Assembly: GCA_030841085.1 (NCBI GenBank)
Contig: JAVEDP010000021.1
Span: 62,001-126,000, forward strand
Direction of reading: 5' to 3'
DNA: 64,000 nt
From: Pyrinomonadaceae bacterium
GTDB taxonomy: Bacteria; Acidobacteriota; Blastocatellia; Pyrinomonadales; Pyrinomonadaceae
Below the pieces are notes generated by a model. It had not been told where the DNA came from. It searched no databases and saw only the letters and a list, made by a program, of their open reading frames with translations. Shown in pieces: positions 1 through 64,000 of this stretch. Numbering within the stretch: the first letter of the stretch is position 1; every line of letters starts with the position of its first letter. The position numbers and the translations under genes are program-made.

Positions 1-552
1 TTCGCTTCGAATACGTCGTCAATCTCGATCACGGAAATGATGACTGCGACGTCGCCCGAGCGTCAGAAGCGTTTTGTTGGATTGCATTTCTTCAATCCGG
101 TGCCGTTGATGAAGCTGGTCGAAGTGGTGCGCACGATTCTGACGGACGAGCAGATTTACGAGCAGGCGATCGAGTTTGGCAAAAAACTCGGCAAGGTGCC
201 GGTGCGCGCCGGCGACCGGACCGGCTTCATCGTCAATCGGCTGCTGGTTCCGTACATGCTCGATGCCATTCGCGCGCTCGAAGAAGGCGTCGGCTCGATC
301 GTCGACATTGATACTTCGATGAAGCTAGGTTTGGGTTATCCGATGGGACCGTTCACGCTGGGCGACTTTGTTGGCCTGGATACGACCTACTACATCGCTG
401 AGATTATGTTTAATGAATTTCGCGAGAAGCGCTTTGCGCCGCCGCCGCTATTGAAACGAATGGTGATGGCGGGTTTGTATGGACGCAAGTCGGGCCGCGG
501 CTTTTATGACTATGCCGATCCAAAGAATCCTGTTCCCATGAAATTGGTGTAA
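1..552 (+). CDS. 3-hydroxyacyl-CoA dehydrogenase, C-terminal part (5' cut by window)
   Basis: NAD-dependent oxidation of (3S)-3-hydroxyacyl-CoA to 3-ketoacyl-CoA in the cytosol, as in beta-oxidation or butyryl/phenylacetyl-CoA pathways. The frame is open from base 1 and already reads SNTSSISI, a stretch from the end of the NAD-binding fold, so the ATG at 37 is internal and the true start lies upstream of the window. The catalytic segment HFFNPVPLMKLVEV follows at window residues 29-42. The helical C-terminal domain shows DRTGFIVNRLL and GYPMGPFTLGDFVG and ends with GRKSGRGFYDY shortly before the stop. The end right after that motif suggests a monofunctional paaH/hbd-type enzyme, not a FadB/FadJ fusion; this cannot be proved without the 5' part. 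Confidence 0.9.
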   Translation, partial: FASNTSSISITEMMTATSPERQKRFVGLHFFNPVPLMKLVEVVRTILTDEQIYEQAIEFGKKLGKVPVRAGDRTGFIVNRLLVPYMLDAIRALEEGVGSIVDIDTSMKLGLGYPMGPFTLGDFVGLDTTYYIAEIMFNEFREKRFAPPPLLKRMVMAGLYGRKSGRGFYDYADPKNPVPMKLV

Positions 553-560
553 CCGGAAAG

Positions 561-612
561 CAGCGGGGACATGCCCCCTTCCTGACCCTGAGGTTACCAA
601 TAACCCTGAGGT
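561..612. repeat. GC-rich palindrome half copy plus short direct repeat
   Basis: Between the dehydrogenase stop and hutF lies GCGGGGACATGCCCCC, a small hairpin of the same kind as the arms at 1936-2071. It is followed by two near-identical copies of CCCTGAGGTT(A/C)CCAA. No partner arm is visible, so this is a half copy of that family. Confidence 0.6.
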
Positions 613-622
613 TCCCAACAAC

Positions 623-1915
623 TTGGATCTTTCTAATAGTAAAATTGGACTACTGACCCGTACCGGGAACCGCGCGACACTGCCCGGTCTGGTCAACGCT
701 CACTCACACGCTTTTCAGCGCGTGATTCGCGGACGCACCGAATATCGCACCACGAACGACAAGGACAGTTTTTGGACCTGGCGCGAAATGATGTATAGCG
801 CTGCGGCGCGGCTGACGGCAGAAGACATCTACGACGCATCGCGTATGGCGTTTCTCGAGATGGCGCTTAGCGGCATCACCGCAGTCGGCGAATTTCATTA
901 CCTTAATCACGCGCCCGATGGCTCGCCTTACGACGACCCGAATCTGCTTGCGAAACAAGTTGTACGCGCGGCTAACGACGTCGGTCTGCGCATCGCCCTG
1001 TTGCGAGTGGCTTACGCGCGTGCCGGATTTGAAGCTGAGCCCAACCCGCGGCAAGCAAGATTTATTGAGAGCGACGCGGAACGATTTCTGGAAAACGTTA
1101 CTCAACTGCGAAAAGATCTGGCCGCCGAAAAGGCAATGGCGTGGGTTGGCGTCGCGCCTCACAGTGTTCGCGCGGTGCCGCTCGCTTACTTGAAACAGAT
1201 TATTGCCTTTGCCGATAACGAAGGGCTGCCTGTGCACATGCATGTCGCGGAACAGGCCGCGGAAGTTTCTGCCTGCATCAACGAGTATGGGCGCTCGCCG
1301 GTTGCACTGCTGTCGACCGAAGGCTTGCTCAGTGAAAGGTTCACTGCGGTGCATGCAATTCACGTAACGCCGAAAGTTGTGCGCATGCTGGCGGACGCGC
1401 GCGCGAACGTTTGCGCGTGCCCTACGACGGAACGAAATCTTGGCGATGGAATTGTTCCCATCGATGGATATTTCAAAGAAGGCGTGCGTGTCAGTTTGGG
1501 AACTGACAGTCAGGTGCAGATCGATTTGTTGGAGGATGCGCGCGAGCTTGAGTATCACTTGAGACTGCAAAAGATGCAGCGCGCAGTCTTGGCTGAAGGC
1601 GTTGATGCGAAGTCCGCGTTGGCTGCACGGCTGTTTGAATGCGCGACAGTTAATGGTGGCAAAAGTATTAATGGGGCCGCCGCTACGGATGAAACGGATG
1701 AACCAGCAGACTTCTTTACAGTTGACCTGAACGATCCTTCGCTGGCCGGTGCGGGTGAAGACGATCTGCTTGCGCACATTGTTTTTTCACTTTCGAAAAC
1801 GGCGGTAAAGGACGTGGTGGTGGGCGGCAAACGCATTGTTGAAGACGGCCATCATGCGCAGCAGGAAGAAATTGTTGAGCGCTTCAAAGCCTTGCAGAAA
1901 AAGTTGTGGGGCTAG
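623..1915 (+). CDS. hutF: formimidoylglutamate deiminase
   Basis: Amidohydrolase that deaminates N-formimidoyl-L-glutamate to N-formyl-L-glutamate in the five-step histidine degradation route. Metal ligands are visible: PGLVNAHSHAFQR (His27 and His29), HMHVAEQ near residue 205, AIHVTP, and GTDSQVQIDLLEDARELEY near 290. The SFWTWREMMY segment is typical of HutF. The start is uncertain: a TTG at 623 is the first usable start after the upstream frame, with no clear ribosome binding site. It gives only about 20 residues before the PGLVNAHSHAF motif, where relatives have about 50, so the N-terminal part of the small beta-sandwich domain looks missing. The frame is open upstream into repeat sequence. 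No other hut gene is in the window. Confidence 0.85.
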   Translation: MDLSNSKIGLLTRTGNRATLPGLVNAHSHAFQRVIRGRTEYRTTNDKDSFWTWREMMYSAAARLTAEDIYDASRMAFLEMALSGITAVGEFHYLNHAPDGSPYDDPNLLAKQVVRAANDVGLRIALLRVAYARAGFEAEPNPRQARFIESDAERFLENVTQLRKDLAAEKAMAWVGVAPHSVRAVPLAYLKQIIAFADNEGLPVHMHVAEQAAEVSACINEYGRSPVALLSTEGLLSERFTAVHAIHVTPKVVRMLADARANVCACPTTERNLGDGIVPIDGYFKEGVRVSLGTDSQVQIDLLEDARELEYHLRLQKMQRAVLAEGVDAKSALAARLFECATVNGGKSINGAAATDETDEPADFFTVDLNDPSLAGAGEDDLLAHIVFSLSKTAVKDVVVGGKRIVEDGHHAQQEEIVERFKALQKKLWG

Positions 1916-1935
1916 CCCGGGACCTCAAAACGAAA

Positions 1936-2071
1936 AGCGGGGGTATGCCCCCTTCCCAACCTGAGAGATGTTCTGAGAAGTTCGCTTAAGCTACCCTTGA
2001 AAGCCTCCAATCCGACATTAATGAAGCAACTGTGGTCAGCTCGTGGTTGGGAAGGCGGGCTTGCCCCCGCT
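1936..2071. repeat. long palindrome, GCGGGGG-type (family j)
   Basis: Left arm 1936-1961 (starting AGCGGGGGTATGCCCCC) pairs with right arm 2045-2071 (ending TTGCCCCCGCT), about 26 bases with few mismatches and a spacer of about 83 bases. Each arm is itself a GGGGG/CCCCC hairpin. It fills the space between hutF and the argE-type gene. Confidence 0.75.
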
Positions 2072-2100
2072 CTTTCTTTACCTATAAAACTGAATTAAGC

Positions 2101-3228
2101 ATGAAACTTAAAGAGACACTCGCCGATCTCGTCGCAATTGATTCTGTCTCAGCGCGCGCAAACGGTCCGGTGATTGACTATCTCGAGACTCATTGCGCAT
2201 CACTCGGTTTCAGCGTGCAGCGCTTTCCTTACACCGACGACAACGGCATCGAAAAAATAAACTTAATGGCCGCCGCTGGTCCGGACTCTACTAACTCGAA
2301 AGTTGAACTCGCATTGGTCGGGCACACCGACACCGTTCCTTACGATCCCAACTGGACCGAAGCGCTGAAGCTCACCGAGCGAGATGGAAAACTTTTCGGA
2401 CGCGGCGCCTGCGACACGAAGGCATTCATTGCGGCCGCGCTGACATCAGTTGAAAGTCTGGATTTGAAAAACTTGCGCCGCCCGTTGGCGCTCCTTTTTA
2501 CGGCTGACGAAGAGATTGGACTGATAGGCGCAAAGCGTTTCGCTGACGAACGTCGAATGCAGGCACGTTTCGCAATTGTAGGCGAGCCGACTTCGCTGCG
2601 GCCGATGCGCGCCGGTAAGGGTTACTGCCTCGCCGAAATAACTGTCAAAGGCCGCGAGGCGCACAGCGCTTATCCGTCGCTTGGCACTTCAGCCGTGTTT
2701 GCCGCCGCGCGTTTACTCGCGCGCATCGAAAACATCGCGAAGAAACTGGAAAGCGAAACGCATCCGGATTTCGATCCGCCGTACACCACGCTCAATGTTG
2801 GTGTGGTCCATGGAGGAACCGCGAAGAACGTTGTGCCTGGTTTATGTAAGTTCACTTTGGAGTGGCGACCGATCCCTGGGCAAAAGCCGGAACGCTTACT
2901 TGACCTGCTGCATGCCGCCATTGCCGAAGAAACCGCGCGCGATGCCAATTTGGTTTTTGCACTCGATGCGGCCCGCGCGGATCAGGGTTTCGAGACATCC
3001 GCGAATTCAGAATTAGTGAAGCTACTTGAAGGGCTAACTGGCAACAGCGCAGGCACGGTCGCATTTGGCACCGAAGCCGCGCAGCTGGCTGAACTAGGGG
3101 CCGAAGCTGTCGTCCTTGGCCCGGGAAACATTCGCGAAGCGCATCGTACCGGCGAGTTTGTGCCGATTTCCGAACTTGAGGCTTGCGTAACGGTTTTGCG
3201 CCAAGCTATTGAGAAATTCTGCTACTAA
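2101..3228 (+). CDS. argE: M20 peptidase, acetylornithine deacetylase type
   Basis: Zinc-dependent amidohydrolase; the best match is N-acetylornithine deacetylase, releasing ornithine and acetate in arginine biosynthesis. The M20 metal site is readable: GHTDTVPYD (residue about 74), GRGACDTKAF (about 100), ADEEIG (about 135, general-base Glu), GEPT (about 161), and a C-terminal histidine in IREAHRTGEF. GRGxCDxKxF is characteristic of the ArgE/DapE subgroup and favours ArgE. I start at ATG 2101 (375 residues, normal family length); the longer in-frame start at 2032 lies in palindrome sequence. Succinyl-diaminopimelate desuccinylase or another acyl-amino-acid deacylase is possible. Being next to hutF may mean a role in amino-acid turnover instead of synthesis. 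Confidence 0.8.
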   Translation: MKLKETLADLVAIDSVSARANGPVIDYLETHCASLGFSVQRFPYTDDNGIEKINLMAAAGPDSTNSKVELALVGHTDTVPYDPNWTEALKLTERDGKLFGRGACDTKAFIAAALTSVESLDLKNLRRPLALLFTADEEIGLIGAKRFADERRMQARFAIVGEPTSLRPMRAGKGYCLAEITVKGREAHSAYPSLGTSAVFAAARLLARIENIAKKLESETHPDFDPPYTTLNVGVVHGGTAKNVVPGLCKFTLEWRPIPGQKPERLLDLLHAAIAEETARDANLVFALDAARADQGFETSANSELVKLLEGLTGNSAGTVAFGTEAAQLAELGAEAVVLGPGNIREAHRTGEFVPISELEACVTVLRQAIEKFCY

Positions 3229-3318
3229 ACCACCCCCAATCAGGACTATCGCGGGCAACTTATATTCCCGGCCCACATCGAAACCTTGTTCGCTATTTCT
3301 TGTTTTGCGATTCTCTCC

Positions 3319-4080
3319 ATGAAAACTTCGTTTGACCTCAATAATCTGAGCGTCGCCACTCCTTGCCCTAAGGCGTGGGCGGATATGGTCGGGGACGACC
3401 GCGTCAGATTCTGCGACCAATGCAGCCTCAATGTTTATAACCTGGCCGAACTTACCGAGAAGGAAACGCAAAGTCTGATCTTGTCTGCGGGAGGAAGAGT
3501 TTGCGGCCGCCTTTTTCGGCGCGCGGACGGAACAGTTTTAACCAAGGACTGTCCGGTCGGCCTGCAGGCGTTGCGAAAACGGATTTCGAGAAAGACGGCA
3601 GCCGTCTTTGCCACGCTGTTGGGGCTGTCGTCCACGATTTTCGCCCAGCACCAGTCCGACAAAGATCGTTGCCAGCAACAGGTTCGAATCAGCAAAGCGC
3701 AAAATGTCGCTCCGGAGAAGGCGCGATTGTGGGGGACGGTTTACGATCCCGCCGGCGCAGTGATTCCAGGAGCCACCGTGTTAGCCAGGGACAAGAAGAC
3801 CGGCGTTTCCACTGCCGTCCTGACGAACGACGATGGTCAGTTCACATTCGCGTCTTTGACTGAGGGAAACTATTCACTGACAATCACACTTAGTCCTTTT
3901 ACGAGCTTGACGGTTAAAGATTTAGTGCTTGAAAAGAAAGCAGCTCTGAATATTGACATCACGCTGGAACTTTCAGGCGCCGAGGTGGTTGGTTTACTGA
4001 TTCCGGAGCCATCGATGATCGACCTGCCGCCTAGCCCTTTTACGATTAGCAGAGATTTACTTACCCGCTTGCCGCATTAA
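3319..4080 (+). CDS. membrane protein with Cys-rich N-terminus and carboxypeptidase-regulatory-like domain
   Basis: No known enzymatic role. From ATG 3319 the protein has a cytoplasmic N-terminal module with CPKAW (about residue 16) and FCDQCSLNVYN (31-41), spacing that suggests a small metal-binding or redox-active cysteine cluster. I have seen the same CPK(A/S)W...RFCxxC layout in proteins of Acidobacteria and Bacteroidetes. A hydrophobic segment at about 93-109 (AVFATLLGLSSTIFAQ) is a membrane anchor. Residues 136-216 (LWGTVYDPAGAVIPGATV ... TLELSG) form a CarboxypepD_reg-like beta sandwich, presumably periplasmic. An upstream in-frame start at 3286 is possible but adds a stretch unlike the family. 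It is followed after 22 bases by another exported protein. Confidence 0.7.
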   Translation: MKTSFDLNNLSVATPCPKAWADMVGDDRVRFCDQCSLNVYNLAELTEKETQSLILSAGGRVCGRLFRRADGTVLTKDCPVGLQALRKRISRKTAAVFATLLGLSSTIFAQHQSDKDRCQQQVRISKAQNVAPEKARLWGTVYDPAGAVIPGATVLARDKKTGVSTAVLTNDDGQFTFASLTEGNYSLTITLSPFTSLTVKDLVLEKKAALNIDITLELSGAEVVGLLIPEPSMIDLPPSPFTISRDLLTRLPH

Positions 4081-4102
4081 CTAATCAAAAGTAATTAATC
4101 AT

Positions 4103-5188
4103 ATGAGACGACAGTTTTCTCTTCTTTCATTATTGTTCATCCTTCTCAGCCCACTGCTGATCGTGGCCCAGACGTCTGCGCCGCTAACCAGCAAGGACCT
4201 GGTTACGCTTGTTTACCAACTGCCAAAGCATCCTGAGCTGCGCGACGAACTTGTCGCCGACATTCGCAAGCGCGGTATTTCTTTTCCGCTTACCGATGGC
4301 ATGCGTTCCCTGGTAGCGACCAAGAGCGGCAACGATTCGTTGCTGCGCCGGACGCTGGAGGAAGCCGAACGCCGGCGAGTGAACCCGGCCGTTTCAACGC
4401 TGCCGCCGGAACGCGAAGGAAACGAATTGTTGGAGCGCGCGCGCTCGGCCACGCTGGCTGCGGCCGATGCGATGCCTGACTTTATCGTTAAGCAACTGAT
4501 CAAACGTTCACGTGCCTACGGCAACACGAACAACTGGCTGCCGCAGGACAACCTGACCATCGCCGTGGCCTACCGCGCCAATGCGGGCGAACAATACAAA
4601 GTGTTGGCAGTGAATGGAGTGCCGCGCGCGCAGGAAACGACGCAGAAACGGGACTACAGCAAGGACGTCGACCCGGGTACCACCTCCAGCGGAGTTGAAT
4701 ATATTTCCGCCGTCGCCGATGTCTTCAAGCCTGAATCGGACGCGAAGTTTAAGCTCGTCGACACAGACCTAATCCAGGGCCGCCACACGCTGGTTTACGA
4801 GTACGAGGTTTCCCGCGACCTTTCGCAGTTGACGTTGCGTGCCGGCGAAGTTGAGCCGGCCGTAGTCGGCTCGCGCGGCAGGATCTGGATCGATCGCGAA
4901 CTGAGTCGCGTCTTGCGCTTTGAGCAGATCGCCACGCAAGTACCTCCGGACTACCCGATTCGCGCGGCCTCAACTTTGATCGACTACGAATGGGTCGCTA
5001 TCGGCGAAAATAAGTTCCTGCTGCCCACTCATTCCGAGATTCTGCTAACCAACGTCGGGCGCGGCGTAACGGTTCAGAGCCGTAACGACATTCGCTTTCG
5101 CGGTTATCAGAAATTCGGCGCCGAGCTTAAGGTGATCGATGAGATTGACGAGAAAGACTTTCCACCCGACAAACCAGAGAAGCCATAA
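4103..5188 (+). CDS. secreted protein of unknown function
   Basis: Starts with a clear Sec signal peptide (MRRQFSLLSLLFILLSPLLI, cleavage near VAQ at 21-23), so it is periplasmic or outer-membrane associated. The next about 100 residues are helical and charged; residues from about 130 on look like beta strands with alternating hydrophobic positions (QYKVLAVNGVP, HTLVYEYEVSRDLS, RIWIDRELSRVLRFEQ). That resembles the lipoprotein-localisation or outer-membrane-lipoprotein-sorting fold seen in other acidobacterial proteins, but I cannot assign a family. It lies 22 bases after the membrane protein gene and may be co-transcribed with it. Confidence 0.65.
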   Translation: MRRQFSLLSLLFILLSPLLIVAQTSAPLTSKDLVTLVYQLPKHPELRDELVADIRKRGISFPLTDGMRSLVATKSGNDSLLRRTLEEAERRRVNPAVSTLPPEREGNELLERARSATLAAADAMPDFIVKQLIKRSRAYGNTNNWLPQDNLTIAVAYRANAGEQYKVLAVNGVPRAQETTQKRDYSKDVDPGTTSSGVEYISAVADVFKPESDAKFKLVDTDLIQGRHTLVYEYEVSRDLSQLTLRAGEVEPAVVGSRGRIWIDRELSRVLRFEQIATQVPPDYPIRAASTLIDYEWVAIGENKFLLPTHSEILLTNVGRGVTVQSRNDIRFRGYQKFGAELKVIDEIDEKDFPPDKPEKP

Positions 5189-5475
5189 CGGAATTGAAAA
5201 TGAAGCCACGGATGCCTGGTTGACTCCTCTCGGCCTTGAAAAGCCGGGCTAACCTCGTCTTGACGCTACGCGTCTGAAATCAAGTAACTACTCATCTTTT
5301 TGTCCACGCCTGTAGACACGCCGTATCCGATTGTCTCCAAAGCAGCACAGGAAAGACTTATTGCTAGTGCGGCATCCGGATTATGAGTCATCACATAGTT
5401 CCCGCGTTGCGGCTGGTACGGCCATTGCGCTGACCTCCTTCAATCGAAGCTGTTGTCGGTCGAAGGAGTTCGCCC

Positions 5476-5865
5476 ATGAAGCCCAGAGTCCTTATCGTCG
5501 ATGACGATGAAGCCATTACGCAACAAATGTTCTGGACGCTGAACGATGACTATGACGTCATCACCGCAAACGATTTGCCCTCCGCCGTGCGCCGGGCTAC
5601 CGTCTACGAACCCGCCATTTCTATTCTCGATCTGCATCTTCCTCCCGAATCCAGCTCGCCCGAAGTCGGATTGCGTATACTGGAATACATCAAAGGTCAC
5701 CTGCCGAGAACCAAGGTGCTGGTGATGACCAGCGCCAACTCCGACAACGTTCGCGAGGAATGTTTTGCGCAGGGCGCGGACGAGTTTCTCAACAAACCTT
5801 TCGATACCGAATTGCTGATCGCCATCATGCGCCGCCTGGCGCCGCATTCACTCGATCTCGCTTAA
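5476..5865 (+). CDS. stand-alone response regulator receiver domain
   Basis: Single CheY-like receiver of 129 residues with no output domain. The acidic pocket is DDD at 9-11, the phospho-acceptor is Asp52 in SILDLHLPP, the switch Thr is in VMTSAN (about 86) and the conserved Lys is 108 in NKPFD. An ATG 11 bases after GAAGGAG fits a good ribosome binding site. No histidine kinase is adjacent; the only kinase in the window is at 59-61 kb. It probably relays phosphate or acts by protein-protein contact. The sequence is close to the receiver part of NtrC-like PEP-CTERM regulators, but there is no AAA+ domain here. Confidence 0.9.
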   Translation: MKPRVLIVDDDEAITQQMFWTLNDDYDVITANDLPSAVRRATVYEPAISILDLHLPPESSSPEVGLRILEYIKGHLPRTKVLVMTSANSDNVREECFAQGADEFLNKPFDTELLIAIMRRLAPHSLDLA

Positions 5866-5910
5866 GGAAGAATCCCGTTTAAGCTGATATTGTTCTGCTG
5901 TTGTCCTCTG

Positions 5911-5996
5911 TGCGTCCTTTGTGTTCTCTGTGTCTCCGTGGTGAATCTGACTGATCATTAGTCCACCACCAGGACACAGAGGTCACAAAGGACGCA
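5911..5996. repeat. long palindrome, TGCGTCCTTTGTG-type (family f)
   Basis: Left arm 5911-5943 (TGCGTCCTTTGTG...GTGGTG) and right arm 5964-5996 (CACCACC...CACAAAGGACGCA), 33 bases each with a few mismatches and a 20-base spacer. It lies between the receiver gene and the LON gene and contains no reading frame. Confidence 0.8.
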
Positions 5997-6142
5997 CGGA
6001 GAAAAATTTAGATCCACACTTAGCCTCTCGGCTTCCCTGCTGACTTCCGTCTAATCGTCTGCGATAATGAACACCTCGCGATAATTGTTCTTCAAACTTG
6101 ATGGCACAACTCTACAGTTCGTGATTACTCGGCTAACAATTA

Positions 6143-6844
6143 ATGAGTGAAGCGTTTGACAAAGTAACAGGCGTGAGCGAGCTGCCGATTTTCCCTCTGG
6201 CGCTAGTGTTGTTTCCCGGTGTGCCGCTGCCGCTGCATATTTTTGAGCCGCGCTACCGGCAAATGCTGAATGACGTGCGCGCGGGCAATGGTCTATTCGG
6301 CGTTGCCTATTACGATGCTTCGACTGCGGAGCAGGACATGCCGGCGCCCGGCCATGTTGGTTGTGTGGCCGAAGTCACTGAGACACAGACGATGCCGGAC
6401 GGCCGATCAAATATTCTTACCGTTGGCATCATTCGTTATCGGCTCGAGGAATACGTCGAGCGCAACGATTCTTATCTGCTGGCCCGCGTCAGTTATTTTG
6501 AGGACGACGAAGAAGATGCGACTTTGCTGAGCGAGAGCGCTCGCGACGTGGCCGAAACTTTCACGCGCATCGCCCGCGCCGTGCGCGCTATCAACGATGA
6601 GCGCGCGCACTTGCCGGACATTTCTGATACCGAGCCGCAACGGCTTTCGTTTCTGGTAGCTGCCGCGATGGAAGTGGATACCGACGTCAAGCAGGACCTG
6701 CTGGAGCTGCGTTCAACTTCTGAGCGACTGGAGCGTTTGCGCAACATGCTCAGCCACGCCGTGTCCAGCTATGAAGAACGCGCGCGCGTGCATCAGTTGG
6801 CAAAAGGGAATGGTCACAGTGGTAAGAAACTTGATCTTGAGTAG
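6143..6844 (+). CDS. LON substrate-binding domain protein
   Basis: Cytosolic 233-residue protein with only the N-terminal, PUA-like substrate-binding domain of Lon protease. The motif LPIFPLALVLFPGVPLPLHIFEPRYRQM is at residues 14-42, followed by GCVAEVTE and GIIRYRLEEY. There is no AAA+ ATPase or Ser-Lys protease domain. Family members are usually annotated as LON peptidase substrate-binding domain proteins; their function is unknown, possibly as an adaptor. The C-terminal 100 residues are helical. The stop codon is immediately followed by a hairpin (6845-6864). Confidence 0.9.
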   Translation: MSEAFDKVTGVSELPIFPLALVLFPGVPLPLHIFEPRYRQMLNDVRAGNGLFGVAYYDASTAEQDMPAPGHVGCVAEVTETQTMPDGRSNILTVGIIRYRLEEYVERNDSYLLARVSYFEDDEEDATLLSESARDVAETFTRIARAVRAINDERAHLPDISDTEPQRLSFLVAAAMEVDTDVKQDLLELRSTSERLERLRNMLSHAVSSYEERARVHQLAKGNGHSGKKLDLE

Positions 6845-6864
6845 GACAGACATTCTTGTCTGTC
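6845..6864. repeat. hairpin GACAGACA/TGTCTGTC directly after a stop codon (family k)
   Basis: Perfect 8-base stem with TTCT loop, starting at the base after the LON gene's TAG. No T-run follows, so it is not a typical terminator. Confidence 0.6.
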
Positions 6865-6903
6865 AGGTTCGGAATAAATGCTTTGGATTGAAATCAAAAA
6901 GCA

Positions 6904-7056
6904 GATTTTCCATTTGCGATTTACCATTTTTCATTTGTCATCGGTACGAATTTTTGGCTACTTCGGGCCCCTTGTTGATCGAAAATCGCCGGTGATAGAG
7001 ACGGAGTCTTCCTCCTCACTGGCAAATGAGAAATGATAAATGGCAAATGGTAAATC
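6904..7056. repeat. long palindrome, GATTTACCATTTGCC-type (family c)
   Basis: Left arm 6904-6940 and right arm 7020-7056, about 37 bases each with few mismatches, 79-base spacer. The arms are AT-rich iterations of CATTT(T/G). They fill most of the 252-base gap between the LON gene and moaDE. Confidence 0.75.
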
Positions 7057-7096
7057 TATGTAACTCGTGGCTGACTACCTGTGAACAGGAACGCAA

Positions 7097-7867
7097 GTGT
7101 CTGAGCAAGATAATAACAACCGCAGAGTGACGGTCCTTTTCTTCGGCGCCACGCGCGATATCGTGGGCCAGCCGGAGATGCAACTTGTCTTGCCTGTTAA
7201 GACCGCAGCAGCAGCGTTCGAGAACCTGTTGGAGAAGTTTCCCGAACTGCGCCGCTTTGGACGTTCGCTGTTGTTTGCGGTGAATCAGGAATATGCGCAG
7301 CCGGATCGTGAAATCAACGACGGCGATGAGCTGGCTCTGTTCCCTCCAGTAAGCGGGGGCTGTGCAGCTCCAAAACACAACGCCGAAGAAACTGAAGCCC
7401 GCGTCACTGAGACCGTCTCAACCTCGCTCAACGACTTCTTTGAACTAACGACCGAGCCGATCGACGTCGGCGTTGTCGCTCGCAGAGTTGTGTTGCCGGA
7501 ATGTGGCGCAACAGTGACGCTGGATGGTTACGCACGCGAATGGACGCGCGGGCGGCGGACTTTATATCTAGTCTACGAAGCCTACGCGCCGATGGCGCTC
7601 AAAGAGCTGGAGCGACTCGAACGCGAAGCTCATCAGCGCTTTGAGATTGCGCACATTGGCATCGTGCATCGCACCGGCCGTTTGGAGATTGGCGAAACGA
7701 GTGTCGTCATCGCCGTCAGCGCGCCGCATCGACAAGCAGCGTTTGCAGCGGGCGAATGGGCGATACGCGAACTAAAACGCACCGTGCCCATTTGGAAGAA
7801 AGAGATTTTTGAAGACGGTGAAGTTTGGGTTGAGGGGGAAGCAAGGAATCCTGTAACAAAACCGTAA
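7097..7867 (+). CDS. moaDE: fused molybdopterin synthase, MoaD-MoaE
   Basis: Both subunits of molybdopterin synthase in one chain; the enzyme inserts two sulfurs into cyclic pyranopterin monophosphate to make molybdopterin. Residues about 10-90 are MoaD (ubiquitin fold, VTVLFFGATRDIVG ... LALFPPVSGG), residues about 105-256 are MoaE (TLDGYAREWTRGRRTLYLVYEAYAPMALKEL, IVHRTGRLEIGE, SAPHRQAAFAAGEW, WKKEIF). The GG that carries the thiocarboxylate in free MoaD is at 87-88 and is followed by CAAPKHN and a linker, so it would need cleavage to become a free C-terminus, as reported for the fused mycobacterial MoaX. Starts with GTG 7097 after AACAGGA. No other moa gene is adjacent. Confidence 0.92.
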   Translation: MSEQDNNNRRVTVLFFGATRDIVGQPEMQLVLPVKTAAAAFENLLEKFPELRRFGRSLLFAVNQEYAQPDREINDGDELALFPPVSGGCAAPKHNAEETEARVTETVSTSLNDFFELTTEPIDVGVVARRVVLPECGATVTLDGYAREWTRGRRTLYLVYEAYAPMALKELERLEREAHQRFEIAHIGIVHRTGRLEIGETSVVIAVSAPHRQAAFAAGEWAIRELKRTVPIWKKEIFEDGEVWVEGEARNPVTKP

Positions 7868-7925
7868 TCTTGTTTGAAAAACCGGCTTGCAATACTCCAA
7901 CCGAAAGGGCTAGTCTGGAAAAACC

Positions 7926-8147
7926 ATGAGTACTAGTTCTCCACTAAGTGAAATTCTTCAACTAAGTATCGACGAACGTATTCGACTGGCCCAGGATATT
8001 TGGGACAGCATTGCCGCGGTTCCTGAAGCAATATCTCTCACTGAAGCTCAACGCGAGGAGTTGGATCGTCGTTTGGCAGCTTACGAAGAAAATCCGGATG
8101 AGGGCATTCCCTGGGAGGAATTCAGAAAACAGTTCGGCCTCACATGA
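7926..8147 (+). CDS. antitoxin, addiction-module component of TIGR02574 type
   Basis: Small acidic protein of 73 residues with LSIDERIRLAQDIWDSI and LTEAQREELDRRLAAYEENPDEGIPWEEF, the pattern of the RelE/ParE-linked antitoxin family. Expected to bind and neutralise the toxin encoded next and to repress the pair's own promoter. Its stop overlaps the toxin start by four bases (ATGA). Confidence 0.88.
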   Translation: MSTSSPLSEILQLSIDERIRLAQDIWDSIAAVPEAISLTEAQREELDRRLAAYEENPDEGIPWEEFRKQFGLT

Positions 8148-8440
8148 TTCGCAGACTGATTGTCCGAGCTGCAGCTCGCGCAGATATCGCTGAAGCGCAT
8201 CGATGGTATGAGGAACGCAGCGAGGGACTTGGGCTCGAGTTTGCACGATCGGTCGATGCATGTTTCGACCTGGTCAGACGCAACCCTAACGCTTATCCCA
8301 AGCTTCAAAAAGAGGCCCGTCGGGCTCTACTAAATGGCTTTCCGTTCGCAGTGTTCTTCCGGGTACGACACGACACGATATCTATTGTTTCCTGCATTCA
8401 CGTTCGTCGCAATCCAGAACATTGGAAGAATCGACTCTAG
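8144..8440 (+). CDS. RelE/ParE-family toxin
   Basis: Toxin of 98 residues: IVRAAARADIAEAHRWYEER, NPNAYPKL, RRALLNGFPFAVFFRV, VRRNPEHWKNRL, all typical of the ParE/RelE fold. Family members either cleave mRNA at the ribosome or poison gyrase; which applies here cannot be read from the sequence. Translationally coupled to the antitoxin. The gene ends nine bases before the convergent gyrA stop. The pair is intact, unlike the related decayed pair at 47.6-48.1 kb. Confidence 0.88.
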   Translation: MIRRLIVRAAARADIAEAHRWYEERSEGLGLEFARSVDACFDLVRRNPNAYPKLQKEARRALLNGFPFAVFFRVRHDTISIVSCIHVRRNPEHWKNRL

Positions 8441-8448
8441 ATGTAGTC

Positions 8449-11010
8449 TCATTCGGAAACCTCTTCAGTCTCTTCTTCCGCAGCGGCCTCAACCAACGAA
8501 GCGCTTGTCACTCGATCGCCTTCTTCGGTTTTGATTAGCCTAACGCCCTGGGCGCTGCGTCCCGTTTTGCGAATGCTGTCGGCCTCGATGCGGATCAGTT
8601 TGCCTTGCTGCGTGATGATCATTATTTCCGACTCGGCATCAACTGGAAATACCGCAACGACTTTTCCGGTCTTGTCGGTCGTCTTCATGTTGATGACTCC
8701 CTTGCCGCCACGCGACTGCAAACGATAGGTCGTGATTGGAGTTTGCTTGCCATATCCCTGTTCCGAAACGGAAAGCATCTTCTCAGAATCGTCGGCAGAG
8801 ACAGGACAGACCGAAACCACGTAATCGTCCGCGCGCAAATTTATTCCGCGCACGCCGCGAGTGGCCCGGCCCATTGGCCGCACGTTCTTCTCGTCAAAAC
8901 GAATTGCCAAACCATTGTGGGTAGCGATGAAGATGCGTTTCGTGCCGTCGGTCAACACGACGTCGAGCAACTGATCGCCGTCGTCAATGTTGATTGCGAT
9001 AATGCCGTTGGTACGAATGTTCTGAAAGTCAGCCAGCGACGTCTTCTTGATGACGCCTTTGCGCGTGACCATCAGGACGTAACGGCCTTCGGCGAATTCT
9101 CGCACCGGCACCACGCCGGCGAGTTTTCGCTCAGAAGGAATATTGATGAGATTGACGACTGCTTTACCGCGCGCCGAGGCGGCAGCGTCCGGCACTTCAT
9201 GGACTTTCAATTTATAGACCATGCCGTCGTCGGTAAAAATCATGATGTAAGCGTGCGTCGAAGCGATGAAAAGATGTTCGACGTAATCGCTGCCCTTGGC
9301 AGCCGCGCCGAATCTTCCCTTGCCGCCCCGTCCTTGCCGTTGATAGGTAGTGATCGGCGTCCGCTTGATGTAGCCGCTGTTGGTCACGGTGATGGCGACA
9401 TCTTCGTCGGCGATCAGATCCTCGATCGAGAATTCAACGCCTTCGTCGACGATCTCGGTACGACGCCCGTCGCCAAAGTCTTTCTTGACCTCTTCAAGCT
9501 CGTTTCCGATCACACGACGCAGCGAACTCTCGTTGCCCAAAATTTCTTCCAGCTCGGCGATCAGCTTGATGATGCCTTCGTATTCGTCTGTGATCTTTTG
9601 TCGTTCGAGCGCGGCCAGGCGGCGCAACTGCAGATCGAGAATCGCCTGGGCTTGCAGTTCGGAAAAGCCCAGTCGCTCCATTGCTTTTTGCAGTTTGGGA
9701 ACATAAGCCTTGACCGTCGTGTCCGAAGGAATTCCCTTCCAGGTCTTCACTTCGCTCATTGTCTTCGTCTGGCCCGTCAACCACAGCCGTGCCTGATCGA
9801 CCGAGTTCGAGTTGCGAATCAAGGTGACGATGAAATCCAGCGCATCGATTGCTTTCGTCAATCCTTCGAGGATGTGCGCGCGCGCGCGTGCCTTGCGCAG
9901 TTCGTATTCGGTGCGCCGCCGTACGACTTCGCGACGAAAGTCCACGAAGCACTCGAGCATCTGTTTCAGATTGAGCACGCGCGGCTGGCCGTTGACGATG
10001 GCCAGGTTGATAACGCCAAACGACGACTGCATCGGCGTCAGCTTGTAAAGTTTGTTGAGAACAATCTGGGGCACAGCATCGCGCTTTAACTCAACGACGA
10101 TACGCATGCCGGTGCGGTCCGACTCGTCGCGCAGGTCCGAAACGCCATCGAGCTTTTTCTCGTTGATGAGTTCGGCGATGCGTTCAATCAAGCGCGCCTT
10201 GTTAACCTGGAAAGGAATTTCCGTAATTACCACTGCATCGCGTTCGCCCGTGCCGCGACCAATGCGGTCAATTCCCGCGCGCGCACGCATCTGAATGATC
10301 CCGCGCCCGGTCAGATACGACTTCCTAAGCTCCTCGCCGCCATAAATAAAACCGCCGGTTGGGAAGTCCGGCCCGGTTACGATTTTCAACAAAGCTTCGA
10401 TAGCGATATCCGGCTTGCGCAGCAGAGCCAACGTGGCATCGATAATCTCGGTAAGGTTGTGCGGCGGAATCTTCGTCGCCATTCCTACCGCAATTCCATC
10501 CGAACCATTAATCAGCAGGTTGGGAATTCGCGTCGGCAGTACCTTGGGCTCGCTCAACGACTCGTCGTAGTTTGGCTGAAAATCGACTGTCTCTTTTTCA
10601 AGATCCGTCAGCACCACGTTCGTCACGCGGGCCATGCGAATTTCCGTGTAACGCATTGCCGCCGCAGCGTCGCCATCGACCGAGCCAAAGTTTCCCTGGC
10701 CGTCAACCAGCGGATAGCGCATGGAAAAATCCTGCGCTAAACGCACGATCGTGTCGTACACCGCCGTGTCGCCGTGCGGATGATATTTACCAATCACGTC
10801 GCCGACGATGCGCGCGCTTTTCTTGTATGGCTTGTTGTAGGTGTTGCCGAGTTCGTGCATCGCCCAAAGCACACGCCGGTGCACGGGCTTCAATCCATCA
10901 CGCACGTCCGGCAGAGCGCGCCCAATGATTACGGACATTGCATAATCGAGATACGATCGCCGCATCTCGTCTTCTATGTTTATATGATCGCGTTCAGAAG
11001 TGGTTTCCAT
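8449..11010 (-). CDS. gyrA: DNA gyrase subunit A
   Basis: Type IIA topoisomerase subunit that cuts and rejoins DNA during ATP-driven negative supercoiling with GyrB. From METTSERD (11010) the protein has 853 residues. The quinolone region HPHGDTAVYDTIVR lies at 77-90, with Thr82 where E. coli has Ser83 and Asp86 at the Asp87 position. The catalytic Tyr is 121 in AAMRYTEIRM. The C-terminal beta-pinwheel carries a GyrA-box-like QGRGGKG and a second SRGGKG repeat, and the chain ends with an acidic tail, favouring gyrase over ParC. A start seven codons further upstream (11031) is possible. No gyrB lies in the window. Confidence 0.96.
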   Translation of the reverse strand: METTSERDHINIEDEMRRSYLDYAMSVIIGRALPDVRDGLKPVHRRVLWAMHELGNTYNKPYKKSARIVGDVIGKYHPHGDTAVYDTIVRLAQDFSMRYPLVDGQGNFGSVDGDAAAAMRYTEIRMARVTNVVLTDLEKETVDFQPNYDESLSEPKVLPTRIPNLLINGSDGIAVGMATKIPPHNLTEIIDATLALLRKPDIAIEALLKIVTGPDFPTGGFIYGGEELRKSYLTGRGIIQMRARAGIDRIGRGTGERDAVVITEIPFQVNKARLIERIAELINEKKLDGVSDLRDESDRTGMRIVVELKRDAVPQIVLNKLYKLTPMQSSFGVINLAIVNGQPRVLNLKQMLECFVDFRREVVRRRTEYELRKARARAHILEGLTKAIDALDFIVTLIRNSNSVDQARLWLTGQTKTMSEVKTWKGIPSDTTVKAYVPKLQKAMERLGFSELQAQAILDLQLRRLAALERQKITDEYEGIIKLIAELEEILGNESSLRRVIGNELEEVKKDFGDGRRTEIVDEGVEFSIEDLIADEDVAITVTNSGYIKRTPITTYQRQGRGGKGRFGAAAKGSDYVEHLFIASTHAYIMIFTDDGMVYKLKVHEVPDAAASARGKAVVNLINIPSERKLAGVVPVREFAEGRYVLMVTRKGVIKKTSLADFQNIRTNGIIAINIDDGDQLLDVVLTDGTKRIFIATHNGLAIRFDEKNVRPMGRATRGVRGINLRADDYVVSVCPVSADDSEKMLSVSEQGYGKQTPITTYRLQSRGGKGVINMKTTDKTGKVVAVFPVDAESEIMIITQQGKLIRIEADSIRKTGRSAQGVRLIKTEEGDRVTSASLVEAAAEEETEEVSE

Positions 11011-11346
11011 CCGTTGACCTTTCCAGTACAATCCGCCCGCCGTGGGACTTCATTTTGCTAAACTTAAACGTCCGCTTCGCGACATAACCAGCCCCGGCCA
11101 GGCAGTATGTTTTTCGCGTCTTAAAGTGGTTGTGGTTCGCGCAGAATCTAGTTCAAAATGGGCGCTCTGAAGTAAGGATTATTGTAGTCGATCAAGCACC
11201 TTTGTGGCAAACTGAAAAGGGACAAAAACCTAATAAAATCAAGGGCTTCGGTTAAGATTTAGCTTTTAAGATTTGCGCTTATGCCCCGGCGCCAACAGTT
11301 TTCTGTCCGCCCCCTGAATTCTGGACGATCAAGTCGAATCTTCACC

Positions 11347-12072
11347 ATGCCTGAAGAGCGAAAATGGAAGCGAATACGCGAGCGCTTGGAGCTGAAATTG
11401 CCCGTGCGCGTACATTGCCGCGAGACTACGGATTTGGAGTGGACTGAGATTACGCGGTTGATTGACGTTACTCCGTTTGGCGCCGGCTTTACCTTGAAAC
11501 GTCCGGTAGAAAAAGGGCGGCTGCTGCACATGACCATACCAATGCCGCGCCAGTTGCGCGTATTCGATCATGTGGAAGATCAATATCGAGTGTGGGCTTT
11601 GGTGCGTTACATAAAACGAGCTGCTTCCGCGGGTGCCACGCCGCAGTTTGAAGTTGGCGTCGCGTTCATCGGCAAGCGGGCGCCTCGCAGTTATGAGGAA
11701 AATCCTGCCAAGCGATATGAGATTGGGGCACTGTCAGCCGAGAGCTTGAGTTCGCTGCAGGAGTGGCAAGAGGAATCAGCATCTTCCGACAAACGCAGAC
11801 TGACACGCCACAACATTCCCGTCGATATGTTGATTGAAACGCTTGACGATAAGGGCGCCGTAGAAACGAGCGAGCATACGGTGTCTGAAAACATCAGCTT
11901 GCGTGGGGCGGCGATTTACACGACGCTTGATTTGCCGGTTGGCCGTTTCATCCGCCTGTCGAGCGAGCAGTACAAAGTCACAGTCTACGCAGCAGTGCGC
12001 GCCAGCAGCATGGGGCCATCGGGCGTCCCGCGTGTTCATGTCGAGTTTGTCGATCGCGAGTGGCCTTTATAG
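11347..12072 (+). CDS. protein with two PilZ-like domains
   Basis: Cytosolic 241-residue protein that appears to hold two PilZ domains in tandem: RIRERLELKLPVRVHCRE ... EITRLIDVTPFGAGFTLKRPV in the first half and RRLTRHNIPVDMLIETLDD ... HTVSENISLRGAAIYTTLDL in the second. PilZ domains often bind cyclic di-GMP through RxxxR and (D/N)xSxxG. Here the second copy has N-x-S-L-R-G and an upstream RRLTRHN, while the first has D-V-T-P-F-G, so binding by the second is plausible. No partner gene indicates the output. A start at 11281 is also open. Confidence 0.75.
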   Translation: MPEERKWKRIRERLELKLPVRVHCRETTDLEWTEITRLIDVTPFGAGFTLKRPVEKGRLLHMTIPMPRQLRVFDHVEDQYRVWALVRYIKRAASAGATPQFEVGVAFIGKRAPRSYEENPAKRYEIGALSAESLSSLQEWQEESASSDKRRLTRHNIPVDMLIETLDDKGAVETSEHTVSENISLRGAAIYTTLDLPVGRFIRLSSEQYKVTVYAAVRASSMGPSGVPRVHVEFVDREWPL

Positions 12073-12124
12073 ACAGCTGCTGACATCCGATGGCGCGTGG
12101 CCTCCTCATCCACGCGCAGCATGA

Positions 12125-12799
12125 GTGATACCGAAAACATTGGTAAGACAAAACTCCGACGACCGATCGAAACGACGCGACCCAACACTGCCCCCGGGTT
12201 TGATTGGCCTGCTGCGTCCGGTAGTAGGTGTGTTTAGTCGCGCGATCTGGCGGCTGGAATTCAAGAACACAGAAAATATACCCAACGACACCGGATTGAT
12301 CGTCGCTGCAAATCACCAAAGCTATGGGGATCCGTTTTGGCTGGGGCTTCCGATAAAGCGGCCAATCCGATTTCTGGCTTGGAGTGAAGCGTTTTCCTGG
12401 CCCGTCGTTGGTAAGGCTATCGGGCTGCTGGGAGCGTGGCCGCTGCAAGTCGAGGGTAGCGACCCGGCAGCCATTCGGCGTTCGTTGAATTGGCTTCGCG
12501 AAGGCGGTGTGGTGGTAATTTTTCCTGAAGGCGGCCGTGGATTGCCGGACGGCTCGATGATTCGCATGAAAGGCGGCGCCGTGCGCATGGCGCTGGAAGC
12601 GGACGTTCCCATTCTTCCGGTGACCATTCGCGGAGGTAACAAAGTCTGGCCCGCGGACCAAACACTACCGCGACCGGGAAAAGTTGAAATCATCTATCAC
12701 CCGGTCATGCACGTCGAGCAACTGCCTGGAGAAGAGACGCGCGCCTGCGCTCGGCGCGAAACGGATCGGCTGGCTGAGATTATTCGTTCGGCTCTTTAA
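12125..12799 (+). CDS. plsC: 1-acyl-sn-glycerol-3-phosphate acyltransferase
   Basis: Membrane-associated acyltransferase that makes phosphatidic acid from lysophosphatidic acid. The catalytic HX4D is NHQSYGD (His64, Asp69), the substrate-binding FPEGGR is at 133-138, and PILPVTIRGG gives the fourth motif. Length 224 is normal. The GTG start at 12125 is chosen because the ATG at 12121 is in another frame and stops after 38 codons. The first 20 residues are basic and unlike the family, so a start further in is possible. Confidence 0.88.
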   Translation: MIPKTLVRQNSDDRSKRRDPTLPPGLIGLLRPVVGVFSRAIWRLEFKNTENIPNDTGLIVAANHQSYGDPFWLGLPIKRPIRFLAWSEAFSWPVVGKAIGLLGAWPLQVEGSDPAAIRRSLNWLREGGVVVIFPEGGRGLPDGSMIRMKGGAVRMALEADVPILPVTIRGGNKVWPADQTLPRPGKVEIIYHPVMHVEQLPGEETRACARRETDRLAEIIRSAL

Positions 12800-12803
12800 T
12801 CGT

Positions 12804-13568
12804 TCAGCTATTCAGCAGGCGCATCATCGCATCGTGAACACGCCCGTTCGTAGCCAGCACTTTGGGCGTGTAAATATCCAGCGGCGCTCCGCGATAATCG
12901 GTGACGCGCCCGCCCGCTTCCTCAATCAACAAAATTCCCGCAGCCACGTCCCAGGGATTCAGTCCGTCTTCCCAAAAGCCATCAAAGCGGCCACAAGCAA
13001 GATAAGCAAGATCGAGCGCCGCCGAGCCGTCGCGTCTGACCGCTTGTGCATTCATGGTGAAGTTTACAAAGTCCCGCGCAAAGTTTGGCCGCTCGCGCAC
13101 GTTGTAAGGAAACCCAGTGCAGAGCATCGCAGCATTCAAATCCTCGACGTTCGAGACACGCATTGGCCGTTCGTTCAACGTCGCGCCTTGTCCCCGTTCA
13201 GCGGCAAACATTTCATCGCGTGTCGGATCGTAGACGACGCCGATTTCGATTGCGCCGGCGTGCTCAACCGCGATCGAAACGCAGAAACAGGGATAGCCAT
13301 GCGCGTAGTTTGTGGTGCCGTCGAGCGGATCGATGATCCACTTCCAGTCGCTCTTTCCCGCGACTTCCTCGCTGGCGCCCGACTCTTCAGCAAGAATCGC
13401 ATGGCGCGGGTAATGAGACTTAATGCGCTCGATGATCAGTTTTTCCGCCGCCAGGTCGGCTTCGGTTACCAGATCGATGTCGCCTTTGTTTGATACCTGG
13501 GCGCGCCCAAGGCGGTCGATAAGAACGCCACCGGCATCGCGCGCGGTTTGAATGACGAAGTTAAGCAA
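12804..13568 (-). CDS. suhB: inositol monophosphatase family protein
   Basis: Mg-dependent, Li-sensitive sugar phosphatase of the SuhB/IMPase family, cytosolic. Metal-site motifs are complete: EEs at 61-62 (AEESGAS), DPLDGTTN at 80-87, and NPWDVAAGILLIEEAGG near 205-220. The start is TTG 13568 (LLNFVIQTARDAG); there is no in-frame ATG close by, and GAGAG precedes it. It faces plsC with a four-base gap between the stops. Fructose-1,6-bisphosphatase or histidinol phosphatase activity occurs in related proteins. Confidence 0.9.
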   Translation of the reverse strand: MLNFVIQTARDAGGVLIDRLGRAQVSNKGDIDLVTEADLAAEKLIIERIKSHYPRHAILAEESGASEEVAGKSDWKWIIDPLDGTTNYAHGYPCFCVSIAVEHAGAIEIGVVYDPTRDEMFAAERGQGATLNERPMRVSNVEDLNAAMLCTGFPYNVRERPNFARDFVNFTMNAQAVRRDGSAALDLAYLACGRFDGFWEDGLNPWDVAAGILLIEEAGGRVTDYRGAPLDIYTPKVLATNGRVHDAMMRLLNS

Positions 13569-14025
13569 GTCAGGTCTCTCTGGGTGTGGAATTCGACTTC
13601 AATAACAAGCATATAGTAAACGATAACCGCCCGCGAAGATGGAGTCACTTTTCTGTGCAACCTTTGTCATTGACTCGATGGTGATTTGTTAAATCTGCTT
13701 ATGACAGTCTGGACCAGAATCGTCACTCTACTGCGTTGTGTTGGCTTTCGCTCCAGCGGAGCGAAACATGAGTCAGTCTGCCGGCCAACGCGGAAACATT
13801 GCGCTCCGCTGGAGCGCGGATATTGGATTTAGAGGCTTATCTATAAACATCTCGCCCCGCTGGGGCGAAGCCGCAGTCAATCTTCTGTTGCAGTTCGAAG
13901 CTGTATCCCGTTACGCACCCCCTGCGACCGATGCACCGCCTAACATTGACATCCCGTTTGCGCGAGTTATCCTTACTTGCAATTCTTACTGAGTGCCGAT
14001 TGCTTTCACGATAGGAGAGTGTTTC
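13569..14025. other. 457-base gap with three small GC-rich hairpins
   Basis: No convincing gene. It holds TTTCGCTCC/GGAGCGAAA (13746-13766), GCGCTCC/GGAGCGC (13801-13817) and TCGCCCC/GGGGCGA (13852-13868), each with a three-base loop. The only reading frame across the region (13738-13992) reads through these hairpins and has no family features. Confidence 0.6.
13746..13868. repeat. triplet of CGCTCCAGCGGAGCG-type hairpins (family i)
   Basis: Three hairpins with stems of seven to nine bases, spaced about 35-55 bases apart. The cores (CGCTCC-AGC-GGAGCG, GCTCC-GCT-GGAGC, GCCCC-GCT-GGGGC) are variants of one sequence in alternating orientation, the arrangement seen in REP clusters. Confidence 0.65.
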
Positions 14026-15060
14026 ATGACAAGATCAGTTTCATTTCTACTCTGCTTAATTATCCTGGTCGCCGGCGCGAACGCAGCTTTTGCCTGGGGC
14101 GACGATGGCCACCAGACTGTCGGCAAGATAGCTTCGTTGCGCATCAAACCGCGCACTACTCAAAAGATCGCCGAGATCCTTAAGCCGGGGGAAACCCTCG
14201 CGAGTATCGCCACCTGGGCCGACACCGTTAAAGAGCGCGTCGGCAAAACTGATCCTGATCCGGATACGAACGCATTCCTCCAGGACGTGGTCCATAACGA
14301 GAAGAATCGCGAGTGGCACTACGACGATCTGCCGCTTAATTGCAAGGACTATCAAACCTGCACCGGGTTCACTCCGGACAATGACATCGTGCACATGCTC
14401 AACGTTTGTATTCGCACTTTGCAGGGAAATCCGGATCCGAATCACCCATTGACGAAACGCAACGCCTTGCGATTACTGGTCCACTTTCTCGGCGACATCC
14501 ATCAGCCATTGCACGTCGGCTGTGGCTTCATCGACGTCAACGGACCTAATCACACGATACTTATCGTTCGCGATCCCGCGCTAATCAAACAAAAGAACCT
14601 GCCGAGCGATAAGGGTGCGAACGATCTGGTAATTGATGGTGACCGGAAAAATCTGCATTCGTTTTGGGACTTCACTTTAGTTACATCGCTAATGAACGTG
14701 GTCGGGCAGGAGATTACCTCTGACACGTTGGGCACTTTCCTGGAACAGAATGTGAAGCCAAAGGGGAGTTGGAATCCGCATGGGCCAGTCGGTGGTTGGG
14801 CCGCGGAATGGGCCACCGATACGCTGCGCCAATCGCGAGATCATACTTACCTTTCAGTGAAAATCACCGGTCAACGCAGGATTCCTATGCTGAGCCGCGG
14901 TCAGCCGGTAGTGAAAGACGGGCAACCCGTGATGCAGACAGTTTTCGATATCACGCGTGCCGCCAATTACGAAGCAGTGAACCGCGAGTTGGTGCGACAA
15001 CAGTTGGCTAAGGCCGGTTATCGTTTAGCGAAACTGCTCGACGCAATTTACAAGCAGTAA
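14026..15060 (+). CDS. secreted S1/P1 nuclease family protein
   Basis: Zinc-dependent nuclease or phospholipase-C-like fold, exported. Signal peptide 1-23 (MTRSVSFLLCLIILVAGANA ... AFA) is cut just before WGDDGHQTVGKIA, so Trp24 becomes the N-terminus whose amino group is a zinc ligand in this family. Further ligands are in the WHYDDLP region, HFLGDIHQPLHVG near residue 155 and a late His in DLVIDG..NLHSFWD. Chosen start ATG 14026 follows AGGAGAG. The stop codon abuts a long palindrome. Confidence 0.88.
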   Translation: MTRSVSFLLCLIILVAGANAAFAWGDDGHQTVGKIASLRIKPRTTQKIAEILKPGETLASIATWADTVKERVGKTDPDPDTNAFLQDVVHNEKNREWHYDDLPLNCKDYQTCTGFTPDNDIVHMLNVCIRTLQGNPDPNHPLTKRNALRLLVHFLGDIHQPLHVGCGFIDVNGPNHTILIVRDPALIKQKNLPSDKGANDLVIDGDRKNLHSFWDFTLVTSLMNVVGQEITSDTLGTFLEQNVKPKGSWNPHGPVGGWAAEWATDTLRQSRDHTYLSVKITGQRRIPMLSRGQPVVKDGQPVMQTVFDITRAANYEAVNRELVRQQLAKAGYRLAKLLDAIYKQ

Positions 15061-15144
15061 ACAGAATTCAGAATACAGAAGTCAGTAGGAAAACTCTGCA
15101 GGGGCTATCTTTTGGACTTCTGAATTCTGACTTCTGAATTCTGT
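15061..15144. repeat. long palindrome, CAGAATTCAGAAGTCAG-type (family d)
   Basis: Begins at the base after the nuclease TAA. Left arm (15061-15088) and right arm (about 15115-15144) are built from CAGAATTCAG and GACTTCTG units, with a 26-base spacer. It ends 15 bases before the cupin ATG. Confidence 0.7.
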
Positions 15145-15158
15145 TTTCTAGGACTCTC

Positions 15159-15551
15159 ATGAATAAAATCAATCTCGCGCAAAAGTTTTCGCTTATCGAC
15201 GACCACTGGAATCCGCGCGTCGTTGGCGAACTCAATGGCCAGCATTTGAAACTGGTAAAGTTTCAGGGACCATTTACCTGGCATCATCACGACAACGAAG
15301 ACGAGATGTTTCTGGTGGTCCAGGGCCGGTTTCGCATGGACTTTCGCGAGCCGGAGAACGAGTCCTCCACGCCAGCCGAAACCAAAGAAATATGGTTGGA
15401 GCAAGGCGAATTCTGTATAGTGCCTCGTGGCGTGGAGCACCGGCCCCTTGCTGAGCAGGAATGCCACGTTCTCCTATTCGAGCCGGCTACCACGCTGAAC
15501 ACCGGCAATGTTCACAATGAATTTACTGTTCCAGTCCTCGATACGGTCTGA
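15159..15551 (+). CDS. cupin-domain protein
   Basis: Single small cupin of 130 residues. The metal-binding motif 1 is HHHDNEDEMFLVVQG (residues about 42-56) and motif 2 includes GEFCIVPRGVEHRP (about 88-101). This arrangement fits mannose-6-phosphate-isomerase-like or general sugar/ligand-binding cupins. No substrate can be read from the context. ATG 15159 follows the palindrome with only a weak ribosome binding site (AGGACT). Confidence 0.85.
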   Translation: MNKINLAQKFSLIDDHWNPRVVGELNGQHLKLVKFQGPFTWHHHDNEDEMFLVVQGRFRMDFREPENESSTPAETKEIWLEQGEFCIVPRGVEHRPLAEQECHVLLFEPATTLNTGNVHNEFTVPVLDTV

Positions 15552-15614
15552 ACAAAGCGCCATAAATTTCGTATCCAGTAATCGAACCAAACTGAAGACT
15601 CGGAGGCTTACAAC

Positions 15615-16769
15615 GTGAGCAAATTTTTCAACTTCCTCGCCGCATTTTTGCTGGTTACTTTGCTGACTGGTCAAACCGTGCTGGCACAAAATCCTGTCGC
15701 GATAAACGCGGCGGCCACTACGCCTTTGAACACCGGGAGCACCGCGTCGCCGTCAACTCCGGCATCACAAATCGCCGGTTCGCTTGCCAATCTGCCGGAC
15801 GCCGACACCATCATCTACATCAATCCGCAGCGCATACTCAACGAAGCGGTCCCAAAGTTTATGCCGGCAAAAGATGTCGAGGACATGCGCAAGGGATTCG
15901 AGATGGTGAAAGCACAAGCGGGTGTCGATCCAACCAAGATCGATTACATCGTGATTGCAGTTCGCTTTAAGAAACCAACAGGGGATCTCAACTTTCAACC
16001 GCCTGAATTCCTGGCGGTTGCGAGCGGCGACTTCAATGCCGACTCGCTGCTGGGGCTGGCGCGCATGGCTTCGCAGGGTAAGTTGCGCGACGAGAAATAC
16101 GGAACGAAAACGCTGGGCCTGATGACCATCGACCCGTTAGTGAAGATGGCCGAGCAGAACCCGTTACTAAAGTCATTTACGGAAGTCGGCATCGTTTCAC
16201 TTAACGCCAATACGATCGCCGTCGGCACTCCTGGTTATCTGCGAGCTGCAGTCGATGCCGGCGATGGCAAGGACCGCATCAGTGCGGATACTTTAAATTC
16301 GTTGGTCCGCAATCCTAACGCACTGCTCAGCATTGCGGGCGCCCCCTGGCACTCGTTTGCGAAGACGTTTGGCATGCTGGGCACCGAGACTACCGCTCGC
16401 ACGCCGCGTTGCGATTCCAAGCTTGGGGATTTCTACATAGCCCTGACCATGGACGCGACAAATTTCATGCTGCGCGGCGTCTCGAACGCCGATAATCCTG
16501 ACACGGCAAAGATCATTAGCAGATTGTATTCCAGCTTACTGGCGTATGCGTTGCAGTCCATACCTGACGCCAACGCCAAGTTGCTGCTCAAGAACATCGC
16601 CATCACCTCCGAAGGCGATGAAGTGTTATTGAGCGCTGACGTCCCTCAGCAAATGGTGGTCGACTTGATCCAACAACAGGCGACGAAGAAAGCGGCAACT
16701 AATACCGATACCGACTCGGAAAAACCACCGGTCAAGAAGCGACGCATAAGACGCAGAACGCACAAATGA
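15615..16769 (+). CDS. secreted protein of unknown function, DUF3352-like
   Basis: Exported by a signal peptide (residues 1-25, ending VLAQ), then a Thr/Ser/Pro-rich linker (27-55). The body begins LPDADTIIYINPQRILNEAVPKFMP, a pattern also seen in DUF3352-type secreted proteins that start with a threshold or energy-like domain. The C-terminus is strongly basic (KKRRIRRRTHK). GTG start at 15615 after GGAGGC. A terminator lies about 140 bases downstream. No enzymatic motif is visible. Confidence 0.65.
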   Translation: MSKFFNFLAAFLLVTLLTGQTVLAQNPVAINAAATTPLNTGSTASPSTPASQIAGSLANLPDADTIIYINPQRILNEAVPKFMPAKDVEDMRKGFEMVKAQAGVDPTKIDYIVIAVRFKKPTGDLNFQPPEFLAVASGDFNADSLLGLARMASQGKLRDEKYGTKTLGLMTIDPLVKMAEQNPLLKSFTEVGIVSLNANTIAVGTPGYLRAAVDAGDGKDRISADTLNSLVRNPNALLSIAGAPWHSFAKTFGMLGTETTARTPRCDSKLGDFYIALTMDATNFMLRGVSNADNPDTAKIISRLYSSLLAYALQSIPDANAKLLLKNIAITSEGDEVLLSADVPQQMVVDLIQQQATKKAATNTDTDSEKPPVKKRRIRRRTHK

Positions 16770-16805
16770 GATCCAGCCGCGGATGAACGCGGATTAGAAT
16801 CTGAA

Positions 16806-16866
16806 AAGTGGCATAGACTTTAGTCTGTGTCTGGCACGAGAGCACAGACTGAAGTCTATGCCACTT
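16806..16866. repeat. palindrome, GTGGCATAGACTTTAGTCTGTG-type (family a, copy 1)
   Basis: Left arm AAGTGGCATAGACTTTAG... and right arm ...CTGAAGTCTATGCCACTT, about 25 bases each with a short spacer. Each arm contains AGACT-TT-AGTCT, a small hairpin of its own. Confidence 0.85.
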
Positions 16867-16908
16867 CGCGAAAATCCGCGGCTAAATTATTTTGCGCCAA
16901 AACTCAAC

Positions 16909-16936
16909 GGCCACGCATCTCGCGTGGCCTTTTTTA
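16909..16936 (+). terminator. intrinsic terminator
   Basis: Perfect 8-base stem GGCCACGC/GCGTGGCC with a five-base loop followed by TTTTTT. It would end transcription of the 15615-16769 gene before the giant gene. Confidence 0.88.
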
Positions 16937-17126
16937 TTGCGGTTTGATTGTAACTGGATGAATTAACGTTTCCGCCCTGCTTCTCAAGTTCTGCTCAAGA
17001 ATTCCTCAACCCAGCCGACTATCGTTACAACAGAAAAAAGTATTTCGCTGTTTCTACTATTGATTGCCGTTGTAACCGATCAAATCTTCCGGCGCTGCCG
17101 GGAGTTCCGTCCGACAGGAGGCCGCC

Positions 17127-20100
17127 ATGTTTCGTCATCTCAAAACCGTCCAATCCGGTTTTTCTACTCTCACTTCAAGCTGGCTAAGAATTTCACTGGC
17201 TATGGCGTTTTGTTCGCTGGCACTTGCTTTACCGATGAGCGTGACATCGGTATCAAGTGCCGCGCGCTCGGCGTTCGGCCTTCCCGGCTCGATGGCGATG
17301 CTGGCGATAACGCCAGGGACGGGCAACACGCTTACGGACAGCAGCGGACAACTCACCTTTACAGGTGGTCCATACCTCGTCCCGAATCCGTCGTCGCAAG
17401 TCGACGGTAATCCGACATGCAACGCCGCGCTGCCATGTGAGGAGTACGCTTTTAATATCGCTGTTAGCGATACCACGTCGCGGACGAAATATGCGCGCAT
17501 TCAAGTGGACTGGCCGGTGGTGGGCGAGGCACAGTTTGACCTTTATGTTTTCGATGGCACTACGGCATCCGGCAAGCTGATCGCGAAGTCATTGGGAGAT
17601 CAAACGTATGTTGCGCCCGACGTCGCTCTTATTCCGGCAGTGCCCGCCGCGAACGGCGTTTACACGCTTCGTCTCGTTCCCTTCCTTCCTTTTGGGCAAA
17701 GTATTAGCGGCACGATTAGCCTGGTTGATATCCCAACGGCGGCGCCGGCGGATCCCGGGACTGCGCCAAGCTTCTCAAATCACGTGTCTCCCGGCGGTCT
17801 GGGCGATAACGCGGGTGAGCCGTCGATCGGCATCGACTGGACTCCCAAGGTAGCAAGTCTCAGAAACGACGCTAACAAAACCAATACCGGCGGCGTGGCA
17901 TTCTTTCAATCGGGTGCAAACACCTTACGTGTAAGCTTTGATGACCGCACCGCGCCATCAACCGCGCTTTGGGAGGATAAGTCCGCCGCGACGGTGCAAC
18001 AGTTTGTATTGTCCGATCCGATTGGCTTCGTTGATCGGCAAACAGGCCGCGTGTTTTCGCTTGACCTGCTCGGCGGCCAGGGAAACAGCCTGGCTGCGTT
18101 CTCGGATGACGACCGCAACTCCTGGACACCAATGCAGGGTGGTGGCGCTCCCGCCGGACCGGATCACGAAACGCTCGGCGGCGGTCCTTTCAATAATGCA
18201 TCAGTTCCCGCTCCGCCTCCGCACCCGTTGTATGCAAACGCGATTTACTATTGCTCTCAGAACATCGTGGGTGGCGCGCAGTGCTCACGCAGCGACGACG
18301 GCGGTCTAACCTTTGGCCCAGGCGTCGACATCTTTACGCCCACGCAGTGCTACGGCGGAATTCATGGCCACGTCAAAGTTGCTCCCGACGGCACTGTCTA
18401 CGTACCAAACTCTTCTTGCACCTCAGGAAATGGCGGCAGCCAGGGCATGGCGGTTTCACGCGACAACGGTTTGACCTGGCACGATTCAACTGTGCCGGTG
18501 AGTACCGGCAGCGGCGACCCTTCAGTCGGAATCGACGCGGACAACAATGTATTCATCGGTTACGTGAACGCAGACGGACGGCCGCACATCGCCGTCACTT
18601 CCAATCATGGCGATAGCTGGTCCAAAGATTATGACGTCGGCGTGCCGGTTGGTTGCAATCCTGCCGCCGATGCTAATCCCGCGTATGCACCGTGCCGCAT
18701 CAAAGGCGCGGTCTTTCCGGTTGTTGTAGCCGGCGATAAAGGTCGCGCAGCATTTGGGTTTGTCGGCACTACCACGGCGGGAAACTATCAGGATGAAGCG
18801 TCCTTTCAGGGTACCTGGTATTTCTATGTGGCAACGACTTATGACGGGGGAAACACGTGGTCAACCGTTAATGCCACTCCGGGCGATCCGGTTCAAAAGG
18901 GATCGATCTGCCTTGGTGGCTTGACCTGCGGGAACGATCGAAATCTGCTCGACTTCAACGATATGTCCATCGACCGCGAAGGTCGTGTCGTGGCCGCGTA
19001 TGCAGATGGCTGCGTCGCCTCCGCTGGATGTGTGGCGCCAAACTATACCGGTCGATTGAATAAGGCAGCGATCGTGCGCCAGGCAGACGGCCGGCGCATG
19101 TTTGCCGCTTTCGATTCGAGTGGCACACCGACTCCGACGCCCACACCAAGTGTGACGCCAACACCGATACCATCTGGTGGCGTGTTCTACCTGCACGGCA
19201 CTGCTGCCGATGAAGTAAACAAGAAGCAGGAGCTTACCGATCCCAGTTATCGAGGGACAGCAACTTTTGATCAAACCGCAACGACTGGCTCGACTCCAAT
19301 TGCGCAGACCACACAGCCGGTTGCGAATCATGACTTCGCGGGAAATTCTCTTGCGGCCTACTGGCGAGGTTCGTATACGGGAACTGTTAATGGCAATTTG
19401 GAATTGAACCTGTACTGGGCCACGCCGAACGCCGATGCCACCGTGCAAGGCGTGGACATGGAAGTGAGTGTCTTCGCCGATCCCGATTACGTTGCGACTC
19501 GCGTGCAGCCACAACACTTGATCGGGCGGTCAACGATCACACTTGGTTCAGTCACGCCGGTGCCCACGCTTATCCAGAGCCTCGTTCCGGTCAGCGGAAC
19601 CATAAACGGCGAATTGTTAATTCAGATCACGCCGGGGTTTGTGAACACCGGGTCAGGGTTGTTGATTCTGTATGATTCAACTACCACTGCGTCGAATTTC
19701 AAATTGAACAGTACGAATGGTACGCCGACGCCTACGGCAACACCGACGCCGACGGTTACTCCGTCAGCCACACCAACGCCAGTTCCCGGTGGTCCGAGTT
19801 ATATCAATTACTATCCACCGTCCGGCGTCGCCGAAGATTTTGGCGAACCATCGATCGGCGCGAACTGGAACTCAGGAAAGATCATGTTCTTCGGTGGCTT
19901 CTCGCCTTACGCCTTGCGCGTAGGCTTTAACGACGCCACCACGCCGGCAACGGTCACCTGGGACCAGACTAATCTGGTGGTGGCAGCAACGCCGCGATAC
20001 TACGGCGATCCCATTTTGTTTACAGACCGCGATACCGGTCGTACGTTCGTTTCGCAACTGTTTGGTCTTACGCCTTTCAACGGCATGGACTATACCGATG

Positions 20101-23100
20101 ACGACGGCGCCACCTATCTGCCAAGCCAGGGTTCCGGCATCGGCAGCGGCGTTGACCACCAGACGATTGGCGGTGGTCCATTCCACGCGCCCATTCCAAC
20201 CGGTGCAACTTATCCGCACTCGGTTTACTACTGCGCTCAGGAAGGCTTGAACAGCAGTAACACGGGCATCGCAAATTGTGCGCTGAGCATTGACGGCGGC
20301 GTGACTTTTGGACCGGCGGTGCCAGTCTATGCGCTTTCGGTTAACGGATGTTTCCCGTTGCACGGTCATATGAAGGTTGGACCAGACGGGACTACTTATT
20401 TACCGAATCGCAAGTGCGGCGCCGGCGCCGGACTGGTGATGACTGAAGACAATGGTCTGACCTGGTCAGCGCGAACAGTGCCGAATTCTACGGTCGGTGA
20501 CAGCGACGCGTCGCTAGGCATCGCCACCGACGGCACCTTGTTCCTCGGCTATGAAGGATCGGACGGCCACGCCTACATTTCCGTTTCGCGAAACAAGGGC
20601 ACGACCTGGACCAATCCCGTAGACGTTGGCGCGCAACTTGGTTTGCAGAATGCAATCTTCCCGGCAGTAGTCGCTGGCGATGGCGGTGCGAATGCGCGCG
20701 CAGCGTTTGCCTTCTACGGCAGCACCAGCCCGGGCGATCAGGACGATCCTGCATACCGCGGCGATTGGTACCTATTTATTTCTTCCACCTATGACGGCGG
20801 GCAAACATGGACCACCGTGAATGCCACGCCCGGCGATCCAATTCAACGCGACGGCATCTGTACGCGCGGGTTCCAGGGCTGCACAGTGCCACGCAACCTG
20901 CTCGATTTCTTCGACGCCACTGTCGACAAGGAAGGCCGCGTCGTCGTTGGTTACCAGGATGGGTGCATGGGCGCTTGCGTTCAGGCCGGTCCAAACTCAA
21001 ACAGTAAGAAGGGCGTGATAGCGCGGCAAAGTGGCGGCAAGCGCATGCTGGCCGCATTCGACACCGGCAATCCCACGCCGACGCCTACTCCAACACCAAC
21101 CGCAACGCCGACCCCGACGCCTGGTCCAATTACGCCGGTCTATCAAAAGGGCGGCATAACATTCAGTCCAAACGTCGCTCTGCGCGCGTCCGTTACCGGG
21201 CGCGACGGTGAGCCCAGCTTGCGCGTCGACAAATTTGGCAACGCGTATGTTGCTGGAATCCGCGGCGTGCCGGCGGGCGTTGATCTTTGGTACGTTGATC
21301 TCAATCCCGGCAGTCCAACTTACGATCCGCTTATGCGCAATCCGATTTATCGCGGACAACCGGATCAATTCTCGCCCGACGAATCAATAGAGCTGGGCGC
21401 AGACGGTGGTGGTGATGTGGATCTGGCAGTCGGCTTCGACGAAGCAACCGCCGGCAATCCGCCTTACCTCGCATTCAGTAGTCTGGCGGCGGCAAACGTC
21501 TCTACCGCGCGTTCGACCGACCGCGGCGTCACATTCACCAAGAACCCGGCCGGCAATGCGACCGGCGGCGTGCCCGCGGACGACCGGCAGTGGATGGAAT
21601 TCTATGGAAAGAATTCGGTCTACCTGCTCTATCGCACGCTCGAGCCCGTCACTGCTTATGTGCAGCGGTCTGATGATGGTGGGCTGACGTACGGAGCTGC
21701 GACCCAGGTCGGCAGCGTCGGACAGGTTGGCGGCATCAGCGTCGACCAGAACGATGGAACTGTTTACGCAAGCGGCAGCAACGGCGTTGTCGCGGTGGGA
21801 ACTCCGGCGGCTCCGGGCCAGGCTCCATCGTCTTACACAATCCGCCCAGTCGGCGGTGGCGCTCACATCTTCTTTACGGTCAAGGCCGCGAAGGACGGTA
21901 CCGTCTACGTTTGCTACTCCGACGGCCGCACTGTCTACATCAAGTACTCCAGAGACAAAGGCCTGACGTGGAGCTCAGCCGTTCGCGTTAGCGATGGGCC
22001 AGAGACGGCAACCAGCATTCTGCCGTGGATGGAAACCGGACCAACGCCCGGCTCAATCGGCGTTGTCTGGTATGGCAGCACGTCGAGTTCGAACAACGAC
22101 AATGCAGACTGGAAAGTGTTCTTCGCGCAAAGTCTGAACGCGACCGACGCTAGTCCCCTGTTCCGTCAAGTTGAACTCAGCGATCACTTCATTCATGGCA
22201 GTAACATTTCCGAATCGGGCTTGCCGGTCATCCCGGGCGCCGCGCCTAACCGCAATCTGCTCGACTACTTCCAGATTGCATTTGACCCCACTGGAGCAGC
22301 GGTGGTCGCCTACACAGACGATCACAACGATTACGACGGCCATACCTATGTGGCGCGCCAAACCAGCGGACCGGGCGTTAACGGAACAGTCGTTCCGTCT
22401 CCAGTCGAAGGCAGCGCCTTGCCGCCACGCGTTACCAGACCAGCCGATAGTCCACAGGTAATTGATTTCGCGCAGGATGCGAAGACCGGTTTGCTGACGG
22501 TCCTGCCGGTCAACGATCCGCTGGATATCCTTTCAGTCAAGTACTCGACTGAATCATCGAAGAATGGACCAATCCTGGTCGCGACGATGAAGGTTTCCAA
22601 TCTTGCAGTCGTGCCACCGCTTTCAAATTGGCGCATGAGCTTTACCGCTAATGCTCCGGATTCTCGTATGAGTCCAACCGGAGACTACAGCTTCGGGCTT
22701 TCTGATCGCGGCGATCAGTTCTTTGTGCGCGCGACAACGGATGCCCTTGGCACTCGCACCTACACTTACGGTACTGCAGTTAGAGAGCATCAACACCGCG
22801 GCTTGATGGCTTATACCGATCGCGGCGCCGCCGACGTTGGCTCTTTTGATTCAACCACAAACAGCATCACGATTAAGATTGCGCTCAGCAAACTCAACAC
22901 AACGCTGGCCGCCGGACACGCTCAAATCGGTTCCGGCTCAATCCTGGTGGGGTTGCGCGGAAATGCCTACACAACCGGCGACGACAATCCGGCGGATAGA
23001 AACGATCGCGCGAAATCCGACGTGACAAGAGGCGGCACGCAGTATGTTATCAACACGCCGCCAGTCGCAGTCTTGACTGCAACTCCAACCACGGGAACGG

Positions 23101-23489
23101 CGCCGCTCGTCGTCACTTTCGATGGTTCGCATTCAAGCGATGCCGATCCCGGCGATACGCTTACCTACAAGTTCGATTTCGGCGACGGTTCGACGCTGAC
23201 CACATTGGATCCGCGCAATGTCTCACATACGTATACCTATGCGGGAAGATTCTTTGCCAGTCTGACCGTAAAAGACTCCAGCGGTTTGTCGAGTGTGGCG
23301 ACAGTTCAAATCAATGTGAATGCGGCGCTGCTGGGAGCGTTCAGGGTCGCGCCTGAGCGCGGTTATGCGATGCTGGCCGTGAGCGGGGGCCCTTCGCCGC
23401 CTGATCAGTCCGCACGCGCAAACTCATTGCCCCGGTATGCATTTATTCTGGCCGGACCAACGAGGCGGGCACGTGCGTATTATTCATGA
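17127..23489 (+). CDS. giant secreted protein with three BNR/sialidase-like modules and PKD domain
   Basis: 2120 residues, exported (hydrophobic signal in residues 20-38). Domains by position: PPC-like beta sandwich (about 92-200); BNR/exo-sialidase-like module 1 (about 205-660) with repeats SDDGGLTFGPG, RDNGLTWHDS, NHGDSWSKD and YDGGNTWSTV; Pro-Thr linker (666-682); a beta-sandwich insert (684-862); second Pro-Thr linker (863-889); module 2 (about 895-1310), closely similar to module 1, sharing STYDGG(N/Q)TW(S/T)TVNATPGDP and NRNLLDF-like segments; third linker (1315-1333); module 3 (about 1340-1790); a further domain; PKD domain (about 1977-2065, GDGSTLTT ... YAGRFFASLTV). Asp-box repeats form beta-propellers; whether it cleaves sialic acid or only binds glycan is unknown. 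AGGAGG lies five bases before the ATG. Confidence 0.85.
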   Translation: MFRHLKTVQSGFSTLTSSWLRISLAMAFCSLALALPMSVTSVSSAARSAFGLPGSMAMLAITPGTGNTLTDSSGQLTFTGGPYLVPNPSSQVDGNPTCNAALPCEEYAFNIAVSDTTSRTKYARIQVDWPVVGEAQFDLYVFDGTTASGKLIAKSLGDQTYVAPDVALIPAVPAANGVYTLRLVPFLPFGQSISGTISLVDIPTAAPADPGTAPSFSNHVSPGGLGDNAGEPSIGIDWTPKVASLRNDANKTNTGGVAFFQSGANTLRVSFDDRTAPSTALWEDKSAATVQQFVLSDPIGFVDRQTGRVFSLDLLGGQGNSLAAFSDDDRNSWTPMQGGGAPAGPDHETLGGGPFNNASVPAPPPHPLYANAIYYCSQNIVGGAQCSRSDDGGLTFGPGVDIFTPTQCYGGIHGHVKVAPDGTVYVPNSSCTSGNGGSQGMAVSRDNGLTWHDSTVPVSTGSGDPSVGIDADNNVFIGYVNADGRPHIAVTSNHGDSWSKDYDVGVPVGCNPAADANPAYAPCRIKGAVFPVVVAGDKGRAAFGFVGTTTAGNYQDEASFQGTWYFYVATTYDGGNTWSTVNATPGDPVQKGSICLGGLTCGNDRNLLDFNDMSIDREGRVVAAYADGCVASAGCVAPNYTGRLNKAAIVRQADGRRMFAAFDSSGTPTPTPTPSVTPTPIPSGGVFYLHGTAADEVNKKQELTDPSYRGTATFDQTATTGSTPIAQTTQPVANHDFAGNSLAAYWRGSYTGTVNGNLELNLYWATPNADATVQGVDMEVSVFADPDYVATRVQPQHLIGRSTITLGSVTPVPTLIQSLVPVSGTINGELLIQITPGFVNTGSGLLILYDSTTTASNFKLNSTNGTPTPTATPTPTVTPSATPTPVPGGPSYINYYPPSGVAEDFGEPSIGANWNSGKIMFFGGFSPYALRVGFNDATTPATVTWDQTNLVVAATPRYYGDPILFTDRDTGRTFVSQLFGLTPFNGMDYTDDDGATYLPSQGSGIGSGVDHQTIGGGPFHAPIPTGATYPHSVYYCAQEGLNSSNTGIANCALSIDGGVTFGPAVPVYALSVNGCFPLHGHMKVGPDGTTYLPNRKCGAGAGLVMTEDNGLTWSARTVPNSTVGDSDASLGIATDGTLFLGYEGSDGHAYISVSRNKGTTWTNPVDVGAQLGLQNAIFPAVVAGDGGANARAAFAFYGSTSPGDQDDPAYRGDWYLFISSTYDGGQTWTTVNATPGDPIQRDGICTRGFQGCTVPRNLLDFFDATVDKEGRVVVGYQDGCMGACVQAGPNSNSKKGVIARQSGGKRMLAAFDTGNPTPTPTPTPTATPTPTPGPITPVYQKGGITFSPNVALRASVTGRDGEPSLRVDKFGNAYVAGIRGVPAGVDLWYVDLNPGSPTYDPLMRNPIYRGQPDQFSPDESIELGADGGGDVDLAVGFDEATAGNPPYLAFSSLAAANVSTARSTDRGVTFTKNPAGNATGGVPADDRQWMEFYGKNSVYLLYRTLEPVTAYVQRSDDGGLTYGAATQVGSVGQVGGISVDQNDGTVYASGSNGVVAVGTPAAPGQAPSSYTIRPVGGGAHIFFTVKAAKDGTVYVCYSDGRTVYIKYSRDKGLTWSSAVRVSDGPETATSILPWMETGPTPGSIGVVWYGSTSSSNNDNADWKVFFAQSLNATDASPLFRQVELSDHFIHGSNISESGLPVIPGAAPNRNLLDYFQIAFDPTGAAVVAYTDDHNDYDGHTYVARQTSGPGVNGTVVPSPVEGSALPPRVTRPADSPQVIDFAQDAKTGLLTVLPVNDPLDILSVKYSTESSKNGPILVATMKVSNLAVVPPLSNWRMSFTANAPDSRMSPTGDYSFGLSDRGDQFFVRATTDALGTRTYTYGTAVREHQHRGLMAYTDRGAADVGSFDSTTNSITIKIALSKLNTTLAAGHAQIGSGSILVGLRGNAYTTGDDNPADRNDRAKSDVTRGGTQYVINTPPVAVLTATPTTGTAPLVVTFDGSHSSDADPGDTLTYKFDFGDGSTLTTLDPRNVSHTYTYAGRFFASLTVKDSSGLSSVATVQINVNAALLGAFRVAPERGYAMLAVSGGPSPPDQSARANSLPRYAFILAGPTRRARAYYS

Positions 23490-23520
23490 TGCCGTGAACT
23501 TCAGCCGAGGTTAACAACCA

Positions 23521-23553
23521 AACTCGCGTCACGAAAAGTGGCGCGAGTTTTTG
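23521..23553 (+). terminator. intrinsic terminator after the giant gene
   Basis: Stem AACTCGCGTCAC/GTGGCGCGAGTT (12 bases, one G-T pair), GAAAA loop, then TTT runs. It lies 31 bases after the stop of the 2120-residue gene. Confidence 0.88.
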
Positions 23554-23679
23554 TTAAGTAGCACGGGGCTTTAGCCGCTATGCGTTTGGTAAGGCACAGA
23601 GCTTTGCAAAAAAAGGTCGCCACAGCACGAACCGGCGGGTGACGGCAATAGCGCAAGACACATCACGCAAAGCGCTCTC

Positions 23680-23827
23680 ATTAGCACCGCGGCTTTAGCC
23701 CGGTGATAAAGGAGTCATTGAACTCCCTTAACCCTTTTTAACGGTTTACATGGGCGTGAGAAACCGTTGAAACGGTTGGACCGTTCATCATCAGCTTTGG
23801 TCACCGGGCTAAAGCCACGGTGCTAAT
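23680..23827. repeat. long palindrome, ATTAGCACCGCGGCTTTAGCCC-type (family h)
   Basis: Arms 23680-23706 and 23801-23827, 27 bases each with one mismatch, enclosing 94 bases that contain AACGGTTT/AAACCGTT inverted repeats. Each arm folds on itself (CACCG-GGC-TTTA-GCC-CGGTG). Confidence 0.85.
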
Positions 23828-23875
23828 GAGATCGCTCCGCATTGACCATGATTAGACTTTTTGTGCAAAGCTAAG

Positions 23876-23898
23876 ACACAGACTAAAGTCTATGCCAC
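23876..23898. repeat. GTGGCATAGACT family a, half copy
   Basis: Single right arm ACACAGACTAAAGTCTATGCCACC without a left partner, 45 bases before the DUF2721 ATG. Confidence 0.75.
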
Positions 23899-23942
23899 CC
23901 CTGGATTTGCGCTTGCACACGTCACGCTCTATAAAGGTGGCG

Positions 23943-24488
23943 ATGGACCCAATGACTTCAGCGGTGGCCGTTCTGACGGCAATGATTACGCCGGCGGTGT
24001 TGATCTCCGCCTGCGGCAGCATGATTCTTTCCACCTCGTCGCGGCTGGGCCGGGTGGTCGACCGAGTGCGCGGGCTTTCAGACAAGCTGGACGAACTTTT
24101 CGGCAAGGACGCGGACGAAACCAAAGATCGCCAGGCAATTATTTTCGCGCAACTCGACAAGCTCACCAGCCGCGCTCGCATCCTGCAACGTGCGATGGTT
24201 ACTTTTTACCTGGCGACGGGAATGTTTGTGGCGACCAGCGTTGCCATTGGCGTTGTCGCCTTCGTCCCAAATAGGTCCAATTACAATATGGTGCCGGTTG
24301 TCGTGGGTCTGCTCGGCGCGTGCTTTCTTTTCTACGGCAGCATGCTATTGATTTTCGAAGCGCGGCTGGCGCTAAGCACGATTCATGCGGAGATGGATTT
24401 TATTTGGCGGCAGACGACACGCGCCGCGCCTGCGGAAGTGGTTGAGCAATACAAGCCGCACTTTGTGCATTTTCGAGCGCGGAAATAA
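23943..24488 (+). CDS. DUF2721 membrane protein
   Basis: Integral membrane protein of 181 residues. TM1 is at the N-terminus (AVAVLTAMITPAVLISACGSMIL), then STSSRLGRVVDRVRGLSDKLDEL, the family's hallmark cytosolic stretch; TM2 (VTFYLATGMFVATSVAIGVVAFV) and TM3 (VPVVVGLLGACFLFYGSMLLIFEARLAL) follow. Function unknown. ATG 23943 follows AAAGGTGG; an in-frame upstream start (23892) falls in repeat sequence. The stop codon abuts a family a palindrome. Confidence 0.85.
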   Translation: MDPMTSAVAVLTAMITPAVLISACGSMILSTSSRLGRVVDRVRGLSDKLDELFGKDADETKDRQAIIFAQLDKLTSRARILQRAMVTFYLATGMFVATSVAIGVVAFVPNRSNYNMVPVVVGLLGACFLFYGSMLLIFEARLALSTIHAEMDFIWRQTTRAAPAEVVEQYKPHFVHFRARK

Positions 24489-24579
24489 GTGGCATAGACT
24501 TTAGTCTGTGCTCCTAAGTGGCATAGACTTCAGTCTGTGCCTGGCTAAGCAGACACAGACTATAAAGTCTATGTCACTC
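24489..24579. repeat. family a palindrome with duplicated left arm (copy 3)
   Basis: Starts at the base after the DUF2721 TAA. Two tandem left arms (GTGGCATAGACTTTAGTCTGTG and GTGGCATAGACTTCAGTCTGTG) face one right arm (ACACAGACTATAAAGTCTATGTCAC). It ends five bases before the ATG of the next gene, so it occupies the place of that gene's ribosome binding site. Confidence 0.85.
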
Positions 24580-24584
24580 AATCT

Positions 24585-25595
24585 ATGAAACCTTCCTATC
24601 TCAATTTGCTTCGGACTGGCGAACTGGCAACGCGTGTCGCCGCGCTCGAAGCGCTGCTTGAGCGCTGCACTGTTTGCCCGAAAGATTGTCTTAACAACCG
24701 TTTGAATAATGAAATCGCGGCCTGCTACTCCGGCCGGCTGCCCATCGTTTCTTCTTACACTGCTCACTTCGGCGAAGAACCGGCGCTGGTCGGGACGCGC
24801 GGCGCGGGCAACATCTTTTTCGGAAATTGCAATCTGCGTTGCGCCTATTGCCAGAACTATCAAATCTCGCAAACGCACAAAGAACAATTGAAGAATGAAA
24901 TCACGCACGAGCGTTTGGCGGAAATAATGCTCGAGCTTCAGGCGAAGAGTTGCCACAACATCAACTTCGTTTCGCCGACTCACTTCGCCCCGCAGATGGC
25001 GCGCGCCATTCTCATCGCCGCCGAAAATGGTTTACATCTTCCGATTGTTTACAACACCAACGCATATGACTCAGTTGAAGTACTGCGGCTGCTCGATGAC
25101 GTCGTTGATATTTACCTTCCCGACTTGAAGTATGCCGAGAACGAAGCAGGCTATCTTTATTCCAAAGTGAGCGGTTACAAGGACCACGCCCGCCGCGCAA
25201 TCGCGGAAATGTATCGGCAGACTGGTCCCGAGCTGGCGTTTGACGAACAGGGCGTTTTGCAGCGCGGTCTGATTATTCGCCTGCTGGTCTTGCCAAACGA
25301 AATTGGCGGCATACGCGAATCGCTGGAGTGGATCAAAGACGAGCTCAGTCCAAGCGTGGCGATTTCATTGATGGCCCAGTACTACCCAACGCATCAAGCG
25401 GCGACGAACAATCGTTACGTCTTGTTGTCTCGCCGCGTTTCGGAAACGGAATGGCTGCGCGCCACGAATCTGCTCGATGAATTTGGAATGGAAGAAGGCT
25501 GGCTGCAGGAGTTTGACGGTTCAGCTTTTTACTACCGGCCGAATTTTGAAGATGCCGAGACTCCCTTCAAGGACATTCGCGATTTTACGGCGTAG
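24585..25595 (+). CDS. radical SAM protein, PflX/AmmeMemo-like activating enzyme family
   Basis: Radical SAM protein with the CX3CX2C cluster motif CNLRCAYC at Cys82, Cys86 and Cys89, preceded by GTRGAGNIFFGNC. It belongs to the PflX group, related to pyruvate-formate-lyase activating enzyme; the true substrate of this group is not known to me. An extra N-terminal set of cysteines, CTVCPKDC (28, 31, 35) with Cys47, could hold another metal site. No glycyl-radical enzyme gene lies near. Its ATG sits five bases after the palindrome at 24489-24579, with no clear Shine-Dalgarno sequence. Confidence 0.88.
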   Translation: MKPSYLNLLRTGELATRVAALEALLERCTVCPKDCLNNRLNNEIAACYSGRLPIVSSYTAHFGEEPALVGTRGAGNIFFGNCNLRCAYCQNYQISQTHKEQLKNEITHERLAEIMLELQAKSCHNINFVSPTHFAPQMARAILIAAENGLHLPIVYNTNAYDSVEVLRLLDDVVDIYLPDLKYAENEAGYLYSKVSGYKDHARRAIAEMYRQTGPELAFDEQGVLQRGLIIRLLVLPNEIGGIRESLEWIKDELSPSVAISLMAQYYPTHQAATNNRYVLLSRRVSETEWLRATNLLDEFGMEEGWLQEFDGSAFYYRPNFEDAETPFKDIRDFTA

Positions 25596-25612
25596 AGTTA
25601 CCGTTCATCGAG

Positions 25613-25618
25613 TATAAT
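25613..25618 (+). promoter_or_regulatory. possible -10 box, TATAAT
   Basis: TATAAT lies seven bases before the ATG at 25626, so transcription would start at or next to the start codon, giving a leaderless mRNA. No good -35 box is visible at the expected distance. Confidence 0.3.
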
Positions 25619-25625
25619 GTGCGCA

Positions 25626-25859
25626 ATGAAAGCCTATGAAGAAATCGTAGAGTTTATTGCCTCCGGCACAACTCCAACCAACGTTGCGTCCTTCCGGCCA
25701 TCGGAAAAAACGAAAGCGCGTATTGCTGATCTGATTCGACGCGAAAAGCTTTCTGAAATCTCACCAGATGAAACATCCGAATTGAGTCATTATCTGCAAC
25801 TGGAGCATCTCATGAGGTTGGCAAAGGCGCGCGCCCACCAACATATCGTCAATGGCTGA
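25626..25859 (+). CDS. small protein of unknown function paired with HNH protein
   Basis: 77 residues from ATG 25626 (MKAYEEIVEFIASGTTP). Predicted mostly helical: FRPSEKTKARIADLIRREKLSEISPDETSEL then HYLQLEHLMRLAKARAHQHI. I recognise this as the kind of small protein found directly before HNH genes, but no function is known to me; it may be an antitoxin-like or immunity partner. It overlaps the HNH gene by eight bases, suggesting translational coupling. Confidence 0.75.
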   Translation: MKAYEEIVEFIASGTTPTNVASFRPSEKTKARIADLIRREKLSEISPDETSELSHYLQLEHLMRLAKARAHQHIVNG

Positions 25860-26289
25860 TGGCATTAACGCAGAAATCCGTTTAGCCGTCGCCATCCGTG
25901 CAGACTATCTTTGCGAATATTGCCTGATTGCTGAAGAAGATACGTTCTTCGGATGCCAAGTCGATCATATCATTAGCATTAAGCACCGAGGCGAAACCAA
26001 AGTTGAAAATTTGGCTTACGCTTGCGCCTTCTGCAATCGATTCAAAGGAAGCGATATCGCTTCTCTTTCCGAAAGTGGGGTGCTAGTGCGCTTTTTTAAT
26101 CCCCGAATAGATCGATGGTTGGATCACTTCCAATTAGAGCGATTATCAATCCAACCGCTCACCGAAATAGGAGAAGCCACAACTCGAATACTGCGGGTCA
26201 ATAACATTGAGCGGATCTTGGAGCGACAAGAGCTGAATAAGGTTGGGCGATATCCAAATAACGCGGCGCTGACCAGGGCTAAAGGTTAA
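25852..26289 (+). CDS. HNH endonuclease family protein
   Basis: 145 residues with a zinc-framed HNH site: CEYC at 21-24, CQVDHIISIKHRGE (Asp38-His39), ENLAYACAFCNRFKG (Asn53, Cys58, Cys61, Asn62). It likely nicks or cuts DNA non-specifically or in a defence or toxin setting. No restriction-modification or phage genes are adjacent. Confidence 0.88.
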   Translation: MADGINAEIRLAVAIRADYLCEYCLIAEEDTFFGCQVDHIISIKHRGETKVENLAYACAFCNRFKGSDIASLSESGVLVRFFNPRIDRWLDHFQLERLSIQPLTEIGEATTRILRVNNIERILERQELNKVGRYPNNAALTRAKG

Positions 26290-26311
26290 AGCCACTGATA
26301 GCCCGCGAATT

Positions 26312-26941
26312 TTAGCCCTCACTAGACCTATGGGTTTTCAGTTGATGTGTCGTGTGTTCGGTGACTGAAGGTCGAGCACTCATCAGGTCGTTGGTTGTTT
26401 GCCCTTGCCCTCCCAGGGCGGCGGAAGTCGGATTCGCGTAAGCGCCGTTCCGCATCTCCAGTTCCTTTTGCGCTTTCGCTTCTGCTGTCCGATCGAGCAT
26501 TCCTTTTTTTGGAATCGTGAAAGCAAGGCCGTTGATAATCATTCCGAGGCCAATAAGAAAAGCAATCAAGCCCAGCGGAATAAACTGAAAGAAATCATGC
26601 GCCTGCATACTCATCAAAAGGATTAATAAAGCCGCGCCAACGCCGCTCGCCGCCACAATTACGCCGGCACGTACCCGGCGCAAACGCTTCTCCTCCGGGG
26701 ATTCCAGAAACTTTTCAATCTGCGGCAGCACATCTTCCGCCACTCGTTTCAGATCATCAGGCTCCATTTGCCGGATCTTCTCAGCCATTGCCTGGCTGAT
26801 CTGTTCGCGCGCGGAAACTGCCGAAGCCGTTATCGCATCGGGCCGCTCCAAACTGACCCGCACAACACGAAGGTCTGTCCCGCAGGCGCGGCAATACTGG
26901 CTGAGTTGGCGTTCTTCTGAGCCGCAGGTGGGACAATACAT
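26312..26941 (-). CDS. zinc-ribbon membrane protein
   Basis: 209 residues. N-terminal zinc ribbon with CPTC (3-6) and CRAC (17-20), a helical cytosolic stretch, TM1 (92-112, GVIVAASGVGAALLILLMSM) and TM2 (120-142, FIPLGLIAFLIGLGMIINGLAF), then a polar C-terminal tail. No enzymatic motif. The ATG is 44 bases after a family b palindrome on the same strand. Confidence 0.8.
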   Translation of the reverse strand: MYCPTCGSEERQLSQYCRACGTDLRVVRVSLERPDAITASAVSAREQISQAMAEKIRQMEPDDLKRVAEDVLPQIEKFLESPEEKRLRRVRAGVIVAASGVGAALLILLMSMQAHDFFQFIPLGLIAFLIGLGMIINGLAFTIPKKGMLDRTAEAKAQKELEMRNGAYANPTSAALGGQGQTTNDLMSARPSVTEHTTHQLKTHRSSEG

Positions 26942-26985
26942 AGTGTTGGATTATACGGGCGCGACAGCGGCGAAGTTCCCGGGTT

Positions 26986-27068
26986 GTAAAGCGAACTGTT
27001 AGTTTGCGGTCGCTAGTTAGAATTCAGCTTCGAGCTGGCAACCAACGCAAACTAACAGTTTGCTTTAC
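26986..27068. repeat. palindrome, GTAAAGCAAACTGTTAGTTTGC-type (family b, copy 1)
   Basis: Arms GTAAAGCGAACTGTTAGTTTGCG and CGCAAACTAACAGTTTGCTTTAC with a 38-base spacer. Each arm contains GCAAACT-GTT-AGTTTGC, a seven-base hairpin (one mismatch here). It lies 17 bases beyond the DUF427 stop. Confidence 0.88.
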
Positions 27069-27085
27069 AACTTACGATTGACGAT

Positions 27086-27364
27086 TTACGACACCGTGAC
27101 GCCGTGCCAGAAGGCGATGAGATTTTTGATCTCGGCAGCGGCCGGTTTCGGATCGGGATAGTACCAGGCGGCGTCACCGTTGATCTCGCCATTCACTACG
27201 ACATCGTAGTAACTCGCCTCACCTTTCCAGGGACAAATCGTATGGCTGCTGCTCGGTTGAAGATATTCGCTGTTGACCGAATCGCGAGGAAAATAATGAT
27301 TGCCTTCAACGACAACCGTCTCGTTGCTTTCCGCGATTACTGCATCGTTCCAGGTAGCTTTCAT
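27086..27364 (-). CDS. DUF427 family protein
   Basis: 92 residues from ATG 27364 (MKATWNDAVIAESN). It matches DUF427: VVVEGNHYFPRDSV, CPWKGEASYYDVVVNG, AAWYYPDPKPAAAEIKN. Small beta protein, often next to nucleotidyltransferase genes in other bacteria; its role is unknown. It lies between two copies of the same palindrome (family b), 18 bases from one and 17 from the other. Confidence 0.88.
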   Translation of the reverse strand: MKATWNDAVIAESNETVVVEGNHYFPRDSVNSEYLQPSSSHTICPWKGEASYYDVVVNGEINGDAAWYYPDPKPAAAEIKNLIAFWHGVTVS

Positions 27365-27382
27365 GATCGTAAATCGTGATTC

Positions 27383-27465
27383 GTAAAGCAAACTGTTAGT
27401 TTGCGGTGGTTAGGCACACGCAACTTGGATGGCTACAACGACCGCAAACTAACAGTTTGCTTTAC
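27383..27465. repeat. palindrome family b, copy 2
   Basis: Arms GTAAAGCAAACTGTTAGTTTGCGGT and CCGCAAACTAACAGTTTGCTTTAC; spacer about 35 bases. It ends three bases from the stop codon of the MoaD-like gene. Confidence 0.9.
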
Positions 27466-27468
27466 GAG

Positions 27469-27750
27469 CTACAAACCGCCGCTGACCGCCGGCAAGATCG
27501 TTATCTCACAAGTATCTGGCAATTGCGTATCCAGCATCTGCTTGTGCCTGACATTTTCGTCATTAATAAAAATGTTGACGTGCGGCCGAAGCTGGCCGCG
27601 TTCGTTTACCACTCGGTCGCGCAAGCCGACATGCTGTTGCCATAAACTGTTCAGAGCATCGCCGACAGTTGCCGGTGTCGAATCCAAAACGATACGGTTT
27701 TGCCCCTTCGTAAAATCAGTTAAGAAGCCGGCGACATTTACAGTAATCAT
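27469..27750 (-). CDS. MoaD/ThiS-family ubiquitin-like sulfur-carrier protein
   Basis: 93 residues with a beta-grasp fold: MITVNVAGFLTDFTKG, RPHVNIFINDENV and ITILPAVSGGL. The family's C-terminal GG carries a thiocarboxylate; here one Leu follows it, so either the end is trimmed or it does not act as a classic carrier. No moaE or thiG is adjacent; the neighbours are DUF427, YCII and BNR genes. I believe MoaD-like genes next to BNR/exo-sialidase-type genes recur in other bacteria, but could not check. Confidence 0.85.
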   Translation of the reverse strand: MITVNVAGFLTDFTKGQNRIVLDSTPATVGDALNSLWQQHVGLRDRVVNERGQLRPHVNIFINDENVRHKQMLDTQLPDTCEITILPAVSGGL

Positions 27751-27767
27751 GTTTAAGTTAATCAGTC

Positions 27768-27851
27768 GTAAAGCAAACTGTTAGTTTGCAGGGGCTAGTT
27801 ACACTCAACCTGGATTGCTGGCAACCAACGCAAACTAACAGTTTGCTTTAC
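27768..27851. repeat. palindrome family b, copy 3
   Basis: Arms GTAAAGCAAACTGTTAGTTTGC and GCAAACTAACAGTTTGCTTTAC with a 40-base spacer. It sits 17 bases before the MoaD-like ATG and 16 bases after the YCII gene stop. Confidence 0.9.
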
Positions 27852-27867
27852 GCATTGAAGGAATCCG

Positions 27868-28575
27868 TTAAGGCAGGATGCCTTCAGGAACCACCCACGG
27901 ATGTATGTCGACTTTTAAGCGGCCTGCTTGTACCGCCGGATCGGTTGCGGCCAGCTCGCGCGCTTCATTGATGGATGCGACACGGAAAACAAACATGCCG
28001 CGCAACGGAGTGTCATCGCCAAAAGGACCGGCAACCACGAGTTTCTTCATCTCTGCCAGACGATAAATGTTTGCGAGATGCGCTTTTTGTAATTCTTCGG
28101 TTGCCGCACTTTTCTCGGGCGTCCACTTATCTCCGCGAGAGAGAAAACCAAGATAGACGCGCGTCATTTTCTCGGGAGTGCTGGTTTTCTTCATCACATC
28201 TTCCGACCACCACGGATGCATTTCAGCGGTCAAATGACCCGATTTAACAACGGGACTATTCTCGGCCCAAGCTTTCGCTTCATCCGGTGATGTAGTGCGA
28301 AGTATGTAGACGCCGCGTATCTCGCCGTCGTCGTCGAAGCGTCCCGCGATTACGGCTTTGCCTGAATCAAGCAGTGAATTCGCATAAGCGCGCTGTGCGG
28401 TTTCGAGCTCCTTCGTTTGCGCATTGCTCTCGCCCGTCCATTTAGGCCCGCGCTTAAGCAGCGCCATTTGAAACTGGATGAGTTTGGACTGCGGCTGCTT
28501 TTTCTCCTGCGCCTGAGCGAAGGACAGTGTGAAAAGCAATAACGTGATTGTTGTAATGGTTAGGAGGTTTTTCAT
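27868..28575 (-). CDS. secreted protein with two YCII-like domains
   Basis: 235 residues from ATG 28575. Signal peptide MKNLLTITTITLLLFTLSFA cut near AQAQ. Two similar YCII-type halves follow: FQMALLKRGPKWTGES ... AVIAGRFDDDGEIRGVYIL ... MHPWW and VYLGFLSRGDKWTPEK ... LVVAGPFGDDTPLRGMFVF ... IHPWVV. YCII proteins adopt a ferredoxin-like fold with a His/Asp pair and have an unsettled role; export is less usual. An upstream start at 28704 would add 43 residues antisense to the BNR gene end. Confidence 0.82.
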   Translation of the reverse strand: MKNLLTITTITLLLFTLSFAQAQEKKQPQSKLIQFQMALLKRGPKWTGESNAQTKELETAQRAYANSLLDSGKAVIAGRFDDDGEIRGVYILRTTSPDEAKAWAENSPVVKSGHLTAEMHPWWSEDVMKKTSTPEKMTRVYLGFLSRGDKWTPEKSAATEELQKAHLANIYRLAEMKKLVVAGPFGDDTPLRGMFVFRVASINEARELAATDPAVQAGRLKVDIHPWVVPEGILP

Positions 28576-28640
28576 ATTTTGAAGAACAGGAATCCTTGTG
28601 TCGAGAGTCCTAAATATCAGTTCAACCGCGATACTAATAT

Positions 28641-29768
28641 CTATTGGACCACCGCCGTCTTTACGCAGACGATTGGAGGCAAGCTTTCCTGAATCGCGCC
28701 CCACGAGTCGCCGCCATCACTCGAGCCAAACAACTTGCCGTTGCGCGTGCCGAAATAAATGCCCGTCGGTTTCAACGTGTCCGCCGACATGCCGTCGCGC
28801 AAGACAGTTTCCAGCGCATTCTCCTGCGGCAGGCCCTTTGTCAGCGCTTCCCACGACTGTCCATCGTTCCGAGTGCGATAAACTCGCATCTTCCCTTCCG
28901 GCGTGCAACGAAATTCGTCTGACTCCATTGGAATGATAAAAACGTTGTTCGCATCGTTTGGATCTATTTCCATGGCAAACCCAAAATCGGAAGGTACGCC
29001 ATTAGCCACGTCATTCCAGGAATCCCCGGCGTCATCGCTGCGATAGAGTCCCCAATGATTCTGCAAAAACAAGCGATCGGGACTCGAAGGGTGGCTGACG
29101 ATCTTGTGCACGCATTGGCCCCATTCCGGAAAGCGTTGATCGGGAGGCAGAAACTGCGCGCGCACGCCTTTATTCCGCGGCTGCCAGCTTTCTCCGCCAT
29201 CATCGGTGCGATAAACGCCGGCCGTTGAGATGGCTATAAACAAACGTTTTGGATCAGATGGGTCGAGCAGAATTGTATGCAGGCACAGGCCGCCGCCGCC
29301 CGGCATCCACTGCGGACGGTGCGGATGATCGTAGAGTCCTTTGACCAGTGCCCAGGAAGCGCCGGCGTCGGTTGACTTGAACAAAGCCGCGGGTTCGACG
29401 CCGCAATAAAGCGTGTCGTCCTCTCCCGGATGACCTTTTGCAATCTGCCAGATTTGTTTCAGTGAAGAGTCCGTGTCCTCAGGAAACTTAACGCCATAGG
29501 TCTCGGGCTCAGTCCACGTCTTGCCATAGTCATCGGACGAACTTAAGTACGAACCCCAGAACGAACTATTGACGGCCGCCCACAGACGCTTGCGTCCGTT
29601 GCGGTCGTCATAAGCCATTGCGTAAATCGCGCGGCCGGGAAAATACGGGCCGCCAACGTCCCAGGTTTCGCGCGCGTTGTCCGAACGAAGAATAAATGCG
29701 CCTTTCATGGTGCCAACGAGTAACAACACATCACCCGAGGCAGCGTCGACATGTTTTGTTTCAGGCAT
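28641..29768 (-). CDS. WD40/YVTN/BNR-like repeat protein (exo-sialidase-type propeller)
   Basis: 375 residues without a signal peptide; a beta-propeller with Asp-box motifs SSDDYGKTWTEP, STDAGASWALV, TDDGGESWQPR, SDDAGDSWNDV, TRNDGQSWEAL and SSDGGDSWGAI. Despite the sialidase label such proteins get, no catalytic Arg triad or Tyr/Glu pair can be assigned, so it may be a binding or scaffold protein. First gene of the minus-strand cassette with YCII, MoaD-like and DUF427 genes. Confidence 0.85.
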   Translation of the reverse strand: MPETKHVDAASGDVLLLVGTMKGAFILRSDNARETWDVGGPYFPGRAIYAMAYDDRNGRKRLWAAVNSSFWGSYLSSSDDYGKTWTEPETYGVKFPEDTDSSLKQIWQIAKGHPGEDDTLYCGVEPAALFKSTDAGASWALVKGLYDHPHRPQWMPGGGGLCLHTILLDPSDPKRLFIAISTAGVYRTDDGGESWQPRNKGVRAQFLPPDQRFPEWGQCVHKIVSHPSSPDRLFLQNHWGLYRSDDAGDSWNDVANGVPSDFGFAMEIDPNDANNVFIIPMESDEFRCTPEGKMRVYRTRNDGQSWEALTKGLPQENALETVLRDGMSADTLKPTGIYFGTRNGKLFGSSDGGDSWGAIQESLPPIVCVKTAVVQ

Positions 29769-29967
29769 AAGGGAACCCCCGACTAAATAAGCAGGATGAA
29801 TAGAGTCGGCGCATTATAAGTCACGAAATAGTCCCGGCGAAGCGCGCCGGGAAACAAACTCAAGAATTCCGATCCGATTAACTGTATATAAAGACATTCG
29901 GAAAACTGTGAAGCACTAATGGGTTGCCCGGCAGGTGCCGGAATGTCCCGGACATTTCTGTTTCTTC

Positions 29968-32454
29968 ATGTCCATTGAAGTAACATCTATCGCCCCCGAC
30001 CGGAGACGCTTTTCACTCCGCAAATTTGCGGCGACTGTTCGCATTTACCTTCCCGATTCCCCGCTTACCAACAAACAACTTGTCGTCCGGTGCGCCTTTG
30101 GTTTGCTCGCGATCGCTGCGATAGCAGGCGCGGATACGTTATTGCGTTCTTATAAGTACTACTCGCGAATCATTGACGCGCGCCTGGCGAGCGGCTATCT
30201 CACCAGTCGTCCCGGTCTTTACGCAGCTCCTCGCACCATCGAACGCGGGCAGAAACTAAGCAAACAGGATTTGATTCAAGCCTTACGACGCGTGGGTTAC
30301 GTAGATTCGTCTAACAGTAATATTTGGAACGGCAGCTTTCGCGAAACGAATTCGACCATAGAGATTACTCCGGCCGCGATAAACGGAAACAAGCCGGCCG
30401 CTGTTACAGTTCTCTTCAAGAACAATCGTGAGATAGAAGCGTTGCTGGCCGGCAACCTTACGCTGGATACATTCGCGTTGGCGCCGGAAGTGCTCACCAA
30501 CGATCTTTCGTCCAAAACTGGTGAGCCCGACAACCTAAGCTACGCTGAGATTCCACTGGTACTCAATCACGCCATCCTCTCGATCGAGGACCAACGGTTC
30601 TTTCAACATCCGGGCGTCGACGTTTGGGGCATTGCACGCGCGCTGGTGCGCAACGCCGGCGATGACCGGGTTGGCCAGGGCGGTTCGACCATCACTCAAC
30701 AACTCGTAAAAAATACTTATCTCACTTCGGAAAAAACTTTCGCGCGCAAGTACGCCGAGGCCATGCTCGCGTTTGCGCTGGAACGGCGACTGTCCAAGCA
30801 GGACATATTTGCGCTCTATTGCAACGAGGTTTATCTGGGCCAGCGTGGCGCTGTCGGGGTGCGCGGCGTAAGACAAGCTGCGCGCATGTACTTTGGAAAA
30901 GAATTGAAAGACATTTCGCTTGCGGAAGCAGCGACGATCGCGGGGCTGGTCCAGGGACCCGCGCGCTATTCGCCGGTGCATCACGCCGAAGCAGCCCAAG
31001 CGCGCAGGACGCTCGTCCTTGCAGCGATGCTTCGTGACGGTTGGATTACAAAACAGCAGGCCGACAACGCCGCGACGGACTCGGTCGCGTTATTTCCACT
31101 AAAAGACGTTGCGTCCGTTGCTCCATATTTCGTCGATTACGTCGACCGCTTGTCAGATCAATACGATGCGCAACCGGCACGCGAAAGAATCTACACCACC
31201 ATCGATTTGGATTTACAACGGCTTGCAGAAAATGCTTTGCGGCAACAGTTGGACCGTCTTGCAGTTGCCAGCAAGAATGGTGCGGCAAAACCGCAAGGCG
31301 CGCTGGTCGCGCTCGATCCGAAGACTGGCAACGTACTGGCGATGGTTGGCGGCCGCGACTATGCCGAGTCACAGTTGAACCGAGTTACTGACGCGCGAAG
31401 ACAACCGGGCTCGACGTTCAAGCCATTCGTTTATGCGGCAGCGCTGGAAGATGGCATGTCGCCGGTGCAAACCTTCAGCGACGCGCCGCGTGAGTTTGTC
31501 TATGACCACACCCGGATTTATCGCCCGGCCAATTTCGGTAACGGCTATTCAGGGTCCGATGTAACGATGCGGACCGCACTCGTAAAATCTCTTAACGTGG
31601 TTACGGTAGATGTTGCTTTGCAAACGGGTTTGGCTCGCATTGCGAATCTTGCTTCTGATTTTGGATTGCCGCGTCCGGAGCGCTATCCGTCGATGGCCCT
31701 GGGAACTGAAGAAGTGACGCCGCTCCAGTTGGCAGCCGCCTATGCCGTCTTTGCAAATGGTGGCCGTCGCGTTGTGCCAAAAGTCATTGCCAGCGTCGGT
31801 GAACCGCCGGCGTCCCACGGTAACAACGGCAACAACAGCGCACCGGTAATTAGTCCAACGACTGCATACATGATCACAAACATGTTGGAAGCCGTGGTCG
31901 ATCATGGCACGGCGCATGACGCCCGCGGCGCGTTAAAGGGAACGTCTTTCGCAGCAAAGACCGGCACGTCGCGCGATGGTTGGTTCGTCGGCTACACGCC
32001 AAATTTAGTTTGCGTTGTTTGGATTGGATTTGATGACAACCGTCAACTTGGGCTGACGGGCGCGGCGTCGGCGTTGCCGGCCTGGGTAAATTTTATGCAG
32101 GGCGCTGTCGCCGCCAGGCCCGAGCTGGGCGGTGGGAATTTTGAATGCCCGGAAGGAATCGAGTTTGTTGAGATCGATGCCGACAATGGACTGCGTTCGA
32201 CCCTTACTTGTCCGCACCGAGAATTGATCGCTGTCACAGAAAAGCTCGCGCCGAATTTGGAATGCTACCGGCATGGGAATCTGACCGTCCCAGTCACGAA
32301 CGATGTAGATGACTTGATGGAGTTGAAACCATCACTGGTCACCCAGCATCCGACGATGCCAAACTCGTCAACAGGCACTAGGTTTTCGCTTTTAGCTACG
32401 CGCGTGGAGGTTGATAGGCATGGGCAAAGAAGTCTGGTCAATGAGATGCGATAG
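29968..32454 (+). CDS. bifunctional penicillin-binding protein, PBP1B (mrcB) type
   Basis: Makes peptidoglycan: glycosyltransferase plus DD-transpeptidase, inner membrane. One TM at 39-59. Residues about 75-200 (TSRPGLYAAPRTIERGQKLSKQDLI) resemble the UB2H domain of PBP1B. GT51 begins with LSIEDQRFFQHPG (catalytic Glu about 206), GGSTITQQLVKN. Transpeptidase motifs: STFK (Ser about 482), SLN (about 541), KTGTS (about 664). I start at ATG 29968 (828 residues); GTG 29935 is also open. The C-terminus after the KTG motif ends with Cys-containing segments (FECPEGIEF, TCPHRELI, ECYRHG). Confidence 0.93.
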   Translation: MSIEVTSIAPDRRRFSLRKFAATVRIYLPDSPLTNKQLVVRCAFGLLAIAAIAGADTLLRSYKYYSRIIDARLASGYLTSRPGLYAAPRTIERGQKLSKQDLIQALRRVGYVDSSNSNIWNGSFRETNSTIEITPAAINGNKPAAVTVLFKNNREIEALLAGNLTLDTFALAPEVLTNDLSSKTGEPDNLSYAEIPLVLNHAILSIEDQRFFQHPGVDVWGIARALVRNAGDDRVGQGGSTITQQLVKNTYLTSEKTFARKYAEAMLAFALERRLSKQDIFALYCNEVYLGQRGAVGVRGVRQAARMYFGKELKDISLAEAATIAGLVQGPARYSPVHHAEAAQARRTLVLAAMLRDGWITKQQADNAATDSVALFPLKDVASVAPYFVDYVDRLSDQYDAQPARERIYTTIDLDLQRLAENALRQQLDRLAVASKNGAAKPQGALVALDPKTGNVLAMVGGRDYAESQLNRVTDARRQPGSTFKPFVYAAALEDGMSPVQTFSDAPREFVYDHTRIYRPANFGNGYSGSDVTMRTALVKSLNVVTVDVALQTGLARIANLASDFGLPRPERYPSMALGTEEVTPLQLAAAYAVFANGGRRVVPKVIASVGEPPASHGNNGNNSAPVISPTTAYMITNMLEAVVDHGTAHDARGALKGTSFAAKTGTSRDGWFVGYTPNLVCVVWIGFDDNRQLGLTGAASALPAWVNFMQGAVAARPELGGGNFECPEGIEFVEIDADNGLRSTLTCPHRELIAVTEKLAPNLECYRHGNLTVPVTNDVDDLMELKPSLVTQHPTMPNSSTGTRFSLLATRVEVDRHGQRSLVNEMR

Positions 32455-32462
32455 TCGATCCA

Positions 32463-32786
32463 TTATTCTTCGCGAACGTAAACAAATTCGCCCTTTTTGA
32501 TCCGTCCCAACGTCTTCCTCACCTCAGGTATTAATGGCGCCAAAGCTTTCAGGCTGTTATTCCGCGCGACCATCAGGATGATCCCAAGCTTGTTTGATGT
32601 GAGGTTCTGTTGAAATTCCAGATTCTGATCAGCGGTCAGGAATACATCAAACTCCCGTCCTGCAAGCGCCAGCAGTTCGCCGTTTTCTATGCCTGACCAA
32701 CCCCGCTCAGTAACTGTTAGAACCTCATGCGGGGTCAAGTCTCGCCTTAGCTTTCGAGGTACGCATTCATCAAGCAACACTCTCAT
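32463..32786 (-). CDS. DUF5615 PIN-like toxin
   Basis: 107 residues with the PIN-like pattern MRVLLDECVPRKL, GWSGIENGELLALAG, DVFLTADQNLEFQQN and LMVARNNSL. Asp residues at 6, 48 and 52 fit a Mg-dependent ribonuclease site. Predicted toxin of the DUF433-DUF5615 pair; it overlaps the upstream DUF433 gene by 17 bases. Confidence 0.85.
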   Translation of the reverse strand: MRVLLDECVPRKLRRDLTPHEVLTVTERGWSGIENGELLALAGREFDVFLTADQNLEFQQNLTSNKLGIILMVARNNSLKALAPLIPEVRKTLGRIKKGEFVYVREE

Positions 32787-32997
32787 ATTCTTGTGTCAGG
32801 AGAGCCTCTTTCATTCTCTCAAGTACCTGAACAGCGCGTTCCTTGCTGACGGCCGGAAAATCATCGAGAAACTCGTCGAGAGTCTCCCCCTCTTCAAGGT
32901 AATCAAATAAAGTCTTCACCGGCACACGTGTGCCGAAAAAAACGGGTGTCCCGCCAAGAATATTTTCAGAGCGTTGTATCAAACGTGTCTCTGTCAT
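32770..32997 (-). CDS. DUF433 antitoxin
   Basis: 75 residues: ILGGTPVFFGTRVPVKTLFDYLEEGETLDEFLDDFPAVSKERAVQVLE, the DUF433 winged-helix-like signature. Predicted antitoxin and autorepressor for the DUF5615 toxin downstream. Confidence 0.88.
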   Translation of the reverse strand: MTETRLIQRSENILGGTPVFFGTRVPVKTLFDYLEEGETLDEFLDDFPAVSKERAVQVLERMKEALLTQEYESVA

Positions 32998-33047
32998 GCT
33001 TTCCTCCTCGAATGAATGATATCAGAGGATTAAGAAACTGCTGAAGC

Positions 33048-33428
33048 TTAAGTCTTTTCCAGCACTACCTGCGCGATCGCATGCTGAGTGGTATGTGATA
33101 TTGAAAGATGGGCAACGGTTGCGCCCGAAGCTTCAAATAGTTTTCGCGACTCGCCGTGGAAAGTCAGAAACGGCGCACCGCTTTCCAGTGAACCAATCTC
33201 CACGTCCTGCCAACTGATTCCGCCGCGCCAGCCAGTCTTCAGCGCTTTCAACGCCGCTTCTTTCGCCGCGAAGCGCGCGGCATAATGCTGCGCAGCCACC
33301 ACGCCCCGACTGTCGCAATAGGCGCGTTCGGCTGTGGTAAAAACGCGTTGAGTAAAACGCGGCGTGCGCTCGAGCACTTCGCGAACGCGCGCAACTTCGA
33401 TAATGTCTATGCCAATGGAAACGATCAT
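33048..33428 (-). CDS. acpS: holo-[acyl-carrier-protein] synthase
   Basis: Transfers 4'-phosphopantetheine from CoA to ACP. Mg ligands Asp8 (GIDIIEV) and Glu57 (FAAKEAALKAL) are present; ISHTTQHAIAQV closes the fold. 126 residues, normal length. Its start codon overlaps the 5' end of the divergent pgeF gene by 14 bases. Confidence 0.95.
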   Translation of the reverse strand: MIVSIGIDIIEVARVREVLERTPRFTQRVFTTAERAYCDSRGVVAAQHYAARFAAKEAALKALKTGWRGGISWQDVEIGSLESGAPFLTFHGESRKLFEASGATVAHLSISHTTQHAIAQVVLEKT

Positions 33429-34278
33429 AACCGACCCGGAATTAGAACACGCCGGCTTCTACTGGCGCGAGCACGAAGGCGTCCGCGCGCTGGTTTGCGC
33501 GCCCCTGGAAGACGCGGGCTTCGCGAATGGATTCTCAACCAGAGGCGGCGGCGTCAGCCCGATGCTTGAGAATTCGCTTAACCTCGCCGGCTTTAACGAA
33601 GACGCAGCGGAAAACATTCTGGAGAATCGGCGGCGCTTTCTCAAGCTCTATCCCGGCCGGTGGGCGCTGGCAGGTTGCTGGCAAGTGCATGGCTCAGATG
33701 TGCGCGTAGTGAAAAATATGATCGACGCCAAGCCTGCTCAAGACGAACACGGCGACACAGTTTACTGTGATGCGATTGTCAGCGACGCGGCTGGAGTTTT
33801 GGCTGGAGTTAAAACTGCCGACTGCGTTCCCATTCTGATCGGTGATGCGAAAACCGGAGCCTTCGCCGCCGTCCATGCAGGTTGGCGCGGCACCGTCGCG
33901 GAAGTTGCCACCAAAGCACTGGCGCGCATGGTCAGCGATTACCAAACCAAGCCAGGCGATGTCGTCGTTGCGATTGGACCAGCCGCGGGCGCGTGCTGTT
34001 ATGAAGTTGGAAGCGACGTCATCGATGCGTTCGACGAACGTTTTGCGCCCGCGGCTGACCTGTTCAAGCCGACGCGCACGGATCATGCGTGCGTTGATTT
34101 GATAAAAGCGAATCGCGCCCAACTGATGGCGGTTGGTGTGAGTGAAGAAAAGATTTACAGCGCGCCACTATGCACTATGTGCCGGACGGATCTGTTTTTC
34201 TCGTACCGGCGCGAGAAAAGTGTTTATGGAAAGGTCGGACGCTTGATGAGCGTCATCGGCAGGAAGCAAGCAGTTTAG
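33415..34278 (+). CDS. pgeF: peptidoglycan editing factor / purine nucleoside phosphorylase, YfiH-type
   Basis: 287 residues from METIITDP. Signature parts: GFSTRGGGVS, CWQVHGSDV, ADCVPILIGD, AVHAGWRGTV (zinc His), GPAAGACCYEVG (zinc Cys) and DLIKANRAQL. The family was first called multicopper laccase; later work shows adenosine/purine nucleoside phosphorolysis and removal of wrong muropeptides. The GTC start choice is between ATG 33409 and 33415; both lie inside the acpS 5' end. The last codons (RKQAV, stop) fall in the left arm of a palindrome. Confidence 0.9.
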   Translation: METIITDPELEHAGFYWREHEGVRALVCAPLEDAGFANGFSTRGGGVSPMLENSLNLAGFNEDAAENILENRRRFLKLYPGRWALAGCWQVHGSDVRVVKNMIDAKPAQDEHGDTVYCDAIVSDAAGVLAGVKTADCVPILIGDAKTGAFAAVHAGWRGTVAEVATKALARMVSDYQTKPGDVVVAIGPAAGACCYEVGSDVIDAFDERFAPAADLFKPTRTDHACVDLIKANRAQLMAVGVSEEKIYSAPLCTMCRTDLFFSYRREKSVYGKVGRLMSVIGRKQAV

Positions 34279-34343
34279 AGTACAAACTTTAGTTTGCGTT
34301 CGTCCCCAGCAGCGAGCTGCAAGCTTGGACTCTGAACTGCTTG
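34267..34343. repeat. palindrome, CAAGCAGTTTAGAGT-type (family g, copy 1)
   Basis: Arms CAAGCAGTTTAGAGTACAA (34267-34285) and TTGGACTCTGAACTGCTTG (34325-34343). The left arm supplies the last codons and the stop of pgeF. Confidence 0.75.
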
Positions 34344-34355
34344 AGCGGTAACGAG

Positions 34356-34847
34356 TCACTGGACGTTCAACCACAAACTGACGTCGCGGGACTGCGGCGG
34401 AAAGCAAACCTCATCATTGCAACTTTGGTAGCGCAGGTGCGCCTTTAATTCTGTAGTCCCCGACGGAAAACTTGCCGGCACGGTAACGTTGAACCTCATG
34501 GTCGCCCGACCCTCATAAACTGATACGCGGTTTTTGGAAAATTTGAAGTTGCGCAGGACTGCGCGCGGGTAACTGACGGGACTTACGCGCACTCCTTTTG
34601 GCGTGTCGATCTTAAGTTGAGTTGGAATCAGAAACTTCTCCAACGGCCGGTTGGAGTTGACATGAAAGCCCGAAGGAATATCCATCACTACGGTTGCCTG
34701 CACGCTCCGTCCGCGTTGCACTTTCTGCGCAGACAGCGCAGCCGTCACCGAAATGTTGGGCGCCGATTGCGGCAATGGGTTGGCCCGGAAATTCGCGGGG
34801 GCGACAATCAGGATCATTAAGAGTAGCGGTTGAATTGATATTCGCAT
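34356..34847 (-). CDS. secreted DsbD N-terminal (alpha) domain protein
   Basis: 163 residues, signal peptide 1-23. An immunoglobulin-like fold ending in LRYQSCNDEVCFPP, with Cys143 and Cys148, the redox pair of DsbD-alpha that receives electrons and passes them to periplasmic partners. The membrane and C-terminal parts of DsbD are absent here, so it must act with a separate CcdA/DsbD-beta. It is read after rlmN, with a 14-base gap. Confidence 0.82.
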   Translation of the reverse strand: MRISIQPLLLMILIVAPANFRANPLPQSAPNISVTAALSAQKVQRGRSVQATVVMDIPSGFHVNSNRPLEKFLIPTQLKIDTPKGVRVSPVSYPRAVLRNFKFSKNRVSVYEGRATMRFNVTVPASFPSGTTELKAHLRYQSCNDEVCFPPQSRDVSLWLNVQ

Positions 34848-34861
34848 TTGTTTTACTCAGG

Positions 34862-35947
34862 CTAGTTCAACGGGAGACCGGCAAGATTATTTTCTGTTCG
34901 CGCCGCCAACTGACCGCAAGCCGCAAAAATATCTCTGCCGCGCGGGCGTCGCACGTAAGTATGAATCCCCTTAGACTCGAGAATCGCTTTAAACATTTCT
35001 ACGCGTTCCGGCGGCGATGGCAGGTATGGCAGCGGCTCTGCCGGATTGTGCGGAATCAAATTTACTTTCGCGCGCAGACTGTGGCGATTCAGCAGGTTCG
35101 CCAGTTGCCTTGCCTGCTCATCAGAATCATTAACCCCGGCCAGCATCACATATTCAAAGGTCATTCGTTCGCCGGGTTTTAAGCTCTTCTCAAATTCCTT
35201 GCAGGCACTTATCAAATCATCGAGCGGCCATTTCTTATTTATCGGCATCAACTCATCGCGCAAGTCATCCGTAGCGGCAGCTAAAGAGATCGCCAGATGT
35301 GGCCGGCCAGCGATCGTTGCCAGCTCGCGAATCCGCGGCACCACGCCGGCAGTCGAAATCGTGATGCGATTGGGAACGATGAACAATCCTTTCGGGTCGG
35401 CCATGATGCTGAGCGCCTTCATCAGCTCTTCGAAATTCAGGAATGGTTCGCCTGCACCCATGCCCACCAGATTTATGCCGCGCGGCGGTTTCACTCCAAC
35501 GCCGTAGGCATCGTTGAGCACAGTGATTATTTGTTCGACAATCTCGCCCGCGGTTAATGAGCGCAACAAACCGAGCTGAGCTGTAAGGCAAAACGTACAT
35601 TGCAAGGGACACCCCGATTGCGATGAGAAACAGATCGTGTCGCGATGTTCCTCAGGAATGAAAACTGTTTCAACAGGCCGGTTGTCATGCGTCTTCATCA
35701 GGAAACGCCGCGTTCCGTCTTCGGAAACGTAGCGCGATTCAATGGTGAGCGTCGAAGCTGTGGCAATTGAAGCCAGATGCGCGCGTAAAGCCTTTGGCAA
35801 GTCGGTCATCGCCGCGAAGCTTTGCAGCCGCCGTTGCTGAAGTCCTGCAAAAACCTGACGCGCGCGATACCCAGGTTCGCCGCTGCGCGCAAAGAACTCT
35901 ACAAGTTCATCCTGCGTGAACGTCAATAAGTTTACAGGTCGTTCCAT
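34862..35947 (-). CDS. rlmN: 23S rRNA (adenine-2503-C2)-methyltransferase
   Basis: Radical SAM enzyme that methylates A2503 of 23S rRNA and A37 of some tRNAs. From MERPVNLL (361 residues) the cluster motif is CPLQCTFC (Cys113, 117, 120); GMGAGEPFLNFEEL follows. The Cys that forms the methyl-carrying adduct is in FAACGQL (about 344). An upstream in-frame ATG (35968) would add seven residues. Confidence 0.95.
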   Translation of the reverse strand: MERPVNLLTFTQDELVEFFARSGEPGYRARQVFAGLQQRRLQSFAAMTDLPKALRAHLASIATASTLTIESRYVSEDGTRRFLMKTHDNRPVETVFIPEEHRDTICFSSQSGCPLQCTFCLTAQLGLLRSLTAGEIVEQIITVLNDAYGVGVKPPRGINLVGMGAGEPFLNFEELMKALSIMADPKGLFIVPNRITISTAGVVPRIRELATIAGRPHLAISLAAATDDLRDELMPINKKWPLDDLISACKEFEKSLKPGERMTFEYVMLAGVNDSDEQARQLANLLNRHSLRAKVNLIPHNPAEPLPYLPSPPERVEMFKAILESKGIHTYVRRPRGRDIFAACGQLAARTENNLAGLPLN

Positions 35948-36050
35948 CGATACTTTGTATTCTATCATCCGCACACGCGACGCCGAATCGGCGTTTCTGC
36001 ATAGCAAACAGAAGCTTTGGGCCGCGGTTCAAGCTATAATCAGCCTTACC

Positions 36051-36140
36051 TTTAGTCTGCTGTGGTATAGGCTTCAGTCTGTTGTGGCATAGACTTTAGT
36101 CTGTGTTTCGCACGCAGCCACAGACTAAAGTCTATGCCAC
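36051..36140. repeat. family a palindrome with extra left arms (copy 4)
   Basis: Left arm GTGGCATAGACTTTAGTCTGTG (36084-36105) and right arm CCACAGACTAAAGTCTATGCCAC (36118-36140). Two degenerate extra left arms (TTTAGTCTGCTGTGGTATAGGCTTCAGTCTG) precede it. It ends 15 bases before the next ATG. Confidence 0.85.
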
Positions 36141-36155
36141 TAACAGGCGACCAAA

Positions 36156-36440
36156 ATGTCCTCGATTGCCAATGTTGAGCGAAAGATTAAACGCATTGAA
36201 GGTTTTCGTGTGCGCATCCTTCACCTGACTGGCGCCGATGTGCGCGGCGACCGCGAGGGACTGCCGCAATACCCTTATCACCGCGCCGCCGAAAACGACA
36301 TTACTGTGGAAACCTGGAAGGCACTGCGCTTTCGTCCTTCCTTTCCCGGCTTCGAAGTTGACGTGATCGATGGGCGGAGAAACTCGGTCCAGGGAAATAC
36401 GAAACTGGGAACTGTCAGGGAAACTTATCAGCGCAAATGA
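36156..36440 (+). CDS. small protein of unknown function
   Basis: 94 residues (MSSIANVERKIKRIEGFRVRIL), soluble, no signal peptide. Several conserved-looking stretches (HLTGADVRGDREGLPQYPY, TVETWKALRF, GFEVDVIDG) suggest a real domain, but I cannot place it. The position directly after the palindrome and good coding character support the call. It has no neighbours on the same strand. Confidence 0.6.
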   Translation: MSSIANVERKIKRIEGFRVRILHLTGADVRGDREGLPQYPYHRAAENDITVETWKALRFRPSFPGFEVDVIDGRRNSVQGNTKLGTVRETYQRK

Positions 36441-36503
36441 CAAATGGTGATAATGGTTGCTGTGGCAACCGCCATCACCATTCATCGTCGCGGTAAATCC
36501 TGC

Positions 36504-38129
36504 TTACTGCACAATCGTGAACTTCGCAGCCGGCATCAGCGCCTGACCGGAAACTCGGTCACGAATGCGAATAGTCAATTCATAATCGCCCGGCGTCAGT
36601 CGTTGGGAATCGATCAAGCGTGCCAGCGTCAGCCGTTGGCCGGAATCGCTCATGCCCTGCCAATTCTCTGGTTGCTTGCCGACCTCTTTGCCATCCTTCA
36701 TCAAAACATATTCGACGTCGACGGCGGGGCGCAATGTAGTTTGGTCAATGCCCGCGTTATAAATCTGCAGGTACACACCCAGCGGCTGCCCGCGATGGTA
36801 GATTCCCGAAACGTTTGGAATTACTTTTGTCTGGCCGATTACAAACTGGCCGACTGCCGGCTGATCATTACCAAGGCTCTCAAGTTTTGAAGCGAGCACC
36901 AGGGTCGATGTGGAAAGCTTTTGCGGATCATATTTGGGAACCGGAATCGCGATGTGACGGACGCCCGTTGCTCCTGAGGAAACATCGCGAACAATGACAT
37001 CAAGCTTGTAGGTTCCCGGCGCCAAGGCCACGGCCTTTTGGTATGCCGACTTGCGCTCCTTTGTTTCGCTCAATTCTTGCGCGGTGGCGGTGGTGACCAC
37101 TGGATCCTCAAATATTCCGGCGCGACGACCAGCTACGGACGTGATCTTTCCGAAGATATTTATTCGCGCTTGCAACAGACCGCCGCTATCCTGAAAAACC
37201 AGGTCCCGGTTTTCGGTCTGGATCGTAATTGCCGTAATCACGCGCTCGTCTGACTGCCGGAAGAAATCCACACGAATGTCAAAATTGAGCGGGTTCTCTT
37301 CAATGACGCCGGTGTTAACCGCACTGGCCAGATCGTTAAACTTGATTTGCGGCGCGCGTTGTAAATCTGTCAGCAACAGCAAGCGAGAAAACGGACTGTC
37401 CTGTTCGCGTTGATAATTTGACAAGCCATACATGCTCGCTCCGCCGACACGATCGGCCTTGCTGGATAGCCCCAGCTCTTCGGAAAGTGTCAGGCCGGCG
37501 CCGGGAACGTTTTGCATCGCATCCTTCTCATTCGGATTGCGCGCGATTCGATATTCCCCGGTGCCTGTCGGATCGACAAACTCGATTTCAACTCCCGAAC
37601 CAACCCCCGGAAGATAGCGATAAAACCAGGTTTCAAACGGATAGGTTGTCGTCGAGCCGCCCCCCTCGGTTGAGGGACGATCGTATTGGCCACCCGAGGG
37701 ATGCGTCTCGCGCTCATCAGGCTTGCCGTACATGATCCAGATACGGCCGCGGTCGCTTTTCCAGCCCGGGATTCCCGATGCGAAGTGTTCGTTCGCGTAG
37801 GCGATGCGCTCGTAATACTCTTCCTTGAATTCGTTTTCATCGGTATCCGGATCCGGATCGCGCCGGCGCCAGAATTCCTCGATAAACTTCTCACGCTCGT
37901 CGTCGGTTGCAAGTTTTTTGAAAGCTCTGCGCTCTTCGTCTGTGATGACGTAAGTGACGTCCTTTTCCAGCCAATCCTTGTATGCCTTCTTCAGTTCCGT
38001 TTTGACGTTACGCGGTTTCTCCATGGGATCCTGACTTTGGCGAGGATCCTGCGCAAAACCAGAGATGCTGGCGCCTGCCAGTAGGAGGGGAAAAAGAACC
38101 AGGCGGATACTGGCTTTTGGAAAAGACAT
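36504..38129 (-). CDS. GWxTD-domain secreted protein
   Basis: 541 residues with signal peptide MSFPKASIRLVLFPLLLAGA cut near GFAQ (27). The GWxTD motif appears as GWKSD (122-126) followed by RGRIWIMYGKPDE, with Ser for the usual Thr. C-terminal beta-rich segments (FRQSDERVITAITIQ, PGTYKLDVIVRDV, GDYELTIRIRDRV) look like Ig-type strands. The domain is common in Acidobacteria; role unknown, perhaps in lipid or cell-envelope processes. Confidence 0.85.
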   Translation of the reverse strand: MSFPKASIRLVLFPLLLAGASISGFAQDPRQSQDPMEKPRNVKTELKKAYKDWLEKDVTYVITDEERRAFKKLATDDEREKFIEEFWRRRDPDPDTDENEFKEEYYERIAYANEHFASGIPGWKSDRGRIWIMYGKPDERETHPSGGQYDRPSTEGGGSTTTYPFETWFYRYLPGVGSGVEIEFVDPTGTGEYRIARNPNEKDAMQNVPGAGLTLSEELGLSSKADRVGGASMYGLSNYQREQDSPFSRLLLLTDLQRAPQIKFNDLASAVNTGVIEENPLNFDIRVDFFRQSDERVITAITIQTENRDLVFQDSGGLLQARINIFGKITSVAGRRAGIFEDPVVTTATAQELSETKERKSAYQKAVALAPGTYKLDVIVRDVSSGATGVRHIAIPVPKYDPQKLSTSTLVLASKLESLGNDQPAVGQFVIGQTKVIPNVSGIYHRGQPLGVYLQIYNAGIDQTTLRPAVDVEYVLMKDGKEVGKQPENWQGMSDSGQRLTLARLIDSQRLTPGDYELTIRIRDRVSGQALMPAAKFTIVQ

Positions 38130-38292
38130 AACTAAACTCCTATTAATTTCTGGAACTTAAACAGTTACGCGACGATTCGGGGTCGAGCGAGAGTTGGATT
38201 TTAAAGTCTCGCTGAGAACACAGTCAAGATGCCGAAAATAGCTCATTTAGTTGCCTTTTTCCGCAAAGGTTGGGCGCCCGTTAGCGGGCCGT

Positions 38293-39360
38293 TTAACTGA
38301 CCCGGCGGGGGCGGCTGAATATCCAGGCAACAAATATCGAAACCACGTACAACACAAGCATTGGCGCGGCGAACAAGAGCATGTTTGGAATATCGTTGGT
38401 CGGGGAAAGCACGGCCGCCGCAATCAGAATGACGATTAGCGCTGTTTTCCAAATGCGAATGAGAAATTTCGCAGTTACCAGACCAATTCGCGCCAGCACA
38501 TAGGTGATGGCGGGCATTTGAAATACGACTCCCATGCCCAACATCACAATGATTATGAAATCAAAGTAGTCGTCCGCTTTCAGCAGCAGCCTGAAATCCG
38601 ATCCCAGGCCGAGCAGATATTTTGCGGCGGGCGGAAAAATGATCTTGTAAGCAAACGCTGCTCCCAGCACAAAAGAGATCGACGACAGGGCTATGAAAGG
38701 TGTGACGTACGCGCGCTCGTGCGGATAAAGTCCAGGCGAAACAAACGCCCAGATTTGCCAGAGCAAAAACGGCACGGATAAACAGAGCGCGGCATACAAC
38801 GATACTTTCACGTACAGCGCGAACGGTTCCATCGCGCTGGTGACGATCAACTTGTCGCTGATTCCTGAATCCGCTTCCGGCAGCGCCTTAAAATCCACGG
38901 GCAAACGCAGGCCCTTGGGAATAATCGTGTTCCCCACGTACAAAGGCTCGTCGGTAAATAGACTTAGTTGTCCCTGGGAATCTTTTAACGCTCGCGCCAT
39001 CACTGAAGCGCCGGGGGGAATTACACTCGCGCCCAGCTTTGCCTCCGCGGGAAATATGTAACGGCCTGCATCATTTTCCTGAACCGAAGTAAGCGGAAGT
39101 ATTCTCTCGGTCCCGGTCAAACCAGTGATCGGCACTTGGCGTCTTTGCGCTTCCGCCAGCGCTCGTTCAACTGGTTTCGCAAGAAATGCGTAGATGCGAT
39201 CCGAAAAAAACCAGCAGAGCGTGGTCGCAAGAAAAACGAATATGAGCGAACGCATCAGACGGCTGCGCAGTTCGTCCAGATGCTCGAGGAAAGACATCTG
39301 GCCGCCGAGTTCGTCTTCCTTTGATCGGCCCGACGCAAGCGCTTTGAGAAATGTTGACAT
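38293..39360 (-). CDS. tatC: Sec-independent translocase TatC with enlarged first periplasmic loop
   Basis: Twin-arginine receptor subunit, six TM segments. FLEHLDELRSRL (25-36) holds the conserved Glu; TSAMEPFALYVKVSLYAA (174-191) and SPGLYPHERAYV (208-219) are typical. At 355 residues it is about 100 longer than usual. The extra sequence lies between TM1 and the TSAMEPF segment: residues about 62-172, where most TatC have some 25. This part (RILPLTSVQENDAGRYIFP ...) looks beta-rich and periplasmic. Followed on the minus strand from tatA by 28 bases. Confidence 0.93.
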   Translation of the reverse strand: MSTFLKALASGRSKEDELGGQMSFLEHLDELRSRLMRSLIFVFLATTLCWFFSDRIYAFLAKPVERALAEAQRRQVPITGLTGTERILPLTSVQENDAGRYIFPAEAKLGASVIPPGASVMARALKDSQGQLSLFTDEPLYVGNTIIPKGLRLPVDFKALPEADSGISDKLIVTSAMEPFALYVKVSLYAALCLSVPFLLWQIWAFVSPGLYPHERAYVTPFIALSSISFVLGAAFAYKIIFPPAAKYLLGLGSDFRLLLKADDYFDFIIIVMLGMGVVFQMPAITYVLARIGLVTAKFLIRIWKTALIVILIAAAVLSPTNDIPNMLLFAAPMLVLYVVSIFVAWIFSRPRRVS

Positions 39361-39388
39361 TAATGATCGCTATCGAGGCGTGACAACT

Positions 39389-39808
39389 CTATAACCAGTC
39401 GCGCTTGCGCGAGGGTTCTGACTGATTGGAAGTGGGCTCAGCATGATCGATGGCAGAAGAGTTGGAACCATTGGTCTGGATCGTTTGGCGAGCTACTACG
39501 CGGTCCGGCGAAACGGCCTCGATCATTGGCGGTTGCAAAGGCTGATTCGCGGAGGCGGGTGCGAGTATCGAATTCTCTGAAAGGCCAGCGGCTGGTTGAT
39601 CGATTGTAACCATGCCCTGCACTTCTTCGTTTACCTCGCGGTCCCAGGTGCGTTTGAAGTCTTCGGAAGCCCGGCGAAACTCAGCCATGCTTTTCCCGAG
39701 CGAACGGCTTAATTGGGGCAGTTTGCGCGGGCCAAAGAAAACCAGCGCCATCGCCAAAATGAACAACAGTTCCGTGCTGCCCAGCGATTCGAGAATCAAC
39801 AAAACCAC
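39389..39808 (-). CDS. tatA: Tat translocase pore subunit TatA/TatB
   Basis: 139 residues, GTG start. N-terminal TM (STELLFILAMALVFFGPRKLPQ), hinge FGPRKLP, then amphipathic helix LSRSLGKSMAEFRRA. The long Ser/Pro-rich tail (about 70-139) is more like TatB. The Glu at position 13 inside the TM start (LGSTELLF) fits either. Co-directional with tatC. Confidence 0.9.
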   Translation of the reverse strand: MVLLILESLGSTELLFILAMALVFFGPRKLPQLSRSLGKSMAEFRRASEDFKRTWDREVNEEVQGMVTIDQPAAGLSENSILAPASANQPLQPPMIEAVSPDRVVARQTIQTNGSNSSAIDHAEPTSNQSEPSRKRDWL

Positions 39809-40051
39809 TTTTCGGAATTCCTTTCGGTTACTTCTCCAAACGGTGCACTCTGCATGGGATTGTAACCCGCAGGCTTACAAAGCAGAAACATGCGGCCCCG
39901 GGCTGTCTCGCGTCGCTGGCAGGCTGGGTGTTGTCATTCAGGAAAATCGCCGCTTGACACTTTCTTGCACGCTCGCGCAACCTTTAGTTTTTGGTATTAA
40001 CTAACAATCAACCGCAGCTTTTCTGAACAAGTTTTAAGGGATCGTAATTGG

Positions 40052-41749
40052 ATGTCTGCTGAGGCGAACAACGAACAACCTGCCGATCAGAGAACTGACT
40101 CGCGCGCTTCACTCCGCGGCCTGGCTGAAGTTGCTGAGCAAGTTGCGGCGACTACCAAGAAGCTCGCGAAGGTTGCGTTGGTAGGCGATTACTTGAAGCA
40201 GCTTGATGACAACGATCTCTCGCGCGCGGCGCGCTACTTCGCCGGGCATCAATTCCCACTTAATGACGCTCGAACTACAAACGTCGGCGGCAGCATCATC
40301 AGCGTTGCGCTCAGCGAAGCAACGGGTTTCAGTCTTCAGGAGCTTCAACCGATTTATGTCCGGCTCGGCGACGCCGGCGAAGCTGCTTACGAGGCCATCA
40401 AAGCGGCGAGGCATTCAGGTCAGAAAGAGGAGTTAACGCTCGCTGAAACTGAATCCTTTATCAGCCGCCTGAGTGACACAAGAGGAAGCAAAAATAAGAC
40501 TGCTCAATTGGTTGTTGTCTTGCGCCGCGCGGGTCCGCTGGAAGCAAAGTATCTGATCAAATTACTCGCTGGTGACTTACGCATCGGCCTCAGAGAAAGT
40601 CTGGTGGAGGACGCGATCGCGCGCGCCTTTGCACAACCGCTCGTGCGCGTGTCGCAGGTCAACATGCTGCTGGGCGACATTGGCGAGACAGCCGTACGCT
40701 CGCGTGCAGACGATTTATCTGACGTGACCATGCGTCTGTTTCACCCCATCAAGTTTATGCTGGCCACCCCGGCGGCTGATCTTGCAGACATCGCGCGCAC
40801 CATGCCGAGCGAGTTTTTTGTTGAAGACAAATTCGACGGTATTCGCGCGCAAGTGCACACCCGCGACGGACGTGTCGCGATTTACTCTCGAACGATGGAC
40901 GAGATCACGCATCGCTTTCCGGAGTTGGAGGCGCCGCTGCGAGAGATCAAAACCGATGCCGTCATCGATGGCGAGATCGTGCCTGCTACAGGCGAGCAAA
41001 TCCTGGCCTTTAGCGAGCTGCAAAAACGGCTGGGACGAAAAACCATCGGCGAAAAGCTCCTCAAAGAGGTGCCTGTGATATTCGTCGCTTACGATCTCTT
41101 GTATGCGGGCGGCCGGGTGTTAACGGACGAACCGCTCAATGAGCGCCGGCGAATTCTGGAAAACATCATCTCGCCAAATGCAGTGATCCGCGTCTCCACC
41201 GCAAAATTATTCAGCGAAGTTGCCGCTCTCGATGAGGAATTTGATCAGGCGCGAGCGCGCGGCAACGAGGGCTTGATGATTAAGAGCCCGGCATCACTTT
41301 ATAAACCCGGCCGGCGCGGCCGCGATTGGCTAAAGGTTAAACGTGCGATTGCTGCGCTTGATGTCGTGGTTACGGCAGTTGAAGTGGGCCACGGCAAGAG
41401 AAAGCATTTACTCTCGGACTACACCTTCGCCGTGCGGCGCTCGGAGGATGACGGTGAATTGCTCAATATCGGTAAGGCCTATTCAGGACTGACTGATGCG
41501 GAGCTAACGGAAATGACCGTGTGGTTTACCGACCACACAATTCAACAGTTCGGACACGGTCGCGTTCGCCTCGTTGAACCTGCGGTTGTCATTGAAGTCA
41601 CCTTTGATCGGGTGCAACCGTCGAAAAGACACAAAAGCGGATATGCGCTCCGTTTCCCGCGAATTCTGCGCCTACGTCCGGATAAGAAGCCGTCGGAGAT
41701 AGATACGCTGGAAACGGTCCGCAAACTTGTCGCAGCCAATACGAACTGA
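40052..41749 (+). CDS. ATP-dependent DNA ligase, archaeal type
   Basis: 565 residues. Motif I EDKFDGIRAQ gives the AMP-accepting Lys at about 260; DGEIV (III), EGLMIKSP (IV) and DWLKVKR (V) follow. N-terminal DNA-binding domain (1-230), adenylation domain, OB domain to the end. It seals nicks in DNA, as in LigB-type bacterial ATP ligases often used in repair. No exonuclease or Ku partner is adjacent. In bacteria with NAD-dependent LigA it is accessory. Confidence 0.92.
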   Translation: MSAEANNEQPADQRTDSRASLRGLAEVAEQVAATTKKLAKVALVGDYLKQLDDNDLSRAARYFAGHQFPLNDARTTNVGGSIISVALSEATGFSLQELQPIYVRLGDAGEAAYEAIKAARHSGQKEELTLAETESFISRLSDTRGSKNKTAQLVVVLRRAGPLEAKYLIKLLAGDLRIGLRESLVEDAIARAFAQPLVRVSQVNMLLGDIGETAVRSRADDLSDVTMRLFHPIKFMLATPAADLADIARTMPSEFFVEDKFDGIRAQVHTRDGRVAIYSRTMDEITHRFPELEAPLREIKTDAVIDGEIVPATGEQILAFSELQKRLGRKTIGEKLLKEVPVIFVAYDLLYAGGRVLTDEPLNERRRILENIISPNAVIRVSTAKLFSEVAALDEEFDQARARGNEGLMIKSPASLYKPGRRGRDWLKVKRAIAALDVVVTAVEVGHGKRKHLLSDYTFAVRRSEDDGELLNIGKAYSGLTDAELTEMTVWFTDHTIQQFGHGRVRLVEPAVVIEVTFDRVQPSKRHKSGYALRFPRILRLRPDKKPSEIDTLETVRKLVAANTN

Positions 41750-41858
41750 TCTTGCGCTTACCGGCGGCCGAACCAAAACAGGTCGGGCTGCCAGTTCGCT
41801 CAACTAACTCTTGCTTTCCCGTCGGCTATGAAGGTAGCATTCGCCTGGTCACAGTTCG

Positions 41859-41887
41859 CTTGCCGGGTATGCAAGATACCCGGCAAG
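41859..41887. other. perfect 12-base-pair hairpin
   Basis: CTTGCCGGGTAT/ATACCCGGCAAG with a GCAAG loop, in the space between the convergent DNA ligase and peptide genes. No T-run follows on either strand, so simple intrinsic termination is not obvious. Confidence 0.75.
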
Positions 41888-41945
41888 TCTCGATGGGGCT
41901 AAAGCAAGACTCTAACCAGTTTGAAAAGCGCTCTTTATCCAGTTT

Positions 41946-42173
41946 TCAGTACATCGACAAGAGCGTCAGTAAGACGTCGCTAAGCATGCTGGCCTCCAAA
42001 TCACCAAGCTCTATATTGTTGTTGGCTGGTGGGGCAGGAGGATTGGTTAAGATTGTGACAGTCGGATCGGCGGTGCGCGCCGCACCTGGGGCGGCGATGT
42101 CGCCCGCAAATGCTGAAATGCTAAGGATTAGACTCAGAACAATTGCCGTGCAGAACGCTTTCATCGTTTTCAT
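41946..42173 (-). CDS. small exported peptide, possible signal for the divergent regulator
   Basis: 75 residues. MKTMKAFCTAIVLSLILSISAFA is a clean Sec signal peptide with an AFA cleavage site, leaving about 52 residues: Gly/Ala/Pro-rich start, then a linker with PPAPPANNN, and a C-terminal amphipathic, hydrophobic end (DVLLTLLSMY). A strong ribosome binding site (GGGAG, seven bases before ATG 42173) supports the start. I recognise similar small exported proteins with a LLxLLS-type end from other acidobacterial genomes, but cannot cite a family. It is transcribed away from the TPR/Fis regulator at 42336. A 195-residue frame on the opposite strand is judged spurious. Confidence 0.7.
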   Translation of the reverse strand: MKTMKAFCTAIVLSLILSISAFAGDIAAPGAARTADPTVTILTNPPAPPANNNIELGDLEASMLSDVLLTLLSMY

Positions 42174-42272
42174 GGTTTTCTCTCCCATTCGGTTTTTTCG
42201 GGTTAAAAGGTCGATAAAGGCAGTTGAGCGCGAAGGTGGGAGGCCAACTGCGGAACCGCTAAACGCCGCGCA

Positions 42273-42286
42273 TCATATCGATATGA
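42273..42286. promoter_or_regulatory. perfect 14-base palindrome, candidate operator
   Basis: TCATATCGATATGA lies in the 162-base space between the divergent peptide and regulator genes, 50 bases before the regulator ATG. A perfect palindrome of this size is a reasonable site for a dimeric helix-turn-helix protein. Confidence 0.45.
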
Positions 42287-42291
42287 CAACT

Positions 42292-42311
42292 TTCTTGCAA
42301 GGATTCTTGCA
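42292..42311. promoter_or_regulatory. direct repeat TTCTTGCA, 12 bases apart
   Basis: Two copies of TTCTTGCA spaced by about one helical turn, just before the regulator's ribosome binding site (AGAGG). A possible activator or RNA polymerase contact site. Confidence 0.35.
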
Positions 42312-42335
42312 TCTCAGACAAAGAGGTACCCTCAC

Positions 42336-43895
42336 ATGAAAATAGACACTATGGTTTCAGCGAAAAACGAGGGCGTCAGGACAGGCGCAACCTCTCAAGT
42401 AGCGGTAATTTGCGGGCGTGCCAAAGAGATGGAAGAGGCGGGCGAATATGAGGCTGCGCGCGCAGTCATGAGTCCGCTTTGGCAGCGGATTGGTGAGCGT
42501 CCCGAGGTCGCTGGTGGCAGCGAATTGGATCGGGCAGAGGTGTTTCTGCGCGCGGGCACTCTCTCCGGCTGGCTGGGCAGCGCCAGGCAAATTCCCGGCG
42601 CACAGGAGTTTGCCAAGGACTTGATTTCCGAGTCCGCCCGGCTTTTCGAAGCATCTGAACTATCGGAGCGTGCGGCCGAAGCTCGGGTGGATCTCGCAAT
42701 CTGTTATTGGCGCGAAGGTGCTTTTGATGAAGCACGCGTCACTTTGGACGATGCAATCCGGAAGCTCGGCAATCCTCAGAGCGAGCAACACCTGCGTGCG
42801 TTACTGAACAAAGCCGTCGTGGATAGGACTTCAAATCGTTATGAAGATGCGTTGCGTACTCATCGCGAAGCAACCGCGCTCTTTGTGTATAGCAGCAACG
42901 ATAGTTTGAAGGCTAAGTTCCACAGCGAACACGCAACCATACTGAAGAATATTGGTCTCGCAAATAATCGCGAGGATTATGTGGACCAGGCGTTGGTTGA
43001 ATATTCAGCCGCAAGTTTTCACGCCGAGAAAGCAGGCAACAAGCGCTCTCAGGGCTTAATCGAAAACAACGTCGGCTATCTTTTTGTGCGCCTTGGCCGC
43101 TTTGCGGACGCGACCGAGCATCTTGATCGCGCGCGCTTACTTTTCGGGGCCGTCAAGGACAAGGGCATGGTGGCGCAGGTCGATGATACGCGCGCGCGTG
43201 CTCTGATTGCTCGGGGCAGTTTCACGACTGCTGAGGCAGTGGCGCGCGGCGCCGTTCAGGCATTTAACGAAGGCGATGAGCCCTCGCTGCTCGCGGAAGC
43301 ACTGACCACGCACGGTACAGCGCTAGCGCGCTTGGGCAACTTCTCGAAAGCGCGCGCGTCGCTGGAGAGGGCCATCCGCGTGGCCCACGACGCCGGTGAT
43401 GCAGAAAGCGCGGGAATCGCATCATTGGCTATGGTTGAAGAGTTAGCCGCCCAACTTCCCTTTGCGGACTTGACTGCATACTACCGAATGGCGGAGTCGG
43501 AGTTAGGTAATTCCCAACACCCCGAAATACAAAATCGTCTTGGCAAGTCTGCCCGGCATTTTCTAGTGACGCGCGTTACTTCTGGCTCTCAGCAAAACAA
43601 CAACGATCATAGTTTGCGCGAAGACATGGCGCTTACCCTGCAATCAGCGACCGCAGTTTCAGCCTCGCCGGGTTTTTCCACCGATGTTTCGCTTGAAGAA
43701 CACGTACTGCGTTATGAGGCCGACTTGATCAGCCGAGCGCTGGCCGCGTCCGACGGTAGCGTTACGCGGGCTGCTCGAATGTTGGGCGTTACGCATCAGG
43801 GCCTGGCTTTTATTCTTAATGGCCGGCACAAAGATTTGCTTTCGGCGCGCAAGCCAGTTAAGCGTCGCCGGCGCAGCATTATTCGATATCGTTAG
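42336..43895 (+). CDS. TPR-repeat regulator with C-terminal Fis-type helix-turn-helix
   Basis: 519 residues, no signal peptide or TM. From about 20 to 400 the protein is built of helical pairs of TPR type, for example LDRAEVFLRAGTLSGWLG, ARVDLAICYWREGAFDEARVTLDDAI, NNVGYLFVRLGRFADATEHLDRARLLF and THGTALARLGNFSKARASLERAI. The C-terminus (about 445-505) reads SLEEHVLRYEADLISRALAASDGSVTRAARMLGVTHQGLAFIL, a Fis/NtrC-like HTH. TPR domains in regulators often bind peptides or proteins. The basic end KRRRRSIIRYR fits DNA contact. It is divergent from the small exported peptide gene. Confidence 0.8.
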   Translation: MKIDTMVSAKNEGVRTGATSQVAVICGRAKEMEEAGEYEAARAVMSPLWQRIGERPEVAGGSELDRAEVFLRAGTLSGWLGSARQIPGAQEFAKDLISESARLFEASELSERAAEARVDLAICYWREGAFDEARVTLDDAIRKLGNPQSEQHLRALLNKAVVDRTSNRYEDALRTHREATALFVYSSNDSLKAKFHSEHATILKNIGLANNREDYVDQALVEYSAASFHAEKAGNKRSQGLIENNVGYLFVRLGRFADATEHLDRARLLFGAVKDKGMVAQVDDTRARALIARGSFTTAEAVARGAVQAFNEGDEPSLLAEALTTHGTALARLGNFSKARASLERAIRVAHDAGDAESAGIASLAMVEELAAQLPFADLTAYYRMAESELGNSQHPEIQNRLGKSARHFLVTRVTSGSQQNNNDHSLREDMALTLQSATAVSASPGFSTDVSLEEHVLRYEADLISRALAASDGSVTRAARMLGVTHQGLAFILNGRHKDLLSARKPVKRRRRSIIRYR

Positions 43896-44037
43896 CGGAC
43901 GAAGGCGTTCCTGAGACCATTTCCCTTCACTTCTGCAGCCAATTGAAGTTCTAAAGTGGGCAACTTCGTCTGTTGTTTTGCGCTCTAAAGTTACTGCAAG
44001 TATCATCCGTTAATCCGACCATCGGCCGACACCCTAA

Positions 44038-45594
44038 ATGAATAGACCTAAAAGTGTTTTGCTAATCGCTCTCATGCTGTTCGCACTTGGGAGCGTCTCT
44101 GCACAGACTGCGCGACGACAGCGTCCGGCGCGACGCAACAACGTTGCAAAGACTGAAGTTGCGATTCCGGTGGCCCAACCCTCCCCAACAGCGCCGACGG
44201 TACGGCCGCCTGCCGCGCCTGTCCTGCTCGCCGTGGTGAATGGGCAAAATGTGACGTCAGCCGAAATTGATCCACGCGCGCGCGACGAGGCTGAAACTTT
44301 AAATGACAAGATTGCGGAAGCGCGCCGGCAGATACTGGAACTCCAGGTCAATACGTTGTTGCTCGAAGCTGAAGCCTCTCGTCGGAAAATGACGTCGCAG
44401 CAGTTGTACGACATTGAAGTAAAGCGAAAGCTCACCGAACCCACCGCCGCTGAAATCAATAAGTTCATCGAAGAAAATCGCGACGCGATCAACCAGGGCG
44501 ACCCTGAAACGATGAAGAAAGACGTGGCTGCGTATTTGCTCGGCGAAAAGGAAACACGTCTGTCGGGCGACTTGGTAAATCGACTACGAACGACTTTGCC
44601 GGTGACCAAGGGCGCTGATGTCAACGCGGCAACGCTTGCACCGGCAACAGTGCTGGCAACCGTCGCCGGTAAAACCATAACGGCGGCGATGGTTGATGAG
44701 CGCTTGCGGCCTCTTGCTTACAAACTTCGTTTGAGCACTTACCTGCAGGAAAAAGAGGCGCTGGACCAGGCCATCTACAACCTGTTATTGCTGGCGGAAG
44801 CGAGCCATCGCAACGTCGCGCCGGAAGAGCTGGTGCGGACTGAGATCAGCGAAAAGACACATCAACCGACTGAAGCTGAGATCTCAAAGTTCTACACTGA
44901 AAACCAAAGCAGTATTCAGGGTAGCCTCGATGCGGTTCGTAGTCAGATTGTCAGCTACTTACAGAACCAGGAGCAGCAAAGACTGGAAACCGCGTTGGCA
45001 GACAAGCTGAGGAAGCAAGCCAACATTCGCATGCTGATTTCTGAGCCCGAAGCGCTGGTGCAATCGGTTAGTGTCGACGACGATCCCGCGCGCGGCGAGG
45101 CAAGCGCCCCGGTCACGATCGTTGAGTTTACAGACTTCCAATGTCCTTCATGCGCGGCTATGCAACCGATCCTTGATGAGGTGTTGAAGAGCTACGGGAA
45201 CAAAGTCAGATTCGTGGTGCGCGATTTTCCTTTGCCGGTCCATGCGAATGCGCGCAAGGCTGCTGAGGCCGCCAATGCCGCCAATGCGCAGGGAAAGTTT
45301 TGGGAATACGCCTTGATACTCTTCAAACATCAGAATGCGCTGGACGTCCCGTCCCTCAAGAAATACGCGAGCGACTTGGGTTTGAACCGCGCGGTGTTTG
45401 ATGCGGCCCTGGACAGCGGCAAGTACGCTGCTGAAATCCGTCACGATATCGACGACGGAGAAAAGTATGGCATCGACAGCACCCCTACCATTTTCATCAA
45501 CGGCAAAGCGCTGACAGTGCTGAGTACTGAAGGGTTGCGAGCAGCAATCGATAAAGCTCTTCAGGCGATTGCGCCGAAGGCACCAGGCAACTAA
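44038..45594 (+). CDS. exported fusion of SurA_N-type chaperone segments and DsbA-like thioredoxin domain
   Basis: 518 residues, signal peptide 1-22 (SVLLIALMLFALGSVSAQ). After a Pro/Ala linker come two SurA_N/PrsA-like segments (LLAVVNGQNVTSAEIDPRARDEAE, about 62-185; VLATVAGKTITAAMVDERLRPLAY, about 205-330). The C-terminal part (about 345-510) is a DsbA/DsbG-type thioredoxin fold: VTIVEFTDFQCPSCAAM with CPSC at 369-372, then FVVRDFPLPVHANARKAAEA and the cis-Pro STPTIFINGK. It probably folds envelope proteins and handles their disulfides in one chain. Confidence 0.88.
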   Translation: MNRPKSVLLIALMLFALGSVSAQTARRQRPARRNNVAKTEVAIPVAQPSPTAPTVRPPAAPVLLAVVNGQNVTSAEIDPRARDEAETLNDKIAEARRQILELQVNTLLLEAEASRRKMTSQQLYDIEVKRKLTEPTAAEINKFIEENRDAINQGDPETMKKDVAAYLLGEKETRLSGDLVNRLRTTLPVTKGADVNAATLAPATVLATVAGKTITAAMVDERLRPLAYKLRLSTYLQEKEALDQAIYNLLLLAEASHRNVAPEELVRTEISEKTHQPTEAEISKFYTENQSSIQGSLDAVRSQIVSYLQNQEQQRLETALADKLRKQANIRMLISEPEALVQSVSVDDDPARGEASAPVTIVEFTDFQCPSCAAMQPILDEVLKSYGNKVRFVVRDFPLPVHANARKAAEAANAANAQGKFWEYALILFKHQNALDVPSLKKYASDLGLNRAVFDAALDSGKYAAEIRHDIDDGEKYGIDSTPTIFINGKALTVLSTEGLRAAIDKALQAIAPKAPGN

Positions 45595-45614
45595 GACTTC
45601 AGATCCTCATCTTC

Positions 45615-45700
45615 GTAATGCAAACTGTTAGTTTGCGGTGGCTAGCTAGCACTCAACTTGGGTGGCAGGGCAACCACCGCAAACTAACAGTTTGCTTTAC
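45615..45700. repeat. palindrome family b, copy 4
   Basis: Arms GTAATGCAAACTGTTAGTTTGCGG and CCGCAAACTAACAGTTTGCTTTAC, 20 bases after the stop of the SurA-DsbA fusion. Confidence 0.9.
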
Positions 45701-45826
45701 AGTTCCTGCGCGCCGTGCGGTCGTTACGGCCAGCCAGAATAGTTGGCCCACAAATTGCTGGATGCCCACCTTTAGAGCCCGAAAGCACATTTTTTAGTAC
45801 AATCACCCGCAAAGGACCGCACACGA

Positions 45827-47497
45827 ATGGTTTCGCTTAAACCCGAACGCCTGAAACGATACAAAGACGTCGCGCTGTTGTTCGTCAAATATGGGCGCTC
45901 AGATCTGGTCAAACAGGCAGGTCTGGAAGACAGCATCGAGTTGGATGAAATGCAACTGGCCGAAACGCGGCCGGAGGCCGAGGAACTCGCGACGGACCTG
46001 GAGAAACTTGGTCCGACGTTTATCAAGTTGGGCCAACTGCTATCGACGCGCGCCGATCTTTTGCCGACGCCTTACCTGGAGGCACTATCGCGTTTACAGG
46101 ATCGCATTGAGCCTTTTCCCTACGAGCAAGTGGACGAGATCGTTTCCGGCGAACTAGGCGTCCGCATTTCCAAAGCCTTCGCCGATTTCGATCCCGAACC
46201 GCTGGCTGCGGCGTCGTTGGCCCAGGTGCATCTCGCGCACATGCGCGACGGCCGCGCCGTGGTCGTGAAAGTACAGCGTCCAAACATTCGCGAGCAGATT
46301 ATTGAGGACCTCGAGGCTCTCGGCCAGATGGCGCAGTTCCTTGATACGCATACCGAGATTGGCAAGCGTTACGAGTTTGAAAACATGCTACTCGGTTTGC
46401 GTAGAAGTTTGCTGCGCGAATTGGACTTCAAAGTTGAAGCGAACAACTTGATCACTTTTGCTGAGAACCTTCGAGAGTTTGAACGAATTGTCATTCCCGA
46501 TCCCATTGAAAACTTTTCAACCGCCCGCATCCTCACCATGGAATACATTCCGGGCAAAAAGATTACCGACCTCAGCCCGTTACGCTTGATGGAAATTGAC
46601 GGCCCCGGGTTGGCGCGCGAATTATTTCGCGCCTATCTCAAGCAGATTCTGCTCGATGGGTTGGTCCATGCCGATCCCCATCCCGGCAATGTCATGCTTA
46701 CCGAAGACGATTTCATTGCGCTGCTGGATTTGGGAATGGTGACGCGTCTGCTGCCGGGCTTTCGCGATAACCTGCTGCGCTTGTTGCTGGCGATCAGTGA
46801 AGGACGCGGCGAGGAAGCGGCCGAGATAGCGATCAGAATGGGCGAAGGAAAATCCGGTTTTAATAGGGCGGAGTTTAAGAGTCGAGTTGCGGAGCTTGTC
46901 GCGGAACATGCCGATTCGAATTTGAGCCGGCTGAATTCAGGTCAAGTCGCGCTGGAGATTACAAAAATTTCAGCCGACTGCTGGTTCCGGCTGCCGTCAG
47001 AATTCACGATGGTCGCGAAAGCGTTGCTCAATCTCGACCGGGTAGTCTTTACCCTGGATCCGTCTTTCGAACCGGCAGCAGTAATCCGTCAGCGGGCGAC
47101 AGAGATTCTGCAACGCAATTTGATGCAGAGCATCGCGCCGGGAAACATCATTGGCAGTGTCGTCGAACTCAAGGAGTTTGTGGAAAAGCTTCCCGGCCGC
47201 GTCAATAAGATTCTGGACACGATCGGCAATAACGAGTTGAAGATCGATGTTGATACGATCGACGAGAAGATTGTGGTAGAGGGACTTCAGAAAGTAGCGA
47301 ACCGGATCAGCCTGGGCCTAGTCCTCGCTGCCCTGATCGTGGGAGCTTCAATGCTGATGCGCGTCGAGACGTCGTTTCGTATCCTCGGCTATCCCGGCTT
47401 CGCGATGATCTTCTTTTTGCTGGCAGCCCTCGCCGGCATAGGTCTAATCATTAGCATCCTCGCCAGCGACGTGAAGGCCCGTAAGAAACCCGAATGA
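45827..47497 (+). CDS. UbiB/ABC1/AarF-type atypical kinase
   Basis: 556 residues. KxGQ motif appears in GPTFIKLGQLLSTRADLLP; AAASLAQVHLA (Ala-rich loop), VVVKVQRP (Lys), LDFKVEANN, HADPHPGNV and LDLGMV are all UbiB signatures. Two C-terminal TM segments (LVLAALIVGASMLM, FAMIFFLLAALAGIGLIISIL) anchor it. UbiB proteins support quinone biosynthesis or lipid handling through an ATPase-like activity. No other ubi/men gene is adjacent. Confidence 0.92.
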   Translation: MVSLKPERLKRYKDVALLFVKYGRSDLVKQAGLEDSIELDEMQLAETRPEAEELATDLEKLGPTFIKLGQLLSTRADLLPTPYLEALSRLQDRIEPFPYEQVDEIVSGELGVRISKAFADFDPEPLAAASLAQVHLAHMRDGRAVVVKVQRPNIREQIIEDLEALGQMAQFLDTHTEIGKRYEFENMLLGLRRSLLRELDFKVEANNLITFAENLREFERIVIPDPIENFSTARILTMEYIPGKKITDLSPLRLMEIDGPGLARELFRAYLKQILLDGLVHADPHPGNVMLTEDDFIALLDLGMVTRLLPGFRDNLLRLLLAISEGRGEEAAEIAIRMGEGKSGFNRAEFKSRVAELVAEHADSNLSRLNSGQVALEITKISADCWFRLPSEFTMVAKALLNLDRVVFTLDPSFEPAAVIRQRATEILQRNLMQSIAPGNIIGSVVELKEFVEKLPGRVNKILDTIGNNELKIDVDTIDEKIVVEGLQKVANRISLGLVLAALIVGASMLMRVETSFRILGYPGFAMIFFLLAALAGIGLIISILASDVKARKKPE

Positions 47498-47583
47498 GTC
47501 GTACGCCATTCAACCAATCAGAAGTCCCGACCGCGCTCCACAGTCAGAGTTCAGTTCTGAATAAGTTCTAAAGTCCAAAAGGG

Positions 47584-47872
47584 CTATCGCCGGCGGAGAC
47601 CAAAGCTCGGATGGCGACGGTGATGACGGGTAATAAGCACCCGTAGAGTTTCTTCGCTTATGACACGAAACAGGATTGCGTAAGGGAAGCGGTGCGCAAG
47701 ACAGCGGCGAATACCTTTCGAGACTGAACTGAGTGGAACTCGCCAAAACTCGCTCAATCGAAGCATAAGTCTCAGTGCGAAGTTCATCTCCGAGTCCTGC
47801 TTGTTGACGGTTGTAGAACGCGACCGCGTTGTTGAGATCGGAGGTGGTGAGCGGGTGATACTCAACTCTCAT
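47584..47872 (-). pseudogene. RelE/ParE toxin, broken by a frameshift
   Basis: The first 46 codons (MRVEYHPLTTSDLNN, GLGDELRTETYASIERVLA) lie in one frame, the rest (VSKGIRRCLAHRFPYAILF, LRVLITRHHRRHPSF) in another. The frames meet at about 47722-47737; skipping one base there restores a complete ParE-type toxin of normal length. The start overlaps the restored antitoxin stop as ATGA, as in intact pairs. Confidence 0.82.
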
Positions 47873-48107
47873 TCATCGCTACCACCCGTGCATCTCGTGA
47901 ACTCGGCGTGTCCAATGGCTTGAACCGTTCCCGAATCGAGTTCAGCGTCTCGTTGCAACGCAATCTCGATCCCCCCGGGTCAATATCAGGGTCACTAAGC
48001 GCGCCGGGATCGCCGACCAAACTTTCCCAGGCGGCGGTAGCCAGTTGCTCACGCTCGGCAGCAGGAAGCGCCAATACTTCTTTCTCAAGGTCACTGATTG
48101 AGCTCAT
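47869..48107 (-). pseudogene. TIGR02574-type antitoxin, broken by a frameshift
   Basis: MSSISDLEKEVLALPAAEREQLATAAWESLVGDPG... is normal up to DPDIDP, then a run of six G (about 47971-47976) leads into an unrelated tail. Adding one base back in that run gives GGIEIALQRDAELDSG and an end at 47869 that overlaps the toxin ATG by four bases. One lost base is therefore the likely cause. Confidence 0.82.
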
Positions 48108-48243
48108 AGGTGTCAGTATAGCTCGCTCTGTCAAGGCCTGGTAACGCCAAGCCATCACACCAGCATTGAATTTGATCGACTACTCTTCAGGGAAGCCGTT
48201 AAAACAGAAATCGGAGCAATGAAGTTGAGGAGCCGTCTCCGGC

Positions 48244-49413
48244 TCAGTCGGGTTGGGTGCGCTTGCGGGTAGGAAGCGATCCGTCGTTCGTCTTTGCAAA
48301 GTAGCCCGGCCGGTAGTTGAGTTTCAAATTCTGCTTGCGGACTTCCGGATCAATTACTTCAATCTGAATCCGCCGGTAAGCGCCATCGCGCGTCTTATTT
48401 GTAGGTGAGTAAGCGACCAGATATTGTTCGCGCAGATCGGTCTGAATCTGGGCAAAGGCGCCGCGAAGTTCTCGTTCGTTGCGCGGGAAGTAAGCGCGGC
48501 CGCCGGTTTGCTCGGCAATCTTCTTCAACGAGCCCGTATCCACTCCGCCCTGATACATATCCCCAATCCCGATGGCATAAATGAGCGCATCGGCTTTTTG
48601 CGCGCGCTCAATCGCCTGGCTCATCTTCATCTGGCTAATCGTGTCGTAACCATCGGTCAGCAGAATGATAGTGCGGCGCGTGTTTTCGGCCGCTGAGTCT
48701 GACAGCAGCTCGTTAGAGGTGGCCCAAACCGCATCCCAGATCGCTGTCGAGCCGGCCAGCATTTGATTCGTGCCGGAGATGGGAGGAGTACCGCCGACGA
48801 CCACTCCGCCGCCGACGTAACCGGATGGCGGTATGAACTCCACGCGATCGATCGCCTTGCGCAAGCGATCGACGTTGCCCGTGAAGCCCTGTTCAAGCGT
48901 CACGTCGCCAGTGAAAGAAACAACTGCCGCTTCGTCTTTATCGGGACGCATGACTGCTTCCAGAAATGAGCGGGCGGCCGCTTTTTCATCCGGCAGCGTA
49001 CGTTCTTCCGAACTGCTCGTGTCGATCAGGATGCCGATCGAGAGGGGCAAATCCACATTTGTTAGAAAAGTAAAAATTTCCTGCGGCTGGCCATCTTCGG
49101 TGATGCGGATGTTTTCCTTTTTCAGCGTGTTCACAAAACGCTTATTGCTGTCCGCGGCCGTAAAAAAGATGTTCGTCAGGTTCGTCTCGACGCGCACAAC
49201 GTCGTCCGTTTCCCCCGGCAGGTCTTCCTTTGGATTTGCCGGCGGCGTCGGCGATGCCACCTCAGACGCGCGCCTGCTTCTCGATTTCTGTGCGTCGGCG
49301 CCGTTGGGTGTCTGGGCGAAAGATCGATTGGCGATCATCGCAGCCGCCGACACGGCGACTAGACACGCGAACGCCAAACTTATTTTTCCCAATCCTTGAT
49401 TAAACATCTTCAT
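48244..49413 (-). CDS. VWFA-related secreted protein 1
   Basis: 389 residues with signal peptide (residues 1-33, cut near SFAQ). Acidobacterial VWFA-related type: an N-terminal beta domain (VVRVETNLTNIFFTAAD ... KENIRITEDGQPQEIFTF), then a von Willebrand A fold with MIDAS DTSSS (about 128-132), TAIWDAVW and LLTDGYDT. The metal site DxSxS is complete. Such proteins probably mediate adhesion or complex assembly in the periplasm. It follows the second VWFA gene by six bases on the same strand. Confidence 0.88.
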   Translation of the reverse strand: MKMFNQGLGKISLAFACLVAVSAAAMIANRSFAQTPNGADAQKSRSRRASEVASPTPPANPKEDLPGETDDVVRVETNLTNIFFTAADSNKRFVNTLKKENIRITEDGQPQEIFTFLTNVDLPLSIGILIDTSSSEERTLPDEKAAARSFLEAVMRPDKDEAAVVSFTGDVTLEQGFTGNVDRLRKAIDRVEFIPPSGYVGGGVVVGGTPPISGTNQMLAGSTAIWDAVWATSNELLSDSAAENTRRTIILLTDGYDTISQMKMSQAIERAQKADALIYAIGIGDMYQGGVDTGSLKKIAEQTGGRAYFPRNERELRGAFAQIQTDLREQYLVAYSPTNKTRDGAYRRIQIEVIDPEVRKQNLKLNYRPGYFAKTNDGSLPTRKRTQPD

Positions 49414-49419
49414 GCCTTC

Positions 49420-50424
49420 TTATGGCCTGACGCTATCCGCGATAGCCTTGTAACCCTGTTTAGTTCTCACTTTCAAATCACCGCGCCCGGCGGTAAGTTT
49501 GACTTGGATCTTTCGGAAGCTGCCGTCGTAACGATCATTCTGCGGTTTGTAAGTCAGCAGGTATTGTGCCCGCAACTCTTTAGATATTTTCGTGAACGAG
49601 CGTTCGAGCGAAAGCATGTCCCCAGTAAAAAAAGCAACGCCGCCGGTTTCTTCGGCCAAGGTGGCCAGGTCACGATCCTTGCGATCTTTAACTGAGCCGG
49701 CCGCTACTCCCGGCACAGTTCCAAGAAAACCAGACTTGGTTGAGATTGCGTAAATCGTGGTCTCGGTGCGCTGCGCTATATCTATGGCATCGCGTATGTT
49801 GGCCCTGCTGTAAGTGTCTTCACCATCGGTGACGATCACCATCACCCGCCGTCCCGCAACGGACCTCAGTTTCTCATCACAGAATTGCCAGACTGCATCA
49901 AACAGAGCTGTTTGATTTCCCAGGTTCTTCACGCCGCCGACAGCCTTGTCCAACAGATCCAGTTTGTCGGTAAAGTCCTGTCGCAAATTAATCTGATCGT
50001 CAAACGTAGCGAACAACACCCGGTCGCGCCGCGGTCGCACCACAGTGTGGATAAAGTTCATCGCCGATTCCTGCTCAAACTTTAACTTCCCGGCAGTGGA
50101 CGGCGATGTGTCCATCAATACAACGACGTAGAGCGGAAGCGCTTCGCCAAGATCATCCGAGAATGTCTCAACTTGTTGCGGCACCTTGTCCTCTAAGATC
50201 AAGAAGTCGTTTTTCGTAAGTCCGGGAACAAATTGACCCTTCTTGTCCATAACTGTAATCGGCAAACGCACGCGCCGAATGAATGTGGTGATTGCCTCCT
50301 GGTCCTCATCGCGCGGTGGCGTCGGTGTTGGCTTGGGCTTTTGCGCCTGTGCCACACCGGCAATCATCGAGATTGAAACGAGCAGCGCGAGCCGCCAAAG
50401 AAAAGAAAAACGAAACAATGTCAT
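49420..50424 (-). CDS. VWFA-related secreted protein 2
   Basis: 334 residues from MTLFRFSF. Signal peptide to VAQAQ, Pro-rich linker (KPKPTPTPP), N-terminal beta domain (LPITVMDKKGQFVPGLTKNDFLILED), VWA with MIDAS DTSPS, TALFDAVW and IVTDGEDT. Paralogue of the next gene with the same domain order; both end in a similar strand (FRKIQVKL vs YRRIQIEV). Likely co-transcribed. Confidence 0.88.
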   Translation of the reverse strand: MTLFRFSFLWRLALLVSISMIAGVAQAQKPKPTPTPPRDEDQEAITTFIRRVRLPITVMDKKGQFVPGLTKNDFLILEDKVPQQVETFSDDLGEALPLYVVVLMDTSPSTAGKLKFEQESAMNFIHTVVRPRRDRVLFATFDDQINLRQDFTDKLDLLDKAVGGVKNLGNQTALFDAVWQFCDEKLRSVAGRRVMVIVTDGEDTYSRANIRDAIDIAQRTETTIYAISTKSGFLGTVPGVAAGSVKDRKDRDLATLAEETGGVAFFTGDMLSLERSFTKISKELRAQYLLTYKPQNDRYDGSFRKIQVKLTAGRGDLKVRTKQGYKAIADSVRP

Positions 50425-50600
50425 GTTGTGTGCTTTGGGGATAATCAATGTGACGTTCGACCGGTTGGAGACGGCGCTTTGATGCCCTGCCTGTCGGCGA
50501 TAGTTGCCCTTAAAAGCCGTTACGCGCCCAAGTAGTAGCTAAGCAAAACCCGTCGCAGCAAACTAAATATCGACTCGCCTCGCCAATCAGGCTTTCCATC

Positions 50601-51608
50601 CTAATTCGTACCGGCGGCGGCGTCCAATTCAGCCAGTAATTTCGTCAGCTCTGCCGGCAAGGGCGCAGCAAACTGTAGCGACTCGCCGCTAGCAGGGTGG
50701 CGAAACCCGAGCCGTTCAGCATGCAGAAACTGACGGTGCATTTTGCGGATCGCCGCTCGCAGCCTGACGTCCTGAACAGTTTTGTCGCGGCCGCCGCCAT
50801 AAACTTCGTCGCCAACAACCGGGTGCTTTAGCCAGGAGAGATGCACACGAATCTGATGCGTGCGGCCAGTCTTCAATTCGACATCGAGCAACGTAAACGA
50901 TTTGAAGCTGCGGCGAACTTTGTAGAGCGATAAGGCGCCGCGGCCGGCGCGCACCACTGCCATGCGAATTCGGGTTCGCGGATCGCGCGCAATCGGCTGT
51001 TCAATCCGTCCTGATTGCTGCTTGACGACGCCATGGACCAGCGCCATGTAACTTTTGAATACCTCGCGCGCGCGAAATTGATTCGCCAGATGCTCGTGCG
51101 TCGCTTCGTTTTTGGCAACAACCATTAGGCCGGAAGTATCTTTGTCCAGCCGATGCACGATGCCGGGACGAATGTCGCCGGCGCGCGTCGAGAGTTTTTG
51201 AAAGTGAAAGGCGAGTGCGTTGGCCAGCGTTCCTGAATGAATTCCCGCAGCCGGATGGACCACCAGTCCAGCCGGTTTGTTAACCACGATCAGCGAGTCG
51301 TCCTCAAAAACGATTTCCAGCGGAATGTCTTCAGGAGTGAAAGTGGCCGCCGGCGCCGCCGTCAGTTCAACTTCAATTTCGTCCCCGGCGCGCAAATTGT
51401 ACGAAGCTTTTGCCGGCTTCCCATTGACGAGTACGTCTTCGTCCTCGATGAGCCGTTGCAGTCGCGCACGACTCCAACCGTCGATTCGGGCCGCAAGGAA
51501 AGCATCCACGCGCGTGTCCGCGTCGCTTTCAGTTGTTAGAAAACTTAGATTATTGGTATCGGAGGAGTATCCGGTTTCCGACGCGGGTTTTCTATCACTC
51601 GTAGTCAT
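50601..51608 (-). CDS. rluD: 23S rRNA pseudouridine synthase, RluD type
   Basis: 335 residues. S4 domain (about 30-95), then pseudouridine synthase: GLVVHPAAGIHSGTLANAL, HRLDKDTSGLMVVAK with catalytic Asp, TGRTHQIRVHL. RluD modifies U1911, U1915 and U1917 in helix 69. A GxxH/Asp pattern typical of RluA/RluC/RluD does not separate them fully; the S4 domain favours RluD. Confidence 0.92.
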   Translation of the reverse strand: MTTSDRKPASETGYSSDTNNLSFLTTESDADTRVDAFLAARIDGWSRARLQRLIEDEDVLVNGKPAKASYNLRAGDEIEVELTAAPAATFTPEDIPLEIVFEDDSLIVVNKPAGLVVHPAAGIHSGTLANALAFHFQKLSTRAGDIRPGIVHRLDKDTSGLMVVAKNEATHEHLANQFRAREVFKSYMALVHGVVKQQSGRIEQPIARDPRTRIRMAVVRAGRGALSLYKVRRSFKSFTLLDVELKTGRTHQIRVHLSWLKHPVVGDEVYGGGRDKTVQDVRLRAAIRKMHRQFLHAERLGFRHPASGESLQFAAPLPAELTKLLAELDAAAGTN

Positions 51609-51708
51609 TAATAGGCGGGCCGAACACGTAGGATTTCTTCAGGGCTGAAATGGGCGCGCGACTCGTGATAGATGTCACAGTCAGCCATGCCCTCGATCTA
51701 TGATAACT

Positions 51709-51987
51709 CTACTTACGCCGAGAGACTCGCTTAGAGGTTGGGGGCATTACTGTGATCAATGCACGAAGCACGGTATTCACCGATTCAGGGGTAGTAAAGA
51801 CCTCCGACACCTCGGGATCCAAAAGCACGACAAGGCGTTCTTTGCTTATCCGCCCAGCAAATCGATTCGGCTTGGCTTTGCTATAGTCAAACTTAGACTC
51901 GGGCAACATATCTTCGGACTTATTGAGGCGCGTCTTTGTCGATGGTTTCTTCATAATCTTGATGTCCCACTCGAAGCCATAGGTCAT
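51709..51987 (-). CDS. small BrnA-like antitoxin or RHH protein, without toxin
   Basis: 92 residues (or 81 from MKKPSTKTRL, 51954). FDYSKAKPNRFAG and LVVLLDPEVSEVFTTPESVNTVLRALI resemble the C-terminal ribbon-helix-helix of BrnA-type antitoxins. No BrnT toxin gene is beside it, so it is either an orphan or part of the serC operon by accident. Six bases after the serC stop. Confidence 0.6.
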   Translation of the reverse strand: MTYGFEWDIKIMKKPSTKTRLNKSEDMLPESKFDYSKAKPNRFAGRISKERLVVLLDPEVSEVFTTPESVNTVLRALITVMPPTSKRVSRRK

Positions 51988-51993
51988 TTTGGG

Positions 51994-53079
51994 TCATCCG
52001 TTATTCTTTTCAAACTCTTTCATGAAAGCAACCAGCGCCTTGACGCCGGCCAGCGGAAACGCGTTGTAGATTGACGCGCGAATGCCGCCAACTGAACGAT
52101 GCCCTTTCAAGCCATCCAAACCCTGCGCAGTCGCTTCGGCACTAAACTTCTTTTCCAGCTCTTCGTTGGGCAAGCGAAACGTCACATTCATAATTGAGCG
52201 CGAATCGTGATCAGCATGGCCCCGATAAAACTCGGTGGCATCGATAGCGTCATAGATCAGTTGGGCCTTCGCTTCGTTCTCGCGATGCATGCCGGCGAGG
52301 CCGCCTTTTTCTTTTAGCCAGTCACAGATCAGGCTGATGATGTAAATGCCCCAGGTATTCGGCGTGTTGTAAAGCGATTTATTCTCGACGTGCGTGCGAT
52401 AGTCGAGCATCGTGTGCAGACCATCCGGAATTTTCTTAAGCAGATCATCGCGCAGAATGACGAGCGTGACTCCGCTTGGCCCCATATTTTTTTGCGCGCC
52501 GGCGTAGATGATCCCGTATTTTTCAATTGGAATCGGGTGCGACAAAATGTCGGACGACGCGTCGGCCACCAGCGGCACATCACCAACCTCGGGTTCCTGT
52601 TTCCATTCCACACCTTCGATCGTTTCGTTAGTGGTTATGTGGACGTACGCAGCTTGCGGACTCAACTTCAACTCTTCATTTTCCGGCACGCGCGTAAAGC
52701 CGCCGTCCGCCATGGTTGCGGCAACGTTCACATTGCCGGAACGTTTCGCTTCTTTCAGCGCCTTCTTGCCCCAACTGCCGGTGATTACGTAATCGGCACT
52801 GGCATCGCCTGGCAGAAAATTCATCGGCACCATAGAAAACTGCAGGCTTGCTCCGCCCTGTAAAAAGAGGACGCGATAGTTCGGCGGTATGCCGAGCAAC
52901 TCGCGCAAGCCGGACTCCGCCTTAGCGAAAATCTCGTCGAAAGTTTTTGAGCGATGGCTGATCTCCATCACCGACATGCCAACGCCGGGAAGCGCTAACA
53001 GATCGCGCTGGGCTATTTCTAAAACAGGAACAGGCAACACTGCTGGTCCAGCACTGAAGTTAAAAATTCTTTCGTCCAT
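51994..53079 (-). CDS. serC: phosphoserine aminotransferase
   Basis: PLP enzyme that converts 3-phosphohydroxypyruvate and glutamate to phosphoserine (and acts in pyridoxine synthesis). FNFSAGPAVLP at the start, GGASLQFSMVPMN, and the PLP Lys in YAGAQKNMGPSG; TSSDI-type Asp in VADASSDIL. 361 residues is normal. Fourth gene of the minus-strand serine operon. Confidence 0.95.
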   Translation of the reverse strand: MDERIFNFSAGPAVLPVPVLEIAQRDLLALPGVGMSVMEISHRSKTFDEIFAKAESGLRELLGIPPNYRVLFLQGGASLQFSMVPMNFLPGDASADYVITGSWGKKALKEAKRSGNVNVAATMADGGFTRVPENEELKLSPQAAYVHITTNETIEGVEWKQEPEVGDVPLVADASSDILSHPIPIEKYGIIYAGAQKNMGPSGVTLVILRDDLLKKIPDGLHTMLDYRTHVENKSLYNTPNTWGIYIISLICDWLKEKGGLAGMHRENEAKAQLIYDAIDATEFYRGHADHDSRSIMNVTFRLPNEELEKKFSAEATAQGLDGLKGHRSVGGIRASIYNAFPLAGVKALVAFMKEFEKNNG

Positions 53080-53116
53080 TCAATTATCTCCGAAATTAAA
53101 GCTCACTTGTCGTCGC

Positions 53117-53192
53117 TTCAAGTAGTTTGGAGTTCAACGTTTACGTGCCGATTGGAAGAGCAACCTAAAGGTTGGACTCTAAACTACTTGAA
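53117..53192. repeat. palindrome family g, copy 2
   Basis: Arms TTCAAGTAGTTTGGAGTTCAAC (53117-53138) and GTTGGACTCTAAACTACTTGAA (53171-53192), between SDR and serC genes. Confidence 0.78.
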
Positions 53193-53198
53193 TCATCC

Positions 53199-53975
53199 CT
53201 ACTCATCGTAACGACCGCGCATCATGCGACCGGCCATGCGCGTTACCAGCGAGCGCGGCGCGAGCCGTTCAGATTCCGTCATTACCCGATTGATCCATCC
53301 GGAAATGACGTGACTCTTGCCGCGCGCAAGTGCTCGCAACGCAGTGTCGACCACTTCTTCCGGAGTTTGCGAAGCGCGTGCGGGCGGCTTTTCGCCGCGC
53401 GCAGCTTCGAAAAAATTCGTGTCAGTAACGCCTGGGCACAGCGCCATGACCTTTACTCCAAACGCGCGATTCTCTTCCCACAATGCTTCAGAAAAAGAGA
53501 GCACGAACGCTTTGGTCGCGGCGTAGGTTGCCATGAAGGGCACGGCCTGAAAGGCGGCGGTTGACGCGACGTTGATGATCGCGCCTTGTTTACGTGCACG
53601 CATCGGTTGCAAAAACCGATAAGTCAGTTCGACCAACGCTTTGATGTTGAGATCGATCATGTTCAACTCGCGCGCTAAATCCGCTTTGGCAAAATCGCCA
53701 AAGGATCCAAAGCCGGCATTGTTAACCAACAGGTCGATCGTCAAACCTCGCTTCTCGGCTTCTTCGAACAACCGCGCCGGAGATTCCGGCTTGCTAAGAT
53801 CGAGCGCCACGTACTGCGCGCGAATGCTGTTTGAGCGGCCCAGCTCGTTGCAAAGCGTTATCAGTTTGTCTTCCGAACGCGCCACCAATAAAACATTGCG
53901 CCCACGCGCGGCCAGCCGGCGGGCAAAGACTTCGCCAATGCCGCTCGAGGCGCCGGTTATGAGGGTCGCATTCAT
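53199..53975 (-). CDS. short-chain dehydrogenase/reductase
   Basis: 258 residues. NAD(P)-binding TGASSGIG at 6-13, NNAGFGS, catalytic Ser in INVASTAAF and YAATKAF (Tyr-x-x-x-Lys), PGVTDTNF. No substrate can be read. Its ATG overlaps the serA stop by four bases (ATGA), so it is translationally coupled in the serine operon. Confidence 0.92.
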   Translation of the reverse strand: MNATLITGASSGIGEVFARRLAARGRNVLLVARSEDKLITLCNELGRSNSIRAQYVALDLSKPESPARLFEEAEKRGLTIDLLVNNAGFGSFGDFAKADLARELNMIDLNIKALVELTYRFLQPMRARKQGAIINVASTAAFQAVPFMATYAATKAFVLSFSEALWEENRAFGVKVMALCPGVTDTNFFEAARGEKPPARASQTPEEVVDTALRALARGKSHVISGWINRVMTESERLAPRSLVTRMAGRMMRGRYDE

Positions 53976-55183
53976 TTCTCGTTCAACTGAAGCAAATCAA
54001 GTTCGATGATGTCGACGTTTTCCTTTTGTAGTCTATCCAGCGTTTCCCGTGACGGCGCATTGTCCAGATTGATGCGCGCAACGGCGGCTTCCGCGCCATC
54101 GAAGACGATGTTCTCCATCTCCTGAACGTTGATGTGTTCGCCTTTAATGACGTCGAGAACGACAGCCAGCACGCCGGGACGATCAAGATGGCGCACAACC
54201 AATCGATGTGTCGCCGGGGTTTGGCGCGCCAGATTGACGACGTTGGGCACCCGTCCTGTTTCCTTGAACTCGCGAACAGTGCGCACTGTCTCCGCGGCAA
54301 TCGCTTCCTGCGCCTGATCGGTTGAAGCGCCAATGTGATGAGTGCCGTAAAGATTCGGCTCCTGCGCGATGGCGTCGGTGAATTCTGCGGTCGCCGAGGT
54401 TGGCTCACCGGCATAAACATCCAGCCCGGCACGAATACCCCGCGAATGCATTGCTTCTACCAGCGCTGAGTGATCGACAACTTCGCCGCGCGCAGTGTTA
54501 ATGAAGTATGCGCCCGGCCGCATCGCTGCAAAAAACTCCGCGTCAAGCATTCCTTTAGTTTCTGAGTTGAGCGCGAGATGGGCGCTGACAACGTCGGCTT
54601 CACGCGCGACGTCGAGCGGCGTGGCTTTGAATTCGACGCCAAGCTCGGCGGCGCGTTCAGGCGTCAAACTTCTGCTCCAGGCAATAACATTCATGCCGAA
54701 AGCTTGAGCGCGTGGAATCATTTCCTGGCCGATTTTGCCGACGCCAACCAGCCCGAGCGTGCGGCCGAACAAACCACGCGCTTTGGAAAACTCTTTCTTA
54801 TTCCATTCGCCGCGACGCAGGGCGATAACGTTATCGGCAATGCGGCGATCAAGCGCGAGTATCAACGCGAAGGCCAGTTCGGCAACGGCGATTGAGTTTT
54901 TACCGGGACAGTTCGAAACATAAATACCGCGCCGCGATGCAGCCGCAACATCGATGGTGTTAAAGCCGGCGCCAGCCCTGACTACCAATTTGATTGGACC
55001 AGCGGCCAGCATTTTCTCGTTGACCTTTGTGCCGCGAACTACGAGCACGTCAGGCGAGTATTTTTCGATGGCGGCGACGAGCGCTTCGTCTTTTAGGTCC
55101 GGCTCGAACGTGATCTCGCAGCCGAGCGCTTTCAGCCCATCGCGGCCCGATTGTTCGAATTTGTCAGCAATGAGAACATGCAT
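53972..55183 (-). CDS. serA: D-3-phosphoglycerate dehydrogenase
   Basis: First step of serine synthesis, NAD-dependent. From MHVLIADKFE, 403 residues. NAD site GLVGVGKIGQEM, catalytic Arg/Glu/His set (VVRAGAGFNTID, GEPNL..HHIGAST), C-terminal ACT domain THRLVVRHLDRPGVLAVVL for serine feedback. An ATG seven codons upstream (55204) belongs to palindrome sequence. Confidence 0.95.
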   Translation of the reverse strand: MHVLIADKFEQSGRDGLKALGCEITFEPDLKDEALVAAIEKYSPDVLVVRGTKVNEKMLAAGPIKLVVRAGAGFNTIDVAAASRRGIYVSNCPGKNSIAVAELAFALILALDRRIADNVIALRRGEWNKKEFSKARGLFGRTLGLVGVGKIGQEMIPRAQAFGMNVIAWSRSLTPERAAELGVEFKATPLDVAREADVVSAHLALNSETKGMLDAEFFAAMRPGAYFINTARGEVVDHSALVEAMHSRGIRAGLDVYAGEPTSATAEFTDAIAQEPNLYGTHHIGASTDQAQEAIAAETVRTVREFKETGRVPNVVNLARQTPATHRLVVRHLDRPGVLAVVLDVIKGEHINVQEMENIVFDGAEAAVARINLDNAPSRETLDRLQKENVDIIELDLLQLNEK

Positions 55184-55190
55184 GGTTCTT

Positions 55191-55269
55191 GGTCCAATGT
55201 CCAACGTCCAAAGTCCAATGTCAACTTAAACACCCGCAGACTTTGGACATTGGACATTGGACTTTGGAC
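55191..55269. repeat. long palindrome, GTCCAATGTCCAAAGTCC-type (family e)
   Basis: Arms 55191-55222 and 55239-55269 made of rearranged TCCAATG, TCCAACG and TCCAAAG units. Fills the space between DUF1015 and serA. Confidence 0.72.
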
Positions 55270-55275
55270 GGTTGT

Positions 55276-56502
55276 TCAGATCGTATGAATCAACAAACCG
55301 TCGCGCAGCTTCGGCTCAAACCAGGTTGACTTGGGCGGCATGATCTCGCTGGCGTCCGACACGCGCAGCAATTCTTCAATTGTCGTCGGATGCAACGAAA
55401 AAGCCACCGCCGCTTTGCCTTCATCGACCAGCTTTTCCAATTCCTTCGTACCGCGGCTGCCGCCAATAAAGTCGATGCGCTTATCAGTCCGCACGTCCTT
55501 GATTCCGAGGATCGGATCCAACAATCGGTCTTGAAGAATACTCACGTCGAGCGCTGCAACAGTTCCCTGCGGCTCGGGCGAACCCACGGCAGCAGTTAGC
55601 GTATACCATTGCCCGCCCAGATACATGCTCCATTTGCCGCGGCTATCGGGCGTTGCACTGCCAGCTTCGGTAACGTCGAAACTCTTGCGCACTGCCTCGA
55701 GAAATTGTTCCGCCGACAGCCCGTTCAGATCGCGCACCACCCGGTTGTAGGGCAGTATTTGCAACTGATCATCCGGAAACATCACTGCCAGAAAAAAGTT
55801 GTACTCTTCGTCGCCGGTATGTCCAAAACTTTGTTCTTTAAGTTCAGCTCGCGCGCGCGCGGCGCCGGCTGCGCGGTGGTGGCCATCGGCAATGTACAGA
55901 AAAGGAATCTCGCGGAAGGCATGAACAAAGCGAACCGGATCGGGCACGCGCCAAACCGTGTGTTCGACGCCATCATCGGCGGTGAAATCGAAAATGGCAT
56001 TTGCCATCGTCGTTTCCATTACCATCGTGTCGATATCGCGGCTGGCCCGGTAAGTTAGAAACACTGGTCCAGTTTGCGCGCGCAACACAAGCATGTGCCG
56101 CGTCCGATCGTCCTCTTTATCGCGCCGGGTTCGCTCGTGCTTGCGAATTATTTCCTTGTCGTAATCGTCAATCGAACAGCAAGCAACCACTCCAATCTGT
56201 TCGTGCTCGCCCATAATCTGGCGGTAAAGGTAGATGCTCGGCACATCTTCAGTTTCCAGCGGACATTCTTTTTTTAGCCGTTCGTAATTCTCAAGAGCCC
56301 TGCGATACACCTGGTCTGAATAAGGATCTGTGCCGTCGGGCAAATCAATTTCCGGCCGCGAGACGTGCAGAAAACTCAATGGATTGTCAGCAGCGAGCGC
56401 GCGCGCCTCGGCGGTGCTAACGACGTCGTACGGCACGCTCGCTACTTGCTTCACTCGCTCAGCCAACGGACGCAAAGCTCGGAAAGAACGGATGATTGCC
56501 AC
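55276..56502 (-). CDS. DUF1015 family protein
   Basis: 408 residues from GTG 56502, which follows GGGAGGG by three bases. IRSFRALRPLAERVKQVASVPYDVVST, ENPLSFLHVSRPE-like DNPLSFLHVSRPE, IADGHHRAAGAAR and YNFFLAVMFPDDQLQILPYNRVV are the family's conserved blocks. Often next to serA/serC; possible hydrolase or kinase-like role in serine metabolism, unproven. A longer ATG-led frame (56553) is also open. Confidence 0.85.
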   Translation of the reverse strand: MAIIRSFRALRPLAERVKQVASVPYDVVSTAEARALAADNPLSFLHVSRPEIDLPDGTDPYSDQVYRRALENYERLKKECPLETEDVPSIYLYRQIMGEHEQIGVVACCSIDDYDKEIIRKHERTRRDKEDDRTRHMLVLRAQTGPVFLTYRASRDIDTMVMETTMANAIFDFTADDGVEHTVWRVPDPVRFVHAFREIPFLYIADGHHRAAGAARARAELKEQSFGHTGDEEYNFFLAVMFPDDQLQILPYNRVVRDLNGLSAEQFLEAVRKSFDVTEAGSATPDSRGKWSMYLGGQWYTLTAAVGSPEPQGTVAALDVSILQDRLLDPILGIKDVRTDKRIDFIGGSRGTKELEKLVDEGKAAVAFSLHPTTIEELLRVSDASEIMPPKSTWFEPKLRDGLLIHTI

Positions 56503-56731
56503 GAACCCTCCCCGCGCAGCAAATTTGCGAATGGGCAAAATCGCTGCTCGCAAACGAAAAGTTTTTGTTAATTGCTGAAGGCGTACCTTAAGACTATCTG
56601 TTGCCCGCGGGTATTAGCAAGTCGTGAAATTGGCTCGGCGCGTTAGCGTCAGCACCAGACCGTTCAGGCGCTGCCGCCCAGCCGATGCGGCGTGTAGAAT
56701 GGTTATCAAATTGAATTCAGGAGAAAAACAA

Positions 56732-57055
56732 ATGAGCGACCTGGCAAGTCGGGATTGCGTTCCCTGCCGCGGCGGTGTCCCGCCCCTGAAAGGCGACGAG
56801 CTTACTAAACTGCAAAGCGAAATCACGGGCTGGGAAGTTGTGAACGAGCACCACTTGCTCAAGGAATACAAGTTTGGTGATTTTGCAAAGACGCTTGAGT
56901 TCGTAAACCGCGTGGGCCAATTGGCAGAGGCGCAGTGGCATCATCCGGACGTCTGCTTCGGTTGGGGCCGCGCAGAGATAACCATCTGGACACATAAAAT
57001 CGATGGCCTGACAGAAAGCGACTTCATCCTCGCAGCCAAAATCGATGCGCTTTGA
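56732..57055 (+). CDS. phhB: pterin-4a-carbinolamine dehydratase
   Basis: 107 residues from ATG 56732 after CAGGAGA. Dehydrates 4a-hydroxytetrahydropterin, recycling pterin for aromatic amino-acid hydroxylases. WHHPDVCFGWGRAEITIWTHKIDGLTESDF holds the His-His-Pro and His motifs. CVPCRGGVPPLKGDE at the N-terminus is typical of bacterial PhhB. A longer upstream start is not needed. Confidence 0.93.
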   Translation: MSDLASRDCVPCRGGVPPLKGDELTKLQSEITGWEVVNEHHLLKEYKFGDFAKTLEFVNRVGQLAEAQWHHPDVCFGWGRAEITIWTHKIDGLTESDFILAAKIDAL

Positions 57056-57057
57056 AC

Positions 57058-58167
57058 TTACTCAAGGCTCGCTCGATAGATCTTTTCAGTTTCATCAACC
57101 ATTCGCTCTACGCTGAACCGCTCGGCTACATCTTTTTGGGCTGCTGCCGCCATACGCAGTCGCGTTGCCTCGTCAGTCAGCAAAGATCGAATTGCAGCTG
57201 ACATTGCGTCGGGATTGCTTATTGGAGTCAGTAGTCCAGTTTCTCCATGTCGAACAATCTCGCGCGCGCCCTCGGTTTCCGTTACGACTACCGCCGTGCC
57301 GCTGGCCATGGCTTCAACTATTGCGAGGCCAAACGATTCCGTATGGGATGCGGAAACGAAAACATCCAATCCACAATACAGTTGGGCCAGGTCGTCAATC
57401 CATTTTACGAGGCGCACCTGCTCTGGCAGATCTAGTTCGTCAATTAGCTGTTCGATCTCCGCTTCATTTTTTCCGTCCGGCGAGTGATCGATGCCGGCGA
57501 TGATGAACTTGCAGCCCGGAATCTGCCTTGAAATCTGCGTCGCAGCGCGCAAAAAATCCTGATGGCCTTTCAACGGCGTCAACTCGCCGACCGTTCCCAC
57601 CAGCAGGCCTGCTTCAGGCAGTTTCCATCTCTCCAGAAATTGCTGGCGATTAAACTGTTCTCGCGCCTGTGCAAATCGTCGCACGTCGATTCCGTTCAGC
57701 ACCACGGCGATCTTTTCTGGCGGAGCCAAATTGTCGGCGCGAAGTTGCGAAGCCACTGCCTGCGAAACAGCAATTATCCGCGATGCTCCGGAAAACGTAA
57801 GACGATGAAGGCGGTTCAACGGAAAAAGAACGTGCCGCGTCAGTATCAATTGGGCGGCTGAATTCCGGCGCGTGGCGTAAGCAGCCAGCGGATAGTCACG
57901 CGCCATGTGCGCATGAATTATTTGGATATTATTTTCGCGCACAAGCTTCGAGAGTGCGCGGGCGCTGTTTACATCCAGCGAATTCCGCAGCGGCAGCGTC
58001 GTAATATTTTCTCTTGCAACTTTGGCGAGTTCATCGTTCAACGCGGAATGCTGCCGCAACGCGACAAAAACTTCGTGTCCGCGACCGGCGAGACCGTTGG
58101 CAAGGTCGGCCAGATGGCGCTCGCCGCCGCCGAGTGATTGAGCTGAACTTATCTGAAGAATTCTCAA
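57058..58167 (-). CDS. GT4-family glycosyltransferase
   Basis: 369 residues. MRILQISSAQSLGGGERHLADLA (donor loop), GTVGELTPLKGHQDFLRA and ESFGLAIVEAMASGTAVVVTETEG (EX7E) are GT4 hallmarks. Likely makes lipopolysaccharide or exopolysaccharide; no glycan cluster surrounds it. Confidence 0.9.
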   Translation of the reverse strand: MRILQISSAQSLGGGERHLADLANGLAGRGHEVFVALRQHSALNDELAKVARENITTLPLRNSLDVNSARALSKLVRENNIQIIHAHMARDYPLAAYATRRNSAAQLILTRHVLFPLNRLHRLTFSGASRIIAVSQAVASQLRADNLAPPEKIAVVLNGIDVRRFAQAREQFNRQQFLERWKLPEAGLLVGTVGELTPLKGHQDFLRAATQISRQIPGCKFIIAGIDHSPDGKNEAEIEQLIDELDLPEQVRLVKWIDDLAQLYCGLDVFVSASHTESFGLAIVEAMASGTAVVVTETEGAREIVRHGETGLLTPISNPDAMSAAIRSLLTDEATRLRMAAAAQKDVAERFSVERMVDETEKIYRASLE

Positions 58168-58471
58168 AAGCAGTTTGTGGGCAGTCAGGCTTTAATGCGA
58201 AACCGATTTGGAATTTACACAAGAAACGGCGCGGCAGCCATAGCAAAACCTGGTTTGCAACTCAATAAGTTCAGGCTATTGCGTTGTCAGACGCGTACCG
58301 AAGCGAAACAGGAAACGTCCCGCGCTGTTTGCTTACCGCTGGACGGCGGCCGCTTTTTCAATCAAACCCAGCATAAATCGTAGCGCTGAATCCGGCACAC
58401 GCGTTGCCCTTTAGAAACTTTTCTCCCAGGTAGGAAATCTATTTTGGCGACGGAAACTGAAGGAGGACGGT
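58168..58471. other. 304-base gap with no recognised feature
   Basis: Between the glycosyltransferase start and the general-stress gene. A 68-codon frame (58177-58383) shows no family features. GGAGG lies at 58461-58467, the ribosome binding site of the next gene. Confidence 0.5.
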
Positions 58472-58978
58472 ATGGCAAAATCCAAATTGGTAACAGGACT
58501 CTTCAAGAACAGGTTGGCCGCAGAAACGGCCGTTGACGCAATCATGAAACGCGGATACACGCGCGACGACATTAGCGTGATGATGTCCGACGCAACGCAA
58601 AGCAAAGAGTTTGCGCTGCAAACAAGGACCCATGCAGCTGATGGAGCCGGCATCGGCGGTGCTGTCGGTGGCGTTGTTGGCGCCGTGCTCGCTGCCATCG
58701 TTGCCGTAGGAAGCACCATCTTGCTTCCCGGCATTAACCTCGTGATTGCTGGTCCAATCGCCGCGGCCTTGGCCGGAGCGGGTGCGGGCGGTGCCACGGG
58801 CGGTGTCATTGGCGCACTAATCGGCGCAGGCATTCCGGAGTATCGCGCTAAGGTTTACGAAGCTGGACTTCGCGGCGGCGGTATTCTTTTAGGAGTCGAA
58901 GCGAAGACGGACGAAGAGGTTGATAAACTCGAGGAACTGCTCGAAGCGATTGGCGGTGAACACGTGCGCACCGAATAG
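58472..58978 (+). CDS. general-stress-type protein with glycine-zipper membrane segment
   Basis: 168 residues. N-terminal small alpha/beta domain (VTGLFKNRLAAETAVDAIMKRGYTRDDISVMM) resembling the YflT/DUF1269 type, then a Gly/Ala-rich double TM segment (about 58-115, GAGIGGAVGGVVGAVLAAIV ... GPIAAALAGAGAGGATGGV), then VEAKTDEEVDKLEELLEAIGG. Probably stress-induced in the membrane. ATG 58472 after GGAGGACGGT. Confidence 0.78.
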   Translation: MAKSKLVTGLFKNRLAAETAVDAIMKRGYTRDDISVMMSDATQSKEFALQTRTHAADGAGIGGAVGGVVGAVLAAIVAVGSTILLPGINLVIAGPIAAALAGAGAGGATGGVIGALIGAGIPEYRAKVYEAGLRGGGILLGVEAKTDEEVDKLEELLEAIGGEHVRTE

Positions 58979-59003
58979 TTCTCATTTTTGGTTTCAAAAA
59001 AAA

Positions 59004-59034
59004 GAGGCTCACGACACTCCCAGTCGTGAGCCTC
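59004..59034 (-). terminator. intrinsic terminator for csbD, shared hairpin
   Basis: GAGGCTCACGAC/GTCGTGAGCCTC, 12-base stem with a seven-base loop; read on the minus strand it is followed by TTTTTTTT (58996-59003 on plus). It lies between convergent genes. Confidence 0.85.
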
Positions 59035-59050
59035 TGTGCTGAGGTGAAAC

Positions 59051-59263
59051 TTATTTGCGGACTGACTCGCCGAGATCTTCGATTGCTTCTCCAACCTTAC
59101 GTCGAGCCGTTCCGAATCCTTCGCGTAGCTCGCCACCGGCCTGATCGCCACGGCCCTCGTTTTCCAGTTCTCGATCATCCAGCGCGCGGCCTACAGTTTC
59201 TTTCGCTTGACCCTTCGCCTGATCAAACTTTCCCTTTACTTCATCGCGATTTGGCAAACCCAT
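59051..59263 (-). CDS. CsbD-family protein
   Basis: 70 residues, hydrophilic: RDEVKGKFDQAKGQAKETVGRALDDRELENEG is the CsbD signature. General-stress proteins of unknown mechanism, strongly induced in many bacteria. Convergent with the glycine-zipper gene, both stress-like. Confidence 0.92.
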   Translation of the reverse strand: MGLPNRDEVKGKFDQAKGQAKETVGRALDDRELENEGRGDQAGGELREGFGTARRKVGEAIEDLGESVRK

Positions 59264-59402
59264 ATTGCACTCTCCTTCTTGAAAGCGTGGTTGTTCCAGC
59301 GCTGTCCTATGTGCAACGAGTGTTCCCAGGAGGGTTAACTGCGCATTTTGTTGGCTTTTCCGGGGAGTTTTTCGTAGGGGGCCGAGAAGCCTAAAGAAAA
59401 AG

Positions 59403-59429
59403 CCTGCGAAATCTGTATGTTTTCGCAGG
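59403..59429 (-). terminator. intrinsic terminator for the histidine kinase gene
   Basis: CCTGCGAAA/TTTCGCAGG stem, nine-base loop, followed on the minus strand by CTTTTTCTTT. Confidence 0.85.
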
Positions 59430-59487
59430 GCGGATGCGTGATCTTAGGACAACTTTTTTTTGGCGGGCTGATTATTTGGTTTTGCTT

Positions 59488-61014
59488 TTACGCAGGCTCA
59501 AGTGCTTCGTCGATCGCGTCGCTCTTCTTTATGAACCGCTCGTTTTTTTCGCAGATTGGCAGCCTCACTTCGAATCGCGTCCCTTCACCTGGCTCGCTGA
59601 CCACAAAAATCTCGCCTCGGTGTCGAGTAACGATTCCGTGCGACGCTGAAAGTCCGAGACCGCTGCCGAGTTTTCCTTTGGTGGTGAAGAAGGGTTCAAA
59701 AATTCGCGAGGCCGTCTCGGGCGACATGCCGCAACCATTATCGGCTACCCAGAAACAGCCGCACTCGATCTCGGCGCGTGCGCCGATTTCCATGGTTCCG
59801 CCTTCAGGCATCGCGTCTACAGCGTTGAAAAGCAGATTGAGCACTACTTCACGCAACTCCGCTTGTTCGCCCATGACATAAACCGGCGAATTGCTTTCGA
59901 TCTTCAAAGCGATCGTGCCCTTGCGAGACTTGCTTTGCCATTTAGGACGCGCGATATCGACACTGGAACTGAGCAGGTAACCCAATTCAACCGGAGCAAA
60001 TTCGCTGGCAGAGTCACGACGCGCAAATTCAAGAATCCTGCGTAGTGTTTTGGTGCCGTCTTCAACGGCGTTTGTAATCACTTGCAGACTCTTGGCGGAC
60101 GCCTCGTCACTGGCGTTGCGCAGAAGCAGTTGGGCGCGGCCCTGGATTACAGTTAACGAATTATTCAGATTATGAGCGACGCCAGCCGCCAGTTCACCAA
60201 CCGCGCGCAACTTATCGGACTGGGCCATCAACTCGTGCTCGCGCTTGCGCTCAGTTACATCGCGAAGAAACACCAACGCTCCGTCGATTTCGCCGTCTTT
60301 CCAAAGCGGCGACGCATGGGCTTCGGCGTAACGAACCAGGCCTTCCGCGTGTAGCACGCGCACTTCGCATTCCGTGTCCTCGCCGATCAGCGTGCGCCGC
60401 AGATTTTGTTCGGCCGCGGCTCTCGACTCAGGAGAGATGATGTCAACGAAACGACCGCCGGCAATTGTCACCGGCTTAAGGGCTTCTGCGCGCTCGTTCA
60501 TCCAGGTGATACAACCCTCGGCGTCCAGCGCAAAAATTTCATCAGGCGTGCGATCGGCGACGCTTGCGATAAACGACTTGTGAGCGATGGCTTCCGCCTC
60601 GGCGCGGCGCAGGTCGGAAATATCACGAGCGATAACCAGAGCGCCTGGTCCACCATCGTCATCGGCCAGCGGCTCAACGATGATCGAGATTGAAAGATTT
60701 TGTTCCGCTCCGGATTGGATTTCTACTTCCACTCTTTCGCCGCTTTCAATTGCCCGATCAACCACGCAGCCGTCCGCACCCTCAACCCGCCAAAACATTT
60801 CGCAGCAAGGCCGGCCAGGATAAAGATCGCCGTTTTGCAGTTGTGCTGCATTAGCGTTTCCCTTAATCAAGCAGCGGTCACTTCCAAAAAGAAAAGCGCC
60901 GTCGGGCAAAGCATTGAAGGCATGGTCCAGCATTTGATCGTTCGTCCGCTGACTCACCGACGGAGAATCTTCGGGCAAAGCTTCAAGCAAACGAATGGCG
61001 TGTCGATGTGGCAT
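59488..61014 (-). CDS. soluble sensor histidine kinase with two PAS domains
   Basis: 508 residues, no TM. PAS1 (about 26-135), PAS2 (about 145-260, FALDAEGCITWMNERAE), HisKA with phospho-His in VGELAAGVAHNLNNSL (about 277), HATPase_c with N box (NLLFNAVDAM), G1 (DNGCGM) and G2 (GSGLGLS). Belongs to the NtrB/PAS class. No response regulator gene is beside it; the lone receiver at 5.5 kb is too far to be linked by position. Confidence 0.93.
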   Translation of the reverse strand: MPHRHAIRLLEALPEDSPSVSQRTNDQMLDHAFNALPDGAFLFGSDRCLIKGNANAAQLQNGDLYPGRPCCEMFWRVEGADGCVVDRAIESGERVEVEIQSGAEQNLSISIIVEPLADDDGGPGALVIARDISDLRRAEAEAIAHKSFIASVADRTPDEIFALDAEGCITWMNERAEALKPVTIAGGRFVDIISPESRAAAEQNLRRTLIGEDTECEVRVLHAEGLVRYAEAHASPLWKDGEIDGALVFLRDVTERKREHELMAQSDKLRAVGELAAGVAHNLNNSLTVIQGRAQLLLRNASDEASAKSLQVITNAVEDGTKTLRRILEFARRDSASEFAPVELGYLLSSSVDIARPKWQSKSRKGTIALKIESNSPVYVMGEQAELREVVLNLLFNAVDAMPEGGTMEIGARAEIECGCFWVADNGCGMSPETASRIFEPFFTTKGKLGSGLGLSASHGIVTRHRGEIFVVSEPGEGTRFEVRLPICEKNERFIKKSDAIDEALEPA

Positions 61015-61254
61015 TTATTTCTTACGGGAGGAGTTGAAAACTCAAGGGAGGCCTGAACAGGCACTCGCATATTAGCAAAAACCTTTGTAAATGGGCCAGA
61101 AAAATAGTTTCCGGCACGGAAGTTGGGGGAGCCAGAATGCCAAATCGGGCTGTTTCCCGGCTATTTGGTCAAGTTTGCGCGGAAAGGACGGCAATTGGCT
61201 GGCATGTTGATGCCGGTCGATTCACCCAGTATCATCTTGATTAATTCCACAACC

Positions 61255-62142
61255 ATGGTTATTGAACCCCAGCTTATTCCAGACGTGTCCCCGGAAATCG
61301 AGGCTTGCATTCATCGAGCACTCGCCGAAGATCTGGGCGCGGGCGATGCGACCACAGCTGCCATAGTTTCACCGAGCCTGAGCATTCGCGGAGACATAAT
61401 TGCAAAACAGGCAGGAATCATCGCCGGTCTCGACGTCGCTGCAAAAGTGTTCTTCACATTAGATGAAACGGTCGTCGTCGAAACGAATGTAAGCGAAGGC
61501 GAGCGTGTGGCCGATGGAACCGTCATTGCGAAGCTCTATGGACCAGCGCGCGCATTGTTAACCGCCGAGCGCACCGCACTCAATTTTCTTGGACGAATGT
61601 CAGGAATAGCCACTCTTACGAGACAGTTTGTGGATAAGGTCGCAGGCACGTCGGCGAAGATACTCGATACTCGTAAAACTGCGCCTGGTCTGCGCGTTAT
61701 TGATAAGCTGGCAGTATTACGTGGCGGCGGTTGCAACCATCGACAGGGTTTGTTCGACATGATTCTAATTAAGGACAATCATATCGCCGCCGCCGGGTCG
61801 CTGGCCCAGGCCGTGGCTCGGGTCAGGGATTCCGGCACAAATCTCGAGATTGAGATCGAGGCCGCCAACCTTCAGGACGTGGAGTCGGCTATCGCATTAG
61901 GCGTTCAGCGCATCTTGCTCGACAATATGTCTCTTGCAATGATGAAGGAAGCCGTAAAATTAACAGCCAAGCGCGCGCAACTGGAGGCGTCAGGAAATGT
62001 AACGCTCGAGACTGTCGCCAGGATCGCGGAGACCGGAGTTGACTACATCTCAGTTGGTGCGCTGACGCATTCGGCGAAAGTTTTTGATGTCAGTTTGAAA
62101 TTTGATCAGATCAAAGCAGCGCCAAACCGGGTGAACAACTAA
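61255..62142 (+). CDS. nadC: nicotinate-nucleotide pyrophosphorylase (carboxylating)
   Basis: Makes nicotinate mononucleotide from quinolinate and PRPP. From ATG 61255, 295 residues. EDLGAGDATTAAI, TAERTALNFLGRMSGIATLT, DTRKTAPGLRVIDKLAVLRGGGCNHRQGL, ILIKDNHIA and EIEAANL are its conserved blocks. Directly followed by nadA with no gap and by nadB after 23 bases. Confidence 0.95.
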   Translation: MVIEPQLIPDVSPEIEACIHRALAEDLGAGDATTAAIVSPSLSIRGDIIAKQAGIIAGLDVAAKVFFTLDETVVVETNVSEGERVADGTVIAKLYGPARALLTAERTALNFLGRMSGIATLTRQFVDKVAGTSAKILDTRKTAPGLRVIDKLAVLRGGGCNHRQGLFDMILIKDNHIAAAGSLAQAVARVRDSGTNLEIEIEAANLQDVESAIALGVQRILLDNMSLAMMKEAVKLTAKRAQLEASGNVTLETVARIAETGVDYISVGALTHSAKVFDVSLKFDQIKAAPNRVNN

Positions 62143-63189
62143 ATGATTTCTGAGACCAACCCCGAAAAGATGTATCAGGCAATGCAGGCGAAGCTCGCCA
62201 ACGTCGTGCCGGACTTTGAACTAAAGATCAAGGCGGAACTGGCGGCGGAAATCAATCGCCTGAAGGCCGAGAAAAATGCAGTTATTCTCGGGCACAATTA
62301 TATGGAGGCGGCGCTGTTCAATTCCGTGCCGGATTTCGTTGGCGACTCGCTTGAACTCGCGCGCAAGGCCGCGCAAACCGACAAGGACATCATTGTGTTT
62401 TGTGGCGTCAAATTTATGGCTGAGACAGCGAAGATCCTCAATCCGAGCAAGACCGTCTTATTGCCTTCCGAAAAGGCCGGCTGTTCGCTGGCTGCCAGCA
62501 TCACCGCGGCCGACGTGCGCGAACTGAAGCGAAAGTTCCCCGGCGTGCCGGTTGTCACTTACGTCAACACCTATGCTGACGTGAAGGCCGAATCAGATAT
62601 CTGTTGCACGTCCGGCAACGCGCGCGCGGTTGTAGAATCGCTAAATACGGAAACTGTCATCTTCATTCCGGACGAGTACCTGGCGAAAAATGTCGCAAAG
62701 GAAACCGGCAAACACATTATTTTCCCAACTATGGATCCGCGGAAGAAGTTTGACGGAGATTTGGACTACCAGATGATCGGCTGGCTGGGCAGGTGTGAAG
62801 TGCACGACAAGTTTACTGTCGAAGATATCGATAATGTCCGGAAGCAGTTTCCGGACGTCACGATTCTCGCGCATCCTGAGTGTAGTCCTGAAGTAGTCGC
62901 CGCATCAGATTTCTCAGGAAGCACCGGCGCGATGATCAGGTTCGTCGAAAATAGCTCTGCGCCTCATTATCTGCTGCTGACTGAATGCGCCATGGGCGAC
63001 AACATCGCCGCCGCTAACCCTGACAAAGACATGCTGCGTCTTTGCAGTGTCAGATGCCCTCACATGAATCAGATCACGCTTGAAGACACGCTCGAGTCGC
63101 TGAGAAAAACCCAGTATGTGATCGATCTGCCTGAAGAGATTTTGCAAAAGGCCGCCCGGTCCGTTGAAAGAATGATAGCCATCGGCTGA
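62143..63189 (+). CDS. nadA: quinolinate synthase
   Basis: [4Fe-4S] enzyme that joins iminoaspartate and dihydroxyacetone phosphate into quinolinate. Cluster Cys114 (KAGCSLA), Cys218 (GRCEVHD) and Cys305 (VRCPHMN) are in place; GHNYME, FCGVKFMAET and PECSPEV also match. 348 residues. The start codon directly follows the nadC stop. Confidence 0.96.
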   Translation: MISETNPEKMYQAMQAKLANVVPDFELKIKAELAAEINRLKAEKNAVILGHNYMEAALFNSVPDFVGDSLELARKAAQTDKDIIVFCGVKFMAETAKILNPSKTVLLPSEKAGCSLAASITAADVRELKRKFPGVPVVTYVNTYADVKAESDICCTSGNARAVVESLNTETVIFIPDEYLAKNVAKETGKHIIFPTMDPRKKFDGDLDYQMIGWLGRCEVHDKFTVEDIDNVRKQFPDVTILAHPECSPEVVAASDFSGSTGAMIRFVENSSAPHYLLLTECAMGDNIAAANPDKDMLRLCSVRCPHMNQITLEDTLESLRKTQYVIDLPEEILQKAARSVERMIAIG

Positions 63190-63212
63190 GCCATGATGAA
63201 GGAAGAATCCTT

Positions 63213-64000
63213 TTGAACAGGACCGATGTCTTAATCATCGGTTGCGGCATCGCCGGCGCTACCGCCGCGCTGCGGCTGGCGCGTAATCCCAATCGGCTGG
63301 TCACCATTGTTACGCGTGCGCGCGATGCTCACGAATCAAATACGCTTTACGCACAGGGTGGCATAGTTGGTCGTGGCGCCGGGGACACTCCGGAGCTGCT
63401 GCTTGGCGATATCTTGCAAGCTGGCGCCGGCGTTAGCTCTCCCAAAGCCGCTCGTATTCTTTCCGAGGAAGGCCCAACACTGCTCCATGAGGTGCTGGAA
63501 GAGCTGGCGCAGGTTGCGTTTGATCAAGACGCTAATGGCCAGCCGCTTTTTACTCAGGAAGCTGCGCATTCACGACGCCGAATCCTTCATGTTGGCGATG
63601 GCACCGGCAGAGCCATCATGAACGGCCTGATTACAGCGTTGAGCCACTGTCCAAATGTAACGATCGAATCGCAGATGACCGCGGTTGATCTGATCACTTT
63701 CCCGCATCATTCGCGCAACCCGCTGGACAATTACGAAGGCATCACCTGCCACGGCGCTTACATGTTCGACCGCCAGGAACGAACTGTGCACCGCTGCCTG
63801 GCAACCACAACGGTACTGGCTACCGGTGGCTTGGGACGCATTTATCGCAACACCACCAATCCGCTGGGCGCGCGCGGCGATGGCCTGGCGATGGCTAACC
63901 GCGCCGGCGCGCGTATCACCAATGCGGAATACGTTCAGTTTCATCCGACGGCGCTGGCTTTACCCGGCGCTGAAGGTTTCCTGATCAGCGAAGCAGTTCG
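63213..64000 (+). CDS. nadB: L-aspartate oxidase, 5' part (3' cut by window)
   Basis: FAD enzyme that oxidises L-aspartate to iminoaspartate. TTG start at 63213 (a short frame from 63194 stops with TGA overlapping it) after GGAAGAA. FAD-binding IIGCGIAGATAALRLA, then TLYAQGGI and EYVQFHPTAL. The rest, including the substrate-binding Arg, is outside the window. Completes nadC-nadA-nadB. Confidence 0.92.
   Translation, partial: MNRTDVLIIGCGIAGATAALRLARNPNRLVTIVTRARDAHESNTLYAQGGIVGRGAGDTPELLLGDILQAGAGVSSPKAARILSEEGPTLLHEVLEELAQVAFDQDANGQPLFTQEAAHSRRRILHVGDGTGRAIMNGLITALSHCPNVTIESQMTAVDLITFPHHSRNPLDNYEGITCHGAYMFDRQERTVHRCLATTTVLATGGLGRIYRNTTNPLGARGDGLAMANRAGARITNAEYVQFHPTALALPGAEGFLISEAV

Follow-up and report, generated by a model that had tools for sequence, protein, structure and literature searches.

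The divergent gene pair

We analysed a stretch of 64,000 nucleotides (hereafter the window) from a Pyrinomonadaceae bacterium (assembly GCA_030841085.1, contig JAVEDP010000021.1, positions 62,001 to 126,000, forward strand). A small gene at 41946–42173 (−) codes for a presumed propeptide of 75 residues (an in-frame ATG 15 nt upstream, at 42188, gives 80 residues), and is transcribed divergently from a gene at 42336–43895 (+) which codes for a 519-residue protein, with 162 nt between the start codons. The small protein has a basic N-terminus and a hydrophobic core, which form a Sec-type signal peptide of 23 residues (42105–42173, −) according to the sequence and to a hand-written rule, followed by a cleavage-like site SAFA|GDIAAPG. 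The presumed mature chain begins with GDIAAPG (42084–42104, −), the candidate signal moiety, and ends with the hydrophobic tail DVLLTLLSMY (41949–41978, −). A possible degenerate second copy of the N-terminal motif, GDLEAS (41988–42005, −), has 3 of 6 identical residues and is not significant (shuffle fraction 0.375). The Shine–Dalgarno-like sequence GGGAGAG lies 6 nt before the ATG (42180–42186, −). Pfam gives nothing for this peptide at E ≤ 1, and NCBIfam only two weak rows far below their cut-offs.

The larger protein, a candidate peptide receptor, contains TPRs according to Pfam (TPR_12, E 4e-14, and others) and a C-terminal Fis-type HTH (HTH_8, E 2.4e-6, residues 461–490). The predicted TPR superhelix spans residues 21–423 (42396–43604, +) and the HTH domain residues 453–504 (43692–43847, +). 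The flanking genes, named by eye from their translations, are an ATP-dependent DNA ligase and a DsbA-like protein.

A sequence-only reading had noted this divergent arrangement, and its observation is confirmed by what follows. It had also noted that small exported proteins with LLxLLS-like ends form a family in other acidobacterial genomes, which is right.

Recurrence of the pair

The genome (4.69 Mb, 43 contigs) encodes 8 full-length regulators of this kind, plus some fragments; the other seven are 38–41% identical to that of the window over the aligned part. All 8 have a divergent small ORF with a signal peptide, and at some loci more than one (two at L016, three at L018, where L numbers designate the loci that we collected). 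Their mature parts read, for example, GDLPTAGLTSP-GDLPTAGISSP...GDLPTAGLAEQ (L019) and GNIPTTDSPAP-GNIPTTDAQAA-GEIPSTDSQAA-GTIPTSD (L017), each followed by a hydrophobic end.

A scan of GTDB contigs with the profile of the 8 receptors, whose reach is limited by a pattern step, gave 40 loci, all in records named Acidobacteria, Acidobacteriota, Blastocatellia, Pyrinomonadaceae or Chloracidobacterium. In the family of the window, 51 of 119 genomes have a match at E ≤ 1e-30 (28 of 69 among good assemblies), with 12 candidates scored per genome. In the phylum, 9 of 396 genomes match the TPR profile at E ≤ 1e-35 and 10 of 396 match the profile of the fifth output type described below at E ≤ 1e-30, all of them in the window's family; these are lower bounds, since only 4 candidates per genome were scored.

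From the collected loci we took 142 non-identical receptor ORFs, fragments included, and set aside 18 with a cut 5′ end, a score under 250 bits or less than 250 nt of upstream sequence. Of the remaining 124, 108 have a divergent peptide according to a rule for the signal peptide and the mature start, five were accepted by eye (L088, L124, and L058, L090 and L170, whose peptide ORFs run off the contig), and three (L078, L146, L190) are plain but failed the mature-start rule, which gives 116 of 124. Many of these 124 regulators are related, so that they are not independent. The eight without a divergent peptide are L050, L073, L076, L082, L105, L154, L164 and L165. As a control, the same rule was applied beside ORFs of the same loci (open frames, not necessarily genes), leaving out every ORF that matches either receptor profile: 4 of 90 gave a hit, none of the 4 resembling the family, and 83 more ORFs had too little upstream DNA. 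A less strict control gave 6 of 102, but it could include distant receptors of the same superfamily, and 2 of its 6 hits (L232, L236) are family-like peptides in loci of another TPR gene.

It may be that this is a conserved neighbourhood without functional interaction: divergent genes can share a promoter by descent, all loci belong to one family of receptors, and some are syntenic (L027–L032 share neighbours). We consider this very improbable, since the pair is kept at 116 of 124 regulators, at eight different places of one genome, with different output types and on phage-like contigs.

Among 40 named loci, 19 clusters of neighbouring ORFs recur in 3 or more loci; those that we inspected are ORFs that look antisense or low-complexity, or neighbours shared by syntenic loci such as L027–L032. 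In this partial comparison, which was blurred by antisense ORFs, we found no export, protease or permease gene linked to the pairs.

The propeptide family

We collected 123 distinct precursors (two look-alikes were dropped by hand), of 50–108 residues (median 79). After an AxA-type site, the mature chain starts with a motif (G-[DEN]-[IM]-x-[TS]-[PG], from its commonest letters), mostly followed by a Pro-rich linker and then by a hydrophobic end: the mean hydropathy of the last 12 residues is above 0.5 in 98% of the precursors, and F or L is last in 75 of 123. The first six residues of the motif recur later in the same precursor with at least 4 identities in 69 of 123 cases, while 4.0 are expected from shuffles of the remainder and 9.9 from the remainders of other precursors. 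The motif is alike within a precursor but differs between precursors, with 116 different hexapeptides among the 123. Fifty-four precursors, including that of the window, have one clear copy, 50 have two, 12 three, 4 four and 3 five.

The copies change together. Among 97 precursors whose receptors are in one alignment, we compared 239 pairs with receptors 60–97% identical: of 689 differences in the first copy, 208 (30.2%) are mirrored in the best second copy, against 13.1% (sd 2.2, maximum 21.2% of 500) when the second copy is sought, with the same best-match search, in a related precursor. A preliminary test on 66 precursors, in which the second copy was chosen by its match to the first, gave 146 of 305 mirrored differences against 9% in the null, but this choice leans towards agreement and we rely on the former test. 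Hence the copies in one precursor are kept alike while the spelling drifts between paralogues. The peptide genes evolve at the protein level, with a pN/pS of 0.43 pooled, below 1 in all 18 pairs that we chose, and dN/dS of 0.17–0.53.

The sequence-only reading took the C-terminal end as the likely signal. Its refuting outcomes, namely that regulator homologues in most genomes lack a neighbouring small exported protein, or that the C-terminal ends are not conserved, did not occur. However, the strongest signal-like feature is the motif at the mature N-terminus. The alternative, that the ligand is the hydrophobic tail, as in streptococcal SHP/Rgg pairs (which are often divergent), and that the motif serves processing or export, is not excluded: in Mantel tests the tail tracks receptor relatedness better than the motif does (r 0.45 against 0.25; linker 0.26, signal peptide 0.14), and the hydrophobic end is general in the family. 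The covariation between motif positions and receptor columns (97 pairs) was not significant, with an observed maximum of 0.160 and shuffles up to 0.176. On the contrary, the tails are alike among several paralogues of one genome (LTIISLAVG, LTIISLVVG, LTIISLVAG), so that they would not readily keep receptors apart; the tail is present once while the motif is multiplied and differs between precursors; and following receptor phylogeny is also what a passive element would do. We therefore regard the tail as an unlikely ligand.

The candidate receptor as a module

The same TPR region occurs with at least five different C-terminal outputs, a variety that the sequence-only reading had not seen: a Fis HTH (the type of the window), a Fis HTH plus a response-regulator receiver (Pfam on L034), a sigma-54-type AAA+ domain plus a Fis HTH (L035, L161), and a histidine kinase plus a receiver (L191). 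More distant members (L196–L199, L204) carry a C-terminal domain in which Pfam, run on three proteins, sees no match; a model of this domain (pLDDT 86.5) has LexA, UmuD and lambda-repressor C-terminal domains as its leading Foldseek rows, so that the LexA-like fold is a prediction. All five of these loci have divergent signal-peptide ORFs; at three (L197, L199, L204) a GxMGxG-type motif is repeated, and L204 has three such genes in a row. A partner peptide of the kinase type reads GNITSRT four times and then GNITSRA. The open frames of the Fis-receiver, AAA+ and kinase types are about 630–900 residues long.

Output types were labelled by rule. On a quick tree of 104 TPR regions, the first four output types need 15 changes as drawn, with some branches weak; the well-supported branches alone force 9 gains or losses for type A and 8 for type B. 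These numbers are somewhat inflated: six ORFs run off the available sequence at the 3′ end (L041, L054, L057, L078, L118, L160), and of these L160 is in the tree, labelled A although its near-twin L143 is B.

The AlphaFold2 model of the window receptor has a mean pLDDT of 90.5. In structural alignments (VIA-align) it aligns with Rap of phage Phi3T with its pheromone (8rsv, Z 29.3 over 355 residues at rmsd 4.9; 8rtc and 8rte also match), Rap F with its inhibitory peptide (4i9c, 28.9), a Rap with CSF (4gyo, 27.5), NprR (5dbk, 27.0) and AimR (5zvw, 22.8). However, APPBP2 (8jal) and a chain of the anaphase-promoting complex (5g04) reach 30.2, and MalT domain III 27.2, so that the fold alone does not indicate a peptide receptor: it supports a peptide-binding-type superhelix without singling out RRNPP. 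In a sequence profile search, RapI (E 8e-6) and NprR (E 1e-5) appear below stronger matches to generic TPR proteins.

The intergenic region

A promoter scan of 41800–42400 finds one sigma-70-like site, TTGCAA-17-TATGAT (42272–42300, −), directed at the peptide gene (9 of 12 positions, 0.4 sites expected in the stretch; a consensus match only). The palindrome CTTGCAAG (42294–42301) overlaps its −35 box and is a candidate operator. It occurs in 31 of 108 intergenic regions, with 0.6 expected from Markov shuffles: 22 of 53 of the Fis type, 6 of 14 of the AAA+ type, 1 of 34 of the Fis-receiver type, 2 of 5 partial and 0 of 2 of the kinase type. It is thus absent from most regions, above all those of the Fis-receiver type. 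The double site TTGCAAGGATTCTTGCA (42295–42311) is the only exact match of the pattern in the genome; TTGCAAGGNNNCTTGCA occurs once in the genome, at this locus, so that no regulon could be listed. We considered reading this site as a sigma-54 promoter, but the second half is not conserved in the other paralogues.

The operator-like site beside the regulator's presumed target, the lack of a second exact double site in the genome and the hydrophobic tail would also fit another explanation, in which the peptide is the product to be controlled: a secreted, membrane-active or antimicrobial repeat peptide, whose local regulator responds to something else. This is unlikely in our opinion. Among the neighbours that we inspected, no immunity or modification gene recurs beside the pair, and precursor-private repeats and at least five output types, including histidine kinase-receiver and LexA-like proteins, fit a signalling role better.

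Pairs on phage-like contigs

A scan of IMG/VR with the TPR profile gave three loci, each with a receptor and a divergent signal-peptide ORF, which the sequence-only reading had not seen either. On a 73 kb contig (L239/L242), a TPR-only receptor of about 235 residues is paired with a peptide whose mature part is GNIETNG...LLSIVQSVLALF, within some 8 kb of NinB, helicase, primase and DNA methyltransferase genes. On a 53 kb contig (L240/L241), a TPR receptor whose end looks LexA-like to us lies beside an HTH repressor-type gene, with O-like replication and ParA/ParB-like genes on the same stretch. On a 93 kb contig (L238), a TPR-AAA+-Fis receptor has a phage-type integrase gene 0.7 kb downstream. 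The contigs were classed as viral by IMG/VR, but plasmids or integrative elements are possible for L238 and L240. Viral scans with two profiles (A3 and A1) found no relative, and scans with the receptors of L240 and L239 found only their own contigs.

Comparison with known systems

RRNPP systems have been defined by five features (PMC10075063). The pair of the window has a propeptide in the range of 10–100 residues, a receptor with TPRs, and adjacent genes; Sec export is supported only by the n-, h- and c-regions recognised by our hand-written rule. The receptor exceeds the range of 250–500 residues, and its output is C-terminal, while RRNPP outputs are N-terminal, as PMC9765709 implies. Hence we do not file it as RRNPP, although in our reading it would work like one.

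In the Rap–Phr systems of Bacillus phages with duplicated pheromones (Phr3T, Phr105; PMC11343458), a Sec-type propeptide (here Sec-type by sequence only) also lies beside a TPR receptor with a matching superhelix, and the pheromone copies are repeated within the propeptide and more conserved than the stretches between them; the pattern described here is the same in kind and more extreme. These systems are however from Bacillota, the mature pheromone is usually at the C-terminal end (PMC10075063), and Rap is not known to have a C-terminal HTH, whereas here the motif is at the mature N-terminus, in up to five copies, followed by a hydrophobic tail, and the genes are divergent. NprR–NprX and PlcR–PapR also associate a neighbouring exported propeptide (here, export is inferred from sequence) with a TPR receptor that is itself a DNA-binding protein, but their HTH is N-terminal, while here it is of the Fis type and C-terminal. 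The streptococcal SHPs are short peptides with a hydrophobic C-terminal end too, but they are exported by PptAB without a recognised Sec signal (PMC10075063), and no repeated motif has been described in them. In AimR–AimP (arbitrium), a TPR receptor and a propeptide are found on phages; here the pairs are on phage-like contigs, as Acidobacteria-type systems with the three receptor architectures given above and no shown role in lysogeny.

A search of the open PMC literature, to which this statement is limited, listed no paper on such pairs in Acidobacteria; two papers naming both arbitrium and Acidobacteria are unrelated.

A proposed mechanism

The interpretation of the sequence-only reading, an analogue of the Gram-positive peptide-sensing pairs in a Gram-negative phylum, is partly supported: the conserved divergence, the family and the predicted fold agree with it, but the choice of the C-terminal end as the signal needs to be changed. 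We argue, with moderate confidence, that the pair is a peptide signalling system. The small gene would make a propeptide that the Sec pathway sends out of the cytoplasm; signal peptidase would free an N-terminus that begins with a short private motif (GDIAAPG here), in many relatives repeated further on, and proteases would cut out the motif copies. The short peptide would then re-enter the cytoplasm through an oligopeptide permease and bind the concave groove of the cognate TPR receptor, changing the activity of whatever output is attached: here a Fis-type HTH that would act on the shared intergenic operator, so that the pair would regulate at least itself. The tail probably helps export, membrane retention or processing. 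The anatomy of the precursors, the pairing, the repeats and their joint change, the variety of outputs and the recurring operator-like palindrome are read directly from sequences, while export, processing, re-import, binding and autoregulation are inferred.

The genome encodes oligopeptide-binding proteins and permeases in one run (40.9–46.7 kb of contig C2), so that a re-import route is possible, but the outer membrane is a barrier with no known route here. The problems of re-import and of the outer membrane would disappear if the TPR protein bound the unexported precursor in the cytoplasm, and so monitored secretion or synthesis without any communication between cells; TPR domains commonly bind extended chains. 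This mechanism seems quite unlikely, since the motif sits right behind the presumed signal peptidase site and is multiplied with private spelling, more than a monitor seems to need.

A bolder view, which remains tentative and which we hold to be somewhat less likely than not, is that a diderm phylum has its own peptide language: many private, multi-copy peptide words would be read inside the cell by one TPR input domain that evolution has plugged into DNA-binding, phosphorelay, AAA+ and LexA-like outputs, and that phages of these bacteria would have taken over for decisions like those of arbitrium.

Cytoplasmic TPR receptors for exported peptides are known from Bacillota and their phages, and PMC10075063, PMC9765709 and PMC11343458 treat them only there. 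The family described here, of private repeat peptides with matched TPR receptors, is in our view new: a rich, paralogous system in Acidobacteria, common and little understood soil bacteria, in which the candidate signal can be read from the sequence. The 116 different candidate hexapeptides mostly have a neighbouring receptor, which makes binding, and hence peptide communication in a Gram-negative phylum, amenable to testing one by one with cheap synthetic peptides. The family also raises the question of how a peptide would pass an outer membrane twice, and offers a natural set of receptors with one input and several outputs.

In the contig IMGVR_UViG_3300021067_000042, which is of the phage type, the loci L242 (10019-10726) and L239 (2701-2871) show a TPR-only candidate receptor, in which no DNA-binding domain was seen, as in Rap, and a divergent peptide ending in LLSIVQSVLALF. 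In the locus L241 (contig IMGVR_UViG_3300034251_000012, 9207-11542), an HTH repressor-type gene, a divergent gene for a putatively exported peptide and a TPR receptor gene lie side by side, on a contig that also carries O-like replication and ParA/ParB-like genes, which is an arbitrium-like layout. In the locus L238, the peptide, a TPR–AAA+–Fis receptor and a phage-type integrase are found in one stretch (2562-7113).

The TPR proteins of the loci L196-L199 and L204 have a predicted C-terminal LexA/UmuD-like domain that Pfam does not match, and each is accompanied by a divergent, putatively exported peptide; L204 has three peptide genes in a row. Regarding the AAA+ type, in a set of 15 receptors (those of loci L101, L035, L133 and others), the sigma-54 contact loop reads GSFTDA in 6, GSFTGA in 3, GSFAGA in 2, and GSFKDA and GAFRGA in one each, while it was not found in L111 and L158, so that some of these receptors may not act on sigma-54.

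The genome that carries the window (G000) also contains fragments of TPR/Fis regulators (loci L020-L022 and L025; contig C12, 286078-287219, and contig C22, 115696-116013), which are apparently decaying copies; no upstream peptide was found at L020. The receptors of L154, L164 and L165 have no divergent peptide either, other ORFs filling the upstream region, and those of L154 and L164 group together on the tree; such orphan receptors would be a useful contrast to the paired ones.

At two related loci in two genomes (L013, 3586-3903, and L046, 762-992), a small membrane protein sharing IPGVGQLYNGRILAGILWLIITPG lies beyond the peptide gene. Last, the loci of the window's closest receptors (L027-L032, L041 and L057) share neighbours with each other, and several recall the window's own flanks (ligase, TatA-like and DsbA-like genes, as judged by eye), so this pair sits at an old fixed place.
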